Notes under the pieces: model-generated
The model's database searches: none
Told to the model about the DNA's origin: nothing
What the model saw: the letters and a program-made list of their open reading frames with translations, nothing else
From: a virus
DNA: 64,000 nucleotides
IMG/VR virus record: IMGVR_UViG_3300025949_000019
Location: 1 to 64,000 of that record
Direction: 5' to 3' (one strand)
Program-made: the position numbers and the translations under genes
Shown here: positions 1 through 64,000 of the stretch, piece after piece
Numbering within the stretch: position 1 is the first letter of the stretch
Layout of the letters: the number at the start of each line of letters is the position of its first letter

Positions 1-1
1 A

Positions 2-142
2 CATTTGATCAAGCATCATTTGCCAAAAGAAAAGCACCAAGAGATATATAATAAGTTCGTAGAAGCTACAAGTAAAATGAAGAATGTCGATTCTACAAAA
101 GCAGTCGCACATTTGAAGAAAGAATTGAATACGCACGATTAG
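2..142 (+). CDS. C-terminal end of an unidentified protein
   Basis: An open frame enters from the left edge and ends at TAG (140-142), giving 46 residues that are Lys/His rich and end in KKELNTHD. The start and most of the protein lie outside the window, so no function can be given. The last codons and the stop form the acceptor stem and position 8-9 of the following tRNA, so gene and tRNA overlap by 10 bases. The frame is the only one open over this stretch. Confidence 0.6.
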   Translation, partial: HLIKHHLPKEKHQEIYNKFVEATSKMKNVDSTKAVAHLKKELNTHD

Positions 143-207
143 TTCATTGGTAGAACGCCGCTTCGACAAGGCGGATGTAAGAGGTCCGATTCCTTTATCG
201 TGCACCA
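133..207 (+). tRNA. tRNA with anticodon GAC (Val-like)
   Basis: Full cloverleaf: acceptor GCACGAT (133-139) pairs exactly with ATCGTGC (197-203), D stem GTTC/GAAC, anticodon stem CCGCT/GGCGG, T arm AGAGG/CCTTT with loop TCCGATT, discriminator A and encoded CCA. The anticodon loop TCGACAA (163-169) gives GAC, the Val reading of GUC, but position 33 is C instead of the near-universal U, so the decoding identity is uncertain. The acceptor stem overlaps the end of the preceding gene. Confidence 0.8.
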
Positions 208-235
208 GAATTTATAAAATAACTATGGAGATATT

Positions 236-499
236 ATGCAAGCACTTGGAAAGAATGTTCTTTTGAAGAAAGTAGAAGGTGAGCAGCAAATCGGTTCAAT
301 CTTGCTGCCGGGTCAACAAAATCAAAACCGTGGAGAGATTGTTTCTGTTGGAAATGATGTGCCTGCTGGTTTGTTTGCTGTCGGTGACCATGTGATCTAC
401 AACGGCGGAAAGCATGTTGCAGTTGATGGAAAGACATTCATTGCATCTGCATATGAAGATTTGCTTGTCAAAGTGAAAGACGCTGGAAACGTAAGCTAG
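236..499 (+). CDS. groES: GroES-like co-chaperonin
   Basis: An 87-residue GroES-family co-chaperonin, the functional counterpart of T4 gp31, which caps host GroEL so that the major capsid protein can fold. The sequence starts MQALGKNVLLKK, contains a mobile-loop region (about residues 15-32, GEQQIGSILLPGQQNQNRGE) and the typical GxVxSVG and VGDHVIY segments, and ends with the EDLLVKV strand. It is slightly shorter than bacterial GroES (about 97 residues). GGAG at 227-230 is a good ribosome site. Its last codons overlap the downstream tRNA-Met. The assignment is firm; specificity for the phage capsid is inferred. Confidence 0.9.
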   Translation: MQALGKNVLLKKVEGEQQIGSILLPGQQNQNRGEIVSVGNDVPAGLFAVGDHVIYNGGKHVAVDGKTFIASAYEDLLVKVKDAGNVS

Positions 500-559
500 T
501 CGGTAAACTGTTGCTCTCATACGGCAAACTCTCGGGTTCGATTCCCGGCGTTTCTACCA
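485..559 (+). tRNA. tRNA with anticodon CAT (Met or lysidine-Ile)
   Basis: Acceptor GGAAACG (485-491) pairs with CGTTTCT (549-555) with one G-U. D arm AGCT/AACT has one mismatch and its loop contains GG, anticodon stem TTGCT/GGCAA closes the loop CTCATAC, and the T arm is TCGGG/CCCGG around TTCGATT. Discriminator A and CCA are encoded. CAT may read AUG, or AUA if C34 is modified to lysidine. The first 15 bases lie inside the 3' end of groES. Confidence 0.9.
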
Positions 560-581
560 ACTCTAAGGATACACACACATC

Positions 582-815
582 ATGGCTCGAAAATGTTGGA
601 GTACGACCGCGTCTGTTGAAGTTGACATTTTCCTAGACGATCTAGACGATGAAACATTGCTAGAAGAAGTCGAAGCAAGAAATCTAGGAATTGTTTCGAT
701 GACTGCTGCTGGTTGGTGCAATGCACTTGCGGACGCATATCAACTAGGAGACACGAAAAAAATCTACGAGTTGAACAAAAAACTGATCGATGAAGTGACC
801 GGCAGGATCATTTAA
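582..815 (+). CDS. Small acidic protein of unknown function
   Basis: A 77-residue protein with an acidic first half (VDIFLDDLDDETLLEEVE) and a C-terminal helix rich in Lys and Glu. Short phage proteins of this acidic type are often seen next to GroES-type genes, but I do not recognise a family with a known role. AGGA at 565-568 lies upstream of the ATG. It is the last protein gene before the 2-kb RNA region, and a strong promoter begins 50 bases after its stop. Confidence 0.7.
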   Translation: MARKCWSTTASVEVDIFLDDLDDETLLEEVEARNLGIVSMTAAGWCNALADAYQLGDTKKIYELNKKLIDEVTGRII

Positions 816-866
816 TTTGGCAATCGATCCCAAGTCGGCAATAGAAAAATACAATAGAAAAAAAGC

Positions 867-895
867 TTGACACGGACACTAGATATCCGTATAAT
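867..895 (+). promoter_or_regulatory. Consensus sigma70 promoter for the large RNA region
   Basis: TTGACA (867-872), 17-bp spacer, TATAAT (890-895): a perfect match to the primary-sigma consensus. An A-rich stretch (841-864) upstream could act as an UP element. The spacer carries an inverted repeat, CGGA (873-876 region) and TCCG (886-889), which could be an operator. Transcription should start near 902 and run into a region with no protein gene. Confidence 0.85.
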
Positions 896-901
896 GTGTT
901 C

Positions 902-1384
902 TGTTGTTTGAGATGCGGTTTGCCTGCGAGGGAAACCAATCCTACAAGTAGGGAAAGAATCGCATCATCTTTGTTATGATATCGCTAATGGCTACTATAA
1001 TCTAACGGCTAGAGGTGACGTACCGATGAAGTAAGATACTAAACTCTATTTAAATCTTATATACATTGTGATGTTTTACGGGTCTAACCAGCCCGGGAGA
1101 TAAGTCCGATGTTCAGCTATTAGGGTTGAAATAGGATGTAGCGTGGAGCGAAAGCATTGAAGCGCACTTCGAAATTGGAATTATACTTAGTGTAACTTGA
1201 AACGTAGTACCCGTCCCTCGGATGCCACAAGTGTCTGAGGGACATTTGAAAAGCAATTTTGAAATACAGGTTGCTTTTCAAATTTGATTCTACTGTGTGA
1301 ACGTGTGGCTGAGTAAAACTATCGGCGGGTCTGAAGGCCCGAAACGTTGCCGAGCGTTCTAAGGTAGAATCATTTTATTTTTTT
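902..1384 (+). ncRNA. Structured non-coding RNA, first domain
   Basis: About 480 bases with no credible reading frame, beginning at the expected start site of the consensus promoter. Helices seen directly: GATGCG 912-917 with CGCATC 961-966, a CCTAC/GTAGG hairpin at 941-952, GTCCCTC/GAGGGAC at 1213-1243, a perfect 12-bp stem at 1245-1256/1271-1282, and GATTCTAC 1286-1293 with GTAGAATC 1364-1371. The last helix is followed by a T-rich run (1372-1384) that may terminate or punctuate transcription. A CGGC/GCCG helix (1323-1352) is nested in it. It may be a separate RNA or the 5' part of a single RNA reaching 2786. Function unknown. Confidence 0.7.
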
Positions 1385-1385
1385 C

Positions 1386-1462
1386 GCGAGGGTAGCTCAG
1401 AGAAAGAGCAGCGGCCTTAATTGAGCCGAAGGTCGGTGGTTCGATTCCATCCCCTCGCACCA
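1386..1462 (+). tRNA. Unusual tRNA with enlarged anticodon loop
   Basis: Acceptor GCGAGGG/CCCTCGC is fully paired, D stem GCTC/GAGC and T arm GGTGG/CCATC with TTCGATT are normal, and A plus CCA are encoded. Two parts are abnormal. The D loop AGAGAAA lacks the conserved GG, and the anticodon arm (1411-1429) is two bases too long: CGGC/GCCG closes a nine-base loop CTTAATTGA. The anticodon could be AAT (Ile) if C1416 and A1424 stack as a mismatch, or TAA (Leu) if U33 is 1417. It sits between the two large RNA domains. Confidence 0.7.
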
Positions 1463-1470
1463 GATTTATA

Positions 1471-1557
1471 GAAGAAAAGCAATGAAACTCTAAAACAGAG
1501 TTTCGTATTTTTCATAGCAGCCACTATGATGAATTGATTTGGAGATTGCTTTTCTTC
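1471..1557 (+). ncRNA. Three-way hairpin junction between RNA domains
   Basis: A perfect 13-bp stem joins 1471-1483 to 1545-1557 and encloses two further perfect hairpins: GAAACTCT/AGAGTTTC (1484-1504) and TCATAG/CTATGA (1512-1528). The AGAAAAGCAAT core of the outer stem also occurs in the 1245-1282 hairpin. Such a long uninterrupted duplex is a plausible RNase III processing site separating the tRNA from the second large RNA; that role is inference. Confidence 0.6.
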
Positions 1558-1582
1558 TTCGTTCTTTAACATTCGATTTACA

Positions 1583-2786
1583 AGAATTAACGGGGTGTGT
1601 GAACTCCGTCATGTGGCGAAAGCTGCATGAAAAGATACTCTGTAGCGATACAGGAAAGCGGGAAGCTTACATTACCGCGGGCTAGCTAACTATCCTCAAT
1701 TACACAAGCCTCAGTCCACGGGTGACCGTGATATCGGTGAAAAGAGCGCCGGTATGAAGTATGACGTTGAGAGTAGGGAAAGAGTCATGACTTAAACGCT
1801 TCACCTTCGGGTGAAGGAACGTTAGTCGTGAAAGAAGAAACAGGTGGTGCTGTCTCTCCTACAAAACCATTCAATCAGTACAGAGACTAAAGGGTAGCGT
1901 AATATCTTCGAGACTAGCACTCTAGAGGGATTATGCAGAATAATTGGTTTGTGGCCTATGCGAAAGCTGTGATGGACATGTACCGAGAAATTCGATTGAG
2001 TAGTCCTTGGCGGGATGAAAAATACGTGGCGAGTGGCATATTGGAGACCAAAAGTTTCTGACACCACTGGATGCGCTCGTCGCAGTAAGTTCATAGATGC
2101 TCTAAGGTAGAGCGTTTCCCTTTCATGGAAAATGCAGTTGGTTCGATCCCAACCTATATTACAAAAATGCAAAGACGCATCCTGTGTTAGTGCCAACAGA
2201 AGAAAATGGCTTAAATCTGCACGTCTTCGGACGAATGCAGGAATTCGAAACTCGCAAGGTCTAGAATTTTGATGTGGAAGCGCACGGTTGGGATTAGCGT
2301 CCCTTAACAGCCCGCAAGGTTGACGGTAGCAGAAACGTCGAGTAGCCTAACACGAAGCTTGAAATGCAACAAGCCTAAAAATGCAGCCATGAAGACATAG
2401 CTATTTGATAGCTGGACAAGTCAGAAAGGTAAGGGGTAGCACCCGAATCCGTAACCTGAACAAAAGAGTCTTCACAAAAACGTATAGTCTCAGCGTTTAT
2501 AAGATTTCATTAGTATTCGCCGTGGTGCCATACAAACATATTGACATTTGAGTTTGCAACTAGGCGATTAGCGTTGGACCGGTTATGATGAATCGTACAA
2601 GCACGGTGAATGCTAATGAAATTTTCATAGTTCGTTTTGTAGAGCATAGTCCGTTGTGGTTATCTAAAGACAAGCCTAGATGAGGCGTAATTGAAAAGTC
2701 GATGTGTACAGTCGATCTGATCAGGCAACCTTGCTATGCTGCACAAAGCGAATTGCGTAACCGCTCAGGGTAATGGCGATAATTCT
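1583..2786 (+). ncRNA. Giant structured non-coding RNA, about 1.2 kb
   Basis: No credible gene is present on either strand. Its ends pair: AGAATTA (1583-1589) with TAATTCT (2780-2786). Inside are many canonical motifs: stems capped by GAAA (1610-1629), GCGA (CTGTA/TACAG, 1640-1653), GTGA (CACGG/CCGTG, 1717-1730) and two UUCG loops (1800-1815, 2217-2240). There is also TGAAGAC 2390-2396 with GTCTTCA 2468-2474, AGCTA/TAGCT (2399-2413), and a roughly 20-bp helix linking 2504-2524 to 2602-2622. A tRNA-like domain is inserted at 2085-2162. Size, phage origin and association with tRNAs recall the GOLLD and ROOL classes of ornate large RNAs, but membership cannot be shown by eye. Confidence 0.75.
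2085..2162 (+). ncRNA. tRNA-Glu-like domain embedded in the large RNA
   Basis: D arm GCTC/GAGC with loop TAAGGTA, anticodon stem TTTCC/GGAAA with loop CTTTCAT (anticodon TTC), and T arm GTTGG/CCAAC with TTCGATC are all perfect. There is no CCA end. Instead the acceptor is ATAG/CTAT, an asymmetric internal loop, then GTAA (2085-2088) with TTAC (2159-2162). It continues into GGATGCG (2069-2075) with CGCATCC (2176-2182). So the cloverleaf is closed into the body of the larger RNA rather than having a free 3' end. Confidence 0.75.
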
Positions 2787-2789
2787 CCC

Positions 2790-2798
2790 GATAAATAG
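2790..2798 (+). promoter_or_regulatory. T4-like late promoter motif
   Basis: GATAAATAG resembles the T4 late promoter TATAAATA and repeats a motif seen before many late genes in this window. It lies at the 3' edge of the large RNA, 90 bases before the next small gene and the tRNA cluster, and would transcribe them. Confidence 0.45.
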
Positions 2799-2887
2799 AT
2801 GATTCTTGGAAGCTGTTGGAACATACAGGAACTCCACGGATAACGCGCGTATCTAGAACAAAATTATCTGTATCATCGGCGGTTACA

Positions 2888-3046
2888 ATGAATTTCAGAA
2901 AGATCGTAATTGCAATCGTAATTCTAGCAACATTGTTGTTTGTTTTGCAGTCTGCAACTGATAAATATGTGACGGATCATCTTTGCCAGCAAGGTGAACG
3001 ATATCGTGTTACATTCTATGGTTACGAATGCATAAATAAGCAATAA
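2888..3046 (+). CDS. Small membrane or exported protein, unknown
   Basis: A 52-residue protein with a positively charged N-terminus (MNFRK) followed by a hydrophobic helix of about 18 residues (IVIAIVILATLLFVL), then a short polar tail with two cysteines (HLCQQG and YECINK). It could be an inner-membrane protein or an uncleaved signal-anchor. An upstream TTG (2816) would extend the frame, but the extension looks non-coding, so the ATG at 2888 was preferred. No strong ribosome site is present, so expression is uncertain. It sits 11 bases before tRNA-Ala. No family recognised. Confidence 0.5.
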   Translation: MNFRKIVIAIVILATLLFVLQSATDKYVTDHLCQQGERYRVTFYGYECINKQ

Positions 3047-3057
3047 GTGTTTTCATT

Positions 3058-3137
3058 GGGGATCGGGTCTGCCTGGCGTGGACACCGCACTTGCAATGCG
3101 GCTAATCAGAGGGGTTCGAGTCCCCTGTTCTCCACCA
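3058..3137 (+). tRNA. tRNA-Ala (TGC)
   Basis: Acceptor GGGGATC pairs with GTTCTCC with one G-U and one U-U mismatch. D stem GTCT/GGAC, anticodon stem CCGCA/TGCGG with loop CTTGCAA (anticodon TGC), T arm AGGGG/CCCCT with TTCGAGT. A and CCA are encoded. The variable region is longer than usual (about 8 bases). Confidence 0.85.
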
Positions 3138-3233
3138 ATTTCTAACAAGTTCCAAACCATCAAGCATGGTTCGGCGCGGGGATCACCGAGAGGACCCCAC
3201 AGGAGTATGCGAAAGTTACTAAAGATTACAAAT

Positions 3234-3308
3234 GCGGGCGTGGTCTAGTGGCTTGGGCCCCATCCTTCCAAGTTGGTGACGCGAGTTCGATTCTCGCCGT
3301 CCGCTCCA
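3234..3308 (+). tRNA. tRNA-Gly (TCC)
   Basis: Acceptor GCGGGCG/CGTCCGC, anticodon stem CCATC/GTTGG with one mismatch, loop CTTCCAA (anticodon TCC), T arm GCGAG/CTCGC with TTCGATT, discriminator T and encoded CCA. The stretch before it (3138-3233) has a perfect ACCAT/ATGGT hairpin but no gene. Confidence 0.9.
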
Positions 3309-3339
3309 AAACAGTAATAAAAGGCTCAGTATAGGCCGA

Positions 3340-3386
3340 CGCAATCAGAACAAAACGTCCATGGACATACGCTTGTTCTGATTGCG
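3340..3386 (+). repeat. Perfect 14-bp inverted repeat with a nested palindrome
   Basis: CGCAATCAGAACAA (3340-3353) is the exact reverse complement of 3373-3386, and the loop contains the palindrome GTCCATGGAC. No T run follows, so it is not a typical terminator. It lies between two tRNA genes and could be an RNA-processing hairpin or a protein-binding site. Confidence 0.7.
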
Positions 3387-3460
3387 ATTATAGATTTATA
3401 GTCAGACCTCGTTATCATAAGAGGATACAAAAACTCAACTGATCTGGCTTTAGTTACAAG

Positions 3461-3534
3461 TGCGCGGTGGTGTAACAGCAACACGCTAGGCTCATAACCT
3501 TGAACTCTGGGTGCGACTCCCGGCTGCGCTTCCA
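3461..3534 (+). tRNA. tRNA-Met (CAT), possibly initiator-like
   Basis: Acceptor TGCGCGG/CTGCGCT pairs at six of seven positions, with 1-72 unpaired (T-T), the feature typical of initiator tRNA. D stem GTGT/ACAC, anticodon arm CTAGG/CCTTG with loop CTCATAA, T arm CTGGG/CCCGG with TGCGACT, and CCA encoded. The 11-24 pair is T-A, as in elongators, so initiator identity is not settled. Confidence 0.85.
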
Positions 3535-3570
3535 TCATTTCAATATACATAAAAGGGAGAATAAAACAAT

Positions 3571-3822
3571 ATGGTTCTATTAACTTCTTGGGTTGCAATT
3601 GGAATGGTGCTGATCGCACTAGATGGCGGTCAATTAGATCAAAAAGCATTTGCATCAAACAAAGTCTTTATGTCTGAAGCTGATTGTCAAAAGGAAGTTG
3701 ATGGAGCAATTCCATTGTTTGACAGAGATGTAGAGGCTGGAAAGCTTGGCGGTTATGTCCTAAAATGTGTTCAAGTAGAATTGCGTCCTCCGCTGCCTAC
3801 CAAGAAAGAAAAAAAGAAGTAA
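3571..3822 (+). CDS. Small exported or membrane protein, unknown
   Basis: An 83-residue protein. The N-terminus is hydrophobic (VLLTSWVAIGMVLIAL, residues 2-17) and could be a signal peptide or anchor. The remainder has two cysteines (ADCQKEV and VLKCVQV) that could form a disulfide in the periplasm, and the C-terminus is a Lys-rich tail. GGGAG at 3553-3557 is a good ribosome site. It lies between tRNA-Met and tRNA-Gly. Cysteine-spaced small exported phage proteins of this type have no known function. Confidence 0.7.
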   Translation: MVLLTSWVAIGMVLIALDGGQLDQKAFASNKVFMSEADCQKEVDGAIPLFDRDVEAGKLGGYVLKCVQVELRPPLPTKKEKKK

Positions 3823-3835
3823 TACGCGCACCGAT

Positions 3836-3911
3836 GCGGCGGTAGTTCAGTTGGTAGAATAGGAGCTTGCCAAGTTTCAGGTCACGGGTTCGATCCCCGT
3901 TCGCCGCTCCA
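3836..3911 (+). tRNA. tRNA-Gly (GCC)
   Basis: Acceptor GCGGCGG/TCGCCGC, D arm GTTC/GAAT with loop AGTTGGTA, anticodon arm GGAGC/GTTTC (two G-U) with loop TTGCCAA (anticodon GCC), T arm ACGGG/CCCGT with TTCGATC, discriminator T and encoded CCA. Confidence 0.9.
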
Positions 3912-3939
3912 GAATCACAAAAAAGAGTAAAACTTCATA

Positions 3940-5115
3940 ATGGATAACATGAAATACACCCTGAATCGTAGTAATCTATACGAAGTCTCTGAAATCACGG
4001 CTGACGTTAAAGCCATCTTTATCGAGAAACAAAAACAAGAAAACAATTTCGACATTTCAAGTTTCTCGATCAAAACTCCAGTTAAAATCGATACAGTAGA
4101 AATGATGAACAAGATTCGTTCTTGTCTCGGTTCTATTGTTGGTGGTGAAAATCTGGTTCGCTTGATTGATTACACTACCACAATGTCAGAATTCTCCGTG
4201 GATTCTGCACCCAATGTTAACGTAGCAAAACTCTTTGTCAAGAAATCTTCGTCTAAGACAACTTCACGCTATTACACTGACGAAGATATTCCCGATTCTA
4301 TTGATGAGGATGATAAAGTAGACAGTCACAATGCAGTCATTTTGACCATTGAAATTTGTGGTCAGAAGCAATTTGCAGTCGATATCTTGAGAGCATTGAA
4401 AAATCTGTTCACTCAGATCAATGATGAAAACAAGACTTCGATGGTCAAATGGATTTATCCGAACCACGGAAGCACCTATTCCCATATCTTTAAGATTACG
4501 AAGGATTGGGAAGTTCACAAGGAATTTTATCCGTACATCAAAGCACCCGATCTAAATTCTTATTACCAGAAGTTTCTAGACAATGATTCCCAAGTTATGG
4601 TTCTTCATGGACCTCCGGGAACTGGTAAGACTTCCTTCATTAAGGACATGATCTGCGAATTAGGTCTGAATGCAATCATTTCATATGACATGGGAGTTCT
4701 TAGTTCCGATGCCAACTTCGTTGGCTATCTGGAAGACAACATGTTTGATGTTCTCATCATCGAAGATGCAGATGATTTGTTGACTTCAGACAGATCGGAA
4801 AATAACAAGCTTATCGCAAAGATTCTCAACATTTCGGATGGAATCATCAAGCTTCGCAAAAAGAAATTAATCTTTTCGACCAACCTAGACAACATCAATA
4901 AGATTGATTCCGCAGTTGTCCGTCCGGGCCGTTGTTTCGATATCGTGAATTTCAGAAAGCTAACTGGTCCGGAATCCGAAGCCGTTGGTAAGGTTCTCGG
5001 GATCGAAGTGGATAATAGAGAGGCGCACACACTAGCAGAATTGTTCTATGCCAAGAACAATAACGAAAAGTCGCAACATAGCAGCATCGGCTTGAAGAAA
5101 GCAATCGGATTTTAG
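3940..5115 (+). CDS. AAA-family ATPase
   Basis: A 391-residue protein with a C-terminal AAA ATPase core. Walker A is GPPGTGKT (about residue 225), Walker B is VLIIEDADDLL (about 270), a sensor-1 strand reads IFSTNLDN, and RPGR supplies an arginine-finger-like element. The N-terminal 200 residues have no recognisable domain and probably bind a substrate or partner. Phages of this group often carry one such AAA protein of unknown target, possibly a BCS1-like or unfoldase-type remodeller. It is transcribed after the tRNA cluster and ends at a strong terminator. ATPase activity is well supported; the biological role is not. Confidence 0.85.
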   Translation: MDNMKYTLNRSNLYEVSEITADVKAIFIEKQKQENNFDISSFSIKTPVKIDTVEMMNKIRSCLGSIVGGENLVRLIDYTTTMSEFSVDSAPNVNVAKLFVKKSSSKTTSRYYTDEDIPDSIDEDDKVDSHNAVILTIEICGQKQFAVDILRALKNLFTQINDENKTSMVKWIYPNHGSTYSHIFKITKDWEVHKEFYPYIKAPDLNSYYQKFLDNDSQVMVLHGPPGTGKTSFIKDMICELGLNAIISYDMGVLSSDANFVGYLEDNMFDVLIIEDADDLLTSDRSENNKLIAKILNISDGIIKLRKKKLIFSTNLDNINKIDSAVVRPGRCFDIVNFRKLTGPESEAVGKVLGIEVDNREAHTLAELFYAKNNNEKSQHSSIGLKKAIGF

Positions 5116-5148
5116 ACAAAAATAATAGTAGAATCAGCCACTTACGCT

Positions 5149-5181
5149 CCCCAATGGTCTGCTTGACATTGGGGATTTTTT
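5149..5181 (+). terminator. Intrinsic terminator after the AAA ATPase
   Basis: CCCCAATG (5149-5156) and CATTGGGG (5167-5174) form a perfect 8-bp stem followed by ATTTTTT. The 3' arm also contains part of the next promoter. Confidence 0.9.
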
Positions 5182-5191
5182 GTTATATAAT
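5163..5191 (+). promoter_or_regulatory. Consensus sigma70 promoter overlapping a terminator
   Basis: TTGACA (5163-5168), exactly 17 bp, TATAAT (5186-5191). The -35 box lies in the loop and 3' arm of the terminator hairpin and the T run is the spacer, so one short segment ends one transcript and starts the next. Confidence 0.85.
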
Positions 5192-5224
5192 GTCATTTCA
5201 AACATAGTCAATTTGGGTGTCTCC

Positions 5225-5503
5225 ATGAGAGCCGAAATCGTTTCTACCGATTCCCTGTCATTCCTGAAGAACGAAAACAAATTCGTCGGCGACATGTCCG
5301 ACATTCACGATCCGAAAAAACCTTTCCCCTATCGTTTCTACCTGAAGTCTGCAAAGACTGGCGAAAAGGTCGAATTCGTCTACATGGAAAAGGAAGTCGA
5401 TTCTGAAGGCGACATTATTTCCTTCAAGTATCTTCCGCTCGCAAATGATCTTGTGAAATTCCCGAAGCTTCGCTTCACGACTGTTATTCTGTACAACGAT
5501 TGA
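5225..5503 (+). CDS. Unknown early protein
   Basis: A 92-residue soluble protein with alternating hydrophobic and charged strands (FPYRFYLKSAKTGEKVEFVYMEKEVDSEG is split over residues 35-65), suggesting a small beta-rich fold. The ATG at 5225 lies about 27 bases after the predicted start of transcription and has only a weak ribosome site (GGGTG). The in-frame upstream TTG region lies within the promoter and was rejected. It is the first gene of the early region and is likely expressed immediately on infection. No family recognised. Confidence 0.75.
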   Translation: MRAEIVSTDSLSFLKNENKFVGDMSDIHDPKKPFPYRFYLKSAKTGEKVEFVYMEKEVDSEGDIISFKYLPLANDLVKFPKLRFTTVILYND

Positions 5504-5524
5504 TATTTTAAAGGATAAAGAAGC

Positions 5525-5737
5525 ATGAGATATGCAGTATTCAGGAGTATGGGTAAGGGAACGTTTTTTGTGAATCCTGTTGGTGAGCATGGAAACTCTC
5601 TAGGGGACGGTATTATTATCTACGGTGGTTACTTATCACCTAGCGAACAAGAAAATCTTGCTGGTAAAATTTGCAATTTTCTGAATGATTATGAAACTGA
5701 GAAACAAAAACTCCTACAAAAGACTGAATTGAAATGA
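5525..5737 (+). CDS. Unknown small protein
   Basis: A 70-residue protein, MRYAVFRSMGKGTFF at the start, with a Gly-rich middle and a helical, charged C-terminus. AAGGA at 5512-5516 serves as ribosome site. Its TGA overlaps the next start (ATGA), so the two are translationally coupled. It resembles the many short early genes of large myoviruses that modulate the host; nothing in the sequence reveals the target. Confidence 0.65.
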   Translation: MRYAVFRSMGKGTFFVNPVGEHGNSLGDGIIIYGGYLSPSEQENLAGKICNFLNDYETEKQKLLQKTELK

Positions 5738-5940
5738 TAGACATGAGGCAACGTGTTCTAGATGCGATCCTAACCGATATTACAAGGCTTCATGTTCTTT
5801 ATAAAGAGAAGGGCTGGGACGAAAACTACAATCTCCTAGAAGCATTAGGATATGATGTAGAAATTGGTGCCATTCCTGATTATCTGCATAGTCTTTCCGA
5901 TGAAGAACTTTTGAAAATTTACGATGAGGTTATGAAATGA
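5734..5940 (+). CDS. Unknown small helical protein
   Basis: A 68-residue, mainly helical acidic protein (RQRVLDAILTDITRLHVLYKE at the N-terminus is split by no obvious domain). Start and stop both overlap neighbours in ATGA arrangements, so translation is coupled to genes on either side. An alternative start is Met4 at 5743. Function unknown; part of the early run 5.2-9.6 kb. Confidence 0.65.
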   Translation: MIDMRQRVLDAILTDITRLHVLYKEKGWDENYNLLEALGYDVEIGAIPDYLHSLSDEELLKIYDEVMK

Positions 5941-6101
5941 TTAAGGAAGAAGATTTTGTTACTGTCAACGGTATGGATGGCGAATTCCGTGTCGTTGAAG
6001 TTGATGGAAACGAAGCCTATGTCGAGAATGTTTCTGACATGGGCGCTTGCATGTTGACGTGGGTTCCGTTGGATGTTTGCGAAAGGATCAATGTTCTATG
6101 A
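5937..6101 (+). CDS. Unknown 54-residue protein
   Basis: A short frame, MIKEEDFVTVNGMDGEF onwards, acidic, ending WVPLDVCERINVL. It looks like a compact SH3-like or KOW-like beta barrel (VTVNG, GEFRVVEVDG, AYVEN), but that is only inferred from strand pattern. The ATG overlaps the previous stop (ATGA) and its own TGA overlaps the next ATG, which strongly supports that it is translated. Confidence 0.65.
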   Translation: MIKEEDFVTVNGMDGEFRVVEVDGNEAYVENVSDMGACMLTWVPLDVCERINVL

Positions 6102-6358
6102 ACAAATTTCGTCAAGTGAATATTTTCACTGGTGAGCCTATCACAGACTCGCCTTGGATGTTTACTGCTACCACAGCGAAAGTTAAATGCCCAAAATGCG
6201 GTTCTGATCCGGGCTTCTATTGCGAGACCCCGAAGGGCAGACAGGCCAGCGAACCACACACAGCAAGATGCCAAGCGTATCGCAATCTTCCTGATTTCGA
6301 TATTACGAAGCACGAAGTAAAATGTACTAAACTTTCTGACTTGCTGAAACACGAATGA
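6098..6358 (+). CDS. Zinc-finger protein with phage-type CxxC motif
   Basis: An 86-residue protein. Residues about 30-60 carry CPKCGSDPGFYC followed by TPKGR and PHTARC, the pattern CPxCG-x(4)-C-xTPxGR-PHxxR known from short zinc-finger proteins of phages and actinobacteria. Zinc binding by the cysteines and histidine is likely; nucleic-acid binding is a reasonable inference. The start at 6098 is used because it overlaps the previous stop; an upstream GTG/ATG extension to 6047 would overlap the previous gene in another frame. Confidence 0.75.
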   Translation: MNKFRQVNIFTGEPITDSPWMFTATTAKVKCPKCGSDPGFYCETPKGRQASEPHTARCQAYRNLPDFDITKHEVKCTKLSDLLKHE

Positions 6359-6379
6359 AACCATTAGGATGCATACAGG

Positions 6380-6754
6380 ATGACCAAGCGGAGAAAATTC
6401 AGAAACTCGGCTCAGGCGCGTTTGGATCGGGAGCTACGGGCGGATTGGCAAGATTTGCTAGAATCCCACCCCGTAGTGAAGCACATATCCGTGAATGTGC
6501 CGAGCAAGTTTCCAAACTACACAATTCCAAAGAGGAATGAGCATGTAAACTTCGTATCTAGGACCCATCATGGTCCGGCTACTACTGGAACATCGATAGA
6601 GAAACCACGATACGAAGGCGAGTTGCTAGAGCGTGAACTAGAAGCACTAAAGGAAATAGAGAAGAAAAAGAAGCGAGTTGCAATAGCATACAACAAGGGC
6701 GCATATCAATATATTACGGATGATTGTGATCCAAAGACGATAGGAAAGAAGTGA
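6380..6754 (+). CDS. Basic conserved-looking phage protein, unknown
   Basis: A 124-residue basic protein with an Arg/Lys-rich N-terminus (MTKRRKFRNSAQ), a helical charged segment (ELLERELEALKEIEKKKKR is about 85-103), and an ending RVAIAYNKGAYQYI, a type of C-terminal motif I associate with conserved hypothetical proteins of T4-like phages. A competing frame at 6355-6540 overlaps the previous stop but is less protein-like. ACAGG at 6371-6375 precedes the ATG. The basic, helical make-up suggests nucleic-acid contact, not proven. Confidence 0.65.
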   Translation: MTKRRKFRNSAQARLDRELRADWQDLLESHPVVKHISVNVPSKFPNYTIPKRNEHVNFVSRTHHGPATTGTSIEKPRYEGELLERELEALKEIEKKKKRVAIAYNKGAYQYITDDCDPKTIGKK

Positions 6755-6759
6755 TTATT

Positions 6760-7020
6760 ATGAATAGAACCGAAAAGGGTTTGATGCTGTTGGATATTGT
6801 CGAGAAATTTATCAAAGAGCAAAAAATTACTTGTGTAGAATCGGTATACCAATCTGACCGTGTTATCGAAAATGCATATGAATTTATTGAAAAACTTTGC
6901 AATATTTCTGGCTATTGTCAAATCGATGATGACGGAAATCTGATTGAACCAGAATATATCCTTGTTGATGAAGACATGGAACCGGATGCTAATGGACACT
7001 ACATTGGACTTGATAGATGA
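6760..7020 (+). CDS. Unknown acidic protein
   Basis: An 86-residue protein, helical at first (EKGLMLLDIVEKFIKEQK) and very acidic at the end (DDDGNLIEPEYILVDEDMEPD). The ATG at 6760 lies about 11 bases after AGGAAAG; a GTG at 6751 overlaps the previous stop and would add three residues. It couples to the next gene through ATGA. No family recognised. Strongly acidic early phage proteins can mimic DNA, but nothing specific supports that here. Confidence 0.65.
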   Translation: MNRTEKGLMLLDIVEKFIKEQKITCVESVYQSDRVIENAYEFIEKLCNISGYCQIDDDGNLIEPEYILVDEDMEPDANGHYIGLDR

Positions 7021-7232
7021 AGCCTAAAGATCATCCGTACTTCCCAAAATTCGTAGAAATTTACTACAGCAAGAATGCATCTGCTCAGTTTCTACAAATG
7101 GTGTTCAAGCCGGAAAAGTACAAGGAATTTCATGATTACTTGACATGTGTTCATGAAGATTGGATCGACAATATGAACGAGGGATATGCGGAAACATTTC
7201 CTCCACCTCCAGAAGATAAAAGAAAGAAATAA
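7017..7232 (+). CDS. Unknown small protein
   Basis: A 71-residue protein rich in aromatic residues (HPYFPKFVEIYYSK near the start) and ending in a proline/lysine stretch (FPPPPEDKRKK). Start overlaps the previous TGA. The aromatic-rich, helical middle suggests a folded domain or a peptide that binds a host protein. Not assigned to any family. Confidence 0.65.
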   Translation: MKPKDHPYFPKFVEIYYSKNASAQFLQMVFKPEKYKEFHDYLTCVHEDWIDNMNEGYAETFPPPPEDKRKK

Positions 7233-7233
7233 C

Positions 7234-7482
7234 ATGAAAATCGCAAAAGTTATTGATGAAACATCCAATGATTGGGTTGGTCTTTACGTTGATGGCAAAT
7301 TAGCATCTCAAGATCATTCCATTCAAGAAGAAGACTTGATTTCTTATTTGATTGACAATGAAATCAAATTTTCAAAGGAAGATAAAATGGAAATTTATTA
7401 CTACGATAGAGATTTAGATGGTGAAGGATTTCCGGTGAAATTTGAAGACTTAGATTCTAAGCAACTTGCGAAATGTAAATGA
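7234..7482 (+). CDS. Unknown small acidic protein
   Basis: An 82-residue protein, MKIAKVIDETSNDWVGLYVDG at the N-terminus (split into two strands), with an acidic centre and a YYYDRDLDGEGF segment. The start at 7234 lies one base after the previous stop codon and was preferred to an upstream frame-internal ATG (7186), which overlaps the previous gene. The pattern resembles small beta-alpha early proteins of large phages; function unknown. Confidence 0.65.
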   Translation: MKIAKVIDETSNDWVGLYVDGKLASQDHSIQEEDLISYLIDNEIKFSKEDKMEIYYYDRDLDGEGFPVKFEDLDSKQLAKCK

Positions 7483-7491
7483 GGTTTAATC

Positions 7492-8694
7492 ATGGCTGAT
7501 TTTAAAGTTGAAGTAATGAAGATTGACGATGTTACCAAACATCCCGATGCTGACAGTCTTTGGATTGTCAGCATTCGTGGTTATCGGTGCATCACAAACC
7601 AACAAGTCTATAGCAAGGGCGACCTTGTTGGATACATTCCAGAGGGTGCTGTTCTGCCAGAGGAACTTCTGAAGGCAATGGGATTTTGGAAAGGCAACGC
7701 TGGTACTCTCGCTGGTCGCGGAGGTGATCGAGTAAAAGCAATCAGACTTCGTGGTGTTGTATCTCAAGGGATTTTGTACCGAATCGATCAGGATTCGCAA
7801 CGGACCAAAGGACCTCATGGAAATACAAAATTCGTAAATGAGGGCGATGATGTTGCTGATTTTCTTGGCATCACCAAATACGAAGCGCCGGTCCCCGTTC
7901 ACATGGCTGGTGAGATGTGCAATATCGGACAAGACTTGACACTGAAATACGATATCGAAAACATCCAAAAGTTCCCGCATGTTTTCCTTGATGGTGAGGA
8001 AGTTAGCATCACAGAGAAACTTCACGGAACGTTCTGTGGTATTGGATTTCATACTAGCTTGAATAATCCAGAACTTATGAAAGCGAAATATTCAGCCTTT
8101 TCAAAAGGACAAGGTCAATACTTTGCCTTTTCAAAAGGACTTGGGGCCCAAGGACTTGTGTTCAAGGACAATGATGCAAACGCTCACAATATCTACCAAA
8201 ATGTTCTTGTTGACAATCTGCACAAGCTTGAAGACGGTATCCAAAAAATTAAAAAGGGCATGGGAGATGTTTTTGATCCTGCTGTCGAATGGGGATTCAT
8301 CATCTGTGGTGAGATTTTTGGAAAAGGTGTCCAAGACTTGCACTACGGGATGGAAAAACCTACGTTCCGTGTCTTCGATGCATACTTCCATGGGCGTAAT
8401 AGTGCTACTGGAAAAGAACAAAAAAGTTTTCTGCCATTCGATGGTTTGGTAGACATGTGTGAGGACCTTGGATTTGAAGTCGTGCCGGAATTGTATCGTG
8501 GGCCCTTCAGCATGAAGAAAGTCGAAGAACTGCGAGATGGAAAGACAATCCTGAATGGAACAAACGTCCGCGAGGGTGTTGTTATCAAGAGCATGGATGA
8601 AGATTCAGGTGATCTTATGATCGGGAGAAGAATTCTGAAGGCTGTTTCTCCCGACTATATACTTAGGAAAGGTAACGTTACGGAGTATAACTAA
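7492..8694 (+). CDS. RNA ligase, DRB0094 (Rnl5) type
   Basis: A 400-residue ATP-dependent RNA ligase. Residues about 1-150 form the N-terminal OB-like module of this family (HPDADSLWIVSIRGYR). The nucleotidyltransferase core follows: motif I TEKLHGT with the lysine that becomes adenylylated (about residue 179), FRVFDAYF (motif III region), EGVVIKS (motif IV) and LKAVSPDYILRK (motif V). Such ligases seal nicked or broken RNA, for instance after host tRNA cleavage. A tandem 16-base repeat within the gene duplicates AFSKG (about 200-220), near the conserved SKGLGAQGL motif. The next gene, a 2H phosphoesterase, starts two bases after the stop and is probably co-transcribed. Confidence 0.9.
   Translation: MADFKVEVMKIDDVTKHPDADSLWIVSIRGYRCITNQQVYSKGDLVGYIPEGAVLPEELLKAMGFWKGNAGTLAGRGGDRVKAIRLRGVVSQGILYRIDQDSQRTKGPHGNTKFVNEGDDVADFLGITKYEAPVPVHMAGEMCNIGQDLTLKYDIENIQKFPHVFLDGEEVSITEKLHGTFCGIGFHTSLNNPELMKAKYSAFSKGQGQYFAFSKGLGAQGLVFKDNDANAHNIYQNVLVDNLHKLEDGIQKIKKGMGDVFDPAVEWGFIICGEIFGKGVQDLHYGMEKPTFRVFDAYFHGRNSATGKEQKSFLPFDGLVDMCEDLGFEVVPELYRGPFSMKKVEELRDGKTILNGTNVREGVVIKSMDEDSGDLMIGRRILKAVSPDYILRKGNVTEYN
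8093..8150 (+). repeat. Short direct repeat inside the RNA ligase gene
   Basis: GCCTTTTCAAAAGGAC occurs twice about 34 bases apart, each copy containing the palindrome CCTTTT/AAAAGG. In protein it gives AFSKG twice. A local duplication is the simplest explanation. Confidence 0.7.
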
Positions 8695-8696
8695 TT

Positions 8697-9152
8697 ATGT
8701 CAGGAACTTATGTTGCAGTTAGAGTACACCCCGAATCAGAAAAACTGATTCGGGCTTTTTTGGATCAGCACAATATACCAGTCGCATTTCCAAAAGAAGA
8801 ACAACGAAGACATGCTACAATCATGTATTCGCGCGACGATTTCTATGATGATTTCGTTCCAGAACCACAGAAGGTTCATTTTGCGGTGCCTAAACAGTTT
8901 GCATTCTTCCCAACGAAGGAAGGGCACCCTTGTCTTGTTTTGTTGTTAAACTGTCAGACACTATCTGATAGACATGAACAAATCAAACAAATGCACGGAT
9001 GTACCTATTCATATCCAGAATTCAAACCGCATATTTCTTTCACCTATGATGTTGGTGATACGAAGCTAGAGAACATTCCTCCATTCTATGCTCCGATTAT
9101 TTTAAGTGAGGAATACAAAGAAGCATTGAATGAGGATTGGGCTAAAAAATGA
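8697..9152 (+). CDS. acb1: Acb1-like 2H phosphoesterase (anti-CBASS)
   Basis: A 151-residue 2H phosphoesterase. The two catalytic motifs are visible: RHATIMYS (HxT, about residue 38) and PHISFTYD (HxS, about 117). Layout and length match T4 gp57B, now known as Acb1, which cleaves the cyclic oligonucleotide signals of CBASS defence: a first strand with VAVR, the HAT motif, a central LVLLLNC strand, then the HIS motif. A related role in RNA 2',3'-cyclic phosphate repair is possible because it follows an RNA ligase. A strong terminator-like hairpin lies within the first 25 codons (8730-8761). No good ribosome site precedes the ATG, so coupling to the ligase gene is likely. Confidence 0.75.
   Translation: MSGTYVAVRVHPESEKLIRAFLDQHNIPVAFPKEEQRRHATIMYSRDDFYDDFVPEPQKVHFAVPKQFAFFPTKEGHPCLVLLLNCQTLSDRHEQIKQMHGCTYSYPEFKPHISFTYDVGDTKLENIPPFYAPIILSEEYKEALNEDWAKK
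8730..8761 (+). terminator. Intrinsic terminator inside the acb1 coding region
   Basis: CCCGAATCAG (8730-8739), AAAAA loop, CTGATTCGGG (8745-8754), then CTTTTTT: a perfect 10-bp stem with T run, lying at codons 12-22 of the 2H phosphoesterase gene. It could act as an attenuator, stopping transcription unless ribosomes cover it. Confidence 0.8.
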
Positions 9153-9289
9153 GTGCAGAGGCTTTAGCTGGTTTGTTCATATGGATCATAATGATTGTCG
9201 GTGCGGTTTGCCTTGGAATTTGGCAGAATTCGTTTTGCTTCGGTGTTGGCTCTCTAGTTTTTTTCTTTCTATTAGCTACTAGGAGATAG
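9149..9289 (+). CDS. Small two-helix membrane protein
   Basis: A 46-residue frame overlapping the end of the previous gene (ATGA) with two hydrophobic segments: about residues 6-22 (LAGLFIWIIMIVGAVCLG) and 29-43 (FGVGSLVFFFLLA). It ends ATRR, so the C-terminus is probably cytoplasmic. Small paired-helix membrane proteins are common in phage early regions (for example superinfection-exclusion peptides), but no function can be claimed. Confidence 0.6.
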   Translation: MSAEALAGLFIWIIMIVGAVCLGIWQNSFCFGVGSLVFFFLLATRR

Positions 9290-9296
9290 TGTGCAT

Positions 9297-9500
9297 ATGT
9301 TTGTCGCAAATTGGAGACCTATTCATACTGCACCCATGAACAAGAATGTTCTTGTGACTGATGGGCACGATGTTGAAATCGCAAGAAAGTACAATCACCA
9401 AGATCATTTGGAATGGAGTTGTAGTCTAGACCCGGACAGCGGCATGAGTTATCCGACTGGTTGGATGGAGCTACCTGATCCGAAGAAAGGATACTTATAA
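9297..9500 (+). CDS. DUF551-like protein
   Basis: A 67-residue protein with the pattern W-P-I-x-TAP-VLVT near the start and WMELPDP near the end, typical of the DUF551 family of small phage/prophage proteins of unknown role. AGGAGA (9281-9286) precedes the ATG at 9297; a GTG at 9291 would add two residues. The family is widespread in phages, usually next to other short accessory genes as here. Confidence 0.75.
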   Translation: MFVANWRPIHTAPMNKNVLVTDGHDVEIARKYNHQDHLEWSCSLDPDSGMSYPTGWMELPDPKKGYL

Positions 9501-9501
9501 C

Positions 9502-9660
9502 ATGCACGTTACCATTCCAGATCGCCCGGGAACCGAATACAACAAATTTATAAATGAAGCAATATCAATCCTAGAACTAGCCAAGGGAGACAAAATTACC
9601 CAAACTGGTAAACTTAGATTGATCAAAGCCGCAATCTCGGCTCTCGAAGAAGCTAAATAA
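9502..9660 (+). CDS. Unknown 52-residue protein
   Basis: Frame beginning MHVTIPDRPGTEYNKF and continuing as one or two amphipathic helices to LEEAK. It starts one base after the previous stop and fills the gap before the glycosyltransferase. Its last bases (CTAAATAA, 9653-9660) resemble the late-promoter motif seen elsewhere. Helical and mixed-charge; function unknown. Confidence 0.6.
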   Translation: MHVTIPDRPGTEYNKFINEAISILELAKGDKITQTGKLRLIKAAISALEEAK

Positions 9661-9683
9661 TCCATATACCTCTTGGAGAATTT

Positions 9684-10772
9684 ATGGAAGACAGAAAAAA
9701 CATTAAAGTCTTATTTGTTCTAAAATACAGAGAAGTCCCAACCGAAGACGAGCCACATCGTTACGGTGGGCTTTCGTCGGGTCTGTTAAACTCAGCTACG
9801 TTTGTGGTAAACATGCTGAAGAACAATGGGATTGAAACTAAAGTCGTTCAATGTCTAGACAATAACTATATTGATGCTGAGGTTACCGCATTCAAACCAA
9901 CCCACGTCATCATTGAAGCCCTTTGGGTTGTGCCAGAAAAATTTGCAATTCTAACCAAACTGCACCCGACAGTAAAATGGATCATCAGACTTCATTCTGA
10001 CACCCCATTTGCTGCTGGTGAAGGCATCTTCGTAGAATGGGTTTCTAAGTATCTGGATTATGGTAAGAACATGCACATCAATTGTAATTCGGATGAGATG
10101 TACGAATCTATCAAGGTTATTCTGGAAGAAAAGTACCGTGGATTTTCGGGCGTTGATCTAAAGAAACAGTTGTCTCTGTTGAAGAACTACTACCCAGTCC
10201 ATAATGTCTATCCAAATAGCAAGATTGACTATGATAAGTTGCACATCAATATTTCATGTTTCGGTGCAATTCGCCCGCTGAAAAACCAACTCCTACAAGC
10301 AATAGCAGCAATCAAATTTGCTAACGAAACTGGTAAGACACTTCATTTTCACATCAACGTAGGTCGTGAGGAAATGAATGGCAATCCAGTCTTGAAGAAC
10401 ATTTTGAGCCTGTTTGCAGAACAACCAAAACATAAGCTTGTTCTTCACCAGTGGAAGGATCACCATACATTCATGAAGACAGTTGCAACAATGGATATTG
10501 GAATGCAAGTTTCATATACGGAGACATTCAACATTGTTTCTGCGGACCATGTCGTTGCTAATGTTCCTGTTCTAGTCTCTCCAGAAATTGAATGGGTTGC
10601 ACCATTCTTTAAAGCTGATCCAAATGACATTGATTCAATTACTGAAGGGCTTCACAGAACATGGAATTATGCAGCCCTCGGAATTCACAATCTAAACAAG
10701 CGCAGGCTGGCTACATACTCAAAACGTTCCGAGAAGGCTTGGTTGAAATTCATGCTTGACACGGACGCTTGA
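9684..10772 (+). CDS. Glycosyltransferase, GT-B fold
   Basis: A 362-residue protein with the two-domain layout of GT-B glycosyltransferases. The N-terminal Rossmann half begins KVLFVLKYREV and includes THVIIEALWV. The C-terminal half starts at SCFGAIRPLKNQ, contains a long helix, and has the nucleotide-sugar-binding region VSYTETFNIVSADHV (about 280-300) with the conserved Glu. Phage enzymes of this type usually glycosylate phage DNA bases or, sometimes, virion or host surface components; which applies here is not evident. GGAG at 9673-9676 precedes the ATG. It lies just ahead of a sigma70 promoter. Confidence 0.8.
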   Translation: MEDRKNIKVLFVLKYREVPTEDEPHRYGGLSSGLLNSATFVVNMLKNNGIETKVVQCLDNNYIDAEVTAFKPTHVIIEALWVVPEKFAILTKLHPTVKWIIRLHSDTPFAAGEGIFVEWVSKYLDYGKNMHINCNSDEMYESIKVILEEKYRGFSGVDLKKQLSLLKNYYPVHNVYPNSKIDYDKLHINISCFGAIRPLKNQLLQAIAAIKFANETGKTLHFHINVGREEMNGNPVLKNILSLFAEQPKHKLVLHQWKDHHTFMKTVATMDIGMQVSYTETFNIVSADHVVANVPVLVSPEIEWVAPFFKADPNDIDSITEGLHRTWNYAALGIHNLNKRRLATYSKRSEKAWLKFMLDTDA

Positions 10773-10797
10773 CAAGTTTGCCATTCTGTGTTATCAT
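10769..10797 (+). promoter_or_regulatory. Near-consensus sigma70 promoter, leaderless start
   Basis: TTGACA (10769-10774), 17 bp, TATCAT (10792-10797), inside the end of the glycosyltransferase gene. The expected start of transcription (about 10803-10805) coincides with the ATG of the next gene at 10804. An overlapping upstream TTGACACGGAC is shared with the promoter at 867. Confidence 0.8.
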
Positions 10798-10803
10798 AGC
10801 AGA

Positions 10804-11337
10804 ATGGACGTTTTATCTCATCTAAAATCCCGCGGCTTTGATCCCTCTCGGTATGGAAACGTGCCAATGACGGACGAGGTCGCGGTTTTCTATCTCTGGA
10901 ATCTCTCGGGGCAGATGGTCGGCTATCAACAGTATCGCCCGCTAGGAGACAAGGAACAATGCAATGATCCGGAAGTTGGTAAATACTACACATATGCGAA
11001 GGATAGCATCGCGGTGTTTGGTCTGGAAACATACTTCTACAGAAATGACATTTTGTTTCTGACAGAGGGTGTCTTCGATGCTGTCAAGCTTCATGCACTA
11101 GGACTTCCTGCATTTGCGGTACTTTCAAACAATCCGAAGAAAATCCAATCATGGCTCTATGCACTACCTAGATACATCGTTGCTGTTTGTGATAACGATG
11201 CAGCAGGAAAGAAGCTAGCAAAATGCGGAAACATGTCAATCACCTGCGATGGTGGCAAGGACCTAGGGTCCCTTAGCCTAGAGGAAGCTAAGTCCTTGAT
11301 TCTCCGGGCTAATATAAAGGGGTTGACAATAGAATAA
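10804..11337 (+). CDS. TOPRIM-domain protein
   Basis: A 177-residue protein with a TOPRIM fold: EGVFDAVKLHALG (the conserved Glu, about residue 95) and VAVCDNDAAGKKLA (the DxD metal-binding motif, about 131). The N-terminal part (MDVLSHLKSRGFDP) matches the zinc-less start of short primase-like proteins. TOPRIM proteins act in primases, topoisomerases and OLD/M5 nucleases; without a helicase or zinc domain this looks like a stand-alone primase-related or nuclease factor. The ATG at 10804 falls at the predicted transcription start, implying a leaderless mRNA; the upstream in-frame TTG lies within the promoter and was rejected. Confidence 0.8.
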   Translation: MDVLSHLKSRGFDPSRYGNVPMTDEVAVFYLWNLSGQMVGYQQYRPLGDKEQCNDPEVGKYYTYAKDSIAVFGLETYFYRNDILFLTEGVFDAVKLHALGLPAFAVLSNNPKKIQSWLYALPRYIVAVCDNDAAGKKLAKCGNMSITCDGGKDLGSLSLEEAKSLILRANIKGLTIE

Positions 11338-11351
11338 ATTTCAAGTATAAT
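11323..11351 (+). promoter_or_regulatory. Consensus sigma70 promoter
   Basis: TTGACA (11323-11328), 17 bp, TATAAT (11346-11351), overlapping the stop of the TOPRIM gene. Transcription should start near 11358, giving a 24-base leader with GGAG for the next gene. Confidence 0.9.
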
Positions 11352-11381
11352 GAACGCTTAAATACATTGGAGTTTACCTAT

Positions 11382-11711
11382 ATGACTTCTGATCAAGTGA
11401 AAGCAATCGAGAAATTCCAAGTCGCTCTCCAGAAGAAAGTCACAGCCGCCGAAAAAAAGTGTTTTAGCAGCACCAAAATTTATGAGATGTACAAGACGGA
11501 AATTTCACTCGAATACGGGCGGAAGTATTGCAAAGTCGTGAAGAAGTCCGGCGTTTCCAATTCTGTTCATTGCTTCATCGAAATCGCGACGGGTGACATT
11601 TACAAAGCCGCAACGTATCTCGCTCCTGCGAAGCACGTTCGCGGAAACATCAACACTCCTGATTGTGGTATGTCCGCTGTGACTGAATACGGCGCTAACT
11701 ATATTCGCTAG
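11382..11711 (+). CDS. Unknown early protein
   Basis: A 109-residue basic protein. Start at the ATG (11382) preceded by GGAG (11369-11372); an upstream TTG in frame was rejected. Residues 1-40 are helical (SDQVKAIEKFQVALQKKVTA split at the middle), and the rest is beta-like with GRKYCKVVKKSG and FIEIATGDIYKAATY. The latter half resembles a short domain found in several phage proteins that contain G-IYKAA-xK-APAK, but its function is unknown. It has its own strong promoter, so it is probably abundant early. Confidence 0.7.
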   Translation: MTSDQVKAIEKFQVALQKKVTAAEKKCFSSTKIYEMYKTEISLEYGRKYCKVVKKSGVSNSVHCFIEIATGDIYKAATYLAPAKHVRGNINTPDCGMSAVTEYGANYIR

Positions 11712-11725
11712 TAGGATATTACATC

Positions 11726-12352
11726 ATGACTTTTAAGATCAAAACTGTTAAACTGAAAAAGGACAGTGGAAGTCCTTATTTTAGGCTTGATTACGTTAAC
11801 GCAATCCCGAAAGAATTTCTTACGAAAAGAACGACTCTAACAGAATTGGGTTCTGGTGCTTTCGGCACTGTTTATGACAGCAAGACTCCTGGCCGGGTAG
11901 TCAAGATTTGTGATTTCGATTCGGCTTATGCTTGCTATGTCAAGGAACTTTCCAAGCTTAATAAGAAAAAGAAAAATCCTCATTTTCCGACCATCTTTAA
12001 TGTGACTGTTTTTGAATTCAAGGATGATCGTTCTGCATTGGTAGTTGAAATGGAACGTCTAAATCCGATGAAACCAGCTAAGTATGATTACGGCTGGAAC
12101 TATTCGAGCATGACGCCGCTGAATGAATCAGCCGAGATTGTTGCATCATTTGATTGGAGCAATCGCCGTTTCAAACGTTCGAATTGGTTCTTGACGGGCA
12201 ACAAGGAATTGCTTGAAGCGCGAGAGTTTCTGGCTAAGACGTACAAAAAATACAATAGACCTTCTGAAATGGGTGTTGGTAATGATATGGGATGTTCGAA
12301 CATCATGCTTAGGGATGATGGCACTCCTGTCGTGACCGATCCTTTCTCCTGA
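11726..12352 (+). CDS. Protein-kinase-like protein
   Basis: A 208-residue protein with signs of a minimal kinase fold: a glycine-rich loop LGSGAFGTVYD (about residues 41-51), VVKICD with the candidate ATP-binding Lys (about 61), a helix, the hinge-like VVEMERL, and DMGCSNIMLRDDGTPVVTDPF, which resembles the catalytic loop (D-x4-N) followed by a DPF in place of DFG. It is shorter than usual kinases (about 250 residues) and the HRD triplet is missing. It may phosphorylate host proteins or be a pseudokinase. AGGAT precedes the ATG at 11726. Confidence 0.7.
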   Translation: MTFKIKTVKLKKDSGSPYFRLDYVNAIPKEFLTKRTTLTELGSGAFGTVYDSKTPGRVVKICDFDSAYACYVKELSKLNKKKKNPHFPTIFNVTVFEFKDDRSALVVEMERLNPMKPAKYDYGWNYSSMTPLNESAEIVASFDWSNRRFKRSNWFLTGNKELLEAREFLAKTYKKYNRPSEMGVGNDMGCSNIMLRDDGTPVVTDPFS

Positions 12353-12362
12353 GATTTTAAAA

Positions 12363-13181
12363 ATGAAATTTGATCTACTTAGCGATTTACACATTGACAT
12401 TAATAGGGAATTTTTTCTTCCAGACAAGAATGAAGGATCGGATATCCTGGTCGTGGCTGGTGATCTGGCTGAATATAGATCGCTCCTAAATCTGCACTAT
12501 AAACCGTTTCATGAAATGATGAAACAATACAATGATGTGGTTTATGTTGCGGGCAATCATGAATTCTATGGAGCGAACTATCAAGCTGTTCTGAACCGAT
12601 TCAGGGATGACCTTGGTATTATGTACGAAGGTCATATTCATTTTCTGCATGGAGATACTTGGGAAGTACCGGATAGCGATGTTGCATTCGTTGGTGGTAC
12701 GTTGTTTACTGATATGAATGGTGGTGATGAACTGGCTATGAAGGTCGTCAGACAATGTATGGCTGATTTCACCTATATCACGTATAATGACAACAATCCA
12801 TTGGCGCTCGGAGATAGGTATCAAGCTAGAATTTGTCGCCCAGAAGACTATGTTCACGAACACAAACATATGCTTTTGAAGTTCGAGAATGAATGTGATC
12901 GCCTTGCGGATAAAAAGGTTGTTCTTGTCACGCATCATGCGATGAGCGAGAAAAGCGTTACCTATCGCTACTCGAATGATCATTTGATGAATGCTGGATA
13001 TAGGAGCCATCTCGAATGGTTCTTTGAGAAACACAAGAACGTTCATGTTCACTGTCATGGACATATGCATGAAATGATTCGTTACGAGATTGCCAACGCA
13101 CGAATTTATTGCAATCCGTGTGGTTATACTAAGTATGGTGAGACTAGGGTTAATTACGGACCGCTTCAAATAGAGGTTTGA
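12363..13181 (+). CDS. Metallophosphoesterase
   Basis: A 272-residue calcineurin-like phosphoesterase. All family motifs are visible: DLLSDLHID (DxH, residue 8), VVAGDLAE (GDxx), YVAGNHEFYG (GNH[DE]), VTHHAMSEKS and HCHGHMH (GHxH). These bind a two-metal centre that hydrolyses phosphomono- or diesters. In phages such enzymes can act on nucleotides, RNA ends or phosphoproteins; next to a kinase-like gene, protein dephosphorylation is one option. GAG then A-rich sequence precedes the ATG. Confidence 0.9.
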   Translation: MKFDLLSDLHIDINREFFLPDKNEGSDILVVAGDLAEYRSLLNLHYKPFHEMMKQYNDVVYVAGNHEFYGANYQAVLNRFRDDLGIMYEGHIHFLHGDTWEVPDSDVAFVGGTLFTDMNGGDELAMKVVRQCMADFTYITYNDNNPLALGDRYQARICRPEDYVHEHKHMLLKFENECDRLADKKVVLVTHHAMSEKSVTYRYSNDHLMNAGYRSHLEWFFEKHKNVHVHCHGHMHEMIRYEIANARIYCNPCGYTKYGETRVNYGPLQIEV

Positions 13182-13182
13182 T

Positions 13183-13497
13183 ATGTTAAACGATGATGTT
13201 AAATTGATTGTGTATCCAGATACATTCAAACAGTATGAATCTTCAAATTTACACGTAATTGTGGTTCGCGTAAGGCTCGATCCATATAACAATGCCATAC
13301 AAAACGGCGCTTGTAATTTATATCTTCAAAGCATTAACAATATTCTAGGAAAATTGTATGCAGAAGGTTATTTACCTGAAATGTTTTTGTATGGCGGACT
13401 GCCGGAGTGGCGAACAGCGAAGCATGAGGACGTGAATTATATCTACGCGGGCCGCTACGCGGGATTCACACACAAACAACTAATGCTCTTGGAATAA
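13183..13497 (+). CDS. Unknown protein, first of a tandem pair
   Basis: A 104-residue protein sharing a pattern with the next gene: V-x-LIVYPDTFKQY near the start, a helix with LGKLYAEGYLP, an LPEW motif, ED-NYIYAG and GFTHKQLM at the end. The pair clearly arose by tandem duplication. The GFTxKQLM tail suggests a helix that docks onto a partner. No known family. Confidence 0.65.
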   Translation: MLNDDVKLIVYPDTFKQYESSNLHVIVVRVRLDPYNNAIQNGACNLYLQSINNILGKLYAEGYLPEMFLYGGLPEWRTAKHEDVNYIYAGRYAGFTHKQLMLLE

Positions 13498-13507
13498 AAT
13501 TAATACA

Positions 13508-13843
13508 ATGAATGGCGATGATATTAGGGTTATTGCATATCCAAGTACATTTCGCGATAACTATGATGCTGGTGATTATGTAATAGAAGTTAGAATACAA
13601 CTTCGTCATTTTAGAAATTGCGACGCGCGGGAGTATATAAACCACATAGATAATGGCCTAGAGAAGTTGTACAAAGAAGGCCACATACCTGTGTTATGTA
13701 AATACGTTAGACTTCCAGAGTGGTATGGCAAAAGCACCGAAGATAAGAATTTCATTTATGAAATTATTTTAAACTCAGGTATAAGCCACGGAATTACGGG
13801 GTTTACTGAAAAACAATTGATGTGTTTGAGAAAAAGGATATAA
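13508..13843 (+). CDS. Unknown protein, paralogue of the previous gene
   Basis: A 111-residue protein aligned along its length with the preceding one: VIAYPSTFRDNY, LEKLYKEGHIP, LPEW, ED-NFIYEI and GFTEKQLM. Sequence identity is moderate, so the duplication is old. An extra short loop (ILNSGISHGI) precedes the final motif. Both copies look intact, suggesting distinct partners or dosage need. Confidence 0.65.
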   Translation: MNGDDIRVIAYPSTFRDNYDAGDYVIEVRIQLRHFRNCDAREYINHIDNGLEKLYKEGHIPVLCKYVRLPEWYGKSTEDKNFIYEIILNSGISHGITGFTEKQLMCLRKRI

Positions 13844-13849
13844 GAGAAA

Positions 13850-14569
13850 ATGAACGTGATATTTTTAGATATTGATGGAGTCCTGAATTCGTTCAGGAAC
13901 ATTTTGGCTTTTGGTCGTTTTCCGTTTCCCGAAGTAACAGAGGATGTGCCAGGACATGGCATGGGACCGGAATCTGAATTGGATGCGCTCGCAATCGGAA
14001 TGATCAGGAAACTCTGTGATCTGACCGGGGCGAAGATCGTTCTGCATTCTATGTGGCGCAAACATATGGATGTACAGAAGTTTGGTGAACGACATAAGCT
14101 TCCTGTCATTGATGCCACCGCAAGAAACCTACCTAAGCATCTTGGAATCTTCGACTGGCTTAGACAACATAAGGAAGTTGGTATATTTGCGATCATCGAT
14201 GATGATCCGATTTTGAGTGTTCAATTCCATCCGGCTGATGACGAACAGGCTGCACTGTGGCTCCAGATGCACGATTCGTTCATTCAGACAAACATGGAGC
14301 ATGGATTTACGTTCTTGAATTTCGTGAATACGTTCCTTGTTTTTTCTGATATTGATATTGACGAGATTCGTGAAAAGAACAAGCGCCTAAAGGAACTGAG
14401 AAAATTTGATCTGCAACATGCAGCAGGAACCTTGATTGGTGGGATTGATGAAAGGACGAAGGAAGAACGAGACAGCAATACAAGGGAAATGAACATGTTG
14501 ACGGAGGAATTGAGCGATATCGGCGTCTGGTCCGTCTTGATCATGCTAGATAGTATGGAAAATCAATAA
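13850..14569 (+). CDS. HAD-domain protein of the Swiss-army-knife RNA-repair type
   Basis: A 239-residue protein. The first 140 residues form a HAD phosphatase domain: FLDIDGVLN (nucleophile Asp), IVLHSMWRK (motif II) and FAIIDDDP (motif IV), which matches the HAD domains found in multidomain Swiss Army Knife RNA-repair proteins. The last 85 residues are a charged, probably coiled-coil extension (EIREKNKRLKELRKF). A role in trimming RNA ends before ligation would fit with the RNA ligase at 7492, but it is inferred. Confidence 0.75.
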   Translation: MNVIFLDIDGVLNSFRNILAFGRFPFPEVTEDVPGHGMGPESELDALAIGMIRKLCDLTGAKIVLHSMWRKHMDVQKFGERHKLPVIDATARNLPKHLGIFDWLRQHKEVGIFAIIDDDPILSVQFHPADDEQAALWLQMHDSFIQTNMEHGFTFLNFVNTFLVFSDIDIDEIREKNKRLKELRKFDLQHAAGTLIGGIDERTKEERDSNTREMNMLTEELSDIGVWSVLIMLDSMENQ

Positions 14570-14579
14570 CTTAGCTGTA

Positions 14580-14608
14580 TTGACATTAACTGCCGATTAG
14601 CGTATAAT
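14580..14608 (+). promoter_or_regulatory. Consensus sigma70 promoter with leaderless or 3-base leader
   Basis: TTGACA (14580-14585), 17 bp, TATAAT (14603-14608). Transcription should begin near 14614-14616, with the ATG of the next gene at 14618. No ribosome site is possible. Confidence 0.85.
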
Positions 14609-14617
14609 TACTTATAT

Positions 14618-14998
14618 ATGAGCAATGGGAAAATTTATTTCGAACAAACGCATATCCATTCTCTCTTGCGCCCAAAGGATATAAATTCACCATCGTCTTG
14701 GTCTTTTGGAGGCTCAATTCCTTTTTCGTTGTCTCCTGAAAAAGACATTGAATGGTCAACCGCAAAATCTGACGAAGAAAGATACAACATTCAAGATGAC
14801 ATTGCGAAATTAATTCAAGCTGTGGTAAAAGAATGGGCGCAGACAAAATTTAATCCGCAACATATTTATTTGTTCGAAACAAAATGGTTTCCATCAAAAT
14901 TAGCTGGTATTGCTGTCATGTACTTTGAGCCAACTCTTGAAATAAAAACTTGGATACAAAATAAATCAACTTCAGAAACAGCTATCACCTATGCATAA
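14618..14998 (+). CDS. Unknown early protein with leaderless start
   Basis: A 126-residue protein beginning MSNGKIYFEQTHIHSLLRP, with a helical middle (RYNIQDDIAKLIQAVVKEW) and beta-like end. Transcription is predicted to start two to four bases before the ATG, so the message has virtually no leader. No family recognised. It heads a small operon that continues through the nucleotidase-like gene and membrane proteins. Confidence 0.7.
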   Translation: MSNGKIYFEQTHIHSLLRPKDINSPSSWSFGGSIPFSLSPEKDIEWSTAKSDEERYNIQDDIAKLIQAVVKEWAQTKFNPQHIYLFETKWFPSKLAGIAVMYFEPTLEIKTWIQNKSTSETAITYA

Positions 14999-15007
14999 GG
15001 GACAGAA

Positions 15008-15211
15008 ATGAAACTGACTAAACAGGGAATCATCACCGAAGTTCGCACTGACGGTCTCGCTTGTGTTCGTTTTGGAACTGGACTTTGTGACGTTGAATGG
15101 GTTCGCTCGCGTGGTCATAAAGTCGGAGAGAAAGTGATTCTGATGTATGTACGTTCTGTTTCATTTGCAACGTGGGAAATTGCAGGAACACCTGAAAGGA
15201 AAGCAGCATGA
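15008..15211 (+). CDS. Unknown small beta-rich protein
   Basis: A 67-residue protein, MKLTKQGIITEVRTDGLACVRF onwards in short beta strands (VRFGTGLCDVEWV, VGEKVILMYV), consistent with an OB or SH3-like barrel. GGGACAG upstream is a modest ribosome site. Its stop overlaps the next start (ATGA). No annotated family known to me. Confidence 0.65.
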   Translation: MKLTKQGIITEVRTDGLACVRFGTGLCDVEWVRSRGHKVGEKVILMYVRSVSFATWEIAGTPERKAA

Positions 15212-15690
15212 GTGAACGCGATGAATTGAAGTATCATGACCTATATCTTGATCTTGATGGAGTCATGGTTGACTTCGACAAACACAAATATCGGATCAAG
15301 AATCATTTCGACTCCGATGCCGAAATGTGGGCAGAAATCAACAAAGTTCCTCATTGGTTCCTGAACCTCGATCCGATGCCAGATGCATTCGTTCTTTGGA
15401 ATTTTCTGAAACAATACAAAGTAACGATCCTAACTGCGATCCCGAGAACCGCACAGAAAGAACACGCTGCGGACGACAAACGCGAATGGGTCCACAGGTA
15501 TCTTGGGGAAGATGTTCCTGTCATTACTTGTTATGGAATCGAGAAACAGGAATACGCTGTTCGTGGTTATCGATCAGTTTTGATCGATGATACTGGTAGA
15601 AATGTTGGTCAATGGGTGCGGAGAGGTGGAACTGGAATCCTTCACCGCGATGCAGAAAATACAATTGCTTTTTTAAAGGAACTTCAATGA
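15208..15690 (+). CDS. 5'-nucleotidase-like HAD phosphatase
   Basis: A 160-residue HAD protein: YLDLDGVMVDFD (nucleophile and acid Asp, about residue 15), ILTAIPRT (motif II Thr) and VLIDDTGRN (motif IV). This layout matches the cytosolic 5'(3')-deoxyribonucleotidase type C family, which removes phosphate from nucleoside monophosphates. In phages it may tune nucleotide pools or recycle modified nucleotides. It starts within the previous stop and its stop overlaps the next ATG. Confidence 0.8.
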   Translation: MSERDELKYHDLYLDLDGVMVDFDKHKYRIKNHFDSDAEMWAEINKVPHWFLNLDPMPDAFVLWNFLKQYKVTILTAIPRTAQKEHAADDKREWVHRYLGEDVPVITCYGIEKQEYAVRGYRSVLIDDTGRNVGQWVRRGGTGILHRDAENTIAFLKELQ

Positions 15691-15848
15691 TTGAATTGTT
15701 ATGTGTTTTTATGCTTTTCGTGGGCATGGCGTTAGACTTTTTGGTTGGCTACGCTCCAGCCAAGGACATGGCTGCTAATGTGGTTGTTTGGACCATCGGT
15801 GCTATTTGCATTTACATGGGTCTCTATGGACTTATCGTGGGGTTCTAA
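15687..15848 (+). CDS. Small two-helix membrane protein
   Basis: A 53-residue protein with two hydrophobic helices: residues 2-22 (ELLCVFMLFVGMALDFLVG) and 33-52 (VVVWTIGAICIYMGLYGLIV), linked by a short polar turn with Lys/Asp. The ATG overlaps the previous TGA. An in-frame upstream extension runs through the preceding gene in another frame and was rejected. Its partner may be the DUF3307 protein that follows. Confidence 0.65.
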   Translation: MIELLCVFMLFVGMALDFLVGYAPAKDMAANVVVWTIGAICIYMGLYGLIVGF

Positions 15849-15851
15849 ATT

Positions 15852-16190
15852 ATGATCAGCATTTGGGTTATTTTAATCATCTTTTGGGTGCATTTTGTCG
15901 CTGACTTTATGCTCCAATCTGATGCAATCGCTCTCGCAAAGAGTTCTGATAATCAAATCTTGACATGGCATGTGTTTCTTTACATCATTCCATTTCTTTT
16001 GATCTTCGGACCAATCTTCGCATTGCTGAATTTTATGCTTCATTGGATCACTGACTATTTCTCGTCCAGAGCCACCGCGAAGCTATATAAAGCAGGGAAA
16101 CGGCATTGGTTTTTTGTTGTGATTGGTCTGGACCAAGCACTTCATTACACCGCTCTGTTTACGACATATTACCTACTTTCTGGAATCTAA
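15852..16190 (+). CDS. DUF3307-like membrane protein
   Basis: A 112-residue membrane protein with three to four helices. Conserved features of the DUF3307 family are visible: HFVADFMLQSD near the start, LHWITDYFSSR at the middle and IGLDQALHYTAL near the end, with charged residues inside helices. The family is common in phages and bacteria; its function is unknown. Placed after a small membrane protein gene. Confidence 0.75.
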   Translation: MISIWVILIIFWVHFVADFMLQSDAIALAKSSDNQILTWHVFLYIIPFLLIFGPIFALLNFMLHWITDYFSSRATAKLYKAGKRHWFFVVIGLDQALHYTALFTTYYLLSGI

Positions 16191-16625
16191 ATGAAAAGAG
16201 AAGACTTAGAAGAACTGATTATCAATCTGGCCAGCAAGGAACATGGAGTCACTGGCGGTCAGCCTGTGTTTGAATTTGCATGGCAAATTATTGATATCCT
16301 AGAGCAATATCAATTTGAAGTTACGTATGCAAGGGACTTCATTCCAGACAGTGCGGAATTCGATTCTGATAAAGTCTGGCTGACATTCACCGCTTCCGAT
16401 AGCAACAAGAAGCTTTATAGTCTGTTCATGGTGACTGGTGACGTAGATGATCAGGAAGCAATCACCGTTTTCTACCAAATCGGCAACGCTTACGAATCGC
16501 TCGATCCTGTTAGGGAAACTCATTTTTCCGACTTGGACAAAATGCATTTCCTCCTGCAATTAAGGAAGAACATTCTAGAATTTCATTTGCCGAATGATGA
16601 ATCTTTGCCGGTTATCGTTCGGTAG
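16191..16625 (+). CDS. Unknown protein
   Basis: A 144-residue protein, helical start (EDLEELIINLASKEHG), then a beta-alpha mix with WLTFTASDSNKKLY and a final helix. It begins immediately after the previous stop codon. No family recognised. It ends a transcription unit; a strong promoter follows three bases after the stop codon. Confidence 0.65.
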   Translation: MKREDLEELIINLASKEHGVTGGQPVFEFAWQIIDILEQYQFEVTYARDFIPDSAEFDSDKVWLTFTASDSNKKLYSLFMVTGDVDDQEAITVFYQIGNAYESLDPVRETHFSDLDKMHFLLQLRKNILEFHLPNDESLPVIVR

Positions 16626-16627
16626 GG

Positions 16628-16656
16628 TTGACATTTCAATGCCAATCTGCTATAGT
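16628..16656 (+). promoter_or_regulatory. Near-consensus sigma70 promoter
   Basis: TTGACA (16628-16633), 17 bp, TATAGT (16651-16656). Transcription should start near 16663, leaving a 40-base leader with TAGGAGAA before the ATG at 16703. Confidence 0.9.
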
Positions 16657-16702
16657 GTTTTGTATTGTACTGTGAAAGTTTAACATAGGAGAAGACTACA
16701 TT

Positions 16703-17137
16703 ATGTCTAGAAAAAAGATGAAAAAGGCTCGACCATTCGAGAATCTAATGCTGTTCATGTTGCATGGAGAACCTGTTACCAAGGATGAGGTGGCGGATTC
16801 GTTGGGTTGGAATGCGCCGAGAGGTTCGGGTGTAGCCGGTCCTAAGATTTACAACATTTCGTCTTATATTTGGGATATCAAGAATATTCCGCAGGTTGAT
16901 GGACGTTCAATTGTAGTTCGCTCGATTCGTGACGGTAAGAAGGTTACCGCATATCAGATTGTAAATATTGATGATGCGAAAGCATGGCTCGTCAAGCGAG
17001 AACTGTTGAAAGAAGCAACGCCTTCGGTTGAAGTCATTCTTCCGCCGGAGAATCTTCCGGTTGAGACTCCGTTAATCAAACCGATCAAAACGACTAATAA
17101 CAAAAAGAAAGTAACCAAAAAGAAAGAGACTATCTAA
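16703..17137 (+). CDS. Probable winged-helix DNA-binding protein
   Basis: A 144-residue basic protein. Residues about 15-50 look like a helix-turn-helix or winged-helix segment (LMLFMLHGEPVTKDEVADSL), followed by KIYNISSYIWDIKN and a beta wing with IVVRSIRDGKK. The C-terminus is Pro-rich, then a Lys-rich tail (TNNKKKVTKKKET) that could add DNA affinity. Likely a regulator or host-takeover DNA-binding protein; unproven. It is the first gene after a strong promoter and has AGGAG upstream. Confidence 0.65.
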   Translation: MSRKKMKKARPFENLMLFMLHGEPVTKDEVADSLGWNAPRGSGVAGPKIYNISSYIWDIKNIPQVDGRSIVVRSIRDGKKVTAYQIVNIDDAKAWLVKRELLKEATPSVEVILPPENLPVETPLIKPIKTTNNKKKVTKKKETI

Positions 17138-17141
17138 GAAC

Positions 17142-17498
17142 ATGTCAATCTCATTCGAAAAAGGTGATAAGGTACTTGTCATCCTGCCGGGCGCTCCCGA
17201 GCATCTTATGACAGTGAAAATTATCAAACCCATGGGACCCGTCTATCTAAATCTGATGGGCATCCAGTGCAAATTCGAGCGTTCATGTCTAGTTGACGTT
17301 CCGAATGTTGGCTTCCTAGATCAAGATACTGGGCAACCAATCGTCTACCCTGCGGAGTTTTTGTTCTATGCGAAACCGCCGGTAGCATTTGAGCGATCAT
17401 CTTGGGAAGATTTCGACAAGATGATTTTAGAAGTTCAAGAAACTACGTCTTCCAACACGATCAAAAATGGAGTTCAGAGTAATGGCCAAGAATTGTAA
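17142..17498 (+). CDS. Unknown protein
   Basis: A 118-residue protein with beta-strand pattern in the first half (KGDKVLVILPGAPEHLMTV resembles an SH3-like or KOW barrel) and a polar tail that overlaps the next gene. No family recognised. Its 3' end overlaps the start of the zinc-ribbon-like protein by 17 bases. Confidence 0.65.
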   Translation: MSISFEKGDKVLVILPGAPEHLMTVKIIKPMGPVYLNLMGIQCKFERSCLVDVPNVGFLDQDTGQPIVYPAEFLFYAKPPVAFERSSWEDFDKMILEVQETTSSNTIKNGVQSNGQEL

Positions 17499-17733
17499 TC
17501 AATGTCAATTTTATGTTGAAAAGCTGTATTCGAAGAACGACCGCCTTCCCGACTCTCGTTGCACTCATAACAGTGCAGTTTTGGGTAAGGATGAGGATGG
17601 AAAGGTTGTTTCGTGGCTGCTAGTCACTGAAGCTAGAAGCCCGCTCCCCGACGAAAAGAAGCATGGAATGGCCCCTTGGGGACCCATTCCGTGCGGTCCA
17701 AAAGGACTTTATTTCAAGGGGAAGACAGCATGA
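17482..17733 (+). CDS. Cysteine-rich small protein, zinc-binding likely
   Basis: An 83-residue protein with CNQCQF near the start, RCTH in the middle and PCGPKG near the end, a C-x2-C...C...C spacing suited to a zinc or iron-sulfur site; similar short phage proteins are common. The ATG at 17482 has GGAG (17470-17473) upstream; Met at 17467 would add five residues. The end overlaps the next ATG. Confidence 0.65.
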   Translation: MAKNCNQCQFYVEKLYSKNDRLPDSRCTHNSAVLGKDEDGKVVSWLLVTEARSPLPDEKKHGMAPWGPIPCGPKGLYFKGKTA

Positions 17734-17945
17734 TTTGGGGTAAGACAGCAGCAGAACGACGCGCAGATAGAGAAAGATTTTTGAATTGGCATAAATGGTT
17801 TGCCTGGCATCCAATCTCACTAGATGAAGGTGAACATGCTGGAAGGATAGTCTGGCTAGATGTTGTGGAGAGAAAGCCCGTGAGTAGAGTGTTAGATGAT
17901 ATTTTCTTCTATCGTCTACCGCAGGAGAAAGAATCTCCTAAATAA
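17730..17945 (+). CDS. Unknown small protein
   Basis: A 71-residue basic protein with an Arg-rich helix (TAAERRADRERFLNWHKWF) and beta-like tail (RIVWLDVVERKPVSRV). It starts within the previous stop (ATGA). A hairpin terminator follows 9 bases after its end. Function unknown. Confidence 0.65.
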   Translation: MIWGKTAAERRADRERFLNWHKWFAWHPISLDEGEHAGRIVWLDVVERKPVSRVLDDIFFYRLPQEKESPK

Positions 17946-17953
17946 TCTTTTCT

Positions 17954-17980
17954 CGAAGCCCGCATTTTGCGGGCTTCGTT
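17954..17980 (+). terminator. Terminator-like hairpin
   Basis: CGAAGCCCGC (17954-17963), ATTTT loop, GCGGGCTTCG (17969-17978): a perfect 10-bp GC-rich stem, followed by only a short TT. Probably closes the early operon. Confidence 0.7.
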
Positions 17981-18024
17981 GCATCTAAATACTGCCTGTA
18001 AGAATTAACAAACAGGAGTATAAT

Positions 18025-18282
18025 GTGCCAACATACAATTTCAGGCAAAAAGAAACAGGTGAGGTAATAGAGAAGGTAATGAAGTTTTCGGAAAGAGATG
18101 AATGGATTGCTGCAAACCCTGATTATGAACAAGTGCATATTCAAATGCCTAATATCGGTGATCCGATCAGACTAGGTATAACAAAACCCCCTTCAGATTT
18201 TCAGAAACACATTATCGGCAAAGTTGCGTCAATGCATGGAGCAGACGTGCAATCTAAGTTTGGAATTCCAAAAGAATGGTAG
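18025..18282 (+). CDS. FmdB-like small protein of T4-type phages
   Basis: An 85-residue protein that starts MPTYNFRQKETGE, the beginning typical of FmdB-family zinc-ribbon proteins, but the zinc cysteines are absent. The centre has PNYEQVHI-like sequence and the end KPPSDFQKHIIGKV, a motif that recurs in small proteins of T4-like phages. GTG start at 18025 with AGGAG at 18014-18018. It directly precedes phoH. Confidence 0.7.
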   Translation: MPTYNFRQKETGEVIEKVMKFSERDEWIAANPDYEQVHIQMPNIGDPIRLGITKPPSDFQKHIIGKVASMHGADVQSKFGIPKEW

Positions 18283-18291
18283 GTAAAAATC

Positions 18292-19146
18292 ATGTCAGCA
18301 AAAGTAGCAAAATTATTTTCGAAAGTATTTCCATATTCGAGAGATGAAGATGATATCATCCCAACTCTGGAAGACGAAGTTGCTAGGCCCGAAGAAACAG
18401 TAACAACCACAAAACAAGAGGACCAGCCGCATATGTCCAGCAAAAAGAAACACCACGGCAGTAACATCGGTAAGTTCCACCTTAAGAATGTAAAACCATA
18501 CACATTCACCCAAGAAGAAGTTTTCAAAGCCTTCATGAGTGGTGGAAATCTGATGCTTCACGGTATTGCAGGAACAGGTAAGACATTCATTGCAATGTAC
18601 CTTGCTCTAAAGGAAGTCGAAAGATATCAGTTAGAGTATGACAAAGTTATCGTGATTCGTTCTGGTGTTCCTTCGCGTGATCTTGGATATCTACCTGGTT
18701 CGGTAGACGAAAAGGCTGCTGTCTACGAATGCCCATATGAAGAAATCGCATGTAAGCTATATGAACGTGGTGATGCATATGACGTTCTAAAAGCACATGG
18801 GAAAATCGAATTCATGACAACATCTTTTCTTCGTGGTATCACACTAGAAAGGTGTATTGTCATCGTTGACGAAATTCAAAATATGACATATGGGGAACTA
18901 TCCACGATCATTACCAGAATGGGTGATCGTTGCCGTGTTATATTCTGTGGAGACTTCAGACAAACAGACCTTTTCAGAACAAAGGAAAGGGATGGACTGA
19001 AGCACTTCTTGAATATTATCGATAGAATGCCGGAATTCTCGTTTCACGAATTCAATGCTACCGACATTGTGAGAAGCAAGCTAGTAAAATCATTCATTAT
19101 TGAGGAAGCTGAATATCGTGATACCCACCCAGAATTCGACTATTAA
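18292..19146 (+). CDS. phoH: PhoH-like ATPase
   Basis: A 284-residue P-loop protein. After an acidic linker (residues 1-60) comes the PhoH core: Walker A GIAGTGKTFIA (about 93), VIRSGVPSRDLGYLPG, a sensor strand with TTSFLRG, and Walker B IVIVDEIQNM (about 195). PhoH proteins are ATPases with RNA-helicase-like features, widespread in marine and T4-like phages; the exact job is unknown. GGTAGG at 18280 precedes the ATG. It overlaps the exonuclease gene. Confidence 0.9.
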   Translation: MSAKVAKLFSKVFPYSRDEDDIIPTLEDEVARPEETVTTTKQEDQPHMSSKKKHHGSNIGKFHLKNVKPYTFTQEEVFKAFMSGGNLMLHGIAGTGKTFIAMYLALKEVERYQLEYDKVIVIRSGVPSRDLGYLPGSVDEKAAVYECPYEEIACKLYERGDAYDVLKAHGKIEFMTTSFLRGITLERCIVIVDEIQNMTYGELSTIITRMGDRCRVIFCGDFRQTDLFRTKERDGLKHFLNIIDRMPEFSFHEFNATDIVRSKLVKSFIIEEAEYRDTHPEFDY

Positions 19147-19885
19147 ACCAGAAAGGACGTTTACATTCCACCCCGATTTCAAAGATTGGGGTGGAGTTGT
19201 TTATCAGGAAGAAACAGTAAATGGTAAAAGACACTACACCATAAATGGCGTTGCATATCCATCGATAACGACAGTCCTATCCTACGATCCCCTGAAGAAA
19301 GAAATCCTTCGAAGATGGAGAAAACGAGTTGGTGAAGTGGCTGCTGAACAGATCAGGGTTAACAGTTCTGTCAGGGGAAAATCACTCCACAAGCTATGTG
19401 AAGACTATCTCCAAAAACACGAAGCAGTCATATCAACCTATGAGGAACGAGAGAATTTCTTCAAGGTCAAACCTGTCATAGAACAGAACATCGGTCAAAT
19501 CTACTGTATTGAAACAGCACTTTTCTCAGACAGCCTTGGTGTAGCTGGTAGATGTGACTTGATTGCGGAATGGAATGTCGATGGTGCTATCGTACCGGCG
19601 GTTATTGACTTCAAGACAAGCACAAGGACTAAATACAGAAAGGACATTTACAATTACTTCATTCAGGGAGCAGCCTACGCAAGGATGTTTCGTGACATGA
19701 CTGGAATTGAAGTTCCGAAGGTCGTCATCGTGATGGCTTCTGAGGAAGTCAAGGATTGTCAGGTTTTTGTTGAAAATACATTAGATTGGAATGACGCCCT
19801 AGATAAAGCAATAACAACATATAGGGAAAACGTCAATGTCACTAACAAAGAAACTCCTAGCTATAATAGCCTTCGTGGGATTTAG
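19118..19885 (+). CDS. RecB/MGME1-like exonuclease
   Basis: A roughly 255-residue PD-(D/E)XK nuclease. YPSITTVLS (about residue 40), a helix with GKSLHKLCE, GVAGRCDLI (conserved Asp, about 145) and AVIDFKTS (D-x-K, about 165), then YFIQGAAYAR match the phage exonuclease/MGME1-Cas4 group. Such enzymes degrade single-stranded DNA ends in recombination or host DNA breakdown. The start is uncertain: GTG 19118 with GAGGAAG upstream overlaps phoH by 29 bases; TTG 19100 is an alternative. Its 3' end overlaps the exported protein that follows. Confidence 0.8.
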   Translation: MIPTQNSTIKPERTFTFHPDFKDWGGVVYQEETVNGKRHYTINGVAYPSITTVLSYDPLKKEILRRWRKRVGEVAAEQIRVNSSVRGKSLHKLCEDYLQKHEAVISTYEERENFFKVKPVIEQNIGQIYCIETALFSDSLGVAGRCDLIAEWNVDGAIVPAVIDFKTSTRTKYRKDIYNYFIQGAAYARMFRDMTGIEVPKVVIVMASEEVKDCQVFVENTLDWNDALDKAITTYRENVNVTNKETPSYNSLRGI

Positions 19886-20201
19886 TTCCTTTGCTTATTC
19901 TACACCACCAGAAGACCCAGTTATGAACGTCAAATCTATCATGAAATGCTCTAGCATAGAGTATGCAGTAAACTTGATAGAAAAGGAATATGGTGAATTT
20001 CCGGTTTTTGTTTCTGACTATGATCCAGAAGATAACAGTCAGGATATTCTATTCTGGAATAAAAGAACAAAGACATTTTCAATGATAGAAATGAGAATGG
20101 TGAAACAGGCTGATGGCAAGACAGAAAAGCAAATGGCTTGTATGATTGCAACAGGAACCATGAAATTTGACTTGAAAGCACTGGCTGACAGAAGAAGCTA
20201 A
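19836..20201 (+). CDS. Exported protein of unknown function
   Basis: A 121-residue protein with a clear signal peptide (KKLLAIIAFVGFSSFAYS, cleavage around residue 22). The mature part has two cysteines (MKCSSIEYA and MACMIATG) likely to form a disulfide in the periplasm. It overlaps the previous gene by 50 bases. Position next to a tmRNA gene gives no functional clue. Possibly a superinfection or envelope factor; unproven. Confidence 0.7.
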   Translation: MSLTKKLLAIIAFVGFSSFAYSTPPEDPVMNVKSIMKCSSIEYAVNLIEKEYGEFPVFVSDYDPEDNSQDILFWNKRTKTFSMIEMRMVKQADGKTEKQMACMIATGTMKFDLKALADRRS

Positions 20202-20230
20202 TATAAACACATTTGCCAGTATTTTAGCAG

Positions 20231-20239
20231 CATAAATAG
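20231..20239 (+). promoter_or_regulatory. Late-promoter motif joined to a -10 box before the tmRNA
   Basis: CATAAATAG (T4-late-like) runs directly into TATAAT (20240-20245), which could serve as a sigma70 -10 element without a good -35. Either would start the tmRNA precursor near 20248-20252. Confidence 0.5.
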
Positions 20240-20251
20240 TATAATGGTGTA

Positions 20252-20550
20252 GCTGTAAAGAATGGTTGTAAACTTGCATGAAAGAACGCTCGGAACACGC
20301 GGGTTCGACTCCCGCCATCTCCACCAAAGAATTTTCGCATTAGCGGCAGCCAATAGAAGAAGGCCGGGGAATATAAGCTGAGAATTCTTTAGTGGGGATG
20401 TAACGGATATCGACTCTGAGTAAGTATGTCATATAAGCAACCCGTGAATCGCTCACGTTAAACAGAGAAAAAACAAAATTTAATCGCAAATGATGAAAAT
20501 TTTGATCTAGCTCTTGCTGCGTAATTAGCAGTAAGGTAAGCCGGGGTTTT
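20252..20550 (+). ncRNA. ssrA: Circularly permuted (two-piece) tmRNA
   Basis: The 3' (acceptor) piece comes first: a T arm GCGGG/CCCGC around TTCGACT (20299-20315), CATCTCC (20316-20322), A and CCA (20324-20326), closely like the 3' end of bacterial tmRNA. The 5' piece follows at 20394 with GGGGATG, which pairs with the upstream CATCTCC to complete the acceptor stem. A 67-base spacer separates them, and its AAGAATT (20327-20333) pairs with 20383-20389. Downstream are the resume codon GCA (20486), a tag frame ending in TAA, and the helix CTTGCTGC/GCAGTAAG around the stop. The P2 helix CTGAG/CTCGG also forms between the pieces. tmRNA frees stalled ribosomes and tags the protein for degradation. 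Confidence 0.9.
20486..20524 (+). other. tmRNA proteolysis-tag reading frame
   Basis: GCA resume codon followed by AAT GAT GAA and onwards, giving the tag ANDENFDLALAA then TAA. With the alanine carried by the tmRNA the full tag would be AANDENFDLALAA. The hydrophobic LAA end is the signal read by ClpXP-type proteases in proteobacteria. Confidence 0.9.
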
Positions 20551-20592
20551 GGGAGATGAACCTAGCAACAGAATCATCTCCCATTTTCATTT
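20551..20592 (+). terminator. Terminator of the tmRNA precursor
   Basis: GGGAGATGA (20551-20559) and TCATCTCCC (20574-20582) form a perfect 9-bp stem, followed by ATTTTCATTT. Confidence 0.85.
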
Positions 20593-20614
20593 ATACGGAG
20601 AGAAAGGCTATTCA

Positions 20615-21292
20615 ATGCAAAAAACGATGATTTGTTTAATCCTAGACCGCAGCGGTTCAATGGCAGGTCTACAGCGTGATGTGATTGGTGGTGTGAATAC
20701 ATTTATCGCAGAACAAAAGAAACTTCCAGACCCAGCAATTCTAACTGCGGTCCGTTTCGATTCAAATGGTTTTGGTTATGGTAATCTCAATACAGTAAAT
20801 ATTGAGCGTTTCATTTCTATGAAAAATCTTCAAGAAGTAAATTCCCTGACTGAAAGTGATTTCGTGCCTCGTGGCGGTACTCCATTGTTGGATGCAATTG
20901 GAGAAACCATCCTGAAGCTTGATCATGATTGGCAGGAATATCATCCCGATAAATGCATCGTCGTGATCTATACTGATGGTCAAGAAAACTCGTCAGTCAA
21001 GTTCACAAGGCCGCAGATCAAACAATTGATCGAAGCACGTCAGGGAACCGGAAAGTGGGCATTCCTATTCCTAGGTGCAAACATCGATGCAGTTGGTGAA
21101 GCCACTTCGATGGGAATCTGGGCGCAGAATGCAGCTCAGTACACAAATGATGGTATTGGTCTTCGAGCAGCATATTCAACTACTTCAGCAACAGTCTCAG
21201 CAATGAGGTCAACTGGCTCAACAATGGCTGATTGGGGTGGAGAAATCAAAGCTGCTATTGAAAAAACAGAGGAAAAGGCAGACAGCAAGTAA
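20615..21292 (+). CDS. von Willebrand factor A domain protein
   Basis: A 225-residue vWA protein. The MIDAS metal site is visible: DRSGSM (residues 10-15), a conserved Thr in RGGTPLLDA (about 88) and VIYTDGQEN (about 122). It binds partner proteins through a metal ion. Phage vWA proteins of this size are usually stand-alone and of unknown target, sometimes linked to MoxR-type AAA ATPases. AAAGG and GGAG lie upstream of the ATG. The in-frame upstream extension falls inside the tmRNA terminator and was rejected. Confidence 0.85.
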   Translation: MQKTMICLILDRSGSMAGLQRDVIGGVNTFIAEQKKLPDPAILTAVRFDSNGFGYGNLNTVNIERFISMKNLQEVNSLTESDFVPRGGTPLLDAIGETILKLDHDWQEYHPDKCIVVIYTDGQENSSVKFTRPQIKQLIEARQGTGKWAFLFLGANIDAVGEATSMGIWAQNAAQYTNDGIGLRAAYSTTSATVSAMRSTGSTMADWGGEIKAAIEKTEEKADSK

Positions 21293-21314
21293 TAATAGAG
21301 TCATAGGCTTCGCT

Positions 21315-21353
21315 GGGTGTGCCTAATCCAAAAACACCCTCTTTTCTTTTTCT
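21315..21353 (+). terminator. Intrinsic terminator after the vWA gene
   Basis: GGGTGT (21315-21320) pairs with ACACCC (21334-21339), followed by TCTTTTCTTTTTC. Confidence 0.8.
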
Positions 21354-21370
21354 AAAAAGGCGAACGAATA

Positions 21371-21970
21371 ATGGTCAAATTTCTAATGACAACCATTATT
21401 ATGTTGTTAGCTGGAATTTTGACATGTTTAGTTTTTCTGATCATAAGCGAAAATAGGCATCCATCTCCAGTTAATATGAAAGAAGTCGCACCAGTTAGGA
21501 AGTTGTACAACGTATCGTATTCAAATCAAAATCTTAGTTGTCTCTCTGAAGCCATCTTTAATGAAGCTGGCACGGAGCCGATGATTGGAAAGGAAGCTGT
21601 TGGTATTGTTATCATGAATCGAGCAGAACAGAAGGGAACACAAAACATCTGTTCTATTGTGCATGAATCCAGAGTTGTGAATGGTGTTAGAATATGTCAA
21701 TTTTCCTATTACTGTCTACCAGCTAACAGGCGATTGGCACCAACATCTGGAACAAATTGGGCTGAATCTGTTTTCATCGCAGTAAAGATTCTAAATAACA
21801 AGTTGAACGATGGTGCAGAATTATTGGTAGCAAATGCAACACACTTCCATGCAGACTATGTTCATCCTGCATGGACAAGAGACATGAAGTTTTTGAGTAA
21901 AATTGGAACACATCTATTTTATGCAGAGGAAAATCAAAATGAAAAAGTCCTTACTATTGGCAGCAATTAG
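21371..21970 (+). CDS. SleB-type cell-wall hydrolase (probable endolysin)
   Basis: A 199-residue protein. An N-terminal hydrophobic segment (residues 4-26) could be a signal-arrest-release anchor. The catalytic domain is SleB/Hydrolase-2: LSEAIFNEAG with the catalytic Glu (about residue 62), GIVIMNRAEQ, CQFSYYC, ATHFHADYV and the final IGTHLFY. These enzymes cleave peptidoglycan glycan strands. It is the best endolysin candidate here. It overlaps by 32 bases with a small exported protein, perhaps a lysis partner. Confidence 0.85.
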   Translation: MVKFLMTTIIMLLAGILTCLVFLIISENRHPSPVNMKEVAPVRKLYNVSYSNQNLSCLSEAIFNEAGTEPMIGKEAVGIVIMNRAEQKGTQNICSIVHESRVVNGVRICQFSYYCLPANRRLAPTSGTNWAESVFIAVKILNNKLNDGAELLVANATHFHADYVHPAWTRDMKFLSKIGTHLFYAEENQNEKVLTIGSN

Positions 21971-22217
21971 TGTTGTCGTCCTATCTTTGCCAGTCATTGG
22001 TGCCGTAGCAGAAAAACCTGTCGCAAAACTGGAAGTTATGCCAGTTGCAGATCAGATCAAGGTCGACAAGGCTACTGACGAAGCAAAGAAAGCTGCTGAA
22101 AAGAGAGCAGCATTCGAAAAGAAGAAGCGAGACTACATTGAAGGAATGAGAAAGGCAGAAAGAGCATCAAAGGTTGGTAAAGATAATCAAGAAAAGAAAG
22201 ATGTGCCAACAAAGTAG
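21939..22217 (+). CDS. Small exported coiled-coil protein next to the lysin
   Basis: A 92-residue protein with a signal peptide (KKSLLLAAISVVVLSLPVIGA, cut at about residue 24 after AVA) and a charged, helical, Lys/Ala/Glu-rich mature part (EAKKAAEKRAAFEKKKR). Overlap with the endolysin gene suggests a lysis role such as a spanin-like or periplasmic helper, but no lipobox is present. AGAGGA upstream of the ATG. Function inferred only from position. Confidence 0.65.
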   Translation: MKKSLLLAAISVVVLSLPVIGAVAEKPVAKLEVMPVADQIKVDKATDEAKKAAEKRAAFEKKKRDYIEGMRKAERASKVGKDNQEKKDVPTK

Positions 22218-22238
22218 TTCAAGAAGTGATACAATATT

Positions 22239-22280
22239 GGGTGAGGTCGGGTCTTTTCCGCCTCACCCATTTTTCGTTTT
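22239..22280 (+). terminator. Intrinsic terminator
   Basis: GGGTGAGG (22239-22246) pairs exactly with CCTCACCC (22261-22268), followed by ATTTTTCGTTTT. Confidence 0.85.
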
Positions 22281-22295
22281 GGAGAGGTAAAAAGA

Positions 22296-23342
22296 ATGCA
22301 AATAATCAATGATCCGAAGCTAGACTTCAAGGATGTTCTGATCATGCCGAAGGTTTCGACACTTGGTTCTAGAAGTGATGTAAATATCAATAGAGAGTTT
22401 CAATACATCGATTTAGCTGGAAACAAAAGACATTTCACCTGTGTTCCAATCATTGCATCCAACATGGATGGGGTTGGAACATTCTCAATGGCAAAATCTA
22501 TATCTGCACATGGTTGTCTAACTGCAATCTGTAAACATGAACCACTAGAAAAGTGGAATTCACTTCCAAATTATACACTCCCGATTCTATCAATGGGAAG
22601 AACTGATGGTCGTGAACTACTGAAAATTAGAGATTGGATGGACAATAATTGGTGTTGGGGTCTTCCAAAAGTTTGCATTGACGTTGCAAATGGATATAGC
22701 GAAGATTTCATAGAATTTGTTTCGATGGCACGAGAAATACTTCCAATTCACACATTCATAATTGCAGGTAATGTTGTGACACCAAGCCAAACAGAAAGAT
22801 TAATCCTGGCAGGTGCAAATGCAGTCAAGGTTGGCATCGGCTCTGGGTCTGTCTGCACTACAAGAAAAGTAACTGGTGTTGGTTATCCACAATTATCCGC
22901 AATCATGGAATGTGCAGATGCAGCACACGGAATGAATGGTTTTGTTGTTTCTGATGGTGGCTGTCAAGTTCCCGGCGATGTTTGCAAAGCATTTGGGGCT
23001 GGTGCAGACTTCGTTATGTTGGGAGGAATGTTAGCGGGGCATGATGAATCGGAAATCCACGAAGATGTTATTAAATTTCATGGCTCATCATCAAAGGCGG
23101 CTCAAACTAGAGATGGAAAAGAACTAGCAGAATACAGGTCCTCGGAAGGAAAGGAAGTTGAAATTAAGTATCGTGGACCAGTAGAACACACAATAAAGCA
23201 CATTCTCGGCGGTCTAAGATCATGCTGTACTTATTGTGGTGCTAGGAAATTAAAAGAACTGAGCAAAAGAACCACGTTTGTTCGCGTCTATAATGGTGCA
23301 CAATATAACACTGTCTTTGGTGACAGCAACGAGGTAACCTAA
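22296..23342 (+). CDS. guaC: GMP reductase
   Basis: A 348-residue IMPDH/GMPR TIM-barrel enzyme. GIGSGSVCTTRKVTG carries the catalytic Cys and is closer to GMP reductase than IMP dehydrogenase (no CBS domains, 348 residues, YRSSEGKEV and GGLRSCCTYCGA near the end). It converts GMP to IMP with NADPH, shifting guanine into the purine pool. In a phage it may rebalance nucleotides or supply precursors; it is rare in T4-like genomes. GGAG precedes the ATG. Confidence 0.9.
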   Translation: MQIINDPKLDFKDVLIMPKVSTLGSRSDVNINREFQYIDLAGNKRHFTCVPIIASNMDGVGTFSMAKSISAHGCLTAICKHEPLEKWNSLPNYTLPILSMGRTDGRELLKIRDWMDNNWCWGLPKVCIDVANGYSEDFIEFVSMAREILPIHTFIIAGNVVTPSQTERLILAGANAVKVGIGSGSVCTTRKVTGVGYPQLSAIMECADAAHGMNGFVVSDGGCQVPGDVCKAFGAGADFVMLGGMLAGHDESEIHEDVIKFHGSSSKAAQTRDGKELAEYRSSEGKEVEIKYRGPVEHTIKHILGGLRSCCTYCGARKLKELSKRTTFVRVYNGAQYNTVFGDSNEVT

Positions 23343-23579
23343 TTGCCAACAAAAGAAGAAAAAAACAAGTTCTATCATGAGATAGAGAAGATCGTAATTG
23401 AGACCAATGGCGAACTAAACTGGATCGAAGCTATTACTCATTACTGTGAAAAGACTGGTATGGAAATAGAAGTTGCTTCCACACTAGTAGGCGACAAACT
23501 CAAGAAAAAACTAACTGAGGTTGCACTTGAGAAAAACTACCTAAAGAAGAATGGAAATGGAAGACTTAAAAATGTCTAA
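23343..23579 (+). CDS. gp33: gp33-like late-transcription coactivator
   Basis: A 78-residue protein with the features of the short gp33 proteins of marine T4-likes: EKNKFYHEIEKIVIET at the start, ELNWIEAITHYCEKTGMEIEVA in the middle (split by no gap), and a KNYLKKNG-GRL tail. gp33 binds RNA polymerase and links gp55-sigma to the sliding clamp at late promoters. TTG start with GAGGTAA upstream. Gene order 33-x-x-59-32 recalls T4 (33-59-32). The family call rests on pattern and order. Confidence 0.65.
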   Translation: MPTKEEKNKFYHEIEKIVIETNGELNWIEAITHYCEKTGMEIEVASTLVGDKLKKKLTEVALEKNYLKKNGNGRLKNV

Positions 23580-24000
23580 TAGTGAAATTATCAAAGAATT
23601 GATGGATGAATATGATTTACAAACTCCAGAACAAAAGAAAGAATCAGAAAAGCTAGTTAGCGAAGAAATGCTACCATTTGTTTTACACTTCTTTTCGAAA
23701 ATGGTTCACAAAAATAACGTTGATCATGGATTTTGGGAAGATGGTTACGAAACAAGAAACAAGTCAGAAATGCTGATGCTAATGGTTACCGAATTAGCCG
23801 AGGCTTGCGAAGGTCTCCGACATGGAAATCCACCAGATGATCATCTACCACAATATCCAACGGCAGGTGTCGAATTAGCTGATTGTGTGATCAGAATCCT
23901 AGATTATTGTGCTGCATTCGATATTCCAATTGGAGAAATTATTGCTGCAAAGCATGACTATAACACCAAGAGACCATACAAGCATGGAAAACAATTCTAA
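23572..24000 (+). CDS. MazG-like nucleotide pyrophosphohydrolase
   Basis: A 142-residue all-helical protein. EMLMLMVTELAEACEGLRHG gives the first metal-binding Glu pair and GVELADCVIRILDYC the second (E-x2-D), typical of MazG-type NTP pyrophosphatases, with a C-terminal YNTKRPYKHGKQF. These remove diphosphate from (d)NTPs or from alarmone-like nucleotides. Start at 23572 with GGAAG upstream; it overlaps the gp33-like gene by 8 bases. Confidence 0.8.
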   Translation: MSNSEIIKELMDEYDLQTPEQKKESEKLVSEEMLPFVLHFFSKMVHKNNVDHGFWEDGYETRNKSEMLMLMVTELAEACEGLRHGNPPDDHLPQYPTAGVELADCVIRILDYCAAFDIPIGEIIAAKHDYNTKRPYKHGKQF

Positions 24001-24538
24001 GCAAATAGATCGATTAGTGGACTTTTTAGAGATAGTGTTACCTGAGTATGACGTATCGCTAGACAAACTTGAGAAATTGTTTAGAAAGCGCGAACTGAAA
24101 GAAGGCCGATGCGGCGAATATTTTGTATCAAGGCTCACTGGCGTACCTCTATGGGAAAAACGAAATCAAGAAGCTACTGACCTTATAAATGGCGTATCAG
24201 TTAAATTACGCATAGCAACTTTATTATCAAATGGCATAGGAAAAACAGCAGCCTACAAAGCTGATTTTGACTATAATCCAGAGCATGTAATCAATGAAGC
24301 TTATGGATTGACAGGAATTGCGTACATAAATTGGTTTCCTGTGACTGACAAAATGACGTATGCATTTATAAGCCGAGATGATTTGTTACAATGCCCAAAC
24401 AAAAACGGCTACATTAAGGTTAGGCAAGATCATGGTGGTAATTTCACATCGGAGTGGATTGCTAATTTTGCTTCGACAGATAGAGAAGTTTTACTAGGTG
24501 CCGGAGTGCCCACAACTTATGGAGCATTGCTTGTTTAG
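23984..24538 (+). CDS. Unknown protein with nuclease-like motif
   Basis: A 184-residue protein between MazG and gp59. The segment EGRCGEYFVSRLTG, then EATDLINGVSVKLRIA (about residues 42-78) has the order E...D...xVK seen in PD-(D/E)XK nucleases, though the last motif is SVK instead of ExK. The remainder is beta-alpha with several aromatic strands. It may be a DNA endonuclease; the motif alone is weak. It overlaps both neighbours (17 and 20 bases). Confidence 0.6.
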   Translation: MENNSKQIDRLVDFLEIVLPEYDVSLDKLEKLFRKRELKEGRCGEYFVSRLTGVPLWEKRNQEATDLINGVSVKLRIATLLSNGIGKTAAYKADFDYNPEHVINEAYGLTGIAYINWFPVTDKMTYAFISRDDLLQCPNKNGYIKVRQDHGGNFTSEWIANFASTDREVLLGAGVPTTYGALLV

Positions 24539-25058
24539 CGGATACGAAGCCTGCAAGATATGGTGTGCCGCAAAAGCCCATTACAACTCAGACAGCTATG
24601 ATATTCTAAAATACGGCTGGTCGTTTGATATGTCAGAAGAATCTTTCCGTCTAAGAAAAGATCGCTTCACATTCGAACGTCTTGCTAGAGAATACGAATC
24701 CGAAGCTGTATTCAAGCAAGCAGTTGGTTTCTATCTGTATGACAATCCAAAGGCTTATATTCGCGGCTTAGTCAGACCCAATCCACAAGTTGATTCTGCT
24801 CTAAGTCGCTTTGCAAATCTCTACGAGAATTTCAGGCTTGACTACATTGAATTTTTGAACAAAGGAAATGTTCTAGATAGATTGATTCAATGCGATATCT
24901 CTCCAGAGGGCGCCTGTATGATAATGGATTACTTCAACATGTTGGAAATTCCAGCGCCATTAGACAAAATCAGAGTAACCGCTTTATTGCCGAAGTACAA
25001 TGCCTTTATTGGTTATGATAAAGGCAAAGCTGCACAAATAGTCAACTCTTTCGCCTAA
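24519..25058 (+). CDS. gp59: gp59 loader of replicative helicase
   Basis: A 179-residue protein whose first half closely resembles T4 gp59: GYEACKIWCAAKAHYN, SYDILKYGW, and SFRLRKDRFTFERLA, matching the HMG-like N-domain that binds forked DNA. gp59 loads gp41 helicase onto gp32-covered DNA at forks. T4 gp59 is 217 residues, so this is shorter. GTG 24498 is an alternative start. It precedes gene 32 as in T4. Confidence 0.8.
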   Translation: MEHCLFSGYEACKIWCAAKAHYNSDSYDILKYGWSFDMSEESFRLRKDRFTFERLAREYESEAVFKQAVGFYLYDNPKAYIRGLVRPNPQVDSALSRFANLYENFRLDYIEFLNKGNVLDRLIQCDISPEGACMIMDYFNMLEIPAPLDKIRVTALLPKYNAFIGYDKGKAAQIVNSFA

Positions 25059-25063
25059 CTGTA

Positions 25064-25072
25064 CATAAATAG
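25064..25072 (+). promoter_or_regulatory. T4-like late promoter motif before gene 32
   Basis: CATAAATAG, matching the motif before other late genes; expected transcription start near 25080, 68 bases before the gp32 ATG. Confidence 0.5.
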
Positions 25073-25147
25073 TGTGACATAATGAGAAGTACATTTGAAT
25101 AAGAGAAAACTATACATCGTTTATACAAACTACAGGAGAATATACAA

Positions 25148-26062
25148 ATGTCAGATTTTGCAAAAATGTTAAAGAAAGGCAGCACAGTAGAGAAGTTTAA
25201 GGACGCAATCGAAAAGGAATCCGCAAAGGGTTTCACAAAAGATGAAGACTTCTGGCAACCTACTGTTGATGCAGCCGGAAACGGTTTCGCAGTAATTCGT
25301 TTTCTTCCAACCCCACCACAAGACGGAGATGATGGCCTACCATGGGTCAAGTATTTCTCTCACGGCTTCCAAGGTCCAACAGGACTGTGGTATATCGAAA
25401 ATTCCCTAACAACTCTAGGCAAGGATGATCCAGTTTCCGAATACAATTCGAAACTCTGGGCAACCGGCGTTGATGCAAACAAGGATATCGCTCGCGCGCA
25501 AAAGCGTAAGCTAACCTATGTCAGCAACATTCTAGTTGTTTCCGATCCAAAGAAACCTGAGTGTGAAGGAAAAGTCTTCAAGTACAAATACGGAAAGAAG
25601 ATTTTCGAGAAGATTGATGAATCTATGAATCCAGCCAAGTACGATCAAGCATGGAATCCAGCAACGGATAAGCCTGCAATTGATCCGTTCCATTTCCTAG
25701 AAGGCGCAAACTTCAAGCTGAAGATCAGAAAGTACGAAGGATATAGAAACTATGACAAGTCAGAATTCGATAATCCAACAGCACTTTTTGGTGGAGATGC
25801 AAAGAAGCTAGAAGACCTTTGGAATCAGGAATTTTCATTGAAAGCACTGATCGCTCCAGACAAGTTCAAGGATTATGCAACACTTAAATTGCACCTTGAT
25901 AAAGTCTTGGGAATCGACACTTCGACAGCAAGACCTCTCGGCACACCTGTTGATGATGTAGAAACTCATGCACCAGTCAGAGCATCTACCGCAGAAGGCG
26001 TTGTTCTAGCCGGATCGGACGATGACGATCACTTGTTTGAGAATCTAGCAAGACCGGAGTAA
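25148..26062 (+). CDS. gp32: gp32 single-stranded DNA-binding protein
   Basis: A 304-residue gp32. The basic N-terminal B domain (MSDFAKMLKKGSTVEKFK) leads into the OB-fold core (FAVIRFLPTPPQDGDDG, WYIENSLTTLGKDDPV) and an acidic C-terminal tail (GSDDDDHLFENLARPE) that contacts other replication proteins. Cooperative ssDNA binding coats replication forks. The cysteines that hold zinc in T4 gp32 are not present in the equivalent region (ENS, DDPVS), so this version is probably zinc-free. AGGAG precedes the ATG; a terminator follows. Confidence 0.95.
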   Translation: MSDFAKMLKKGSTVEKFKDAIEKESAKGFTKDEDFWQPTVDAAGNGFAVIRFLPTPPQDGDDGLPWVKYFSHGFQGPTGLWYIENSLTTLGKDDPVSEYNSKLWATGVDANKDIARAQKRKLTYVSNILVVSDPKKPECEGKVFKYKYGKKIFEKIDESMNPAKYDQAWNPATDKPAIDPFHFLEGANFKLKIRKYEGYRNYDKSEFDNPTALFGGDAKKLEDLWNQEFSLKALIAPDKFKDYATLKLHLDKVLGIDTSTARPLGTPVDDVETHAPVRASTAEGVVLAGSDDDDHLFENLARPE

Positions 26063-26077
26063 GAAGAAAAGAAGAAA

Positions 26078-26105
26078 GGGAGCGTTAGTTTCGCTCCCTT
26101 TTTTT
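26078..26105 (+). terminator. Intrinsic terminator of gene 32
   Basis: GGGAGCG (26078-26084), TTAGTTT loop, CGCTCCC (26092-26098), seven T. Lies between convergent genes and may serve both. Confidence 0.9.
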
Positions 26106-26117
26106 GGCTTATTGTTA

Positions 26118-28187
26118 TTATCCAAAGAATGTTCTTAGATATGTCTGATCATCATTTCGTGTATCAGGCATCGGTAGGTTCATATTATTGTTTGTATTAA
26201 CACTGTTCACTGAGGTAATAATGGGTGCAGCAGCAGGCGCCCTAGAGTTATTTTTATCATTCATATCCTGCAATTGATTTGCTTGTCCAGAAGCCAATAA
26301 AATCTTTCTTCCACTGTCTTTTTGTTGTGGTGCAACAGGTGCAACCATTGGACCGTTTTGTTTCATGGAAATCAGTTTCATCATTGCATCATTTCCATAG
26401 TTTTCAGCCATTGGTCCAGAGCCGTTGTATCTACTAAAGGCTCCACGAAGATTGCCACCAGATTGTTTCAATTTCAATTTCATAAACAGTGCAGAGGTCA
26501 GTAAGGCTACTCTATAATCACCTCTGATCTGATCTTGCGTTATGTTTGTACCGAAGTTATCATTCACATCCTTCAATGCATCTGGTCTAATTTGAGTGAT
26601 ACCAACCGCAGTTCCACTATCTCCATCCGGTACATTCAATTTACCACTAGACTCTTTTCTGACAATAACAGCAAGGGCTTCTGGTGGAACTCGACCATCG
26701 ATGCTGCCATCGACTCCCTTCATTGCAGAAGCCGCATCCACAGCCGCCCTGATTGCATTTCCCGGAACTTCACCGACTGTCAATGGGTCATTCGATCCAC
26801 TCGCAGCATCTTTTTTTACTGGTTCTGGAGTCGTTGATGTTGGGGCTTTTTGTGGCTGTTGTACGGCTTCTGGTGCCGTAGTCGGCGCTCTTTTAATGAT
26901 GCCTTTCTGGTGATTTGTTGCAACCTGAATAGGTTTATCACCTGGCTCTTGTGGATTGAAGGCTTCCGATACGACTTTGGTTGCAGCATGAACATATCCT
27001 GTATTTGCAGTAGCAGCCTTCATCTTTGCTCTCATGTCCGCATCTTGCTTGTCGTTTTCTTCACTTCTTTTTTTAGCAGCATCAGAGGCGTCAGCAAGAA
27101 CTTGACTACTTTCTTTTCGTTGTGTATCTGCTTTTGCAAGGAAGCTATCACCTAGGCTACCCAAACCAATAGATTTTAGGACATGACCAATAGCTTCTTC
27201 TGCATCTGCAATGATGTTCTTTGTTCCAGCCGTTAGAGTTGCTTTTGTACTTTCAAAGTAGTCTGTGAACAGATTATCTACTCTAAATTTACCGTAGTCA
27301 GAACTCAATTGTGCTACGATATCATCGTTCTTATGCTTTTCTTCAATGATCTGGCCAATCAACTTTGGAATTTTACCTAGTTTGTTTTCCATGAAGTCTT
27401 TTATGAAACCGTTTAGTTTATCACCACCAAGGAATCCTGCAACACCACCAACGATGGTACCAATTATTGCACCTACAGGTCCCTTCAACATACCACCAAT
27501 TGTTCCAAGTGTAGTAGCCTTTGAGATTGCATTTAAAGCGCCACCATTCTTGTTACCAGCTAGCATTCCAATTAAACCACCCATCAATGGGTTTGTTCCC
27601 CATTCTTTTGAATTGCTAACACCTTGGTATGCGTCGTAACCAGTAATTGCCACGGAGGCACCATACTTCAGGAAGTTACCAATTGAGAAAACATCCTTTG
27701 CTGTGTTCATCAATGAGCCAGTTTGTTTTCCTCTTTGTTGCGGCATGATCTTTGGTGTCGTTACTTTCTGCATTGCTTGTTCTTGCTTCAGGCGTACAAT
27801 GTTACTCTGTGCGGAATCCTTAGCCTGCATCTGGTTACTGATGTTAAGACGATTTTCAATTTCCTTTAGACGTTCATCGATTGATATTAGATATTGAGTT
27901 TGGTTGTTTGTCGAATGAGCTAAGACTTGGGTTACCTTCTCGGAGTTGTATGCGGCTGGCGTTTCTCTTTGAACAATAGAAGCCTGAGAACCAACGACTC
28001 GTCTAGCATTTCTTCTAGATTCTGGTTCTGATGCTAATGTGGTGTCTGCAACCTTTCCAAGACCGTACTTCTTCTGGAGGCCACGGTAAAACCCCTCTAA
28101 TGCATCCTTCGGAATCGAAGCAATGCCATGACCTTTGTCGATCTTGGCTGCTACTTCATCTCTGATGTTTACGTCCTTGACTGCCAT
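26118..28187 (-). CDS. Tape-measure-like tail protein with SLT lysozyme domain
   Basis: A 689-residue virion protein. The N-terminal 150 residues are charged and coiled-coil, followed by a Gly-rich hydrophobic region (GMLKGPVGAIIGTIVGGVAG, about 235-255) typical of tape-measure proteins that cross the membrane. From about 490 there is a lytic transglycosylase domain: ALAVIVRKESSGK (catalytic Glu), GITQIRPDAL and AFSRYNG. It probably sets tail length and locally cuts peptidoglycan during DNA entry. It lies after gp26 in the minus-strand hub operon, where T4 has gp29. AGGA precedes the ATG. No close T4 relative for the enzyme part. Confidence 0.75.
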   Translation of the reverse strand: MAVKDVNIRDEVAAKIDKGHGIASIPKDALEGFYRGLQKKYGLGKVADTTLASEPESRRNARRVVGSQASIVQRETPAAYNSEKVTQVLAHSTNNQTQYLISIDERLKEIENRLNISNQMQAKDSAQSNIVRLKQEQAMQKVTTPKIMPQQRGKQTGSLMNTAKDVFSIGNFLKYGASVAITGYDAYQGVSNSKEWGTNPLMGGLIGMLAGNKNGGALNAISKATTLGTIGGMLKGPVGAIIGTIVGGVAGFLGGDKLNGFIKDFMENKLGKIPKLIGQIIEEKHKNDDIVAQLSSDYGKFRVDNLFTDYFESTKATLTAGTKNIIADAEEAIGHVLKSIGLGSLGDSFLAKADTQRKESSQVLADASDAAKKRSEENDKQDADMRAKMKAATANTGYVHAATKVVSEAFNPQEPGDKPIQVATNHQKGIIKRAPTTAPEAVQQPQKAPTSTTPEPVKKDAASGSNDPLTVGEVPGNAIRAAVDAASAMKGVDGSIDGRVPPEALAVIVRKESSGKLNVPDGDSGTAVGITQIRPDALKDVNDNFGTNITQDQIRGDYRVALLTSALFMKLKLKQSGGNLRGAFSRYNGSGPMAENYGNDAMMKLISMKQNGPMVAPVAPQQKDSGRKILLASGQANQLQDMNDKNNSRAPAAAPIITSVNSVNTNNNMNLPMPDTRNDDQTYLRTFFG

Positions 28188-28192
28188 ATCTT

Positions 28193-28390
28193 CTATTTCC
28201 TATTTGCTAGTGCTTGGTTCTTTTGTCGTTCGACTTCTTCTTCAATGTGAGCCATCAATAATTGAACATATACATCTAGCTCCCACGGCATCATTGATTC
28301 AATCTCAGATAGTGAATATTTGTGGTGTTGCATCATCGCAAAGTTTGTGAGATAGTAATTTCGCAAACTGTCATTACAAAAGCTTATCCA
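28193..28390 (-). CDS. gp51-like -1 frame extension of gp26
   Basis: Reading frame reached only by a -1 shift at the T7 run; it adds 65 residues, beginning WISFCND and including HHKYSLSEIESMMPWELDVY, to the gp26 chain (total about 305). The KYSL-E-E-MPWE-Y pattern is like tail-assembly chaperone extensions and small hub-assembly proteins of other myoviruses. No independent ribosome site is seen for its internal ATG codons (about 28331-28336). Confidence 0.7.
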   Translation of the reverse strand, partial: WISFCNDSLRNYYLTNFAMMQHHKYSLSEIESMMPWELDVYVQLLMAHIEEEVERQKNQALANRK

Positions 28391-29109
28391 AAAAAATCTT
28401 GGATTCCCTCCAATGTTATTTCTTCTTGGTAACCACATTTGCCACATTTAAATGATGACTTTCCGACAATCTTTGGTGCTGTGTCGAAGAAAGACATGAT
28501 CTTCTTCAAGTCGCCCTCTGATAGCTTTTCAAACCATTTGATAATATCTTCTTTCTTTTCGTCTTTGGTATAATGAATTCGTTCTGCATCATAGACATAT
28601 TCAACGCATTCTGCTACGATATCAAAGACTTCGGTTTCAGACGGATTATCCTTTGTTAGAATCTGTGCCATTGCATATGTCGGATATCTCATACCAACAC
28701 CGATATTGTCCGACAGCGGAATTTTGTTTGTATGCCCAGGCTTTGTTTCTACCTTCACATCTAACATGTTGAATGCAACCTTGGTTATACCACCACAAGG
28801 CTTCTCATTTACCAGATTCTTACACTCGAATTCCAAATCCTGAACCTCACCAGCAGAGCGAGCCCTTAGATGAATAAACAAATATTCAATGTCAATTATA
28901 GGCATGTTGTCCACATCAATATCATGCGGGCTCACGATGCAATTTTTTATGACCTGTTTGATCTGGTTTATCACATCCTTCGCATCATCAGATTCCTTTA
29001 CTAGCAGAAACAATTTCTTTTCTGCGACAGTGAAAGGGTGATACTTGATTGTCTTGTTGCTTGAAGGTAACTTCAATTCATATATCGGAACTGCTACATT
29101 AGGTAACAT
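28384..29109 (-). CDS. gp26: gp26-like baseplate hub subunit
   Basis: A 241-residue protein of the T4 gp26 baseplate family: VPIYELKLPSSNKTIKYHPF and VAEKKLFLLVKESDD at the start, then helical, with an added C-terminal zinc ribbon (CGKCGYQEE) and a CKNLVNEKPCGG segment. In T4 gp26 is a hub assembly protein. It ends with GAT TTT TTT GGA TAA, a slippery site just before its stop. Length is close to T4 gp26 (208). Confidence 0.8.
   Translation of the reverse strand: MLPNVAVPIYELKLPSSNKTIKYHPFTVAEKKLFLLVKESDDAKDVINQIKQVIKNCIVSPHDIDVDNMPIIDIEYLFIHLRARSAGEVQDLEFECKNLVNEKPCGGITKVAFNMLDVKVETKPGHTNKIPLSDNIGVGMRYPTYAMAQILTKDNPSETEVFDIVAECVEYVYDAERIHYTKDEKKEDIIKWFEKLSEGDLKKIMSFFDTAPKIVGKSSFKCGKCGYQEEITLEGIQDFFG
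28390..28396 (-). promoter_or_regulatory. -1 frameshift slippery site in gp26
   Basis: On the minus strand, T TTT TTT then GGA TAA: a seven-T X-XXX-XXX heptamer located one codon before the gp26 stop. Slipping -1 reads TGG instead and opens 65 further codons. Confidence 0.75.
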
Positions 29110-29118
29110 AGTGTATTA

Positions 29119-30177
29119 TTAACCTCCTCCTAAAAATTTATTGATAGAATTTGTACCAGATGAAATCAATGCGTTTGAAATTGGGTCCTTCGTCTGGCTC
29201 TTGTTGCCAATAATAGAAACACCAGCCCTTAACAATTGTGACGTTGACATTCCAGCAACAGCCAAGAACTTCCCTCCACCTGGAATAGATGGCAGCATAT
29301 TGAAGAAGAAATCTGTCAGAACAGAATGTGTCTTTGCTCCCGGATCGGATGGAATTGGTGCACTGATATCTGGCTCTGAATATGAAACTGTCTCCCATGA
29401 CCTATATGCAAAGGAAACTGACAATCTCATGTTTTCCTGATCCTGCCAAGAAAGTTGAATCGGCATCATTGCGACTGGCCAGCATTCATGGAAAACAACA
29501 CCGTAGATTGGTTGGTTGTTCATTGCATAGATCGTGATCTGTAAATCAGTCACGAAATTGTCATAGTATTCATACAGGTTGTTTGGGTCTCTCATCAAAT
29601 ACATCCAATAGTCAAAGAAATATTTCTCAACCATGTCTGCTGAAACCATGAATGACAAATTCAAATCCTGATAGATGATCTGATTTGGCATTCGCATGAT
29701 TGGCGCGTATGTCTTCACATCCGATGTTGTGAATGTATAACCTGGCAATTCAGCCATATCAGTTCTCATCATCAGGTGTTGTTGATCCGAGACTGTAGCA
29801 ATGCTCTTATGATCTGAGAGACCACCAGCATCAATCAATTCCTGCATCATTGGTGGTGGAACAAATGAACAATAAAATCGATTGTTCCATGCGACACCGT
29901 AACTCTGGATATCAACTAGGAAATCCTTCATCAACGACTGAGAATTATTCTGTGCGCCAGTTGGTCCACTCTGTCCTAGTAATCCACTGAATTGGTGTGT
30001 CAAACCGCCAACGACTCCATTGATTCCCGATGACAATGCTCCCGCAGCAGCAGAGGGAAGGCCAGAAAGACCACCGAGAGCCGATGACACGGACGATCCA
30101 ATACCATTCTGTATTACGCCAGATGCGGCTGAGACAGCCCCGGAAACTGATGGAACAAACGAGAAAATTGAGGTCAT
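29119..30177 (-). CDS. gp54: gp54-like baseplate tail-tube initiator
   Basis: A 352-residue protein. A Gly/Ala/Ser-rich N-terminus (SGVIQNGIGSSVSSALG) is followed by a tube-protein fold like gp19/gp54: RFYCSFVPPP, LPGYTFTTSDV, PIMRMPNQIIYQDLNLSFMV, YYDNFVTDLQITIY and QPIYGVVFHECWPVAMMPIQ (shown in pieces). These match the shared beta-sandwich of T4 gp54/gp48 and tail tube. gp54 sits on the baseplate and starts tail-tube polymerisation. Upstream in the same minus-strand operon are gp4 and a structural protein. Confidence 0.75.
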   Translation of the reverse strand: MTSIFSFVPSVSGAVSAASGVIQNGIGSSVSSALGGLSGLPSAAAGALSSGINGVVGGLTHQFSGLLGQSGPTGAQNNSQSLMKDFLVDIQSYGVAWNNRFYCSFVPPPMMQELIDAGGLSDHKSIATVSDQQHLMMRTDMAELPGYTFTTSDVKTYAPIMRMPNQIIYQDLNLSFMVSADMVEKYFFDYWMYLMRDPNNLYEYYDNFVTDLQITIYAMNNQPIYGVVFHECWPVAMMPIQLSWQDQENMRLSVSFAYRSWETVSYSEPDISAPIPSDPGAKTHSVLTDFFFNMLPSIPGGGKFLAVAGMSTSQLLRAGVSIIGNKSQTKDPISNALISSGTNSINKFLGGG

Positions 30178-30737
30178 GCTTTACCTTCCCAAATGTCTTC
30201 TGCTTTCGCACCGACGAATTGTTGAACTGGTAGAAAAATGGCAATCTCCCATTCCTTTGGTTCGACCTTAATGAATTGGGATTTTACATGAGAGTATAGG
30301 TATTTCTTGATGCAGGGCTTTACTTCCCTAAACTTAGTCGATTCTCTAATCAAGTCATATGTTATTTGGAATCGACTAGATTCATCCAAGTATTTATTCC
30401 CTGAGACCGCAGCTAGCTTGTCTAATAGGATTGCTCGTTCTTGGTAACCGAGGTAGTGGAGGTTCAGACCTAGAAAGGAATCGGGATAGAAGTCAATTGG
30501 AATTACGAGAGGAAATTTATCCCAATATGGCAATTCATCTTTTAGCTTTGCATCGTATCTGAAGAAGAACATGTTTCCAACCATTGAGACTGGTGTATCT
30601 GGCTCGCCTTTCAACAACGAAGATGGCGTAACCTTGTATTGCTTCAAAACATCGAAGAACCAGGCTCTTGCAGCAACCGATTTCGGTTTCAAGCCCGATT
30701 TGTAATATTCTTTTGTCAGTATGTCAAGTAGTGGCAA
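30174..30737 (-). CDS. Conserved-looking myovirus structural protein, unassigned
   Basis: A 187-residue protein. It contains LKDELPYWDKFPLVIPIDFY and FLGLNLHYLGYQERAILLDKL, a motif pair (DELPY-FPLVIPI and GLNLHYL) I associate with structural proteins in T4-like cyanophage and related genomes. It overlaps gp54 by 4 bases at ATGA and lies between gp4 and gp54, so it is likely a tail or baseplate component; its exact place is not known. Confidence 0.7.
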   Translation of the reverse strand: MPLLDILTKEYYKSGLKPKSVAARAWFFDVLKQYKVTPSSLLKGEPDTPVSMVGNMFFFRYDAKLKDELPYWDKFPLVIPIDFYPDSFLGLNLHYLGYQERAILLDKLAAVSGNKYLDESSRFQITYDLIRESTKFREVKPCIKKYLYSHVKSQFIKVEPKEWEIAIFLPVQQFVGAKAEDIWEGKA

Positions 30738-30769
30738 AGCATTGTCCTTTAATTCGGCAGTAGTGCGTG

Positions 30770-30777
30770 TATTTATA
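30770..30777 (-). promoter_or_regulatory. T4-like late promoter for the hub operon
   Basis: On the minus strand TATAAATA is exact (reads right to left 30777-30770), about 33 bases before the start of the structural gene at 30737. Back-to-back with another exact motif on the plus strand. Confidence 0.7.
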
Positions 30778-30809
30778 CTATTGCCAGTTATTTGGGGTTC
30801 GGTTTACTA

Positions 30810-30817
30810 TATAAATA
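30810..30817 (+). promoter_or_regulatory. T4-like late promoter on the plus strand
   Basis: TATAAATA exact, followed by GAGTG. It is divergent from the minus-strand copy. Rightward transcripts would run antisense to gene 4 and on toward gene 48. Confidence 0.6.
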
Positions 30818-30900
30818 GAGTGTAGAGTTTCTTCGAGTGACCTTAAAGAACCCTTATCCCCGCCCTACCCCGAGTGCAGAGTTACACATCCAGAAAACAC

Positions 30901-31389
30901 CTACTTCTTCTTGTTGGTTTTACCAGATTCTCCATAGTTAATTCCCATATCAACCTCAGTCACGACTTGAAATTTCCAACCACGATCCTCACAGAATGCA
31001 GTCGCAGCCTGGAACTTAGCATCATTCACACCCCATCTCGCAACCTCACGAATGTAATACCTCATTAGCTTATTTCCTCGCTTTGGGGCATTTTCTTCAT
31101 TTAATGCATTTTCCTTCTCCATTTTAATTTCAATGACCAGTGTCTCTATTTTGCCATCTGGTTTCTGGATTTTGCACCAAATGTCCGGGAAATAGCGATG
31201 AATCTCTCCGTCCAATGGGCTTCTATATGGTATTGAAAACTCCTCGGATGCCCATTCTAGGACATTCGGATTGCTGTCCATTCTTTGCATGAATTCCAAC
31301 TCAAGGCGAGACCGATAGATGATCTTGGTTGGGTCACCTTTCTTGTACTTTTCCGGGTTCTTTGGTTTGAATTTGCCTCTTTGTGCCAT
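30901..31389 (-). CDS. gp4: gp4 head-completion protein
   Basis: A 162-residue protein closely resembling T4 gp4 (gp50): RGKFKPKNPEKYKKGDPTKII, IYRSRLELEFMQRMD, NPNVLEWASEEFSIPYRSP and RYFPDIW (split). The nuclease-like core with E/D and ExK (LVIEIKMEK) fits the endonuclease/head-completion family that prepares packaged heads for tail joining. It is longer at the C-terminus than T4 gp4 (150). Confidence 0.9.
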   Translation of the reverse strand: MAQRGKFKPKNPEKYKKGDPTKIIYRSRLELEFMQRMDSNPNVLEWASEEFSIPYRSPLDGEIHRYFPDIWCKIQKPDGKIETLVIEIKMEKENALNEENAPKRGNKLMRYYIREVARWGVNDAKFQAATAFCEDRGWKFQVVTEVDMGINYGESGKTNKKK

Positions 31390-31397
31390 ATTCTAGA

Positions 31398-31406
31398 GAT
31401 AAATAG
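31398..31406 (+). promoter_or_regulatory. T4-like late promoter for gene 48
   Basis: GATAAATAG, transcription start expected near 31413, 57 bases upstream of the gp48 ATG. It faces another copy on the minus strand. Confidence 0.6.
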
Positions 31407-31440
31407 TTTGTAGTTATATGTGTGTGTGTATGTCCTAGTG

Positions 31441-31449
31441 CTATTTATC
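31441..31449 (-). promoter_or_regulatory. T4-like late promoter for gene 4
   Basis: On the minus strand GATAAATAG (31449 to 31441); leftward transcription would start near 31435 and reach the gp4 ATG at 31389. It overlaps the rightward transcript from 31398. Confidence 0.6.
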
Positions 31450-31469
31450 CACATCAATAAAGAAGAAAA

Positions 31470-32519
31470 ATGCCAACCTCAACCTTCAAGCTAACAAACA
31501 GAACCCCGCTTCCAACAAACGCTGATATCTCAGTCGCTAGCCAAACAGAAGATGGTCTTGAAATTCTTCAATATCCATCAGACTTGCTACGAGACAAAGT
31601 GCCGGTTGTTGGTAATACAATAGATGCGGTCGTGCCATTCATTTCCTTCTATATCATGGTTCCACAGAAAGCCCAAGCAATAAAAGACAATCTAGCACTA
31701 GACGACGACACTTCAAAAAACGTCATTGCACTAAGAGGCTTGCAATATGCTTCTGAGGTCAACAAGGAATTGACTATCAAGGCTGGGGAAGCTTTTTCGA
31801 CTGGCTTGAACGATGGAAAGGACAGACTCAGAATCCAAAGAAAAGTTCAAGTCCTGAAGAAATTGATCTGCCTTCACATGCCGGATACAGTAAACCATGA
31901 CTTGAGTGCAGAATACAGCACACTTTCCATTGGAAAAGATTTGGTTAAGGTTGGTTCTGTTATTGATGCAGTCAAGCATGGAATCAAGATGGACATGGAC
32001 AAGCTAGGCTCTGATATTGTCAATTTTGGCGCTGCATTTGCAGACGAAAGCGGTCTTGCTGGTGTTGCAGGAACATTAGCCAAATATGTCCAAGCCGGTC
32101 AGGGCGTTGCAGTAAACCCGCTTTCTGAGGTGTTCTTTGAGAACATGCAATTCAGGCAATTCAATTTCGATTTTAAGATGCAACCTAGAAATGCAGCAGA
32201 AGCACAAGAAATCCTAGACATAATAAAGACATTCAGAATGTACATGGTTCCAGAGATTTCGTCTGACAACGTTGCTGGCATTTTCTTCACTGTTCCGGGA
32301 TTCTTCCAGATCAAGTATTATATCCAAGACCAGGATGGTGTTCGCGAAAACGACAGGATTCCTAGAATTTCTGGTTGTGCATTGACTGGTGTTCAAACTG
32401 ACTGGGCTCCGGATGGATTGTCACTTCACAAGGATGGAATGCCAAATGCAGTTAGAATTCAATTGAACTTCACTGAGCTAGAAATCATGCACAGAGACAG
32501 AATCAAGGACGGATACTAA
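31470..32519 (+). CDS. gp48: gp48-like baseplate tail-tube cap
   Basis: A 349-residue protein. NPLSEVFFENMQFRQFNFDFKM (in pieces), EAQEILDIIKTFRMYMVPE and PDGLSLHKDGMPNAVRIQLNF give the gp48/gp54-family pattern, in which the tail-tube fold caps the baseplate hub. Length is close to T4 gp48 (364). The N-terminal half is helical. It starts the plus-strand morphogenesis operon with gp53 next. Confidence 0.85.
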   Translation: MPTSTFKLTNRTPLPTNADISVASQTEDGLEILQYPSDLLRDKVPVVGNTIDAVVPFISFYIMVPQKAQAIKDNLALDDDTSKNVIALRGLQYASEVNKELTIKAGEAFSTGLNDGKDRLRIQRKVQVLKKLICLHMPDTVNHDLSAEYSTLSIGKDLVKVGSVIDAVKHGIKMDMDKLGSDIVNFGAAFADESGLAGVAGTLAKYVQAGQGVAVNPLSEVFFENMQFRQFNFDFKMQPRNAAEAQEILDIIKTFRMYMVPEISSDNVAGIFFTVPGFFQIKYYIQDQDGVRENDRIPRISGCALTGVQTDWAPDGLSLHKDGMPNAVRIQLNFTELEIMHRDRIKDGY

Positions 32520-32527
32520 AAACTATC

Positions 32528-33151
32528 ATGGGTAAATATTTTGACAAAATGCCAAAAGTCTATTACAGCCTGGACGATAATAGACAAAATCCACAGGTTG
32601 TTACTGACGTTACGTTTTCAGTCAGATTGCTAGAACAATATGCAACCGACACCAAATTCTTCTATACGACAATAGTCAAGGATGGTTTGAAACCAGAGGA
32701 TGTTGCTTTTATTGTCTATGGAGATGTTCAGTTGCATTGGGTCATTCTACAATTCAATAAGATCATAAATCCAAGATTCGAATGGCCGTTATCTAGTATC
32801 AATCTAGACAAATACATAATAGACAAATATGGTTCTATTGGCAATGCAGAATCGGGTGTTCATACTTATCTAAAAAAATTAACATATGTTTCGTCTACTT
32901 CGGATACACCATATGTCAGAAACATTGAGATTGGCGCAGCGGAATATGCTAATGTAGCTATTGATCTAGCTGGACAAGACTATTCTTTGTCTAACGGCGA
33001 AACAGTCACAATCCTAACTGACAGAGATACAATATCATTCTATGATTGGGAAGTCTCAGAGAATGAAAAGAAACGAGAAATAAGATTGTTGCAGAATCAG
33101 TATGTCGATGCGATTAGAGTTTCATTCAATAATCTAACAAAGGTGTCATAA
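32528..33151 (+). CDS. gp53: gp53-like baseplate wedge protein
   Basis: A 207-residue protein. The N-terminal half matches gp53: LLEQYATDTKFFYTTIVKDG, AFIVYGDVQLHWVILQFNKI and PRFEWPLSS. The C-terminal third is variable and includes a LysM-like strand-rich part (YSLSNGETVTILTD). In T4 gp53 joins adjacent wedges. Starts eight bases after gp48. Confidence 0.85.
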   Translation: MGKYFDKMPKVYYSLDDNRQNPQVVTDVTFSVRLLEQYATDTKFFYTTIVKDGLKPEDVAFIVYGDVQLHWVILQFNKIINPRFEWPLSSINLDKYIIDKYGSIGNAESGVHTYLKKLTYVSSTSDTPYVRNIEIGAAEYANVAIDLAGQDYSLSNGETVTILTDRDTISFYDWEVSENEKKREIRLLQNQYVDAIRVSFNNLTKVS

Positions 33152-33155
33152 GATA

Positions 33156-34532
33156 ATGGCAGTAACACAAAAAGTCCTCCAGAGTGCGACTGGTGTTTCT
33201 ATTGATAGATTCGTCGTGATTGCTGGCACAAGAAACAGCATTGGCTTGGAACTACAGATGTTGGAGATGAACATCTTTGAGGATATCTTTTCGCCATCAA
33301 TGTCGGCTACTGTCCTTGTTCAAGATACATTCAACCTAATCGAAAAAATCCCAATTTGTGGTCAAGAGTGGGTCTTCATTAGAATTTCAAAACCTGGATT
33401 TGAAGCAGAAGATGGCAATGATCTTAGCTTTTCCTTCCTGATGCGAATCTATAAGATTGAAAAGGTAAATCACGAATCTCCTCTTAAACAAACCTATTTG
33501 ATGCATTTGATTAAGGAAGACGCCGTTTTCTCCGCTCAAGACAGGGTCAATAAGTCATACAAGACAACAAAGCCTGAAGTTGCAATCAAGGACATATTCA
33601 AGAACAATTTCTTTTATGATGATGAAGATTCGTTCTTGCAATCGTTCGCAACATGGCCTATGAAATCATCAAATTATGCGTTTTCATTTCAAATACCAAA
33701 CTTGAAGCCATTTGAAGCAATTCAGTTTCTATCTTCAATGGCTAGGAATAAGAACAACATAAATGACTATATCTTCTTTGAAAACAATAGAGGTTATGTA
33801 TTCGATAGTCTCTCAGAGATGTTTGTTGCAGACCCAATTCTAACCATCGAATATAGGGTAAAGAACATCGTGACAGATACGGTTGATTCTACTGACCCAT
33901 ATGTTAACTCTCTGTCACCATTGGGTATTCAAAATGATGTTCTGTTTGATTACTTAAAGAGTCTAGACCATGGAGAATTGGGTGTGCAAGCAGACTCTTT
34001 CCAGTTGCATAATCAAACATTCATGTCAAATTCTATTTCATATGATACTTTCTTTAGCAAGTACAAGAAAGATTTTAAGCTAAACAAATTCAGCAAGATA
34101 CCAGACAATGATTGGCGTGAATTGATCACAAGTCAAGATGCAAGCCGTATTCCATACTATAGGGTATTTTCTGTTATTCCGAAGAAGAATGCAGGTCTAT
34201 TTACTGATTTCTCTGAGGAAGCAATCGCAACTAGGGTTATGCAATTCTCGTCAATAACAAATCAGAAGATCAGGCTTCATATGCCAGGAACTCCACTAAT
34301 GAAGGCTGGTGCAACGATTCAACTTCAATATCCTGCAATCGAATCTAAATCTACTTCAGACAATGCAGAGGAATTGTTAGATGATTACCTAGCAGCAAAA
34401 TACTTGATCCTATCTGTGCGTCATGTAATAACACAGAAGGAATGGCATTCCTATGCAGAAATTTCCAAGGACACACTTCCTAAGAAACTACCTATGGAAT
34501 TCGCCTCAAACTTTACACTAGAAGGTCTATAA
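33156..34532 (+). CDS. gp27: gp27-like baseplate hub protein
   Basis: A 458-residue protein, with LELQMLEMNIFEDIFSPSMSATV, WVFIRISKPG and LMRIYKIEKV (first tube-like domain), and later FQIPNLKPFEAIQFLSSMARN and YIFFENNRGYVFDSL, the T4 gp27/gpD pattern shared with contractile injection systems. It forms the hub ring carrying the gp5 spike, which is encoded by the next gene one base later. Confidence 0.85.
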   Translation: MAVTQKVLQSATGVSIDRFVVIAGTRNSIGLELQMLEMNIFEDIFSPSMSATVLVQDTFNLIEKIPICGQEWVFIRISKPGFEAEDGNDLSFSFLMRIYKIEKVNHESPLKQTYLMHLIKEDAVFSAQDRVNKSYKTTKPEVAIKDIFKNNFFYDDEDSFLQSFATWPMKSSNYAFSFQIPNLKPFEAIQFLSSMARNKNNINDYIFFENNRGYVFDSLSEMFVADPILTIEYRVKNIVTDTVDSTDPYVNSLSPLGIQNDVLFDYLKSLDHGELGVQADSFQLHNQTFMSNSISYDTFFSKYKKDFKLNKFSKIPDNDWRELITSQDASRIPYYRVFSVIPKKNAGLFTDFSEEAIATRVMQFSSITNQKIRLHMPGTPLMKAGATIQLQYPAIESKSTSDNAEELLDDYLAAKYLILSVRHVITQKEWHSYAEISKDTLPKKLPMEFASNFTLEGL

Positions 34533-34533
34533 G

Positions 34534-36276
34534 ATGGAAAATTTCTTCTTTGGAAAAGCTGGATTGATTCCTTGGATTGGGATCGTAGAAAGACGAAATA
34601 GCGATGATCTAAGGATTGGTCGCTGTAAGGTCAGGGCTTTCTTTCACCACAGCGGTGACACATCAGAAATGTCAACGGATTCGCTTCCCGATGCATATCC
34701 ACTAGAACCATTGACAGGAACATTCTGGGCAACAGCGAAGGAAGGTGATACTGTTTTTGGTTATTTCTTGGACGAAAAGAAACAATCAATGCTAATTGTT
34801 GGAAAATTGCCTGTTGCTCTCCAAAATGAAGTCAATCATCCAGAAGGTTCTGGTTTCAAGGATGCAAGAACAAGTGCAGAGCTAGCCTCGTTTCCAAGAC
34901 AGATTTTCAAGACATACAGATATTCACCTAATGGTGTCGATGCACAGGAACTAGACAAGGCTGCAAAATATCCTCCATATGGCTCAGACAAAGCCTCAAT
35001 ACCATTTTTGTCAAGAGCAGACGAGGCTGCAATTCCATCCCAGATTTCTCCAGATTCTAGAAAAGCCCAAGCCTCCGGAACTAGATACAACACAGCCGAT
35101 GGTAAGACATGGTTTGAATTGCCAACTGTCTGGTCTGCGAAGTATCCTTTCAATCATGCATACGAATCAGAATCACTTCATGTCATGGAGTTCGATGATT
35201 CGCCTGGCTCCGAGAGAGTTTCCCTGCACCACAGAATAGGCTCTGGTTTTGAGTTTTTCCCTGATGGTTCTGTTGTCTATAAAAATATGAAGGACGGTTA
35301 TGAGGTGACATTGGGGAACAAGAAAATCGGTATCTCTGGTGATTGTGATGTTCACATCAAAGGTAACAGGACATTGCTGATAGATGGTAACCTGACACAA
35401 CACGTTTCTGGTGACTATTTTCTATCGGTTGACGGTCAGATGAAGACACTTATTAGAGGAAATGAGACAAGAAACATAGGTGCAGACAGCAAGACTTCTA
35501 TTCAGGGAGATTTTGTCAACAAGGTGGCTGGTCAGCTATGGTTGCAGGGAAGCAAGATACAGGAAAATTCTTCATCTACACCAGACGTAGATGAAATCCA
35601 TGACTTTGATCTACCGTCGTTACCAGCAAACACAATTGAAAACACATCGAAATTGATTTCTATTACAGGCACAGAAGTTGCAGCACACGATGATACATTC
35701 AAGGTTGCAGGAGGCGGTTCAGGTGAAGTTGTGACCACAAACAAGCTAACACCAGCGCCAACGACATGTCCTGTCGTGAAGGATTCAACGACTGCATTTA
35801 CTGATGGCGATTCACGTTACAGAATGCAGCTTTCGAAATATTACCAATTGGCTGATTTGACAATTCGCCCACCATATCCTCATGCAATTGCAGATCAAAA
35901 TGGCTTGAGTCAGGCTGATATAATTTGCAACCTAGCAGCACTTTCATTGCAGATCATAGATCCAATCTCCGCTCAATTTCCCGGTTCTCAGATCAATTCA
36001 GGATTCAGGGCTTTAACTGATGGTAAGTCACAACACGAATCGGGTGAGGCTGTTGATTTGCAATGGCCATCAATAACTGCTGGTTCATTGTCTAAATACC
36101 TAGAGATTGCAAACTGGATAAAAGACAATCTACCATTTGATCAATTGATTCTAGAGCATGGAACAACATGCTGGATTCACGTCTCAATGTCTAGAACAAA
36201 GACAAATAGAAAAGTAACCTTGACTCAGATAAATGGAACATACTATCCAGGTCTTTCAATGTTTGGGAGGATATAA
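34534..36276 (+). CDS. gp5: gp5-like spike with M15 peptidase domain
   Basis: A 580-residue hub spike. Residues 1-100 form the OB-fold (IGRCKVRAFFHHS, AKEGDTVFGYFLDE). A beta-helix follows (about 260-340) with repeats such as DCDVHIKGNRTLLIDGN and NETRNIGADSKTSIQGD. Residues about 430-580 are a peptidase M15 (VanY-like) domain: INSGFRALTDG, SQHESGEAVDLQW (SxHxxGxAxD zinc ligands) and WIHVSM (third ligand). T4 gp5 carries a lysozyme domain between the OB-fold and the helix; here that slot is empty and the peptidase is at the C-terminus. Roles: pierce the outer membrane and cut peptidoglycan cross-bridges. Confidence 0.85.
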   Translation: MENFFFGKAGLIPWIGIVERRNSDDLRIGRCKVRAFFHHSGDTSEMSTDSLPDAYPLEPLTGTFWATAKEGDTVFGYFLDEKKQSMLIVGKLPVALQNEVNHPEGSGFKDARTSAELASFPRQIFKTYRYSPNGVDAQELDKAAKYPPYGSDKASIPFLSRADEAAIPSQISPDSRKAQASGTRYNTADGKTWFELPTVWSAKYPFNHAYESESLHVMEFDDSPGSERVSLHHRIGSGFEFFPDGSVVYKNMKDGYEVTLGNKKIGISGDCDVHIKGNRTLLIDGNLTQHVSGDYFLSVDGQMKTLIRGNETRNIGADSKTSIQGDFVNKVAGQLWLQGSKIQENSSSTPDVDEIHDFDLPSLPANTIENTSKLISITGTEVAAHDDTFKVAGGGSGEVVTTNKLTPAPTTCPVVKDSTTAFTDGDSRYRMQLSKYYQLADLTIRPPYPHAIADQNGLSQADIICNLAALSLQIIDPISAQFPGSQINSGFRALTDGKSQHESGEAVDLQWPSITAGSLSKYLEIANWIKDNLPFDQLILEHGTTCWIHVSMSRTKTNRKVTLTQINGTYYPGLSMFGRI

Positions 36277-36281
36277 GATAT

Positions 36282-36920
36282 ATGCCAGGAGCAGCACGAA
36301 CGTACAAAAATTACATGATCAAATTTCCCAATGAAAAAGTTTATGTGGGCTATACTTCAACCAGTATGGAAGATAGGCGTAAAGCTCACAAGAGGGATAT
36401 GAAGTTAAATAGACCCGTATCAAATGCTCTCAAGAAGTATGGATTTGAAAATGTAAATTGGCAAATCATTGCGGAGTTTGATAATGAGCATGATGCTCTA
36501 GAAAATGAAAAGAAGTTAATTGAAGAATACAATTCTAGAGACATAAATTTTGGATATAATGTGTCTGTTGGAGGTGAAACTTTTCCAACCGGTTTTAATG
36601 GATCATATTGGATGGAAGGAAAAACTGAAGCTGAAATTAAATCGATTAATAAGAAGAAGGGAAAACCAGGCGAAACAAATCCATTTTACGGTAAGAAACA
36701 TTCAAAAGAGTCTATGGATAAGATGGTAGCTAAAAGACGAGCTAGTGGTTCTTATGATATCCCATCTTGCTCCATCCCTATAATTTATGACGGAATAGAA
36801 TATAAAACTAAGAGTCATATGAGGCGTGCTACCGGTATAAGTAGAAATAAACAAAACAAATTAATATCAGAAGGAATTGCTACATTGAAAGCTCAGATCA
36901 ATGGTAAGGAGGTTAACTAA
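36282..36920 (+). CDS. GIY-YIG homing endonuclease
   Basis: A 212-residue site-specific endonuclease. The GIY-YIG domain is KNYMIKFPNEKVYVGYT (a KVYVGYT version of YIG), then RRKAHKR and ENEKKLIEEYNS. NUMOD-type DNA-binding motifs follow (NPFYGKKHSKES, SHMRRATGISRNKQNK). It starts MPGAAR, identical in style to the start of the PAAR gene that follows (MPGASR), and ends with TAATG overlapping that gene. This suggests the endonuclease is inserted at the PAAR gene start. Confidence 0.85.
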   Translation: MPGAARTYKNYMIKFPNEKVYVGYTSTSMEDRRKAHKRDMKLNRPVSNALKKYGFENVNWQIIAEFDNEHDALENEKKLIEEYNSRDINFGYNVSVGGETFPTGFNGSYWMEGKTEAEIKSINKKKGKPGETNPFYGKKHSKESMDKMVAKRRASGSYDIPSCSIPIIYDGIEYKTKSHMRRATGISRNKQNKLISEGIATLKAQINGKEVN

Positions 36921-37214
36921 TGCCCGGGGCATCTCGTTTTGGCGATCTTTGCTCTGGGCATTAGTTGCCATGGTTGTTATCCGTCACGTCCAAACATCTC
37001 CGCATCAGATGATGTGTTTGTAAATGATATTGGTTCTCACAGGGTTTCTGACCAGTGGGACGTTCATTGTTGCAAGCTTTGTCACGGCGGGTCCACGATA
37101 GAGGGTTCGCCAGATGTGTTTGTGAATGACCTGCCAAAGGCACGCATTGGTGATGCAGTTGATTGTGGTTCAATGATTCTAGAAGGTTCCGATGACGTAT
37201 TGGTGAATGAATGA
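36920..37214 (+). CDS. PAAR-repeat spike-tip protein with a broken frame
   Basis: Starts at the ATG overlapping the endonuclease stop, preceded by the perfect ribosome site AAGGAGGT (36906-36913). The first 14 codons (MPGASRFGDLCSGH) end at TAG (36962-36964), but in the +1 frame the PAAR protein continues: SCHGCYPSRPN, DDVFVNDIGSHR, GSPDVFVND and GSDDVLVNE. The two parts match a complete PAAR protein if one T near 36961-36962 is skipped. PAAR proteins cap the tip of contractile spikes. Either recoding, a real mutation, or a sequencing error explains the break. Confidence 0.75.
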
Positions 37215-38893
37215 TTCCTAATTTCCTAACAGATACATTTTCTTCAGTAGCCGGTGAGTTTGCAAACTCCTCGGGTCCATTTATTGAAGGGCTTGACTTT
37301 GATGCAAGCCAGTTTCCATCAGATTTGGTTAATCTACCATCTGAATTGAATATTCAGAAGTTAAATCCATTCCAGTCTGACATGGTTAAGACCATCCTAA
37401 CAGAGAATGGCCGTGCTGAATTGTTCACAAATCCTCACACGCAAGATATTCTTGCAGTCAGGACACGATTAAACAATCTTCTAAATTCGCCTGGTGCGAA
37501 TGCAACTGGTGTCGATCTATCAATTTCACTAGGACCGTCCGTGACTGATCTTCTAGAGACAATAGATCACTTCGAATCTCACACCGATAGACTGTCTGGA
37601 GTCATTGAGCCAGACACAAAAACAGCAGCATTACCAACACTAGAGCGAGCCTTGGCTGTTGGCAGCAGCATCAATCACATTCACAAGGTTCTAGATATAG
37701 ACCTAAAGCCAACAAATTCACCAGTCCTGTCATTGTTTGGATCGCTGTTTGCAGGGAAAACTCATTTTGATAATCTGAAGACAATCCTCGCAAAGCCCGA
37801 CTCCGATATCCTACCAGAAGATTTGAATGGCATTTCCCAATCGTTGACTACCTTGGCTGAAAACGATGTTAAAAACTACACCGTTGCTGTCAAGAAACTA
37901 AAGAGAATTGGTGTTGCAAACATGGTCTTCGGCATGAAGGACAAGCCAGTAGAGGCTAATATCATTTCATTGGTCACGACTTCGTTTTCGAAAGGTTTGT
38001 TCCAGAATGATACGACAAAAAGGGATGCGGATCAGGTTGCAACAACACAGAAACGTCTTGAGATTCAGGCTGCATCCAGAGCAAATACTGTCTCGTACAA
38101 CCAGGAATTCAAGGAAATTCCAGACTTATTCAGGGCTCATGGCTTATTTGAGGGAATTCCTATTACGTGGGATATCTATAAGAAAATCACAGACCAATAC
38201 CCATCAGACCAGCCAGGCTTGTTCAATTCATATCTGTCAACAGAAAGACTAACATCACCAGATCAACTCAGCATTTATTTCAATGCCCCATTTAAGTTTA
38301 AAAAAGGCAAGTTCTTATTGGCTATCTTCCAAGACTATGTAAGCCGCCAGGCTAAAAGTAACATCATTGGTCATGCGGACTGGTACTTTGGTGGCGTTCT
38401 GAAGTTTGGTTCGATATCTAAGATTCTACTAGACGAAGGTTGGTTTAATGGCTCAATAACAAATTCCCTAGGCGGTACAGTCGATGACAAGATAGAACCA
38501 CAGACATATGATAATGGCAATTGGAGGAGGGCGACCACAGATGAGGAAGCAAAACTGAAGGATTTCGTCGTGAACTACCCAAATGGTAATGTAAATGGCG
38601 TGAATGATGATTTGCTTCGCAGGATGAGATTCTATGTCTACGGGGCTCCATTTGACCTATATAACTGGATTGGTTCTAGATACTTGATTCCAGCAGACCC
38701 AACACTAACACCGCCAGGTCAGATTTACCAAGGTGGTATTTGGATTCCACCGCAGCCACCGAAGCCATGGCCACCGGGTGTTATCAATTACGTCCTATTC
38801 ACTGGCGGACCAAACGGAGCCCATTGGGACCCACAGTATGCTGCCTCTTGGACTGGTCACAGAGACCCATCAGACGCAATCCAACCATCATAA
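37211..38893 (+). CDS. Unknown baseplate-region structural protein
   Basis: A 560-residue protein between PAAR and gp25 in the baseplate operon. It begins MIPNFLTDTFSSVAGEF, is mostly helical and charged to about residue 330, and ends with a Pro/Gly-rich tail (PGQIYQGGIWIPPQPPKPWPP), resembling virion linker proteins. The ATG overlaps the previous stop. Similar-sized proteins exist in marine T4-like genomes, but I cannot name a T4 counterpart. A baseplate component is inferred from position. Confidence 0.65.
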   Translation: MIPNFLTDTFSSVAGEFANSSGPFIEGLDFDASQFPSDLVNLPSELNIQKLNPFQSDMVKTILTENGRAELFTNPHTQDILAVRTRLNNLLNSPGANATGVDLSISLGPSVTDLLETIDHFESHTDRLSGVIEPDTKTAALPTLERALAVGSSINHIHKVLDIDLKPTNSPVLSLFGSLFAGKTHFDNLKTILAKPDSDILPEDLNGISQSLTTLAENDVKNYTVAVKKLKRIGVANMVFGMKDKPVEANIISLVTTSFSKGLFQNDTTKRDADQVATTQKRLEIQAASRANTVSYNQEFKEIPDLFRAHGLFEGIPITWDIYKKITDQYPSDQPGLFNSYLSTERLTSPDQLSIYFNAPFKFKKGKFLLAIFQDYVSRQAKSNIIGHADWYFGGVLKFGSISKILLDEGWFNGSITNSLGGTVDDKIEPQTYDNGNWRRATTDEEAKLKDFVVNYPNGNVNGVNDDLLRRMRFYVYGAPFDLYNWIGSRYLIPADPTLTPPGQIYQGGIWIPPQPPKPWPPGVINYVLFTGGPNGAHWDPQYAASWTGHRDPSDAIQPS

Positions 38894-38897
38894 ATAC
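38889..38897 (+). promoter_or_regulatory. Late promoter-like motif before gene 25
   Basis: CATAAATAC, overlapping the TAA of the previous gene. The gp25 ATG is at 38911, giving a very short leader. Confidence 0.4.
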
Positions 38898-38910
38898 AAG
38901 ATAAACCATC

Positions 38911-39300
38911 ATGGCACAACCAACTTATAAAGATATCGATCTAAACTTCCTAGTTCATCCGGTCAAGAAAGATATCAACACGTTAACTGATGCAGATGCC
39001 ATCGTCGCTTCTGTAAGAAATCTGGTCCTAACCAACAGGTTTGAGACGCCATTCAATCCAGACGAAGGCTCCGACCTCAGAAGAATGCTTTTTGAGAACT
39101 GGTCGCCAGCCTTGGATGCTGTCATTGCACAGTTGATTGGCCAGGTTGTTCAGATTTATGAGCCGAGGGTGACACTTACTGAAATTGATGTAACCTTTGA
39201 TGAAGATGCAGGTGGCTACTTCATTGACATTAGATTCCTAATCAACACAATACCAAACAAAGTATTTCAAGGCTCGTTCTTTCTAGATAAAGCAAGGTAA
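38911..39300 (+). CDS. gp25: gp25 baseplate wedge protein
   Basis: A 129-residue gp25 (lysozyme-like fold, no activity needed). AIVASVRNLVLTNRFETPFN, DEGSDLRRMLFENW and YFIDIRFLIN are the conserved segments. Present in all contractile tails as part of the wedge core with gp6 and gp53. Length is close to T4 gp25 (132). Confidence 0.95.
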   Translation: MAQPTYKDIDLNFLVHPVKKDINTLTDADAIVASVRNLVLTNRFETPFNPDEGSDLRRMLFENWSPALDAVIAQLIGQVVQIYEPRVTLTEIDVTFDEDAGGYFIDIRFLINTIPNKVFQGSFFLDKAR

Positions 39301-39302
39301 AA

Positions 39303-41360
39303 ATGACAACAAACGTCCTAAGAATAACAGAAATAGACTTCGATACCATCCTTGGTAATCTGAGAACATGGTTCCAATCCCAAGATCAGTTCAAGGACTA
39401 TGACTTTGAAGGCTCTGGTCTTTCAATTTTATTGAAGAACCTAGCGTACAATACACACTATAATGCCTTCTATCTAAACATGGCAGTCAATGAGGCGTTT
39501 ATTGGTGGCGCTATTGTTGCAAGGAACGTTTATTCTCATGCAAAGACATTGAATTATCTACCAGGTTCTAGGATAGCAGCAAAAGCTACTGTAGATGTTA
39601 CAATCACACCACCACCAAACTATTCATCTTCTGCTTTCACGATTCCAAAATACCAACAATTCGTTTCTTCTGCAATCGATGGAGTCTCATATTCATTTGT
39701 GACAACAGAATCCCTATTTGGTTCTAGGGTTACCTCGTTTGGCCAAGAGCCATTCCTATTTTCTGGTGTAATTTTGTCTCAGGGCGAACCAATCACAATA
39801 ACATATACTGTTGACCAAACAACAAATCCGAAGCTTCGTTTTGAGATTCCATCTGCAAATGTAGACATAAACACACTATCGGTTCAGACGCAAGAATCAG
39901 CATCAAATACATTGATAACAACATGGTCTGTTTCTAGTGACATTACCGCAATCGATTCTTCTACAAATGCATTCTTCCTAGAACGTGGATCAAACGGAAA
40001 CTATACTCTGTATTTCGGTGATGGTATCGTTGGTAAGAAGCCAAATACTGGCAATTTGTTGTTGGTCTCATATTTGGTAACAAATGGCCTAGAAGCAAAT
40101 AAGGCTCAATTCTTCACGATGCTGCCATTAGATAACGTAGCCTCTGTCTCTGTCTCTACTGTAGCGGCTGCGGCTGGTGGTGATGATGAGGAATCAATCG
40201 ATTCTATCAAAGCATCTGCGCCTATTTTCTATTCTACGCAAGGTCGAGCAGTCACGAAGGGAGACTTTGAAGTTACCATTAAGAAAGATTTCCCGGCTGT
40301 AGGTTCTGTTTCTGTCTGGGGTGGTGAGGAAAACAACCCACCTATTTACGGCAAAGTCTTTGTTGCACTTGCACCAAAGGAAGGATTCTTGATTTCTCAA
40401 GCCCAGAAGGACAGTATCGTTAAGAAATTAGTAGAGGAAAGAGTAACCGTCTCTATCAACCCAGAAATCAAGGACCCAGACTATACTTACGTCAGGTTGA
40501 AATCAACTGTGCAGTATGACAAACAAAAGACAAATCTAACAAAAGGCGTCCTTACGGATGCAATTAGAAATGCAATCATAGATTACAACGAAACCAATCT
40601 AAGAACATTCGATTCTAATTTTATCACATCTAAACTGGCAACCGCAATTGACGATTCGAACCCAGCTATTCTTGGTAATGACACTAGGGTTTTCCTAGAG
40701 AAAAGGTTTCTTCCTGTCATTGGTAGAAGTGGTACATACACCCTAAACTTCAATACAGAACTAAAGCGTGGAACTGTCATTGATAAACTAGGTTCAACAG
40801 TCTTCCAAATGTTAGACCCAAACGGTATTGAACAGAGCGTTTATTTCGAAGAAAAGCCATTGTCCTTTACTGGTATCGATGATATTGTTGTTACAAATCC
40901 GGGATCGCAATATCTTTCACCACCAGATGTTGTAATCACAGGTGATGGACAGGGTGCAACCGCGAGCGCAAGCATTGTGAATGGTATGGTCAAATCCATC
41001 AAGGTCACAAACAAGGGCGACTCTTACACGACCGCACTCGTCACATTGAATTCTGACACAGGGCTCGGAGCAACTGCGAAACCAGTCATTGCAGCACGCT
41101 ATGGGCAGCTAAGAATCTTCTATTACAATGATCTACAGCAAAAGGTGATTCTAGTTGAAAATGCAGGAACAATCGATTATCTTCTAGGCCAGATTGTGAT
41201 CACTTCATTCAATCCATCTAATTTCAGTCGTTATATTGCACTGTGGTTACAGACAGAGGAACCCATCATTCAATCAGTTAGAGGAAGCATTTTGATCATA
41301 GACACCTCTGATATTTCATCAATCAACATTAACTTGCAAGAATCGTCAGCATCTTCATGA
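39303..41360 (+). CDS. gp6: gp6 baseplate wedge protein
   Basis: A 685-residue gp6-type wedge protein. Recognisable segments are DFDTILGNLRTWFQSQDQFK, AYNTHYNAFYLNMAVNEAF, AKTLNYLPGSRIAAKA, KGDFEVTIKKDFPAVGSVSVWGGE (in pieces) and YVRLKSTVQYD. The C-terminal third contains a DUF-like repeat with ITGDGQGATASASIVNG, also found in the following two genes, which suggests a shared carbohydrate-binding-like or decoration module. gp6 forms the inter-wedge ring. Confidence 0.9.
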   Translation: MTTNVLRITEIDFDTILGNLRTWFQSQDQFKDYDFEGSGLSILLKNLAYNTHYNAFYLNMAVNEAFIGGAIVARNVYSHAKTLNYLPGSRIAAKATVDVTITPPPNYSSSAFTIPKYQQFVSSAIDGVSYSFVTTESLFGSRVTSFGQEPFLFSGVILSQGEPITITYTVDQTTNPKLRFEIPSANVDINTLSVQTQESASNTLITTWSVSSDITAIDSSTNAFFLERGSNGNYTLYFGDGIVGKKPNTGNLLLVSYLVTNGLEANKAQFFTMLPLDNVASVSVSTVAAAAGGDDEESIDSIKASAPIFYSTQGRAVTKGDFEVTIKKDFPAVGSVSVWGGEENNPPIYGKVFVALAPKEGFLISQAQKDSIVKKLVEERVTVSINPEIKDPDYTYVRLKSTVQYDKQKTNLTKGVLTDAIRNAIIDYNETNLRTFDSNFITSKLATAIDDSNPAILGNDTRVFLEKRFLPVIGRSGTYTLNFNTELKRGTVIDKLGSTVFQMLDPNGIEQSVYFEEKPLSFTGIDDIVVTNPGSQYLSPPDVVITGDGQGATASASIVNGMVKSIKVTNKGDSYTTALVTLNSDTGLGATAKPVIAARYGQLRIFYYNDLQQKVILVENAGTIDYLLGQIVITSFNPSNFSRYIALWLQTEEPIIQSVRGSILIIDTSDISSININLQESSASS

Positions 41361-43696
41361 TTTCATCGAATAATAAAGTCTCGCTGGTAGCACCGTCTCA
41401 GTTGCCAGCATTCGTTCAGGACGATTACCAGACATTCATCGCTTTTCTAGAAGCTTATTATGAGTTTTTAGAGCAAGATGGTGGTGTGAACTGGGGTCTA
41501 GACAAACTGAATTCAGCTTTTGATGTTGATGCAGCAATTGACCAATTCCTAGATCGCTTCAAGGATCAGTATCTAAATGGCTGGCCAGACGATATGCTAG
41601 CCGACAAAGCACTTGTCATAAAGAATATTAAGCAGTTTTATCTTTCTAAGGGAACTGAGAAGTCCATCAAATTTTTATTCAGGGCTCTTTTTGGTGAAGA
41701 TATTACAATTTTCTACCCAAACAGATCAATCCTGAAGGTCTCTGATGGAAAGTGGGTTAAGGAACAAGCACTCAGGATTACTGGTAACATCTTGAATATC
41801 TATACTGGTGATGGTAATACAGCATCATACATCATATCAGACACGGTAAATTCAAAGGCTAATTTGCATGTCTTCATCAATGAAACTGAGATTACACAGA
41901 ACAACTTCACATTGTCAGGTAGAACGGTAACATTGAGCCAAAATGTAGCAAACAATGACACACTAACAATCGACATTGAGGGTGCAGATTATAACAGGTT
42001 CGTCGGTCAACAAATCTTCGGCTCTCTATCGGAAGCAACAGCAATCGTAGAAAAATACAAGCAAGTCTTTGACAAGGGACAATTCTATAATGAACTAACT
42101 GTTACTGACTTAGCAAAAGCTTTTGTTATTGGTGAGAATGCGTATACATTCTTTATAGACGATGAAAATAACATCTCAATCAAAATAGCAGTTCCAATTA
42201 CATCGTCTGTTATTGACGTTGAAATTGTTTCCGGTGGAACCTTCTATAATGTTGGTGACCCTCTTGTCTTCACATCTAATGTTGGTTCTGGTGCGGAAGC
42301 CTTCGTGGCTAGCATCTTCCGATCAGGTATCCGATCATTAGAAGTCCTTGCGAAAGGTGCTGGATTTGAACCTGGTGTTTTCTTTAACATAACAGGCGGT
42401 GGTGGAACTGGTGCTGTTATTCAATTAAATGGTGTCGATTCTAGTGGCTTCACACATCCAAACACATACAATGTCACGACTGATATCATTCACACATATG
42501 CAAACACACCGATTAATTCAAACACATATGGATTCCCAGCCTTTGCAAACGCAAACCTAAACACTTTGCTTTCTCAGTCATTCCAATACCAACAATATGG
42601 TCTTTGTGGTCCAGTTGATCCTACGCAAGTCCTGATTATAACTGAGGGACAAGATTATAGTGCACCACCTACGATTAAGCTACCAGTGCCAATCTTTGAA
42701 GTAAACGTAGCAGGAAATACAGCTAACGTTGCAATGACAGACTTTGGCATTCTAGGATCATTAAAGATCATAAATGGTGGTTCTGGATATGCAGTAGGTG
42801 ACGAAGTTATCTTCACAAACCAACCAGGATCATCTGGACAGGATGCAGCGGCGGCTGTCACTTCAGTCTCCGCGACGGGTGGTATTGCAAAGATTGATTT
42901 TCAACCACCAAGAATAAGCGGAACAGCAAATATATCTGCTGGTTCTAACGTAGTCTTGGGAATTGGTACTGCATTTTCAAATGCAATAACAGCTAATGCT
43001 AAGATCATGATCAACAATGAAAGTCAGATAGTCAAGACCGTTGTCAACGCAAATTCAATTATTATCTTCGGCACTTGGGCTAACTCTGCAAACAATAAGA
43101 AAATTGGCGTCTATGGGAGGAATTTCATTGGCGGCTCTGGTTATCACATGGGTGAATTGCCAACTATTTCTCTTTCATCTGTTGGCGGCGTAGATGCAAA
43201 TGTGGTCTGTGATGCAGTCATTGGTGACGGTGATGATGTTCGTGTTTCATCCCTACAACCTGTTGGTAAGATAAGGACAATCAAAGTAAGTCAAGGTGGT
43301 AGAGGCTATCTTGAACCACCTCTGGTTGACCTAACAATGAGCGGTGACGGAACGGCTAATGTCATTGCAGAAATTGCCGGAGGAATGTTCCAATATCCGG
43401 GAAGATACAAAAATGAAGACGGTTTGCTGTCTGGCACAAATAAGATTCATGATCGTGATTTTTACCAATTGTATTCCTATGTCATTCAATCCAAGAATAC
43501 ACTAGACAAGTATGAAAAAATTCTGAAACAACTAGCTCACCCTCTTGGTATGAAGCAATTTGCAGAGGTTGAAGTCGGCTTCGCGGAAGTGTCGCCAACC
43601 GATTCCACCAACGTATTCTCATACGGTGCTGTAACCGAAAACAAGTTCTTGAAATTGTCAATTAGCGGCAAGGCTAACACTCATAAGACTCCATAA
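41357..43696 (+). CDS. gp7-like baseplate wedge protein
   Basis: A 779-residue protein in the position of T4 gene 7 (between 6 and 8). The N-terminal 120 residues form the conserved part: DDYQTFIAFLEAYYEFLEQD, FLDRFKDQYLNGWPDD, LVIKNIKQFYLSKGTEKSIK and ALFGEDITIFYPNR. The rest consists of beta modules with recurring VVSGGTFYNVGDPLVF, INGGSGYAVGDEVIFTN and GGRGYLEPPLVDLTM patterns (GxGY...P.V). These GxGY repeats look like surface modules. It overlaps gp6 by ATGA. Wedge role inferred from order. Confidence 0.75.
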   Translation: MISSNNKVSLVAPSQLPAFVQDDYQTFIAFLEAYYEFLEQDGGVNWGLDKLNSAFDVDAAIDQFLDRFKDQYLNGWPDDMLADKALVIKNIKQFYLSKGTEKSIKFLFRALFGEDITIFYPNRSILKVSDGKWVKEQALRITGNILNIYTGDGNTASYIISDTVNSKANLHVFINETEITQNNFTLSGRTVTLSQNVANNDTLTIDIEGADYNRFVGQQIFGSLSEATAIVEKYKQVFDKGQFYNELTVTDLAKAFVIGENAYTFFIDDENNISIKIAVPITSSVIDVEIVSGGTFYNVGDPLVFTSNVGSGAEAFVASIFRSGIRSLEVLAKGAGFEPGVFFNITGGGGTGAVIQLNGVDSSGFTHPNTYNVTTDIIHTYANTPINSNTYGFPAFANANLNTLLSQSFQYQQYGLCGPVDPTQVLIITEGQDYSAPPTIKLPVPIFEVNVAGNTANVAMTDFGILGSLKIINGGSGYAVGDEVIFTNQPGSSGQDAAAAVTSVSATGGIAKIDFQPPRISGTANISAGSNVVLGIGTAFSNAITANAKIMINNESQIVKTVVNANSIIIFGTWANSANNKKIGVYGRNFIGGSGYHMGELPTISLSSVGGVDANVVCDAVIGDGDDVRVSSLQPVGKIRTIKVSQGGRGYLEPPLVDLTMSGDGTANVIAEIAGGMFQYPGRYKNEDGLLSGTNKIHDRDFYQLYSYVIQSKNTLDKYEKILKQLAHPLGMKQFAEVEVGFAEVSPTDSTNVFSYGAVTENKFLKLSISGKANTHKTP

Positions 43697-43700
43697 ATAA
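43692..43700 (+). promoter_or_regulatory. Late promoter-like motif before gene 8
   Basis: CATAAATAA, including the TAA stop of the previous gene. The gp8 ATG at 43707 would be at or within one base of the start of transcription; no ribosome site is present. Confidence 0.45.
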
Positions 43701-43706
43701 ACTGAT

Positions 43707-45038
43707 ATGTCAAACTCAATCTTAACACCAAATTATCGCTTCACGATTGCATCCGAGTTCTTGGATTCGTTTGCCAGGGAAGACGTTTCTTACTATCTTT
43801 TCATCGGAAAAATCCTTCCTTGGGCAAATGAAGCCTCACCAAACGTTGGTGATACATCAATTGTAACTCAGAAGGACGCATGGAATTCCATGATTTCAGC
43901 AAAGCGCCTTCGCGGTGATTCTGTCAGGCTTGTCATTCCAAGAACAGCTTGGACGGCCAATGTCATCTATACACCATATGATGATAATAACCCAACATAC
44001 TACACAAATACTTCAAACAAAATCTATGTTGTTACTGCTAATAATGAGGTCTATAAGTGTATTGACAATGCAAACACAGCAAATTCTACAATAGAGCCTA
44101 TTGGTAACAACAATAACAGCGGCTTTGTTAAGATGCAAGACGGTTACCTCTGGAAATATATGTTCACCGTTGCTTCTGAAGTAAATGATTCTGCATTTGT
44201 GACTTCAGATTATATTCCTGTACCATTGACTCAAGTCGGAACAACAGCCGTCGTTCCGGGGACAATCGACAGAATTATTGTCACCGATCCGGGGTTTGGT
44301 TATAATGGCGCAAATGCCGGTATTGATCTAGCAATCGTGACAATTACCGGAGATGGTTCTGGTGCTACCGCAGTTGCAAACGTGGGCTTAACTGGCAATA
44401 TTTCATCTGTTACTGTCACTTCCCAAGGAACGGGCTACACATATGCAAATGTGACATTTGCTGGTGGTGTTGGAGCAACAGCAAGAGCAATCATCTCGCC
44501 GGTTAATGGACACGGTTTCGCACCAGCAGAGGAATTGAACGCAAAGCAAGTCTTGTTGGCTGGGCGTATTGGAAGACCAGATTCGACCGAAGGTGGTACA
44601 TTTACTATTCAAAATGACTTCAGACAGTTCGGTATAATAAAAAATCCATATAAATATAACACTACCGAGATTGCAAACTCAAATTCTGTCAGCCAGACAG
44701 TAGATATCACAATCGTAGAAGATAATTCTCCTGATTTTGCTATCGATGATTTTGTGTTTCAGATTGATGCAAATGGAAGCATCGTTTTCTCTGGGAATGT
44801 TGTTGATATTGGCAATCAATCAAACACAGCAATTGTTAAGGTTACCCAAGCAACTGGTGTGGTTCAAGTAGGAAACCTGATGTTTAACACAAATTCAGTA
44901 AAATCTAAGAGGGTTCAATCATTCAGCAATCCTCCACTAGAACGATATTCTGGACAAGTCTTGTATTTTGAAAATATACTAGCAGTCCAAAGAAACAACA
45001 ATCAAGCGGAAGTGTTCAAAGTTCTATTTGATTTTTAG
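43707..45038 (+). CDS. gp8: gp8 baseplate wedge protein
   Basis: A 443-residue gp8-type wedge protein. ILTPNYRFTIASEFLDSFA, DVSYYLFIGKILPW, RTAWTANVIYTPYDD, YVVTANNEVYKCIDN and GFVKMQDGYLWKYMFTV match the conserved half of gp8. An inserted GxGY...ITGDGSGATAVANV module (about 190-270) is shared with the neighbouring wedge genes. Longer than T4 gp8 (334). Confidence 0.9.
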   Translation: MSNSILTPNYRFTIASEFLDSFAREDVSYYLFIGKILPWANEASPNVGDTSIVTQKDAWNSMISAKRLRGDSVRLVIPRTAWTANVIYTPYDDNNPTYYTNTSNKIYVVTANNEVYKCIDNANTANSTIEPIGNNNNSGFVKMQDGYLWKYMFTVASEVNDSAFVTSDYIPVPLTQVGTTAVVPGTIDRIIVTDPGFGYNGANAGIDLAIVTITGDGSGATAVANVGLTGNISSVTVTSQGTGYTYANVTFAGGVGATARAIISPVNGHGFAPAEELNAKQVLLAGRIGRPDSTEGGTFTIQNDFRQFGIIKNPYKYNTTEIANSNSVSQTVDITIVEDNSPDFAIDDFVFQIDANGSIVFSGNVVDIGNQSNTAIVKVTQATGVVQVGNLMFNTNSVKSKRVQSFSNPPLERYSGQVLYFENILAVQRNNNQAEVFKVLFDF

Positions 45039-45046
45039 GGAAATAA

Positions 45047-48000
45047 ATGGAAAAAACCAATCTTAATGTTGCACCATATTTTGACGATTTTGATGAATCT
45101 AAGAATTTTCATAGAATTCTATTTCGTCCGGGATATGCAGTTCAAGGTCGTGAGCTAACCCAACTTCAGACAATCCTACAGAATCAGATTGAACGCCTTG
45201 GAAATAACATCCTTAAGGATGGTTCGCCCGTTACTGGTGGACAGACAAACCTCTACACCGATGTTACCTATGTTAAGCTAGAATCAACATTCGGTGGCTT
45301 GGTATTAAACGTAGACCAATATGACGGTGCAGAAATTGTTGACACCGCTGGTCGCGGCGCTAGAGCCAGAATTATTGCAGTTGCACCAGAATCAGCAGAC
45401 CCACCAACATTCATGATTCGTTATGTCTCCGGCCAGGAATTTCTTCCATCGGACACAATCGCGCTTTCGGTTTCTCCATCAGTTGGTATTGCAAAAATTC
45501 GTTCTGATTCAGACTCTATTGGTCTCGGCTCTGTTGCTGCTATTCTCGAAGGTGTATTTTTCGTTCGAGGTTTCTTTGTTCACACTCCACAACAAGTTGT
45601 AATTCTAGACAAATATGGTGTCACACCAACATATTCAGTTGGTCTTGAAATAACAGAATCCATCGTAACAGAACATGATGATGATACTCTGTTAGACCCG
45701 GCCTTGGATTCTTCTAACTTCCAAGCACCTGGCGCAGATCGTTTCTCTATTACACTAAATTTCAACAAACGAGCACCTAGCTCAATTGATGTTACGGAAT
45801 TTATTCAATTGATGACAATTGAAAATGGTGTAATAACAGAATGGGTTAAATATCCAATCTACAATGAAATCGAAAAGACACTAGCAAGAAGAACATACGA
45901 CCAAGCTGGCAACTATACCGTCCGCGCATTCAGAGCTACCGTCTCCGAAGATGATTCAAATAACGCAAACTATATCGTAACCCTAGATGCAGGTAAAGCA
46001 TATGTCTTTGGTTTTGAATTTGAAACAATCGCACCAACAAAGATATCGGTTCCAAAACCAAGAACAAGAACATCGATCAATAACTATGCATTGTCGATGA
46101 ACTATGGTGATTTTGTTTTTGTTCAAAATGCAAATGGTTTCTTTGATACATCTCAATTCTCTAGCATTGATCTTCACTGTGTTCCGAGTGGAAACATTGA
46201 TTTTTCTGTCTCTGCAAACTATGCCAATACAAAGATTGGTACTGCAAGAATTCGTGATTGGGTTCTAGAATCAACAGGAACAATTTCACTAGCAAACACA
46301 TACCAATACAGAGCGCATCTATTTGACGTAAACACAATTTCTCTAGCTGCAAACTCAGCAGGAACAAACAACACAATCGGCTCTGTTAACCTAGCCTCTG
46401 GTTTTTCTTCTGTCTCAAACGCCTATGTTGGCGCAATTCTGACGGTGACAGCCGGAACATCAGTTGGTGATAGAAGAACAATAACATCATACAACGGTGT
46501 GACAAAAATTGCTACTGTAGATGCAAACTTCAGCGTTATTCCAGACACAACTTCTGTTATTTCATTAGACTTCCAATTCAAGGACGTTGAATCTCTTGCA
46601 ATCAGAAATGTGACTGGTGTCAATGCATTTGCTGATATTGCGTCATCTTCCAAGGATAGCACAACAACATTTAATGATGCATTTTTGACAGATACCGCAT
46701 TTGATTCATTGATCTTTGAATTGCCATACCGTTTCGTCGTAGCGACAGATGCCGCAAATAGCATCACTGGTATTGCAGATGTTTCGTATCAATACCGCAA
46801 AGTCTTTACACCAACTCTAACTGCAAACACTGTCATCTTGAACTTGTCTGGAGCAGAACAATTTATTGGTTCTGCTGGCGTGCAAGGATCATTACAGAAA
46901 ACTCTAGATTGGTTCATTGAAGTCACAAATCCAGTCAATTCAACGTTTGGTAAGGGCGCAGTCGTACCGGTTGGCGATACACCTACTACTATCACATTGA
47001 CTGGCACCCAGACTGCAAATATCACAATTGCAGGTGGTGGAAACTCAACAATTGCGGTTGTCGCAATCGTAAACGTAACAAATGGTGGTAGAAAAACAAA
47101 AACAAAAGTTCTTGCAAACACAACAACGCTACCAACATCATCGGGACAACTTGCATATGACCAGTCTGGTGTTGTCGTGCCAGGTGTCAATGTGTACTCA
47201 TCAGTTGGTCAAGTTGATTTTGCAAACAACAGCGTTCTACCAAAGACACCTGATACTGATCTATCATTGTACATCCCAGACGTTATTTCTTTGGTAAAAG
47301 TTGTTCAATCTGCAAATTCATCTACGCCGGTTGCCCTCGCGGACGTTTCTGATCCAACGAAGGATATAACAACATACTATACTCTAGACACTGGTCAAAA
47401 AGATGGCTACTATGGTATGGCGAAGATTCGCCTAAAGTCTGGATCACCACCACCAACTGGACAAATTCGTGTCTTTGTGAACTACTATGATCACGACCAG
47501 AACCAAGGATACTTCTCTGTCGATAGTTATCCAAATGCAAACAACCAGACTGGTTATGCAGATATTCCACAATACACATCACCATCAGGCAGAGTCTTTT
47601 CGCTTCGTGATTGCATCGATTTCAGACCAAGGAAAACAATTGGTTTTGCAAATACGTTTACATCACCAACATACATCGCAGCCTCAGAGACTAACTTTAC
47701 TCTAGACTTTGCATACTATCTTGCAAGAATCGATAACGTTGTTTTAACCAGAGACAAGCAATTTGACATTGTTCAGGGCATTGATGCGTTAATTCCATCA
47801 GCACCAAAACAACGTGACGATGCAATGTTGTTGAATGTTCTTTCATTGCCACCTTACATCTCTGATGCTGCAAACAGCATTTCGATCAAGAATATCGAAA
47901 ACAAGCGTTACACAATGAGAGATATCGGTTCTCTAGAGCAAAGAATTCAAGACTTAGAATACTATACGTCTCTATCGTTGCTAGAACAAGCAACACTAAC

Positions 48001-51000
48001 AAAGACAGACGACACCATCCTAGATGACGCCGGACTAGAAAGAACAAAGAACGGTTTTATCGTAGATTCATTTGCAGACTTCTCAGCCGCAGATCACGAT
48101 TCTATTGATTTTAGAGCATCTATTGATACATTCAATAGAAGAATGAAGCCAAGCTTCATTTCAGACAACTATGATGTGTTCTTCTATGCAAACGGATCAA
48201 TTGCTGGTACATACAGCACACGCGGTTCTTTTGTCATGCTACCATATGATGATAACACATCATTAGTTTACCAAAACCTAGCAAGCAAGATTGAAAATCT
48301 AAATCCGTTCAATGTAACAAAATGGGCTGGTTCGGTTGGTCTTGCACCGCCAAATGATACTTGGATTGACCAACACGTAACTCAGATTGTTACAAATCCA
48401 AACGCACAGCTTCCATTGTCAACAACACAAACACTATGGGAAAACTGGACCTCATTGTACCATGGATATACATGGAGTGCATATTTCCCAGATGCAAAAA
48501 GAGCCGCAGTTGCATATGGAGCCTCGTCGATTGGTGTAAATCCAGACGTTGCAGATAGAATTGGCTTCCCTGTTAATGGTTTCGGTGGTTTGGGTAACGA
48601 TCCGAACGTTTTTGAATTCTCTATTGGTTACACAACAACAGCAATCAGAACAATTCAATACGAAGAAGTAAGGACTGCTCTTGGCACTAGAATCCTGAAT
48701 ACAACTATTATTCCATTTATTCGTTCTAGAGCAGTTAATTTCTCGTCTAAGAATGTTCGACCAAGCACAGCATATTATCCATTCTTTGATGGTGTGCCAG
48801 TTCTTGACTATGTAAAGAGAGCAAACGTAATCAGATTGGTTAAGACACCAGTTTCTTCTGGTCAGTTTACAGAGGAAGTTCAGGATACATATGGCTCTCC
48901 CGACATGTTGTTTCACTTTGATAACTTCCCACCAGCGAGCGCAACACAGAAAGGACTTAGTTGCCTATTGACATATGCAGCAAATATTGGTCTAACTGTA
49001 CCTGTGATAACAACTCAAGGTGTTTCCGATGGTGCAAAGGCTTCAGCAGTTGTTTATGGTGATGCTGAGATTGCAAACACGACAACAAATGCGATCTACG
49101 GTGTTTCGCACCTAGGAAATGGTTTGATTTCTGGTGTATGGTTCCAGATTAGCCAGTATGAACATTATTCTGGCAACGTAGTCAGTGCTACATCTTCGAC
49201 TGTCAGAATTTCAACAAACGCTCATGCTAATGCATATTTCTTTTCACCATCTATTGGCACAAAGAAATGGTCTGACCTAGCTGCATTCTCATCAGCACAG
49301 TGGGCGGCTCTTGGAGATGATGGAGTTGTCAGGATCGTTGGTGGAACAGGAGCGGGCCAGTCTAGACAAATTCTAAGTTATGCCCTAGCTACAAACACAC
49401 TTTCTGTCAATACTGCATGGACAACTACTCCAGATTCGACTTCGGTCTACTCTATTGGTCTTCCACGTTCCGTAGAAACAGGACATATTGGTGGTGTCTT
49501 TAATATTCCAAACACATCTATCATGCAATTTAGAACTGGTGATAGAGTGTTTAGACTGACAGATTCACCAACAAACAATGATAACCTAGCAACATCTATT
49601 GCAATAGGAAAATACTCTGCATCTGGCTCACTGCAGGAAGTTCAACAAGATGTTCTAGTGACCAGAAGGGTTAAATCTATAACAGATACTACAACACAAG
49701 GCGGTATTGTTGCCATTGCAAACGAAGACTTGGTTGCATTGACAGACCCATTGGCGCAGAGTTTCATCGTTGATGCAAGAACATATCCAAATGGTGTGTT
49801 CTTGAGCAAGCTTCGTTTCTGTTTTGCATCAAAAGATTTCTTCTTGCCAGTCACACTACAAGTAAGAACAATGGTCAATGGATTCCCAAATTCTAAGGAA
49901 GTCATCGACCAAGTTTCATTGAATCCTCAATACGTAAAAACAACATCGCTGCCGAATTTGAATGATGCAAACAAATACACTGAATTCAAATTCGTGAATC
50001 CGATCTTCCTAGCAGCAGGGCAGGAATATGCGTTTGTTTTGTTGTCTGACAGCAATCAATACAACATCTATGTTTCTGAAGTTGGTGGCATTGATATTGC
50101 ATCTGGCGCACAGATCACAAAACAGCCAACATTAGGTTCATTGTTCAAATCTCAAAATTCATCTACTTGGACACCTGTTCAGGAAGAAGACTTGATGTTT
50201 GCAATCAATATTTGCAAATTCGACACAACAAAAACAGCAAACGTCAACTTCAGAATTTCACCATTGGCTGCAAATGCAAACGTAGACGTATTCTATTTCT
50301 CGTCTGTTTCTCTATCACCGCCAACTACTGATATTGATTTCAAGTTCACATCAGAGTTGATTTCCGGTGGATTGACTGGAAACAAAGCATTCATTCCAAA
50401 TATAACAACATATTTCGACGATGCTCTAGGTCGTAGAGTCTTCAAGGCTAACAGCAATACATCATTTACTGTTACAGCAGACATGACAAGCACAAACCAA
50501 TGGGTTAGCCCTGCAATAGATATTTCTTCTGGTTTGTCTGTCTTCGGGATTCAGTACCAGATAAACAATGGCGAGTTGTCGAACAACAACATTGTTATCA
50601 CAAATCAAGGGACTGGATATCTGATTACAGATAACTCAAACGTTCAGATCACAATCTCTGGCGGTGGTGGTTCTGGTGCGACAGCAAAGGTTAATGCAAT
50701 CTCTAATGGCGCAATCACAAGTATTGTCTTGACAAATCCTGGTTCTGGATATTATACAACACCATCTTTGGCTATTAACTTCATTGGTAACACAACAATG
50801 AGAGCCGCAAACACAAACGTAGCTGCAACTATCTTGGGAGAAACATCAACAAGAGGCGGCAATGCACAAGCAAGATATGTCATGAAAAAAGTAAAACTTG
50901 CTGATGGATTTGATTCGTCTGACCTGCGTGTCTACCTAACTGCATACAAGCCACAAGGTTCGCAAATCTATGTCTATTACAAAGTCCTATCTGCGGAGGA

Positions 51001-51265
51001 CCCAGATGTGTTTGATAACAAGCCATGGACACAAATGACACAACTAGGAAATACTCTAGTTACATCTCCTGCAAAGGATAACATCATTGAGTTCACGTAT
51101 GCACCTGGAACAAATGGCGATCCATCAAAGGAAATTATCTACAATGGTTACAACACATTCAGATATTTCGCAATCAAGGTCGTTTCATTTGCCACGAACT
51201 TGACAGATGTTCCTGAGTTTAGAAATATTCGAGTAATCGCACTTCCATCTGGTAAGGTAATCTAA
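45047..51265 (+). CDS. Giant DUF4815 virion protein (baseplate-fibre adaptor)
   Basis: A 2072-residue protein. The first 500 residues are the DUF4815 domain: NLNVAPYFDDFDESKNFHRI, LFRPGYAVQGRELTQLQTIL, QNQIERLGNNILKDGS and VYVFGFEFE-like strands, typical of a large structural protein beside gp8 in marine T4-likes. The remainder is a long run of beta-rich modules, with GGGGSGATAKVNA and NPGSGYYTTPS near the end, repeating the GxGY...P theme of the wedge genes. It probably links baseplate and fibres. The largest gene of the window. Confidence 0.8.
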   Translation: MEKTNLNVAPYFDDFDESKNFHRILFRPGYAVQGRELTQLQTILQNQIERLGNNILKDGSPVTGGQTNLYTDVTYVKLESTFGGLVLNVDQYDGAEIVDTAGRGARARIIAVAPESADPPTFMIRYVSGQEFLPSDTIALSVSPSVGIAKIRSDSDSIGLGSVAAILEGVFFVRGFFVHTPQQVVILDKYGVTPTYSVGLEITESIVTEHDDDTLLDPALDSSNFQAPGADRFSITLNFNKRAPSSIDVTEFIQLMTIENGVITEWVKYPIYNEIEKTLARRTYDQAGNYTVRAFRATVSEDDSNNANYIVTLDAGKAYVFGFEFETIAPTKISVPKPRTRTSINNYALSMNYGDFVFVQNANGFFDTSQFSSIDLHCVPSGNIDFSVSANYANTKIGTARIRDWVLESTGTISLANTYQYRAHLFDVNTISLAANSAGTNNTIGSVNLASGFSSVSNAYVGAILTVTAGTSVGDRRTITSYNGVTKIATVDANFSVIPDTTSVISLDFQFKDVESLAIRNVTGVNAFADIASSSKDSTTTFNDAFLTDTAFDSLIFELPYRFVVATDAANSITGIADVSYQYRKVFTPTLTANTVILNLSGAEQFIGSAGVQGSLQKTLDWFIEVTNPVNSTFGKGAVVPVGDTPTTITLTGTQTANITIAGGGNSTIAVVAIVNVTNGGRKTKTKVLANTTTLPTSSGQLAYDQSGVVVPGVNVYSSVGQVDFANNSVLPKTPDTDLSLYIPDVISLVKVVQSANSSTPVALADVSDPTKDITTYYTLDTGQKDGYYGMAKIRLKSGSPPPTGQIRVFVNYYDHDQNQGYFSVDSYPNANNQTGYADIPQYTSPSGRVFSLRDCIDFRPRKTIGFANTFTSPTYIAASETNFTLDFAYYLARIDNVVLTRDKQFDIVQGIDALIPSAPKQRDDAMLLNVLSLPPYISDAANSISIKNIENKRYTMRDIGSLEQRIQDLEYYTSLSLLEQATLTKTDDTILDDAGLERTKNGFIVDSFADFSAADHDSIDFRASIDTFNRRMKPSFISDNYDVFFYANGSIAGTYSTRGSFVMLPYDDNTSLVYQNLASKIENLNPFNVTKWAGSVGLAPPNDTWIDQHVTQIVTNPNAQLPLSTTQTLWENWTSLYHGYTWSAYFPDAKRAAVAYGASSIGVNPDVADRIGFPVNGFGGLGNDPNVFEFSIGYTTTAIRTIQYEEVRTALGTRILNTTIIPFIRSRAVNFSSKNVRPSTAYYPFFDGVPVLDYVKRANVIRLVKTPVSSGQFTEEVQDTYGSPDMLFHFDNFPPASATQKGLSCLLTYAANIGLTVPVITTQGVSDGAKASAVVYGDAEIANTTTNAIYGVSHLGNGLISGVWFQISQYEHYSGNVVSATSSTVRISTNAHANAYFFSPSIGTKKWSDLAAFSSAQWAALGDDGVVRIVGGTGAGQSRQILSYALATNTLSVNTAWTTTPDSTSVYSIGLPRSVETGHIGGVFNIPNTSIMQFRTGDRVFRLTDSPTNNDNLATSIAIGKYSASGSLQEVQQDVLVTRRVKSITDTTTQGGIVAIANEDLVALTDPLAQSFIVDARTYPNGVFLSKLRFCFASKDFFLPVTLQVRTMVNGFPNSKEVIDQVSLNPQYVKTTSLPNLNDANKYTEFKFVNPIFLAAGQEYAFVLLSDSNQYNIYVSEVGGIDIASGAQITKQPTLGSLFKSQNSSTWTPVQEEDLMFAINICKFDTTKTANVNFRISPLAANANVDVFYFSSVSLSPPTTDIDFKFTSELISGGLTGNKAFIPNITTYFDDALGRRVFKANSNTSFTVTADMTSTNQWVSPAIDISSGLSVFGIQYQINNGELSNNNIVITNQGTGYLITDNSNVQITISGGGGSGATAKVNAISNGAITSIVLTNPGSGYYTTPSLAINFIGNTTMRAANTNVAATILGETSTRGGNAQARYVMKKVKLADGFDSSDLRVYLTAYKPQGSQIYVYYKVLSAEDPDVFDNKPWTQMTQLGNTLVTSPAKDNIIEFTYAPGTNGDPSKEIIYNGYNTFRYFAIKVVSFATNLTDVPEFRNIRVIALPSGKVI

Positions 51266-51268
51266 CAT

Positions 51269-51529
51269 ATGTCAAAAAATAATATCGCAAAGATAACGGA
51301 CGCGCCTGACTACGGTCGTGACATGGAGAGTGGCGCTGTTATACTTACAAACAAGAAGCCGTTGGATAAATACATGCTAGAAAAACAAAGGCGTCTTGAT
51401 GACAAAAGAAAAATCAGTTCACTAGAATCTGAGGTAGAATCTCTACGAAAAGAAATTGAGGACATTTCTGTTCTAGTTTACGACCTGAAAAAATACTGCG
51501 AAGACCATAACAAAGATTTCATTAAATGA
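51269..51529 (+). CDS. Small coiled-coil structural protein
   Basis: An 86-residue protein with a compact start (ITDAPDYGRDMESGAVILTN) and a coiled-coil (KQRRLDDKRKISSLESEVES, then LRKEIEDISVLVYDLKK) from about residue 35 to 75. Its stop codon overlaps the next start codon (ATGA). Similar short coiled coils occur beside fibre genes in marine T4-likes, possibly as trimerisation or assembly factors. Confidence 0.7.
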   Translation: MSKNNIAKITDAPDYGRDMESGAVILTNKKPLDKYMLEKQRRLDDKRKISSLESEVESLRKEIEDISVLVYDLKKYCEDHNKDFIK

Positions 51530-53370
51530 TTCCACAGCTAACCACAGCTAATACCTTCGGGGAATGGCAAAACGACACCCAACAATTGATTGTTTTGATG
51601 AATCAATTGACAGATGGTGCTCAATTCAATGCAAATACATTGCTTGTTCTAACCAAACTTCAGGTCGCAAACCTGATTGTTTCTGGTGCAATCATCAATG
51701 GTCTGAACACATCTTCCGTCGCTGAAGGAAGCAATCTCTATTTCACAGCCGCTAGGGTTCGTGCGAATGTATCCAATACGGGTCCAGTAACTTACGATGC
51801 CACAAACGGTATTTTTGGTTTTGCAAACAGTGGTGCAACTGCTGGATCATATGGCGATGTAACACACCTTCCAGCCATAACAGTAGATAGATATGGTAGA
51901 ATCACCTCTGTAGCAAACACAACAGTAAAACAACCAGTCCTAAAAAACAACACATTAATTTCAACTCGCGCCGGACTGAACTTCCAACCCGGTGCAAACA
52001 TCGTAGTTACAATTTTCGATGATGCTGCAAACGACCAAGCTAATATTGTCCTAGACGGTGTTTGGGGTGGTGGACCTAACCCTCTTGGATTTACTAACTT
52101 CCTGATCAATTCTGTCTCTGTCGCAGCAAACACAAACGTAGTCAATTTCCTAGCTGGTCCGGGAGTTAACATTACCGGTGCATACAAAGCTGCCGGTGCT
52201 GGTGAGACTGATTTGTTCTTCTATTCGAACAATGCATACGATACCGCAAATGCAGCCTTCCTAGAAGCAAACAGCGCAGCACTAGCGGCTAACACGGTTG
52301 CAACTGCGGCTAAGATCAGGGCTAATGTTTCGAATTCAGCACCGATCACATACGATGCAACAAACGGTATCTTTGGACTTGCTTCGTCTGGTGTTACTGC
52401 AACATCATATGGCAACACCTCGTATGTTGCATCGTTCACGGTAGACGCAACTGGTAGAATAACATCTGCATCTAACGTAGCAGTAAACTACACTGGCGCA
52501 AGAGCCGTTCTATCTGCGACTGCACCGGTTGTTTACGATACATCAAATGGAATCTTCTCGCTTGCTGCTTCAGGTGTCTCAGCTACAACATACGGCGATT
52601 CTACCCACGTTGCTTCATTTACTGTAGATGCAACTGGTAGAATAACAGCAGCGTCAAACGTTTCAGTCAACTACAACGGCGCAAGGTCTGTTTTATCAAA
52701 TACAGCACCGGTTAATTATGACACGACAAATGGAATATTCAGTCATGCAGCCAGCGGCGTCACCGCAAAAGGATATGGAGATTCTGTCGATATTCCAGTT
52801 ATCGTTGTCGATGCATTCGGTCATTTGACGGCAGTAACAAACACCGCAATTCGTTCTGCAAGCACATCACAAACTGGTATTGTACAGCTAAATGACAGCG
52901 TAACAAGCAATTCGGTTACATTGGCTGCAACTGCAAATGCGGTGCTTACCGTAAACAATAGCATCACCGCGGTGAAAGCTGGATTAGGTACTATGGCTAG
53001 CCAGAGTTCCGCATCAGTTTCAATTACTGGCGGTTCAATAACATCAACTTCTGTTTCTGCAACAAGAGTTTCTGAAACACTGAATCCAACATACAGTCCG
53101 GGAGCAAGTGCTGGTGTGTCAGTTGATTGGGGAAATGGTGGTTCGACAATAGTAACTAATGGAACAAACGCAATTACATTCATTAATATTCCAGCCGGAG
53201 TTGCTGGTCACATTGTCAAGATAGATAACTTCAATAATGTAACGTGGCCTGCTGCTGTTGACTTTGGTGTTGGTGGAAAGCCGTCAATTGCTGGTGCTGC
53301 ATATGTCACATTAACAACAATCAACAGCGGTACTGCAATCGCAGCCTCAATTCTATGGCGTGCTGTCTAA
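51526..53370 (+). CDS. Tail-fibre-like protein with long repeats
   Basis: A 614-residue fibre-like protein. After a 60-residue start the chain repeats a roughly 50-residue unit with the markers VTYDATNGIF, FANSGATAGSYGDVTH and FTVDATGRITSASNV, at least four copies (for example GIFGFANS, GIFGLASS, GIFSLAAS and GIFSHAAS). The final part (STSQTGIVQLNDSVTSN) is typical of trimeric phage fibres. It probably extends toward the host. The repeats also make the DNA locally self-similar and may recombine. Confidence 0.75.
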   Translation: MIPQLTTANTFGEWQNDTQQLIVLMNQLTDGAQFNANTLLVLTKLQVANLIVSGAIINGLNTSSVAEGSNLYFTAARVRANVSNTGPVTYDATNGIFGFANSGATAGSYGDVTHLPAITVDRYGRITSVANTTVKQPVLKNNTLISTRAGLNFQPGANIVVTIFDDAANDQANIVLDGVWGGGPNPLGFTNFLINSVSVAANTNVVNFLAGPGVNITGAYKAAGAGETDLFFYSNNAYDTANAAFLEANSAALAANTVATAAKIRANVSNSAPITYDATNGIFGLASSGVTATSYGNTSYVASFTVDATGRITSASNVAVNYTGARAVLSATAPVVYDTSNGIFSLAASGVSATTYGDSTHVASFTVDATGRITAASNVSVNYNGARSVLSNTAPVNYDTTNGIFSHAASGVTAKGYGDSVDIPVIVVDAFGHLTAVTNTAIRSASTSQTGIVQLNDSVTSNSVTLAATANAVLTVNNSITAVKAGLGTMASQSSASVSITGGSITSTSVSATRVSETLNPTYSPGASAGVSVDWGNGGSTIVTNGTNAITFINIPAGVAGHIVKIDNFNNVTWPAAVDFGVGGKPSIAGAAYVTLTTINSGTAIAASILWRAV

Positions 53371-53378
53371 TAAATCTA

Positions 53379-54245
53379 ATGAAAAAACTTAGAAATTGTG
53401 TCTTCAAATTTAAGTCAAAAATGGGTGGTTGGTTAGCTCATAGAGGTGGTGGTGGTCGCCGTTCGATTTCCCTTGTAATTTCAGCCGATCAAACGTCACA
53501 ATATAACATCTCTACTGCGGCAGGCTCACCAACAAGTGTTTGTGATATATTACTAACAATAAACAGCGCCGTTGTATTAAAGGCTGGTTTGGTAACTGGA
53601 ATAATTCCGGCTGGCTCCACATTGAAAATAATAAACAATGGAAGTATTATTGGTATAGGTGGTGCCGGAGGTAGTGGTGGTTCTGTTACGTCTTTAGCTG
53701 CTCTTGATGGATCGCCCGGCGGCGCGGGTGGAGATGCGATTTCTCTAGCAATAAATGTGACAATCGATAATACTAATGGTAGTATATTTGGCGGTGGAGG
53801 CGGTGGAGGCGGTGGAGGTGCAGCAGCTTCAACAAACCCACCCCTAGACAATGCTTCGGCCGGAGGGTGCGGCGCCGGCGGTGGTGCTGGTTGGAATAAT
53901 GCTTCGGGTGGTAATGGTGGTTCGGGTAGGTTTTCTGATGGTGGTGGCACTTTTACTTCCGCACCAGGAACATCTGGAAGTTCTGGTGGAGCGGGTACTG
54001 GTGGTTCGGGCGGAAATTTCGATACTTATTTTGATACTGGCGGTAATGGTGGTAATGGTGGCGATTTTGGCGTTGCTGGTGGTACAGGCGGAGATGGTGT
54101 TCCAAATACGTCTGCACACCCAAATACTGTTGCTGGTCTTGGTGGTATTGGTGGTCCCGCTGGGTTTGCTGTCCGACTAGCTGGTCACACCTGTACATTC
54201 TTGGGTGGTAATAATGGCACACAGGTAAAAGGGCTGGTAGCCTAA
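53379..54245 (+). CDS. Glycine-rich tail-tip or adhesin protein
   Basis: About 288 residues, very rich in Gly, Ser and Asn from residue 85 (stretches such as GGAGGSGGSV, FGGGGGGGGGGAAA and GGNGGNGGDF). Stacked glycine repeats suggest a polyglycine-II helix bundle as in the gp38 adhesins at the tip of some T-even long tail fibres. The N-terminal basic segment (MKKLRNCVFKFKSK) is unusual for a fibre. No ribosome site is obvious at 53379, so start and coupling to the previous gene are uncertain. A receptor-binding role is inferred. Confidence 0.65.
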   Translation: MKKLRNCVFKFKSKMGGWLAHRGGGGRRSISLVISADQTSQYNISTAAGSPTSVCDILLTINSAVVLKAGLVTGIIPAGSTLKIINNGSIIGIGGAGGSGGSVTSLAALDGSPGGAGGDAISLAINVTIDNTNGSIFGGGGGGGGGGAAASTNPPLDNASAGGCGAGGGAGWNNASGGNGGSGRFSDGGGTFTSAPGTSGSSGGAGTGGSGGNFDTYFDTGGNGGNGGDFGVAGGTGGDGVPNTSAHPNTVAGLGGIGGPAGFAVRLAGHTCTFLGGNNGTQVKGLVA

Positions 54246-54249
54246 ATAG
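54241..54249 (+). promoter_or_regulatory. T4-like late promoter motif
   Basis: CCTAAATAG includes the TAA of the Gly-rich gene. The next ATG (54259) lies within a few bases of the expected start of transcription and has no ribosome site. Confidence 0.45.
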
Positions 54250-54258
54250 AGTGTATAT

Positions 54259-54600
54259 ATGTCAACATTTATTGAATACACAGTAGAACAAAATGCCACC
54301 TTCAAGACGCAATTGCAACTGAAGGATGATACTGGTGTTGGTTTGAATTTGGTTTCATACGTAGTTTCATCTCAGGTTAGAAGGTCTTATTCTTCTATGA
54401 ATGTAGCTACAAATATTGTCTGTACTATGATTGATGCCCCAAATGGTGTAGTTCAACTGTCAATATCATATGCAAATACAGCAAACATAAAAGCTGGGCG
54501 ATATGTCTATGATGTTGTAGCACTAAACAATTCAACAAGCGAAGAACTAAGATTAATAGAAGGTATTATGACAATCACGCCAGCCGTCACACGACCATAA
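54259..54600 (+). CDS. Small Ig-like structural protein
   Basis: A 113-residue beta-sandwich-like protein: MSTFIEYTVEQNATFKTQLQ, SYVVSSQVRRSYSSM, and a last strand YVYDVVALN with IEGIMTITPAVT. This pattern is shared with N-terminal modules of fibre or baseplate upper proteins. It may be an adaptor that binds a fibre. Coding is convincing, function only suggested. Confidence 0.7.
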   Translation: MSTFIEYTVEQNATFKTQLQLKDDTGVGLNLVSYVVSSQVRRSYSSMNVATNIVCTMIDAPNGVVQLSISYANTANIKAGRYVYDVVALNNSTSEELRLIEGIMTITPAVTRP

Positions 54601-54631
54601 AAGAAAGAAAAAGAAGGGTATATGGCACAAA

Positions 54632-55093
54632 ATGCAAACCACAGTACAAAGTATTTGGGATATCACATCGAGAGCAGACAGCATCTCTACGTTGATAACA
54701 GGAATCTTGGTTGTTTTATTCGTAGCTGGTAAGCTAGGCCTTGACTGGTGGAATAAAAAGCAAGCACAGAAAAAACAACAACAAGAACAAATCGCACCAA
54801 CATATCACTCAGACGAAGAACTAGATTCGATAGAATTAATCACTGGTACATACATAGAAATCATAAAGAAACTAAGAACAGAGGTTGATAAATTAAAGGA
54901 AGATGTTGCAATCCTAGAGACATTAAGGAAAGACAACGAGAAATTAGAACAAGAAGTACAGCACTTGAGAGACCAAAACAAGATATTGATAGAAGCTAAG
55001 ACAAGATTGGAAACAAAGATCAAGAATCTATCAGTAAAAGTAAAGAAGTTAGAAGCAACAAAAAAACAAAAAACGAAGAACAGGAGTAAATAA
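54632..55093 (+). CDS. Membrane-anchored coiled-coil protein
   Basis: A 153-residue protein with a hydrophobic helix at about residues 17-37 (STLITGILVVLFVAGKLGLD) and then a long charged coiled-coil (KKLRTEVDKLKEDVAILETL, LEQEVQHLRDQNKILIEAK) to a Lys-rich end. The topology, a single N-terminal helix and periplasm-length coil, is that of an inner-membrane spanin, but it sits in a tail-fibre block and no outer spanin is seen. AGAAGGG precedes the ATG by a longer than usual gap. Confidence 0.65.
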   Translation: MQTTVQSIWDITSRADSISTLITGILVVLFVAGKLGLDWWNKKQAQKKQQQEQIAPTYHSDEELDSIELITGTYIEIIKKLRTEVDKLKEDVAILETLRKDNEKLEQEVQHLRDQNKILIEAKTRLETKIKNLSVKVKKLEATKKQKTKNRSK

Positions 55094-55095
55094 GA

Positions 55096-55503
55096 ATGGC
55101 TCTAAATGCCCCAAACGAAGGCGAAGCAAGGATGCTCAAGTACATTGTGAACAATGCAACACCTGAGGACCTCTACTTAGTCCTTTTTGGCAACAACATG
55201 ACACCAGCCGAGAATGATAACGTTACGTTCTATACTGAAGTCTCTGGTGGTGGATATGCAAACATCTCACTTGCTGGTGCAAACTGGACTGTGACTGCTG
55301 GTAACAACTCGTTTGCTACATATGCAGCCCAGACATTTAACTTCACAGGTGCGACAACTCCAAACACTGTCTATGGATACATGCTCAAGGGAAAAACCTC
55401 TAACACAGTAATGTGGTCAGAGAGATTTACCGATGGTCCATATCCAATCAACAATAACGGAGATGCAATCACAGTCACACCACGTCTTGAACTAGAAGGC
55501 TAA
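55096..55503 (+). CDS. Virion structural protein, unassigned
   Basis: A 135-residue protein, MALNAPNEGEARMLKYIVNN at the start, then beta-rich (VSGGGYANISLAGANWTVT, TVYGYMLKGKTS, VMWSERFTDGPYP). It resembles head-fibre or tail-associated proteins that display a domain at the surface. AGGAG lies upstream. Position in the fibre block suggests a virion role; no counterpart in T4 is recognised. Confidence 0.65.
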   Translation: MALNAPNEGEARMLKYIVNNATPEDLYLVLFGNNMTPAENDNVTFYTEVSGGGYANISLAGANWTVTAGNNSFATYAAQTFNFTGATTPNTVYGYMLKGKTSNTVMWSERFTDGPYPINNNGDAITVTPRLELEG

Positions 55504-55509
55504 TCTATT

Positions 55510-56223
55510 ATGAGGCAGTACATTGATAAACTTTGCGCTTTGCATGGGTATCTAACACAAGCAAGCGCAGAGGTTGGTGTAACACCGGGCGCCGGCGTCA
55601 ACGTTGCAACAATGCAGGTTGTTTCTGGCGCAAATACAGTGCAATATCAAGTTGTCATGGTTGCAGACGAATCTGGACACGTTCAAGATTCCCTTCCGAC
55701 ATACTACTATGTCACGCCATCAATTGGAACTGGTGCAAATAAGGTGTGGTTAGATATGTTCAATGCGACTGGTTCAGGTAAGACTATGGATATTCGTGGC
55801 TTGTGGATATCACCTAACGCAACCGTCGCTGTCACAGGAACACTTGGTATTCGCCTTGACTTGTTTAGAAGTAATACTGTCGGAACTGGCGGAACGGCTG
55901 CAACCTTCGATGCTGCTGCGGCAGAACAAGCCGGCGGCAACATTTGGAGAGCGGACGTTAACGATGCAGCAATACCAGCCCAAGTCACAGCTAGAGTTGC
56001 ACCAACAGGAGGAGCTACGGCAAATTGTTGGTTGTTTTCTATGCAGTATTTTCCAGAAGAAACAAACGCCGCAATTACCTTAACTCCGGGCATTAACTGG
56101 ATTCCAACATTAAACTTTGGTAAGAGGATTGTTCTTAGGGAAGGTTTTGGTCTCAAGATCGTTCAAGGTGCAGTTGCTTCAGTTGGTAATGCTTCTATAT
56201 TGATAGCTTTTTCACTTCAATAA
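55510..56223 (+). CDS. Virion structural protein, unassigned
   Basis: A 237-residue protein, beta-rich with repeated V-G-T-G and GG motifs (VTPGAGVNVATMQVV, RLDLFRSNTVGTGG, AEQAGGNIWRADVND). Looks like a jelly-roll or similar display fold; Ala/Gly/Thr-rich composition is common in tail and head decorations. Start at 55510 is six bases after the previous stop codon. Not assigned to a family. Confidence 0.65.
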   Translation: MRQYIDKLCALHGYLTQASAEVGVTPGAGVNVATMQVVSGANTVQYQVVMVADESGHVQDSLPTYYYVTPSIGTGANKVWLDMFNATGSGKTMDIRGLWISPNATVAVTGTLGIRLDLFRSNTVGTGGTAATFDAAAAEQAGGNIWRADVNDAAIPAQVTARVAPTGGATANCWLFSMQYFPEETNAAITLTPGINWIPTLNFGKRIVLREGFGLKIVQGAVASVGNASILIAFSLQ

Positions 56224-56246
56224 TTTTCATTTAGGAGGTATCTGCT

Positions 56247-57839
56247 ATGCTACTTCTTTTGCTAAGAAATAGCAATAGTGCTACCTCCCACGCCTATGTT
56301 CCAACCGGTCAGTTAATTACGGTCTCTGGAACCGCTGTTGCTTCAACAAAATTTGTCTATTCTCCATCAGGCACTATTAAAGTGTCTGGAACCGATGTTG
56401 TCTCAAAGAAACTAAAATACGTTCCAACTGGTCAGAGATTAAATCTAGCTGGCACTGGCAACTTCAACAAGAAGTTTGTATGGTCTCCATCTGGTCAAAT
56501 CCTAAAGATTTCTGGTGTTGCAGCAGACAAGAAGACATTCAAGTGGACTTCTGCGGGATCAACAATACTAATATCCGGCTCTGCAACAACTTCATTACAT
56601 CTAGGATCAATTCATTACACATACACACCAACCGGCCAAATAATCAAGGTCTTTGGTGTCGATACAGTCTCCAAGAAACTAAGATACGTTCCAAGCGGTC
56701 AACTGGTTAGAGTAGCTGGAACCGATCTAGCGACCAAGAAACTATCATACAGTCCAACTGGTGTCATAAGGATTGCCGGCACTGTTTCTGGTGTTATCAA
56801 GTTGAAGTATGTCCCAAGTGGCCAACTAATCAAGGTTTCTGGAACTGATTTAGTAACCAAGAAACTGTCATATGCTGCAACTGGTCTAATCAAAGTTTCT
56901 GGCACTGTTATTGCAGGAAACAAATTTGCATACAGTCCGACAGGTTTGATCAAGGTTGCAGGTGTAGCAACAACCGCAAAGACAACACAATTCCTATATC
57001 ACCCAGCCGGAGTTATTTCTGTAGCTGGCACCTCTAGAATCACGAAGAAACTTGTTTATGCATTCCAAAGTGGTTTGTTGAGAATCGCAGCCTCATCAGT
57101 TTCATATTCATTCAAGAAATCAGTCAAACCTACTGGTCAGCTACTAAAAGTAGCCGGTACTGCGACAACGCGCAAAGCCGCTGCACGAACCTATAGTCCA
57201 GTAGGAACTATCAGAATCTCCGGAAATGTCAACACAGCCACTATCAAGCTGAAATACCAAGCAAGTGGTACAATTTCGGTAGCCGGTGCTGCGGCTCATC
57301 ATCTAAAAATAATTAGCACCGTTAAAAGCGGCTTACTCAGACTTTCTGGAACTGGCTCATACAGGAAAACCTTTGCATATCAACCACTTGGACACGCTTT
57401 TAGTTTAAGCGGCGGATTGCTGAATAAGAAGATATCTTTAGTTTGGCAGGCTTCTGGCGCCGTGATTCTGTCTGGGCAAAGTACCATTTCGAAGAAAATC
57501 ACGTTCAAATCAGACGGTTTGTTGATCAATCTTTCGAACTCAATAAAAAACTATGGCTCATTCATCGGCAGTAAGCATAGTTACGTAGCCTCAGGTGGTT
57601 TGTTTGTCTATGACGATGCTAAGAATGATGAAGGTTGGCATGGTTCGCCATTGATGTATTCCGTGTTCTATAAGCGTGGATCATATGGTTATACGACAAA
57701 AACTAGCTCTCGTTCTGATAAATTTACAGGTAACAATGAAGTTCATTTGGTTGGTTCATCCAATGAAAACAGGGTTCATAACACGGGTACTGTGTCTAGC
57801 AGTATTCGACGTGATACCGTTATCATAAGAAAACGATAA
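56247..57839 (+). CDS. Repeat protein with about 20 copies of a short beta motif
   Basis: A 530-residue protein built almost wholly of a 19-22-residue repeat with the pattern Y-x-P-[ST]-G-x-[IL]-x-[VI]-[SA]-G-T followed by a spacer and KK-[LF] (for example YVPTGQLITVSGTA, YSPSGTIKVSGTD, YVPSGQLVRVAGTD). The last 100 residues are non-repeat (YASGGLFVYDDAKNDEGWHG-like end). The repeats probably form a beta-solenoid or linear chain of beta hairpins in a fibre or tail spike. GGAGG lies upstream of the ATG. No known family. Confidence 0.7.
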   Translation: MLLLLLRNSNSATSHAYVPTGQLITVSGTAVASTKFVYSPSGTIKVSGTDVVSKKLKYVPTGQRLNLAGTGNFNKKFVWSPSGQILKISGVAADKKTFKWTSAGSTILISGSATTSLHLGSIHYTYTPTGQIIKVFGVDTVSKKLRYVPSGQLVRVAGTDLATKKLSYSPTGVIRIAGTVSGVIKLKYVPSGQLIKVSGTDLVTKKLSYAATGLIKVSGTVIAGNKFAYSPTGLIKVAGVATTAKTTQFLYHPAGVISVAGTSRITKKLVYAFQSGLLRIAASSVSYSFKKSVKPTGQLLKVAGTATTRKAAARTYSPVGTIRISGNVNTATIKLKYQASGTISVAGAAAHHLKIISTVKSGLLRLSGTGSYRKTFAYQPLGHAFSLSGGLLNKKISLVWQASGAVILSGQSTISKKITFKSDGLLINLSNSIKNYGSFIGSKHSYVASGGLFVYDDAKNDEGWHGSPLMYSVFYKRGSYGYTTKTSSRSDKFTGNNEVHLVGSSNENRVHNTGTVSSSIRRDTVIIRKR

Positions 57840-57843
57840 ATAG
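57835..57843 (+). promoter_or_regulatory. T4-like late promoter for the neck operon
   Basis: GATAAATAG, including the TAA stop of the repeat protein, followed by ACAGGAGAG and the gp13 ATG at 57869. Confidence 0.6.
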
Positions 57844-57868
57844 GTAAAATACACAGGAGAGAAAATAG

Positions 57869-58621
57869 ATGGCGTTTCCAACAACCAGAGACCAATTTAC
57901 CGATCGTTGCTTAAGAGCCCTTGGTGCGCCTGTCATTGAGATTAACGTAGATGAAGATCAGGTAGCAGACAGAATTGACGATGCATTGAACAAATATTGG
58001 GACTATCACCATGACGGTATCGAGCATATGTACCTAAAATACCAAATAACGGCTGGTGACGTTGCCAACACATATATTCCAATTCCAGATAACGTCCGTG
58101 GTGTAACGCGCATTCTTCCATTAGTCGGTGGTGGTCTGACTTCCGGTGCTATCAATATGTTTGATGTTAGATATCAGTACATGCTGAATAATCTACCAAA
58201 CTTTACTTCACTATCGTATGTTGATTTTGAAATCACGATGATGCACATCGAAATGTTGAACATGTTTTTCAACGGACTTCCCGGAATTCGCTTTAACGTA
58301 AAGACAAATAGACTATGGCTTGATATTGATTGGAAAGTGGATACACTTCCGGGACAGTGGGTTATCATTGAGGCTTCCACAATTGTTGATCCAGATGCAT
58401 ATCCAAAGACATGGAGTGATGATTGGTTGTTTAGATATTCTACATGTCTGATCAAACGCCAGTGGGGTGCGAATTTAAAAAAATTCAATGCAGTTCAATT
58501 ACCCGGTGGAATCATGCTAGATGGTCAGACGATCTACAATGAAGCTGAGGCTGATAGAGTTGCACTAGAATTAGAACTTCGTGATGTTCATGAGGAACCA
58601 CCAGCCTTCATAATGGGCTAA
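57869..58621 (+). CDS. gp13: gp13 neck protein
   Basis: A 250-residue neck protein, close in pattern to marine T4-like gp13: RDQFTDRCLRALGAPVIEIN, DEDQVADRIDDALNKYWDYH, IPIPDNVRGVTRILPL and DVRYQYMLNNL. gp13 seals the head and joins the tail connector. Shorter than T4 gp13 (309). AGGAGAG upstream. Confidence 0.85.
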   Translation: MAFPTTRDQFTDRCLRALGAPVIEINVDEDQVADRIDDALNKYWDYHHDGIEHMYLKYQITAGDVANTYIPIPDNVRGVTRILPLVGGGLTSGAINMFDVRYQYMLNNLPNFTSLSYVDFEITMMHIEMLNMFFNGLPGIRFNVKTNRLWLDIDWKVDTLPGQWVIIEASTIVDPDAYPKTWSDDWLFRYSTCLIKRQWGANLKKFNAVQLPGGIMLDGQTIYNEAEADRVALELELRDVHEEPPAFIMG

Positions 58622-58627
58622 AGAAAA

Positions 58628-59530
58628 ATGTCATCGACATATATCAATTCTCAAGCATTACTAGGTGTCTCAGGTGAACAATATATAATTGAAGACCTGA
58701 TGAATGAGGTCATTCATAATTTTGGCATCGATGCATATTTGATCCCAAGAGATGAAAATACTCCATTTGATATGGTCTATGGTGAGGACCCACTAAAGAC
58801 ATTCAAGAAAAATTTCGGCATTGAAGTCTACATCAACAACCCGACTCAATGGGATGGTGTTGGTGATTTCTTTTCTAAGTTTGGTCTTGAATTTAGGGAT
58901 GATAGTAATATCATTGTAACTCGAAGAATGTTCATGAGAAGGGTGCCCACGATTTACAACCAACAAGGTGGCGGACCAAGAGAAGGCGATCTAATTTGGA
59001 TTCCACTGACAAATGCACTTGTTGAAATCAAGAACACAAACGAAGAAAAAAGCTTCTACATGCTAGGTAGAAAAGTCCCATATTTCTATGAAATGAGATG
59101 TGAACGCTTCCGTTACTCGAACGAGAAATTTACTACTGGATTGGATGACGTGGACAGCCAACTTATCGATCATGGATATTTGATTCAATTCAATCTGTCC
59201 ACAACGGGGAATGGATTCTATACAAAGTACGAGACTGTCTATCAGTCACCAACACCATTGCCACTAGACCAGATCGCACTTGTAAACGCAACTGCTGTCG
59301 TAGAAGAATATGATTCATCTAGAGCAATCTTGAACGTTGCTCACACGAAAGGCGTCTTTACTGCAAACATCCCAATTTGGGGTGCAAACAGCAATGCTTC
59401 TTATGTCTTGATTAGCTACGATGATATGATGGATGTTCGTGAGGATACAATCATTGATAACAGACGTTTGGAAATCGAAGGTAATAACATCATCGACTTC
59501 ACAGTTCAAAACCCATTCGGAACACCATAA
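58628..59530 (+). CDS. gp14: gp14 neck protein
   Basis: A 300-residue neck protein: IIEDLMNEVIHNFGIDAYLI, DMVYGEDPLKTFKKNFGIEV, GDFFSKFGLEFRDDSNIIVT and EGDLIWIPLTNALVEIK. Together with gp13 it forms the collar/neck ring between head and tail. Ends in an Asn/Asp-rich tail. Immediately upstream of an inserted ParB-like gene. Confidence 0.85.
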   Translation: MSSTYINSQALLGVSGEQYIIEDLMNEVIHNFGIDAYLIPRDENTPFDMVYGEDPLKTFKKNFGIEVYINNPTQWDGVGDFFSKFGLEFRDDSNIIVTRRMFMRRVPTIYNQQGGGPREGDLIWIPLTNALVEIKNTNEEKSFYMLGRKVPYFYEMRCERFRYSNEKFTTGLDDVDSQLIDHGYLIQFNLSTTGNGFYTKYETVYQSPTPLPLDQIALVNATAVVEEYDSSRAILNVAHTKGVFTANIPIWGANSNASYVLISYDDMMDVREDTIIDNRRLEIEGNNIIDFTVQNPFGTP

Positions 59531-59533
59531 AAT

Positions 59534-59860
59534 ATGAGTAAGGTGAAGACATTTAAAGAATTGATGGTAGATTTGAGAAGGGGATACGATCCAGCCAGAG
59601 GTTGGGCCGAGGTTCACTTAAAAGGCGTCTATCGAATTCCATTAAAACATATCAGGTCGACAGCAAATCCTCAATTTTATGGAAATGTCAAGAAATATGC
59701 AAGATGGCTCAAAAAAGGAAGAGCCAAAACAGTACCACCTATCGTAGTTTATCGTGGAGAGAGCAACAAGCATTTTTACGTCTATGATGGACTCCATAGA
59801 TTAAAAGCACATAGATTAGTAAAAAGAAAATCAATTAAGGCAAAGGTAGACGCATTCTAA
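59534..59860 (+). CDS. ParB/sulfiredoxin-fold-like protein in the neck operon
   Basis: A 108-residue protein with a ParB-like motif: HIRSTANPQFYGNVKKYA, VPPIVVYRGES and HFYVYDGLHRLKAHRL, the core of the ParB-N/Srx fold, which in phages can bind DNA or nucleotides. It is not part of the T4 neck set, so it is an accessory insert between gp14 and gp15. Basic (many Lys/Arg). Function unknown. Confidence 0.7.
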   Translation: MSKVKTFKELMVDLRRGYDPARGWAEVHLKGVYRIPLKHIRSTANPQFYGNVKKYARWLKKGRAKTVPPIVVYRGESNKHFYVYDGLHRLKAHRLVKRKSIKAKVDAF

Positions 59861-59861
59861 A

Positions 59862-60887
59862 ATGCTTCAGGGACATTTTTATCACAAGACACTTAGGAAG
59901 ATCGTTGCTGCATTCGGCACGATGTTCAATTCCATCATATTGGTAAAGTATGATGCGAACATGGTTGAGCAAGAACGCCTAAAAGTCCCATTGACATATG
60001 CACAGAAAGAAAAGTTCATCTATGCATTGATTACAGAGAATGTTCCAAAGAAGATAACACAGATCGAACTCCCAAGAATGTCCTTTGAAATGACAGGTCT
60101 TGCATATGACGCACAGAGAAAACTGCCGTCATTGAACAGAAACTTCAATAGAAACACATCCAACAATTCATTGCTAGTCCAGAATTACACGCCAGTTCCA
60201 TATGATTTCTCATTTGAATTGAACATTTATACTCGAAACATTGAAGACATGAGCCAGATCATCGAGCAGATTGTTCCGTATTTCACACCAGATTATACTG
60301 TAACAATTTCATTAGTGAATGAAAATGGGGTTGCAATCAACAGGGACATTCCAATAACGCTCCAAGGAATCATTCCACAGGTTGAATTTGACTCGGATGG
60401 TATAACTCCTAGAGTCGTGATATATACAATGTCATTCACGATGAAAGCCTATCTATTTGGACCATTAACGAACTCTGCAATCATCAGAAAAGCCTTTGCT
60501 TCGATCTATGACACACTAGCTGAAGATACAGAGGAAACAATCGTTATGCAAGCTGGCGGAATTGGAAACTATAGATTTGAAGAAGAAGTCTATGCAGGTA
60601 ACAACTGGATCAATGCAGATTGGACCGGTCGTGTTATCAATTGGGATTTGTCTAGAAGAACACTGTATATCTATCAAGTTCAAGGAAAGAACCTGCCCAC
60701 AAACGGAGACATTGTGACTGGATTTGAATCTGGTGCTCGTTGGAATATAGCAACTGCATCTCGTTCGTTCTTGAAACACGCACAGATCGTCGCAGAACCA
60801 TTCCCAACGACAGCAAACGTTGGAGATGCAAATGTCATCTTTACTGCTAATACAACAGAATTCCCTAACACCGCACCTGGACCTTAA
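59862..60887 (+). CDS. gp15: gp15 tail sheath stabiliser / completion protein
   Basis: A 341-residue protein matching gp15: HKTLRKIVAAFGTMFNSIIL, QIELPRMSFEMTGLAYD, PVPYDFSFELNIYTRNIEDM and QIVPYFTPDYTVTI. It closes the tail end and interacts with sheath and tube ends to let the tail join the head. T4 gp15 is 272, so the C-terminus is extended. Confidence 0.85.
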   Translation: MLQGHFYHKTLRKIVAAFGTMFNSIILVKYDANMVEQERLKVPLTYAQKEKFIYALITENVPKKITQIELPRMSFEMTGLAYDAQRKLPSLNRNFNRNTSNNSLLVQNYTPVPYDFSFELNIYTRNIEDMSQIIEQIVPYFTPDYTVTISLVNENGVAINRDIPITLQGIIPQVEFDSDGITPRVVIYTMSFTMKAYLFGPLTNSAIIRKAFASIYDTLAEDTEETIVMQAGGIGNYRFEEEVYAGNNWINADWTGRVINWDLSRRTLYIYQVQGKNLPTNGDIVTGFESGARWNIATASRSFLKHAQIVAEPFPTTANVGDANVIFTANTTEFPNTAPGP

Positions 60888-61477
60888 TGCATATGCCTAA
60901 GATTCCATTCAAACAACTGAAGGTGCTGTTAACAAAGGGGAAAACCGCAGCAAAGAAAGCCGTGAAAGTTAAGAAAAAATTTGTAGGCATTGATGCTGAA
61001 TCTAGAAAATATCTAAATGCAGTTTCTCCATATTGGCAACGATTGGGTCAAACATACGGCGTAGCTATAGAGCATAAGCTACCGGAGAAGAATGTAAATA
61101 TAAAAGCTGAGATAGAAAAAATGATTGATCATTTCAACAAAGATTATAATTGCCGCTTGGAGTTAATAAACACAGGCCATTGTGCTGAATTTGCAGATGA
61201 ATTAATAGAAAAAACTGGAGGCCTTGTTGTCGGAAATGATCATCCACACTTGCTGAAGCGAAGAAAATTACCTGGCGGTGGTATGGCGTGGAGCCAACCA
61301 GATATGCCAGGTCATGTATGGATTTTCTGGAAGGGGAAACATTATGATGCCATGACGCGCGATGGTGTTAAAGACTGGCGCGATTTGGATATTTTTAAAT
61401 CACAAGGTGTATTTGAGCCAGAAAAGAAAAAAATTAATCCTTATACAGGACTAGAGGAAGATTATGAAACAATCTGA
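60887..61477 (+). CDS. Possible NlpC/P60-like protein
   Basis: A 196-residue protein. Segments NTGHCAEFADELIEKTGG (about 90-107) and GHVWIFWKGKHYDAM (about 137) provide a Cys, a His and an Asp/His in the order of papain-like or NlpC/P60 peptidases, with DGVKDWRDLDIF at the end. The N-terminal 60 residues are basic. If real it may be a virion-associated peptidoglycan peptidase or a host-directed cysteine protease. It starts within the gp15 stop (TAATG) and its end overlaps gp16 by 14 bases. Confidence 0.6.
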   Translation: MHMPKIPFKQLKVLLTKGKTAAKKAVKVKKKFVGIDAESRKYLNAVSPYWQRLGQTYGVAIEHKLPEKNVNIKAEIEKMIDHFNKDYNCRLELINTGHCAEFADELIEKTGGLVVGNDHPHLLKRRKLPGGGMAWSQPDMPGHVWIFWKGKHYDAMTRDGVKDWRDLDIFKSQGVFEPEKKKINPYTGLEEDYETI

Positions 61478-62027
61478 GATTATCAACATCAAAATTGCAG
61501 AAACGCTTGGTATCGAACCAACAAAGACGACAACTGATCTACCAGCAAAGGTTGATGTAGAACCATTGCCAGTTCCAGCAGAGAAAACAAAATTAGAAAT
61601 CCTTCGAGACAAACCATTAGAAGAAGTCATCATAGATGAAGACTTTAATGATGCGCGAGATAATCTGAAGGATATCATCGAAAAGACAAACGATGCAATA
61701 ACAAAACTCTCAATGATTGCAGAGGAATCGGAATCACCAAGAGCCTTCGAGGTCTTGGAAAAACTTCTTCGCCAAGCCACGGACGCAAACGATAAACTAT
61801 TGAATCTATCAAAGCAAAGAAAAGAATTAACAAAAGGTTTGCCGATTCAACAGAAACCGCGTGGACATGAAGACTCAAACCAGCCTCCTGTCGTTCACCA
61901 AAACATTGAGAATGCAGTCTTCGTCGGTAACAGCACCGACCTAGACAAGATGTTATCAGAGAGAAGAAATAAACAAAAGGAACAGAATGTTCAATTACCA
62001 ACCGGTACCGTACAGGATCAAGAGTAG
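61464..62027 (+). CDS. gp16: gp16 small terminase subunit
   Basis: A 187-residue small terminase protein in the gp16 position directly before gp17. The coiled-coil centre is NDARDNLKDIIEKTNDAITK, LEKLLRQATDANDKLLNLSK, followed by a polar Pro/Gln tail. gp16 binds DNA and regulates the large subunit during headful packaging. Overlaps gp17 by 41 bases. Confidence 0.85.
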   Translation: MKQSEIINIKIAETLGIEPTKTTTDLPAKVDVEPLPVPAEKTKLEILRDKPLEEVIIDEDFNDARDNLKDIIEKTNDAITKLSMIAEESESPRAFEVLEKLLRQATDANDKLLNLSKQRKELTKGLPIQQKPRGHEDSNQPPVVHQNIENAVFVGNSTDLDKMLSERRNKQKEQNVQLPTGTVQDQE

Positions 62028-63789
62028 TCATAAAGGCAAGCTACCAGTCGGGTTCAAAAACAATCCAAAGCTGTTACCAGCAAACGTAACAATCGAGTGG
62101 GACATAGAACAATTAGATGAATATGAAAAGTGTTCACAAGACCCACTTTACTTCATTGATACCTACTGCCAGATCAGAACCCTAGACAAAGGTCTTCAGC
62201 CTTTTAGATTGTATCCAAGACAAAAGGAAATGATAACGCTTTTCCATGAGGAAAGGTTTATCATAGTAAGAGCCGCACGTCAGGTCGGAAAATCAGAATC
62301 AGCCGCAGCTTACATGCTCTGGTATGCACTATTCAATCCACAGAAGTTCGTCGCAATCCTAGCAAACAAAGAAAAAACCGCGAAGGAAATCCTGCTAAAA
62401 GCAAAGAGAGCATTCATGGAATTGCCATTTTGGCTTCAGAAGGGCGTAACCTCTTGGAACCAAAACGACATTGAATTTGAAAATGGTTCTCGTCTTATGG
62501 CAGCCTCTACTGCATCGGACGCAATTCGTGGATACACGATTAACCTTCTGTTTCTTGACGAATTCGCGCACGTTGAGACAAACCAAGCAGAAGAATTCTT
62601 CCAAGCTGTTTTCCCGACAATTTCATCTGGAGAAACCTCCAAGATCATAATCGTATCGACACCAAAAGGTTACAACCTGTTTTGGAAGCTTTGGGACGAA
62701 TCCTGCAAGATCATCAAAGAAACAGGCAAATCAAAGAACGGTTTCAAGAACTTCTTCTTCCACTATGCAGAAGTTCCTGGTAGGGATGAAGCGTGGGTTC
62801 AGGCTCAGCTTCATGCACTAGGTCCAGTTGGTTTCAGAAGTGAGGTCCTTTGTGACTTCATGGGTTCTAGCATGACGTTGATTTCGCCGGATGCAATGAA
62901 CAGAATGACACCGGACGATCCAATCAACACAGAAGGTCGCTCTGACGATGTTGGGGCTGTTCACCATGGTTTGGATATCTACAAACTGCCAGAACCAGAT
63001 CATTCCTATGTCATTGTCGTTGATACATCTAGAGGGCACCATTTGGACTATTCTGCATTTGTTGTCTTTGATATCACACAGATGCCATATAGAATAGTGG
63101 CTAAATATAGAAGAAACGACATATCGACATTGGTTTATCCAACAATCATTTCTGACGTTGGTAAGAGATACAACGATGCATATGCACTGGTCGAAATCAA
63201 CGATGCAGGACAACAGGTTGCAGACTTAATGGTTACAGAGTGTGAGTACGAAAATATGTTCTATACATCAAAGAGCCGTTCACCTGCAAATCAGCCAGAA
63301 TTCATCGGCAATCCAAAGACAATTTCATTCCCGGGTATCAGAACAACGAAACCCGTAAAGAGAATCGGATGTAATGCATTTAAGACATTGGTAGAATTAG
63401 ATCACCTGATCATAAATGACTATCACCTGATCTTTGAAATTTCAACTTTTGTTATGACAAAAGATTCATTCGAAGCGGAAGAAGGCAAGAACGATGACTT
63501 GGTTATGTGTTGTGTTTTGTTCTCTTGGTTGACAACCCAGAACTTCTTCAAGGACCTGACTAACATTGATGTTAGGAAGAAAGTCTTGGAGAATTTTAGG
63601 CAAGAACGCGATGAAATGATGTTGCCAATCGTCGTCATAAACATGGACGATACTGAAACCGGCACTGATCCGAGGGAGAAAAACACTCCATTGGTCGTGA
63701 AGGAAGACGGTGATTTGTGGTTTAGAGGGAATGCAACGATGGATAATGTCTATGACTATCTTGGCATACCAAAATCCCCAAAGTTCTAA
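61987..63789 (+). CDS. gp17: gp17 large terminase subunit
   Basis: A 600-residue terminase. ATPase domain: VRAARQVGKSESAAAY (Walker A), LLFLDEFAHVE (Walker B) and IIVSTPKGYN (coupling motif). Nuclease domain: VIVVDTSRGHHLDYS (first Asp), ALVEINDAGQQ and NDDLVMCCVLF (last Asp). It pumps DNA into the prohead and cuts it at the end. Close to T4 gp17 length (610). Confidence 0.95.
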   Translation: MFNYQPVPYRIKSSHKGKLPVGFKNNPKLLPANVTIEWDIEQLDEYEKCSQDPLYFIDTYCQIRTLDKGLQPFRLYPRQKEMITLFHEERFIIVRAARQVGKSESAAAYMLWYALFNPQKFVAILANKEKTAKEILLKAKRAFMELPFWLQKGVTSWNQNDIEFENGSRLMAASTASDAIRGYTINLLFLDEFAHVETNQAEEFFQAVFPTISSGETSKIIIVSTPKGYNLFWKLWDESCKIIKETGKSKNGFKNFFFHYAEVPGRDEAWVQAQLHALGPVGFRSEVLCDFMGSSMTLISPDAMNRMTPDDPINTEGRSDDVGAVHHGLDIYKLPEPDHSYVIVVDTSRGHHLDYSAFVVFDITQMPYRIVAKYRRNDISTLVYPTIISDVGKRYNDAYALVEINDAGQQVADLMVTECEYENMFYTSKSRSPANQPEFIGNPKTISFPGIRTTKPVKRIGCNAFKTLVELDHLIINDYHLIFEISTFVMTKDSFEAEEGKNDDLVMCCVLFSWLTTQNFFKDLTNIDVRKKVLENFRQERDEMMLPIVVINMDDTETGTDPREKNTPLVVKEDGDLWFRGNATMDNVYDYLGIPKSPKF

Positions 63790-63793
63790 ATAG
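63786..63793 (+). promoter_or_regulatory. T4-like late promoter before gene 18
   Basis: CTAAATAG including the TAA stop of gp17. Transcription start expected near 63800, with AAGGAG (63837-63842) and gp18 ATG at 63850. Confidence 0.55.
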
Positions 63794-63849
63794 TTGAAGA
63801 TGAAAATAGCAGCAAAATAATATAGAAAAAAGAACAAGGAGATACACTA

Positions 63850-64000
63850 ATGAGCTTCCAGTTAAGTCCCGGCGTAGCGGTCTCAGAAATTGACCTAACA
63901 ACTATCGTACCAAGCGTTGCCTCAACGGGTGGTGCATATGCAGGATTTTTTGCATGGGGTCCTATTGGATTGCCAGTATTGATCCCAAATCAAGATCAAC
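63850..64000 (+). CDS. gp18: gp18 tail sheath protein, N-terminal start only
   Basis: The first 50 residues: MSFQLSPGVAVSEIDLTTIV, then VASTGGAYAGFFAWGPIG. The pattern PGVxVxEIDLTT and GA-AG-FxWGP is typical of contractile tail sheath proteins. The gene continues past the window edge. Sheath proteins contract after baseplate triggering. Confidence 0.95.
   Translation, partial: MSFQLSPGVAVSEIDLTTIVPSVASTGGAYAGFFAWGPIGLPVLIPNQDQ

Follow-up and report, generated by a model that had tools for sequence, protein, structure and literature searches.

A divergent GOLLD RNA preceded by an rrn-type boxA motif in the tRNA array of a probable T4-like phage

The window analyzed here covers the leading 64 kb of a viral record that is 97.5 kb long, contains T4-like tail, baseplate and terminase genes and probably derives from a T4-like myophage of a proteobacterium; the closest terminases, about 45% identical, belong to cyanophages and to Methylophilales and Pelagibacter phages. 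Seven tRNA genes form an array at the left end (133-3911), and between tRNA genes (236-499) lies a frame for a small protein that, judging from its translation, may be related to the GroES co-chaperonin. Further into the window, a permuted two-piece tmRNA (20234-20615) matches both tmRNA_permuted and alpha_tmRNA and carries the tag ANDENFDLALAA. The region of interest lies within the tRNA array, downstream of a sigma70 promoter that agrees with the consensus at every position, as the first-pass annotation had stated, and the same annotation rightly saw no credible ORF in 902-2790. It further proposed that this entire stretch is a single structured RNA with two tRNA structures, similar to the GOLLD and ROOL classes but larger, and representing either a new class or a new member of a known one. 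The features that we recognize are listed in Table 1.

Table 1. Features of the locus and copies of the three-way-junction element in other records (positions in the window unless a locus handle is given)
Feature	Position	Strand	Remarks
sigma70 promoter TTGACA-17-TATAAT	867-895	+	12/12 match
Structured leader 'X', ORF-less	902-1384	+	10-bp end stem, then TTTTATTTTTTT
tRNA gene, called Ile (AAT)	1386-1462	+	CCA encoded; unusual anticodon arm
14-bp perfect stem 1470-1483/1545-1558 around terminator-like hairpin 1482-1506	1470-1558	+	just before boxA
rrn-type boxA motif CGTTCTTTAACA	1560-1571	+	912 nt ahead of GOLLD 3' anchor
GOLLD 5' domain, divergent	1590-2025	+	pseudoknot and ACAGGTGGTGCTGT
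5' hairpin	1590-1596/1603-1609	+	loop 1597-1602 pairs with 1700-1705 ahead of AAGC
GOLLD 3' domain	2026-2503	+	RF02032 match 2026-2496; similarity limit ~2503
tRNA-Glu(UUC)-like insert	2093-2157	+	in GOLLD linker, 38 bits
CGTATAGTCTCAGCG hairpin			GOLLD 3' limit placed after it
Structured tail 'Y'	2501-2755	+	helix 2501-2524/2602-2625; stem 2628-2640/2743-2755
Three-way-junction element	2760-2851	+	first 36 nt common to tRNA-array spacers of unrelated phages
Three-way-junction copy	L223:3001-3076		
Three-way-junction copy	L293:1502-1578		
Three-way-junction copy	L299:7842-7917	-	

GOLLD RNAs self-assemble into 14-mer cages and rise during lysis; we know of no function for these large RNA-only cages. 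Judged by its match to the family model, about half of the 1.9-kb stretch is a divergent copy of GOLLD and, because the class is thereby a known one, the locus adds a new member to it, not a new class. The Rfam model RF02032, which covers the 3' domain of GOLLD only, is matched end to end (model positions 1-416) with 174.3 bits in cmscan, above the gathering score of 150 bits (the E-value of 1e-48 applies to the short region searched), and the pairs formed across all 416 model positions are mostly standard. This match is the only one in the whole 97.5-kb record, and none of 14 control genomes contains any. Thus, the Rfam covariance-model search suggested in the first-pass annotation gave a significant GOLLD hit, and the suggested similarity to GOLLD holds; that to ROOL does not extend beyond the phage setting, the tRNA island and the large cage RNA, since neither ROOL nor OLE has an Rfam match in 902-2790 at E up to 5.

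A DNA pattern built from the conserved GOLLD 3' end, which replaced an earlier pattern whose 8 loci were false, retrieved 80 viral loci, among which 75 records contain GOLLD at 260-340 bits; the same pattern detected none in the genome contigs of 50 genomes scanned. T4-like reference phages gave no GOLLD match either, and searches for relatives by AAA ATPase, terminase and SSB yielded nothing beyond a 14-kb contig of identical sequence and relatives at 40-50% that have no GOLLD. Local similarity to the 75 GOLLD-bearing viral contigs runs out at 2498-2510, and we therefore place the 3' end at approximately 2503. With the 5' limit discussed below, GOLLD spans about 1590-2503, or some 915 nt, so that neither the 1.9-kb length nor the claim of a size beyond that of GOLLD stands.

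The 5' limit follows from a pseudoknot that is conserved in the family. In 20 non-redundant group-A GOLLDs, a 6-nt hairpin loop pairs with a strand located ~98 nt downstream, just before AAGC; 100% of the cells of this loop-strand helix are paired, with variation on both sides (UA/CG; GC/CG/AU), compared with 23-45% in slid controls for the whole structure. The window contains GGGGT[GTGTGA]ACTCC at 1592-1607 and TTACAC followed by AAGC at 1700-1705, with a spacing of 97 nt, and this motif with its AAGC tail occurs once on the + strand of the 64 kb and in none of 400 shuffles. Moreover, ACAGGTGGTGCTGT at 1839-1852 matches other GOLLDs (E 0.067) in the correct order, and the two landmarks together put the 5' end of GOLLD near 1590. 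Of two covariance models built from 5'-domain segments of other GOLLDs, R2 matches only at ACAGGTGGTGCTGT (E 0.54), whereas R1 has no match within 1590-2025 and yet recognizes a second GOLLD group, which indicates that the 5' domain here diverges more than those two groups do from each other. At the level of sequence, the 5' architecture is confirmed for the loop-strand pseudoknot alone and not for the whole domain fold. GOLLD 5' regions have been described as variable (PMC12286853), in line with this divergence.

Both of the initially reported tRNA structures are present, but only one is part of the GOLLD RNA, the other being a separate gene. The tRNA-Glu-like insert retains intact D, anticodon (UUC, 7-nt loop) and T arms, has an acceptor stem of only 4 bp and lacks CCA; it aligns to a part of the GOLLD model without assigned structure, the variable linker. 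In the GOLLD env-38, the linker faces the interior of the cage, and some linkers hold a tRNA (PMC12286853); furthermore, a mycobacterial GOLLD with a pseudo-tRNA inside has been described (PMC6582537), so a tRNA-like insert has precedent in the family. It is probably absent from the other 75 GOLLDs, given that their RF02032 matches extend over ~374-436 nt compared to 471 nt here. A tRNA-like domain that is unable to be a normal tRNA and resides in a linker facing the cage interior is relevant to what such cages contain. As for the separate tRNA gene, it has the anticodon loop TTAATTG with a C31-A39 mismatch and U37; an Ile AAT tRNA with these two features is rare or decayed in bacteria.

The low score, far under the 260-340 bits of the other GOLLDs, and the degenerate appearance of both tRNA-like parts could be taken to mean that the divergent sequence and the broken tRNA are functionless remnants of a decayed GOLLD. 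We consider this very improbable because every one of the 416 model positions is matched, mostly with standard pairs, the pseudoknot of the 5' domain is preserved, boxA sits where it should and the gene has a strong promoter upstream. Compared with the family at large, the locus has the full 3' domain, the loop-strand pseudoknot, a phage genome with adjacent tRNA genes, a linker that contains a tRNA, as some members do, and, once the insert is removed, a similar length; it differs in its score, in a barely recognizable 5' domain, in the proteobacterial type of its boxA, and in the extra structured leader and tail around it. Another difference is that no U-run directly follows GOLLD on the 3' side, so read-through into the tail is expected.

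The claim of a structured region is borne out by comparison with dinucleotide shuffles on the + strand, where the leader (905-1384; z -4.9), the 5' part of GOLLD (1575-2025; z -3.4) and the tail (2504-2790; z -3.4) all exceed coding controls (-0.1 to -2.5); the genuine GOLLD 3' domain reaches a z of only -1.1, however, and such scores alone accordingly decide little. The long helix annotated at 2504-2524/2602-2622 is real, in the form of two 24-nt arms that are 88% complementary (Table 1). In contrast, the proposed closing helix 1583-1589/2780-2786 is a 7-bp AU-rich pairing of which ~100 are expected by chance in 1.9 kb, and its first arm immediately precedes the genuine 5' hairpin (1590-1609), its second being inside the three-way junction. 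These observations bear on the original idea that 902-2790 is a single uninterrupted ornate RNA of 1.9 kb that belongs to a new class, is held together by long-range helices and is used whole. A single promoter serves the region, all parts share the same strand, folding of both flanks exceeds that of shuffles and, without the usual U-run, the primary transcript probably reads through. Nevertheless, the middle of this putative RNA is a GOLLD bounded by conserved 5' and 3' limits of its own, the CCA-encoding tRNA gene would be excised, the closing helix is attributable to chance and overlaps two other elements, and 902-1384 closes with a terminator-like stem and a T-run. We thus regard a continuous RNA as a most unlikely solution and divide the stretch into GOLLD and a separate leader, tRNA gene and 3' tail.

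The leader has no Rfam family at E up to 5 and no convincing homologue, and its identification with a known RNA (group I intron, RNase P, ROOL) was rejected on the same Rfam result. A sequence within it, AGTAGGGAAAGARTC at 947-961, recurs in the GOLLD 5' domain at 1772-1786; a duplicated GOLLD 5' domain was also rejected, as this 15-nt motif is all that the two share, with neither an R1 match nor the pseudoknot motif in the leader. A 26-nt segment (1140-1165; GCGTGGAGCGAAAGCATTGAAGCGC hairpin) recurs without a mismatch in an intergenic hairpin from Rhizobium phage RHph_X2_24 (L222:3001-3026; E 3e-3); a scan for variants returned two contigs with non-matching flanks, probably coding, and left the match unexplained. 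The leader might constitute a structured RNA in its own right, so far undescribed and equipped with a promoter and a terminator, GOLLD being transcribed from another, phage-specific promoter. The folding score, the perfect promoter immediately upstream and the stem with a T-run at the end all favor this possibility, as does the precedent of phages ICP1 and K, which also make abundant unclassified large RNAs; however, no homologue with a matching structure was found, and no other promoter-like site is detectable between 867-895 and GOLLD, including 1384-1560. On balance, a separate leader RNA appears to us a tenable but less probable arrangement, and we prefer a single transcription unit that starts at the sigma70 promoter.

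BoxA is a signal that bacteria place before ribosomal RNA genes. The window contains its proteobacterial form, CGTTCTTTAACATT, at 1560, at the usual GOLLD site; the strict motif occurs three times in the 64 kb. Among 35 non-redundant GOLLDs, 31 have GTTCTTTGA/GTTCTTTAA 745-920 nt before the 3' anchor (being related to each other, these do not represent independent events). Nine windows of equal size located further upstream gave counts of 0-2, and shuffles averaged 0.1 (maximum 2). Most of the boxA-bearing GOLLDs compared resemble Bacteroidota-phage sequences and are mutually related, and in 26 of the 31 a -7 box of the Bacteroidota type, a loose pattern scored in AT-rich sequence, lies 15-56 nt, in most cases 24-56 nt, upstream of boxA. 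Of 20 Bacteroidota rrn leaders, 13 contain the same boxA motif 85-180 nt upstream of 16S; part of the Pseudomonadota rrn leaders contain boxA as CGCTCTTTAACA or CGTTCTTTAA, and leaders with an alphaproteobacterial-sized 16S (L267, L271) contain TGTTTGACA, not TTCTTTAACA. The motif before GOLLD thus combines a conserved place ahead of the RNA with a match to the rrn boxA of the phylum. Whereas other GOLLDs have boxA near the 5' end, here it is far from the promoter, ~660 nt downstream of the only good one and past two terminator-like hairpins. The link between boxA and GOLLD is apparently unreported, with no relevant joint mention in the literature searched (the original GOLLD papers fell outside it).

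Since the compared GOLLDs are homologous, any conserved leader sequence would seem enriched, and the motif could be merely a conserved piece of the GOLLD leader with no role in antitermination. We deem this rather unlikely: the motif equals the rrn boxA of the same phylum both in sequence and in its position soon after the promoter, it persists across two GOLLD groups whose 5' domains diverge, and its form in the window is the proteobacterial one.

BoxA recruits NusB and S10 and shields untranslated rrn transcripts from Rho, and CRISPR arrays likewise use antitermination (PMC12691694). The parallel with the rrn leaders served by NusB-S10-SuhB consists in a TTCTTTAACA/GTTCTTTGAAA motif ahead of a long untranslated RNA; the difference is that a phage RNA takes the place of rRNA. 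We propose that RNA polymerase would start at the 867-895 promoter and make the leader and tRNA-Ile, after which, in the manner of ribosomal RNA operons, the nascent RNA at boxA would recruit NusB-S10. Polymerase modified in this way could then make the long untranslated RNA without Rho termination, perhaps aiding its folding, and tRNA-Ile processing would free GOLLD from the leader. The released RNA may assemble into a hollow 14-mer cage with the tRNA-Glu-like linker directed inward, as seen for GOLLD env-38 by cryo-EM in vitro (PMC12286853). Taken as a whole, this account of boxA and cage, with a GOLLD core gene (~1590-2503) lying among the tRNA genes of a T4-like myophage, is in our view quite probable. 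If true, host ribosomal RNA machinery would be used to make, and perhaps to fold, a cage RNA; a leader with boxA points to a way in which the phage could produce this long untranslated RNA in quantity, is open to direct testing, and hints that the rRNA transcription and folding machinery is borrowed.

What is new at the locus is the divergent architecture, the association of boxA across GOLLDs and the three-way-junction element at the end of the region. The first 36 nt of this element match a tRNA-array spacer in Klebsiella phages (E 4e-3), and further copies occur in Acinetobacter phage ME3 and in a contig of 381 kb; every copy lies close to tRNA genes, outside coding sequence. Their common pattern is CGCTCaGG.TAATGGC...AATTCT.CCGATAAATA-P3-ACACGGTGYAAGWCC, and P3 shows compensatory changes between the Klebsiella phage, ME3 and 381-kb contig copies (CAACT/AGTTG, CATCC/GGATG and CATTC/GAATG). 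A covariance model from these three finds the window element with 29.5 bits and an E-value of 6e-5 in 64 kb, a value that cannot be read as independent, given that the window itself led to the three copies; the window element has P2 GGG/CCC in place of GGT/ACC and a different P3. No Rfam family matches at E up to 1 in one search or 0.5 in another, and the element is a candidate new small RNA of phage tRNA arrays. The broadest generalization, namely that GOLLDs are generally under rrn-type boxA antitermination and that phage tRNA arrays harbor an undescribed three-way-junction RNA, one form of which ends this transcript, has in our estimate an even chance of being correct. In Acinetobacter phage ME3, the three-way junction is part of a 1.4-kb unannotated stretch (L293:735-2106) that precedes a tRNA and is possibly another large RNA. 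At the start of the tRNA array of Klebsiella phage KP13-26, two segments (L223:589-691 and 732-836) match YrlA (Y RNA-like) with E-values of 6e-6 and 9e-4, below the gathering score.

Follow-up and report, generated by a model that had tools for sequence, protein, structure and literature searches.

A tRNA-like domain that lacks the charging end, in the linker of a phage GOLLD RNA and of its relatives

tRNA-like domains built into larger RNAs are known from tmRNA, from the 3' ends of plant viruses and from bacterial Y RNAs, which are comparable with the locus described here only in the way they work; in tmRNA and several of the plant-virus elements aminoacylation is possible on a retained CCA end, which the present domain lacks. 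GOLLD RNA was reportedly described by Weinberg et al. in 2009, and we know of no function for it, although the structure of its cage has been solved. By cryo-EM, GOLLD env-38 forms a hollow 14-mer cage with the linker inside, the linker of the solved molecule being a disordered stretch of 42 nt without a tRNA (Kretsch et al. 2025, PMC12286853). Earlier work also recorded tRNAs inside the GOLLD linker (PMC12286853; PMC6582537). The mycobacterial GOLLD of M. aubagnense resembles ours in having a degenerate tRNA inside the GOLLD, but it belongs to another GOLLD lineage, with other tRNA types, and its tRNA was named a pseudo-tRNA gene, with no analysis of such domains as a class (PMC6582537). Like the linker domains, the tRNAs with which phages counter host tRNA nucleases (PMC10264068, PMC12409363) are phage-encoded tRNA bodies, perhaps involved in an arms race with defences that cleave tRNA; the latter, however, are complete and functional and replace the cleaved tRNAs, whereas GOLLD linker domains would be at most decoys. 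What appears to be new is that the acceptor end is systematically lost, that the domain moves as a cassette and, perhaps, that a pseudoknot brackets tRNA-bearing linkers; Weinberg 2009 and Morgado 2020 are the works that could predate this.

The window, by which we mean the whole 64,000-nt stretch of DNA analysed, belongs to a myovirus of T4-like type, as its genes for baseplate, tail-sheath stabiliser, gp32 and terminase show. The initial annotation had reported a tRNA-Glu-like domain embedded in a large RNA, and that RNA was identified as GOLLD: the whole of Rfam model RF02032 (positions 1-416) was covered by 2026-2496 at 174.3 bits (E = 2.9e-47, gathering score 150; cmscan). Besides matching the whole 3'-domain model above gathering, the locus shares with GOLLD RNAs their location in a phage or prophage near tRNA genes, seen here in the T4-like genes and in the seven clustered tRNA genes (133-3911) among which the GOLLD lies. 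The features of the locus, all on the plus strand, are as follows.

867-895, plus strand: putative consensus sigma-70 promoter, TTGACA-17-TATAAT (12/12 matches)
1580-2025 (limits inferred), plus strand: probable GOLLD 5' domain (spacing of motif AAAGGGTAGCG, fold)
2026-2496, plus strand: GOLLD RNA, conserved 3' domain, its linker containing the tRNA-like domain (RF02032, cmscan)
2026-2033, plus strand: first stem of the 3' domain, 5' strand GTGGCGAG, paired with 2076-2083 (GOLLD model alignment)
2069-2075, plus strand: pseudoknot 5' strand GGATGCG, paired with 2176-2182 (7/7)
2076-2083, plus strand: first stem of the 3' domain, 3' strand CTCGTCGC, located between pseudoknot strand and tRNA-like domain (GOLLD model alignment)
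2090-2164, plus strand: tRNA-like domain with anticodon UUC, without CCA (Rfam tRNA match, arm fit)
2176-2182, plus strand: pseudoknot 3' strand CGCATCC, immediately 3' of the conserved flank AAAAATGCAAAGA

RF02032 models the conserved 3' domain of GOLLD. The stretch upstream of the match (about 1580-2025) is probably this 5' domain, structured and non-coding: motif AAAGGGTAGCG occurs at 1889, 251 nt 5' of the T arm, a spacing of 242-252 nt in the nine relatives having the motif, and 1580-2490 folded better than 20 of 20 shuffles (z = -3.05). An ORF on the minus strand (1822-2196) was rejected as a gene, being unsupported. The promoter at 867-895, recognised from its sequence, is a possible start of a transcript running into the GOLLD. 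Directly 3' of it, between tRNA-Met and tRNA-Ile, some 475 nt (903-1378, plus strand) folded far better than shuffles (z = -4.78) without any Rfam match, and are a candidate for an unnamed structured RNA. The neighbouring tRNA-Ile (1386-1462, plus strand) was called with anticodon AAT, which is odd for a bacterial or phage tRNA, and has an enlarged anticodon loop in the Rfam alignment.

A tRNA-like fold with a TTC anticodon was recovered where the initial annotation had placed it, with a match to the Rfam tRNA model (RF00005) at 2093-2157 of 38.2 bits vs 29 (E = 1.8e-4 over the 64-kb window) that is truncated to model positions 4-67 of 71. The fold had been described as a perfect cloverleaf, which holds for three complete arms with their loop features: the D arm at 2099-2113 (GCTC/GAGC, 2099-2102/2110-2113, with GG in the loop), the anticodon arm at 2115-2131 (TTTCC/GGAAA, 2115-2119/2127-2131, loop CTTTCAT, anticodon at 2122-2124, U33 and A37) and the T arm at 2137-2153 (GTTGG/CCAAC, 2137-2141/2149-2153, loop TTCGATC). 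It does not hold for the acceptor, where the arm fit gave four canonical pairs of seven (ATAG 2093-2096/CTAT 2154-2157) with positions 1-3 unpaired in place of a 7-bp stem, and ARAGORN called no tRNA at 2090-2164. CCA is not encoded after the domain, as had been observed, while most other tRNA genes of the window do end in it. The 114 nt from 2069 to 2182 had a fold z of -2.65, with 3 of 200 shuffles folding equally well.

How the domain is held in the larger RNA differs from what had been proposed, namely an acceptor stem running through GTAA/TTAC into GGATGCG/CGCATCC. The 7-bp match exists, but 2076-2083 intervenes and pairs back to 2026-2033, so that in the GOLLD model alignment the helix crosses the first GOLLD stem and is a pseudoknot, not a continuation of the acceptor. 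Furthermore, GTAA (2085-2088)/TTAC is split from ATAG/CTAT by a 4x1 loop, and outer 4-bp helices of this kind occurred in relatives at chance level (10% vs 11% between mismatched partners), which together with the 2076-2083/2026-2033 pairing excludes the extended helix. In 18 distinct GOLLD RNAs picked by Rfam or by the 3' tail, with and without a linker tRNA, the full 7/7 helix was found at this place in 16, as against 18% for mismatched partners; pairing of 100% in a larger set was a selection artefact, and the 18-RNA test alone was used. The pseudoknot thus belongs to GOLLD RNAs in general: it brackets the linker and shows covariation across the family, with GGGGAAG/CTTCCCC as the bracketing helix in the cluster M mycobacteriophages Estes, Rey and MrMagoo and in prophi86-1. 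Its presence in GOLLD RNAs without a linker tRNA argues against a lock made by the acceptor helix; it is the GOLLD core, and not the acceptor stem of the domain, that holds the tRNA-like domain at both ends, between the two pseudoknot strands.

The initial annotation had suggested a search for the same fusion in related phages. Searches with the conserved tail, with the T loop plus linker flank and with the first GOLLD stem identified at least some 100 different GOLLD RNAs whose linker carries a tRNA-like domain at this position; all 50 carrier loci tested had a GOLLD by Rfam, 47 of them above the gathering score. Cultured carriers include Phaeobacter phage MD18 and phage DSS3_MAL1, in both of which the domain is annotated as tRNA-Arg, Sinorhizobium phage Phosso, and mycobacteriophages Estes, Rey and MrMagoo together with prophage prophi86-1. 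The linker is nearly constant in length in carriers (95-108 nt); in many other GOLLD RNAs it is short and the domain is missing. Pattern ACGNCGAGTAG was discarded as a GOLLD finder, matching mostly non-GOLLD contigs; the tail pattern had matches in bacterial genomes that were without GOLLD, a blastn comparison of the GOLLD in the window with cultured phages gave no match, and the terminase search found one relative contig, with an identical protein. In the linker of one relative (L036, 1564-1638) the domain has a CUA anticodon and the ARAGORN label tRNA-Pyl, and the related Phosso linker has UCU in a similar arm.

For the population, the fit of the arms left the acceptor out of account, and acceptor pairing was measured afterwards. 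Acceptor positions 1-3 of 91 linker domains were paired in 45, 48 and 46% of cases (49, 46 and 46% in shuffles) and positions 4-7 in 91-97%, with CCA in 3/91, whereas in 397 free tRNAs from the same contigs positions 1-3 were paired in 89-98% and CCA was present in 92%. This first large set was found by a T-loop pattern, which makes its arm conservation partly a selection criterion; a second set was therefore considered that had been picked by the GOLLD-core pattern alone, the tRNA not being used. Here pairing stood at 41, 41 and 56% for positions 1-3, compared with 92-97% for positions 4-7, the anticodon arm was fully paired (5/5) in 46 linkers, and 0 of 200 shuffled linkers reached the cloverleaf score. 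The claim that the domain is no normal mature tRNA but is built into a large RNA is well supported by these worn acceptors and the near absence of CCA in about 100 related GOLLD RNAs. Three linkers (L225, L277, L307) contain apparently complete tRNAs with a full acceptor and CCA, and the nearest GOLLD relatives of the window (L178, L193, L238, in a weak tree placement) have six of seven acceptor pairs without CCA; both observations count against the mimic reading set out below. Given the complete linker tRNAs, the natural reading is that the linker domain derives from a tRNA gene that was captured and afterwards lost its maturation end.

The reading we favour, with a probability of a little under 60%, is that the domain is a tethered tRNA mimic, never matured and probably held inside the cage; that it baits or decoys some host factor able to bind tRNA is a further and less certain step. 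The strongest competitor, which we consider rather unlikely, is a captured pseudo-tRNA: the linker would tolerate insertions, and tRNA genes of the array would recombine into it and decay without function. This accords with the location of GOLLD in tRNA arrays, with the occurrence of complete tRNAs, worn ones and remnants in linkers, and with the pseudo-tRNA without detected expression reported in mycobacterial GOLLD (PMC6582537). Six linkers (L353, L356, L360, L361, L362, L370) also fit it, in that they keep the anticodon arm (loop CTGTTAA or ATGTTAA) and have a shortened or altered T arm, perhaps a further step of wear. Wear is, however, mainly confined to the outer acceptor, and the other arms still pair although their stem bases differ widely among linker domains. 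Even the shrunken tRNA remnants in the GOLLD linkers of Ruegeria phages V10 (L117) and DSS3P8 (L118), ATGTCTGCAAGGACGT vs ATGCCTGCAAGGGCGT, preserve their stem by a compensatory change.

Decay of inserted array genes also fits poorly with the finding that most sampled linker domains have another linker domain, and not a free tRNA, as their nearest relative. Over 322 nt downstream of the domain two GOLLD RNAs (L206 and L210) show no difference, and over about 180 nt upstream a single one, yet their tRNA-like domains are only 60% alike, the divergence starting and stopping at the conserved linker flanks; another pair (L175 and L242) is 96% identical downstream and 98% upstream, vs 61% in the domain. 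Conversely, cassettes free of differences were found on cores 74-82% identical. Core identities of about 46% for some cassette pairs (L180/L187) were set aside as possible alignment artefacts. By these alignments, the domains of the best-sampled clade are a pool that is swapped between GOLLD RNAs as a cassette.

The tethered mimic also has to be weighed against a purely architectural part of the cage, a rigid spacer or a source of loop-loop contacts between chains whose likeness to tRNA is one of shape only. The near-constant linker length of carriers and the bracketing pseudoknot are in line with such a part, as would be the UUAA loop of the main clade, which may act as a palindrome. We judge it improbable, considering that many GOLLD RNAs do with short linkers lacking the domain, that the solved cage assembles with a disordered 42-nt linker (PMC12286853), and that loops outside the main clade, including CUUUCAU in the window, are not palindromic.

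In the core-selected sample, which is mostly of the main clade, 93% of the loops had U36-A37-A38, Asn-GUU and Lys-UUU being the commonest loops of that clade. On the GOLLD-core tree, NUU loops changed base 34 no fewer than 24 times, switching between the Asn and Lys types, which speaks against a decoding role. NUU anticodons made up 65% of linker domains vs 11% of free tRNAs, a share that fell to about 0.3 once averaged over clusters, and U36-A37 stood at 38% in singleton lineages, with U36 at 36% in free tRNAs. The anticodon is not conserved between lineages, and the U36-A37 bias belongs mainly to one clade and is absent in the window (UUC), both of which weigh against the tethered-mimic reading; a general U-rich anticodon code was rejected, as one clade drives the NUU excess. 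That the window encodes a working tRNA-Glu, which RNase P and 3' processing would release from the GOLLD transcript and to which a host enzyme would add CCA, is very improbable. In its favour, the anticodon loop is tRNA-like, no other tRNA-Glu was found in the 97.5-kb record, and a few GOLLD linkers have a full acceptor with CCA. Against it, three of seven pairs are absent from the acceptor/T-arm stack by which RNase P and RNase Z recognise their substrates, the free tRNAs of related contigs encode CCA in 92% of cases and linkers almost never do, and the Asn/Lys switches fit decoding poorly.

If the domain is indeed a tethered mimic, it would stay in the GOLLD RNA, neither cut out nor charged, and each cage could hold up to 14 such mimics in its lumen, because GOLLD forms a hollow 14-mer with the linker turned inward (PMC12286853); the lumenal placement is by analogy, the solved linker being short and without a tRNA. 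The elbow and anticodon arm might then bait or decoy a tRNA-binding host factor, for instance a tRNA-cleaving defence enzyme, and variation among host factors would select for cassette exchange. We infer this to be the most likely role, tentatively and at rather below even odds, and it is the weakest step of the proposal. AriB of the PARIS system cuts Lys-UUU, Thr-UGU and Asn-GUU tRNAs (PMC12409363), and the overlap of these targets with the main-clade loops may be taken as a lead, not as a rule. The RNA ligase (7492-8694) and the HAD_SAK_2 protein (13850-14569) encoded in the window would fit, circumstantially, a phage facing RNA or tRNA damage, while a closed cage may exclude host enzymes, which weighs against a decoy. 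An extended version, which we hold to be rather unlikely, would give the cage a dedicated cargo slot, the linker, whose exchangeable acceptor-less mimic, in up to 14 lumenal copies, traps or exhausts a specific host tRNA-targeting enzyme, the turnover of cassettes reflecting an arms race with host defences.

A tRNA fold that is conserved in shape, swapped and without a charging end offers a lead on a possible purpose of the cage, the holding of tRNA mimics, and a direct test is feasible in the cultured phages with this arrangement (MD18, DSS3_MAL1, Phosso and the cluster M mycobacteriophages). Annotated phage tRNAs that lie inside the giant RNA, such as the tRNA-Arg of MD18 and DSS3_MAL1, may not be working tRNAs.

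Elsewhere in the window, the RNA ligase and HAD_SAK_2 RNA-repair-type protein, both on the plus strand, possibly form an RNA-repair set with a metallophosphoesterase (12363-13181, plus strand). The phage also encodes a tmRNA of the permuted alphaproteobacterial type (20208-20615, plus strand; RF01849 and RF04321) with the tag ANDENFDLALAA, as well as a GroES-like co-chaperonin (Cpn10; 236-499, plus strand) and an IMP dehydrogenase-like protein (22296-23342, plus strand).

Follow-up and report, generated by a model that had tools for sequence, protein, structure and literature searches.

The locus described here raises the question of how a gp51-like reading frame, which overlaps the end of a gp26-like gene in the −1 frame, comes to be translated. 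It lies in a window of 64,000 nt (the whole stretch of DNA that was analysed), part of a 97.5-kb virus record. An earlier sequence-only reading had proposed that a programmed −1 frameshift joins gp26 to the gp51-like tail. The comparative evidence (the phrog_634 match, a heptamer in 84 of 88 loci, the pN/pS values and T4 gp51) strongly supports this proposal. Judged from sequence comparison, gp26 and the −1 ORF very probably constitute one recoded gene of this T4-superfamily phage, from which −1 programmed ribosomal frameshifting would yield a short and a long tail assembly chaperone. Recoding of this sort is known from most tailed phages, and the comparison supports it strongly for marine T4 relatives.

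The gp26 gene and the −1 frame

On the minus strand the gp26 gene ends ...TTG GAG GGA ATC CAA GAT TTT TTT GGA TAA. The sequence-only reading had placed T_TTT_TTT one codon before the gp26 stop and predicted a 305-residue product with 65 new residues; both statements hold. The −1 ORF is open from 28447 to 28193, and a −1 shift gives 240 gp26 residues plus 65 new ones past the shared Phe-Phe (305 aa), with ...IQDFFWISF... as the junction peptide of the window's fusion. The interval 28193-28447, to which the frameshift had been assigned, is the −1 ORF; the functional junction is at 28396-28390. The features of the locus are collected in Table 1.

Table 1. Features of the gp26/gp51 locus, in window coordinates
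Feature	Position	Strand	Remarks
Slippery heptamer T_TTT_TTT	28390..28396	−	One sense codon (GGA) 5′ of the gp26 stop
gp26-like short tail assembly chaperone ORF (putative function), 241 aa	28384..29109	−	PF12322, phrog_150; stop TAA 28384-28386
−1 frame tail (gp51-like)	28193..28396	−	67 codons from the heptamer plus stop; phrog_634, pN/pS
SD-like GGAGGG, putative frameshift stimulator	28406..28411	−	9 nt 5′ of the heptamer
KYSL...MPWE motif, conserved in the tail	28280..28321	−	Residues 26-39 counted from the heptamer; alignment A2
Tail tube protein (gp19-like), upstream neighbour	29119..30177	−	phrog_45 tail tube, E 3.8e-30
Probable tape measure protein, 689 aa, downstream neighbour	26118..28187	−	phrog_167 tail length tape measure, E 2.5e-8

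Genes on the minus strand run in the order head closure (gp4-like), DNA end protector (gp2-like), tail tube, gp26, −1 ORF and the tape-measure-like protein of 689 aa. The two-product gene 26/51 is located between the tail tube and tape measure genes, as for the lambda G/GT type. Among the 128 window ORFs of at least 80 aa, only three combine an in-phase classic heptamer within 150 nt of the stop with 25 aa or more of −1 extension; gp26 is one of these three. In a 160-aa ORF at 15208-15690 (+), T_TTT_TTA lies 19 nt ahead of the stop, beyond which the −1 frame stays open for another 52 codons. This ORF is probably not a case of frameshifting, because an ATG behind AAAGGAACTTCA may give the downstream ORF a start of its own.

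The gp26 protein matches PF12322 (T4_baseplate) with an E-value of 8.5e-58 and 196.1 bits, exceeding the curated cut-off of 24.5, and phrog_150 (baseplate hub) with an E-value of 1.7e-64 over profile positions 7-232 of 282. For the −1 tail the matching profiles are phrog_634 (baseplate hub assembly catalyst, gp51; E 1e-25) and, at positions 231-277 of 282, the C-terminal part of phrog_150, so that both frames fit on a single family profile without a break. No credible family was found for the tail in Pfam. In an alignment of the tail from 27 loci (A2) the mean column identity is 66%, a Met-Met pair is nearly invariant, and the KYSL-MPWE pattern already remarked on in the sequence-only reading is conserved.

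The AlphaFold2 model of gp26 has a confident fold (mean pLDDT 88.8), and that of the tail is helical (pLDDT 76.9), with predicted helices at residues 11-25, 29-33 and 37-66. Fold comparison with the HK97 tail assembly chaperone gp13 (2ob9) gave a weak match (prob 0.41, E 3.4, 63 columns, rmsd 3.0), and the resemblance of the models is suggestive only. A sequence-based search of solved structures returned no match, and a fold search with the tail no significant match.

Conservation of the heptamer and of an upstream element

We compared 88 distinct junctions from viral contigs and annotated phages. Searching viral contigs with gp26 peptide patterns yielded 2 loci and with gp51 frame patterns 80 loci. 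These 80 contigs were picked partly by patterns containing the junction peptide, and the set not picked by it (locus L003 and the phage records) was therefore counted separately. Conservation of the T run in related phages, named as a check in the sequence-only reading, is borne out: an in-phase T_TTT_TT[C/T/A] occurs 0-2 codons 5′ of the gp26 stop in 84 of the 88 distinct loci, a retention that rules out chance, the loci sharing phylogeny so that such counts are non-independent trials. The heptamer is present in 22/25 of the separately counted set. Its last base is C in 51, T in 20 and A in 13 of the 84 loci. The T run begins at the third codon position in all 84; other runs of six or more T in gp26 occur in all phases. 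In every locus the −1 frame stays open for 161 nt or more beyond the gp26 stop, and the +1 frame for a median of 13 nt. The heptamer ranges over Kyanoviridae and outlying Straboviridae (KVP40, Aeromonas 65.2, Cronobacter S13), and is found also in phages of Sinorhizobium, Caulobacter, Stenotrophomonas and Desulfovibrio. It is missing from four loci: T4, which has a separate fused gene 51, and Vi01, VP-1 and D532 (Ackermannviridae or similar). The three Ackermannviridae-type loci (L009, Vi01; L012, VP-1; L104, D532) keep the gp51-like −1 frame with its MPW/APW motif without the T6 heptamer; VP-1 and D532 have a TAATG stop-start overlap, and Vi01 has neither heptamer nor overlap.

Homopolymer runs are error-prone in sequencing and T4 gp51 is a single-frame fusion, so one might suppose a sequencing or assembly error at the junction of what is really one gene, fused in frame. 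The same arrangement is, however, seen in independently sequenced isolates and in metagenomes, and gp26 alone is a complete family that ends exactly at the junction. We regard this explanation as having negligible probability and as already refuted by the comparative data.

The nucleotide sequence around the junction is constrained beyond what the protein demands. TTT encodes the first Phe in 84/84 loci (56.7 expected from each gene's codon use), and the codon before this Phe ends in T in 84/84 (51.1 expected). Further upstream, a conserved Glu-Gly has GAG as its Glu codon in 51 of 59 loci (13.5 expected), and the codon ahead of it ends in G in 42 of 59 (15.1 expected); these biases preserve GGAGG about 10 nt 5′ of the heptamer. 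The exact GGAGG stands at the window's spacing in 39/84 loci. Even though the loci are related, the synonymous bias at the signal is large. An SD-like element is thus both present upstream of the heptamer and conserved, by synonymous constraint across loci. In the window no −1 frame start lies at a usable distance 3′ of GGAGGG, and the element probably acts as a stimulator of the −1 shift. The E. coli dnaX −1 frameshift has an SD-like stimulator about 10 nt upstream, which the GGAGGG of the window resembles in position. The dnaX site differs from that of the window in its heptamer (A_AAA_AAG), in its downstream hairpin and in that the shifted product is shorter.

A T run could also lead RNA polymerase to slip, so that a fraction of the mRNAs would encode the fusion in frame. 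The window has seven consecutive T; only six are present in 64 of the 84 loci, and six T is short for polymerase slippage. Although transcriptional slippage is a known recoding route (PMC5009743), the phase of the run is irrelevant to a polymerase, yet it is invariant, and GGAGG at a fixed spacing points to the ribosome. We therefore consider it extremely unlikely that the fusion arises at transcription.

Structured RNA 3′ of the slip site often accompanies a −1 programmed frameshift but is not required for one. No stem-loop was found downstream of the heptamer in the window (z 0.49; for the 40 nt past the heptamer, z about −0.2), and RNAalifold across 81 or 47 aligned sequences gave no conserved downstream stem-loop. 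Local structure is slightly in excess among the loci (mean z about −1.1 to −1.3, versus 0 to −0.7 elsewhere). The excess is due to some of them (for example L101, L004, L005, L030 and L068), the window not contributing, and strong hairpins are seen in some relatives (P-SSM2, S-SSM7, ACG-2014h and others). With no fold common to the loci, structure is therefore at most an optional, lineage-specific stimulator.

Entry into the −1 frame

Annotators use the conserved Met-Met as a start for gp51. In the stretch that leads from the gp26 stop to this Met-Met, the −1 frame has a pN/pS of 0.35 versus 1.05 and 1.32 in the other frames; values for the tail in the −1 frame are 0.21-0.35. On these ratios purifying selection acts on the tail, beginning with the codons directly after the gp26 stop. 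As the −1 frame is already selected ahead of the Met-Met, translation must enter it upstream of that Met. The locus combines an X_XXY_YYZ heptamer in phase with a −1 frame that is both open and selected.

The selection ahead of the Met-Met bears directly on the possibility that gp51 is a separate small protein begun inside the −1 frame, whether at the Met-Met, at a near-cognate start or by termination-reinitiation, with the T run a mere Phe-Phe codon pair. Annotators do give gp51 its own CDS in many isolates, and the Met-Met is nearly invariant. An ATG stands at the Met-Met in 40 of 47 non-redundant loci; an SD-like sequence precedes it in only 1 of these 40. In 46 of 84 loci no ATG, GTG or TTG occurs in the −1 frame ahead of the conserved core, until 13 codons past the heptamer. 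A separate start with a ribosome site, which the sequence-only reading had named as grounds for abandoning the frameshift, was looked for in the window: none of the candidates (two upstream ATGs, a TTG just past the gp26 stop and the Met-Met at about 28336) has an SD. The invariant phase of the T run, the synonymous constraint and the structure of T4 gp51, itself a through-fusion, also speak against an independent start, which we judge very unlikely.

Overlapping stop-start sequences (TAATG or TGATG), which would suit termination-reinitiation, are found in 10 loci including T4. They occur together with the heptamer in KVP40, D482, phiM12, Cr30, BUCT608, EniLVp02 and L038, and as the sole signal in VP-1 and D532. 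In these nine loci re-initiation may add to the shift or replace it; the window has no overlap.

Frameshifting at the heptamer is the economical account of how the −1 frame would be entered. The heptamer, its phase, the open and selected −1 frame, the synonymous constraint, the fused T4 homologue and the gene order are read from the sequence; from these we infer the slip itself, its efficiency and the role of GGAGGG as follows. The majority of ribosomes would end at the TAA and release gp26, the short chaperone. A fraction would be held by GGAGGG, paired with 16S rRNA, and this minority would slip back by one base on T_TTT_TTT, where both Phe tRNAs could re-pair perfectly. The slipped ribosomes would produce the gp26-gp51 fusion, a long chaperone made at a fixed ratio to gp26. 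The chaperone action we infer from the lambda pair gpG/gpGT. On this analogy, the gp26 part would form a coat on the tape measure protein, and the minor long form would use its helical tail to recruit subunits of the tail tube.

Relation to known chaperone genes and to T4 gene 51

The sequence-only reading saw a parallel with the tail-chaperone frameshifts of other phages, rightly, and called the shift unexpected for gp26, which is wrong. T4 gp26 and gp51 have been identified as T4-type tail assembly chaperones (Vladimirov, Gautam and Davidson 2022, Virology 566:9-15, as cited in PMC10885494 and PMC12846349), so that gp26 is just where one would expect such a shift. The short chaperone genes of T4-like phages are known to have poly-T slip sites (Vladimirov 2022, as cited in PMC12846349). 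With the chaperones and the slip sites already cited, the locus is no surprise: it belongs to a known kind and is well supported.

Like the window, phage lambda makes a short and a long product (G/GT) by a −1 shift between its tail tube and tape measure genes (PMC5009743), but it slips on GGGAAAG. P2 E/E+E′ resembles the window in its heptamer (T_TTT_TTG near the end of E), its −1 shift and the tape measure gene that follows; E has 91 aa against 241 aa for gp26. The window proteins have no detectable sequence similarity to lambda G/GT or P2 E/E′ (hhalign probability about 1% or less, with single-sequence queries). The chaperone genes of Vandenendeviridae and Andersonviridae, phage families other than the window's, also have a T-run slip site (GTTTTT) at the end of the short gene and a −1 frame that is always open (PMC12846349).

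In T4, gp26 is homologous to that of the window (PF12322, phrog_150), and the C-terminus of gp51 to the −1 tail (phrog_634). T4 differs in that the long form comes from a separate, divergently placed fused gene 51, and no slippery heptamer is present. Its gp51, a single-frame protein of 249 aa, spans phrog_150 from 13 to 280 and aligns with the frameshift fusions straight through the junction (233 columns, E 4.9e-13); the alignment of T4 gp26 to the same fusions stops at the junction. Some T4-like phages are described as having a short gene and a fused long gene in place of frameshifting (Vladimirov 2022, as cited in PMC10885494). The T4 proteins have been given as hub assembly chaperones, gp51 being required yet absent from the particle and gp26 disputed (PMC3004832); that gp51 is required but absent fits the chaperone reading. 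For gp26 and gp51, whose part in 'hub assembly' has long been obscure, the analysis supports the reading as a pair of tail assembly chaperones, one short and one long.

A 2016 review describes the −1 chaperone frameshift as widespread and conserved 'except T4' (PMC5009743); most T4 relatives examined here carry one. On balance we lean towards an SD-driven, dnaX-like gp26 frameshift without a required downstream structure being a widespread and probably ancestral route to the long chaperone in T4-superfamily phages outside the T4 group, with T4 gene 51 a derived, frozen copy of the frameshift product. Three points may be new: the synonymous constraint on the SD-like stimulator, how broad the conservation is, and T4 gene 51 as a derived gene. 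There is also a consequence for annotation: some of the annotated isolate records viewed lack gp51, the others have it as a separate CDS, and none joins it to gp26. In the annotated phage genomes L099, L100, L101, L105, L102 and L103 the gp51 frame is unannotated, so that gp26 is followed by a gap of about 160-190 nt.

Elsewhere the window carries a phage-borne permuted tmRNA gene at 20208-20615 (+), an unusual cargo for a T4-like phage. It is of the two-piece alphaproteobacterial type, with the tag peptide ANDENFDLALAA (ARAGORN), matches Rfam RF04321 (95.6 bits) and RF01849 (74.1 bits), and suggests an alphaproteobacterial host. A GOLLD giant structured RNA (RF02032, 174 bits, full model) is found at 2026-2496 (+) within a cluster of seven tRNA genes (133-3911), and a tRNA-like match at 2093-2157 lies inside it.
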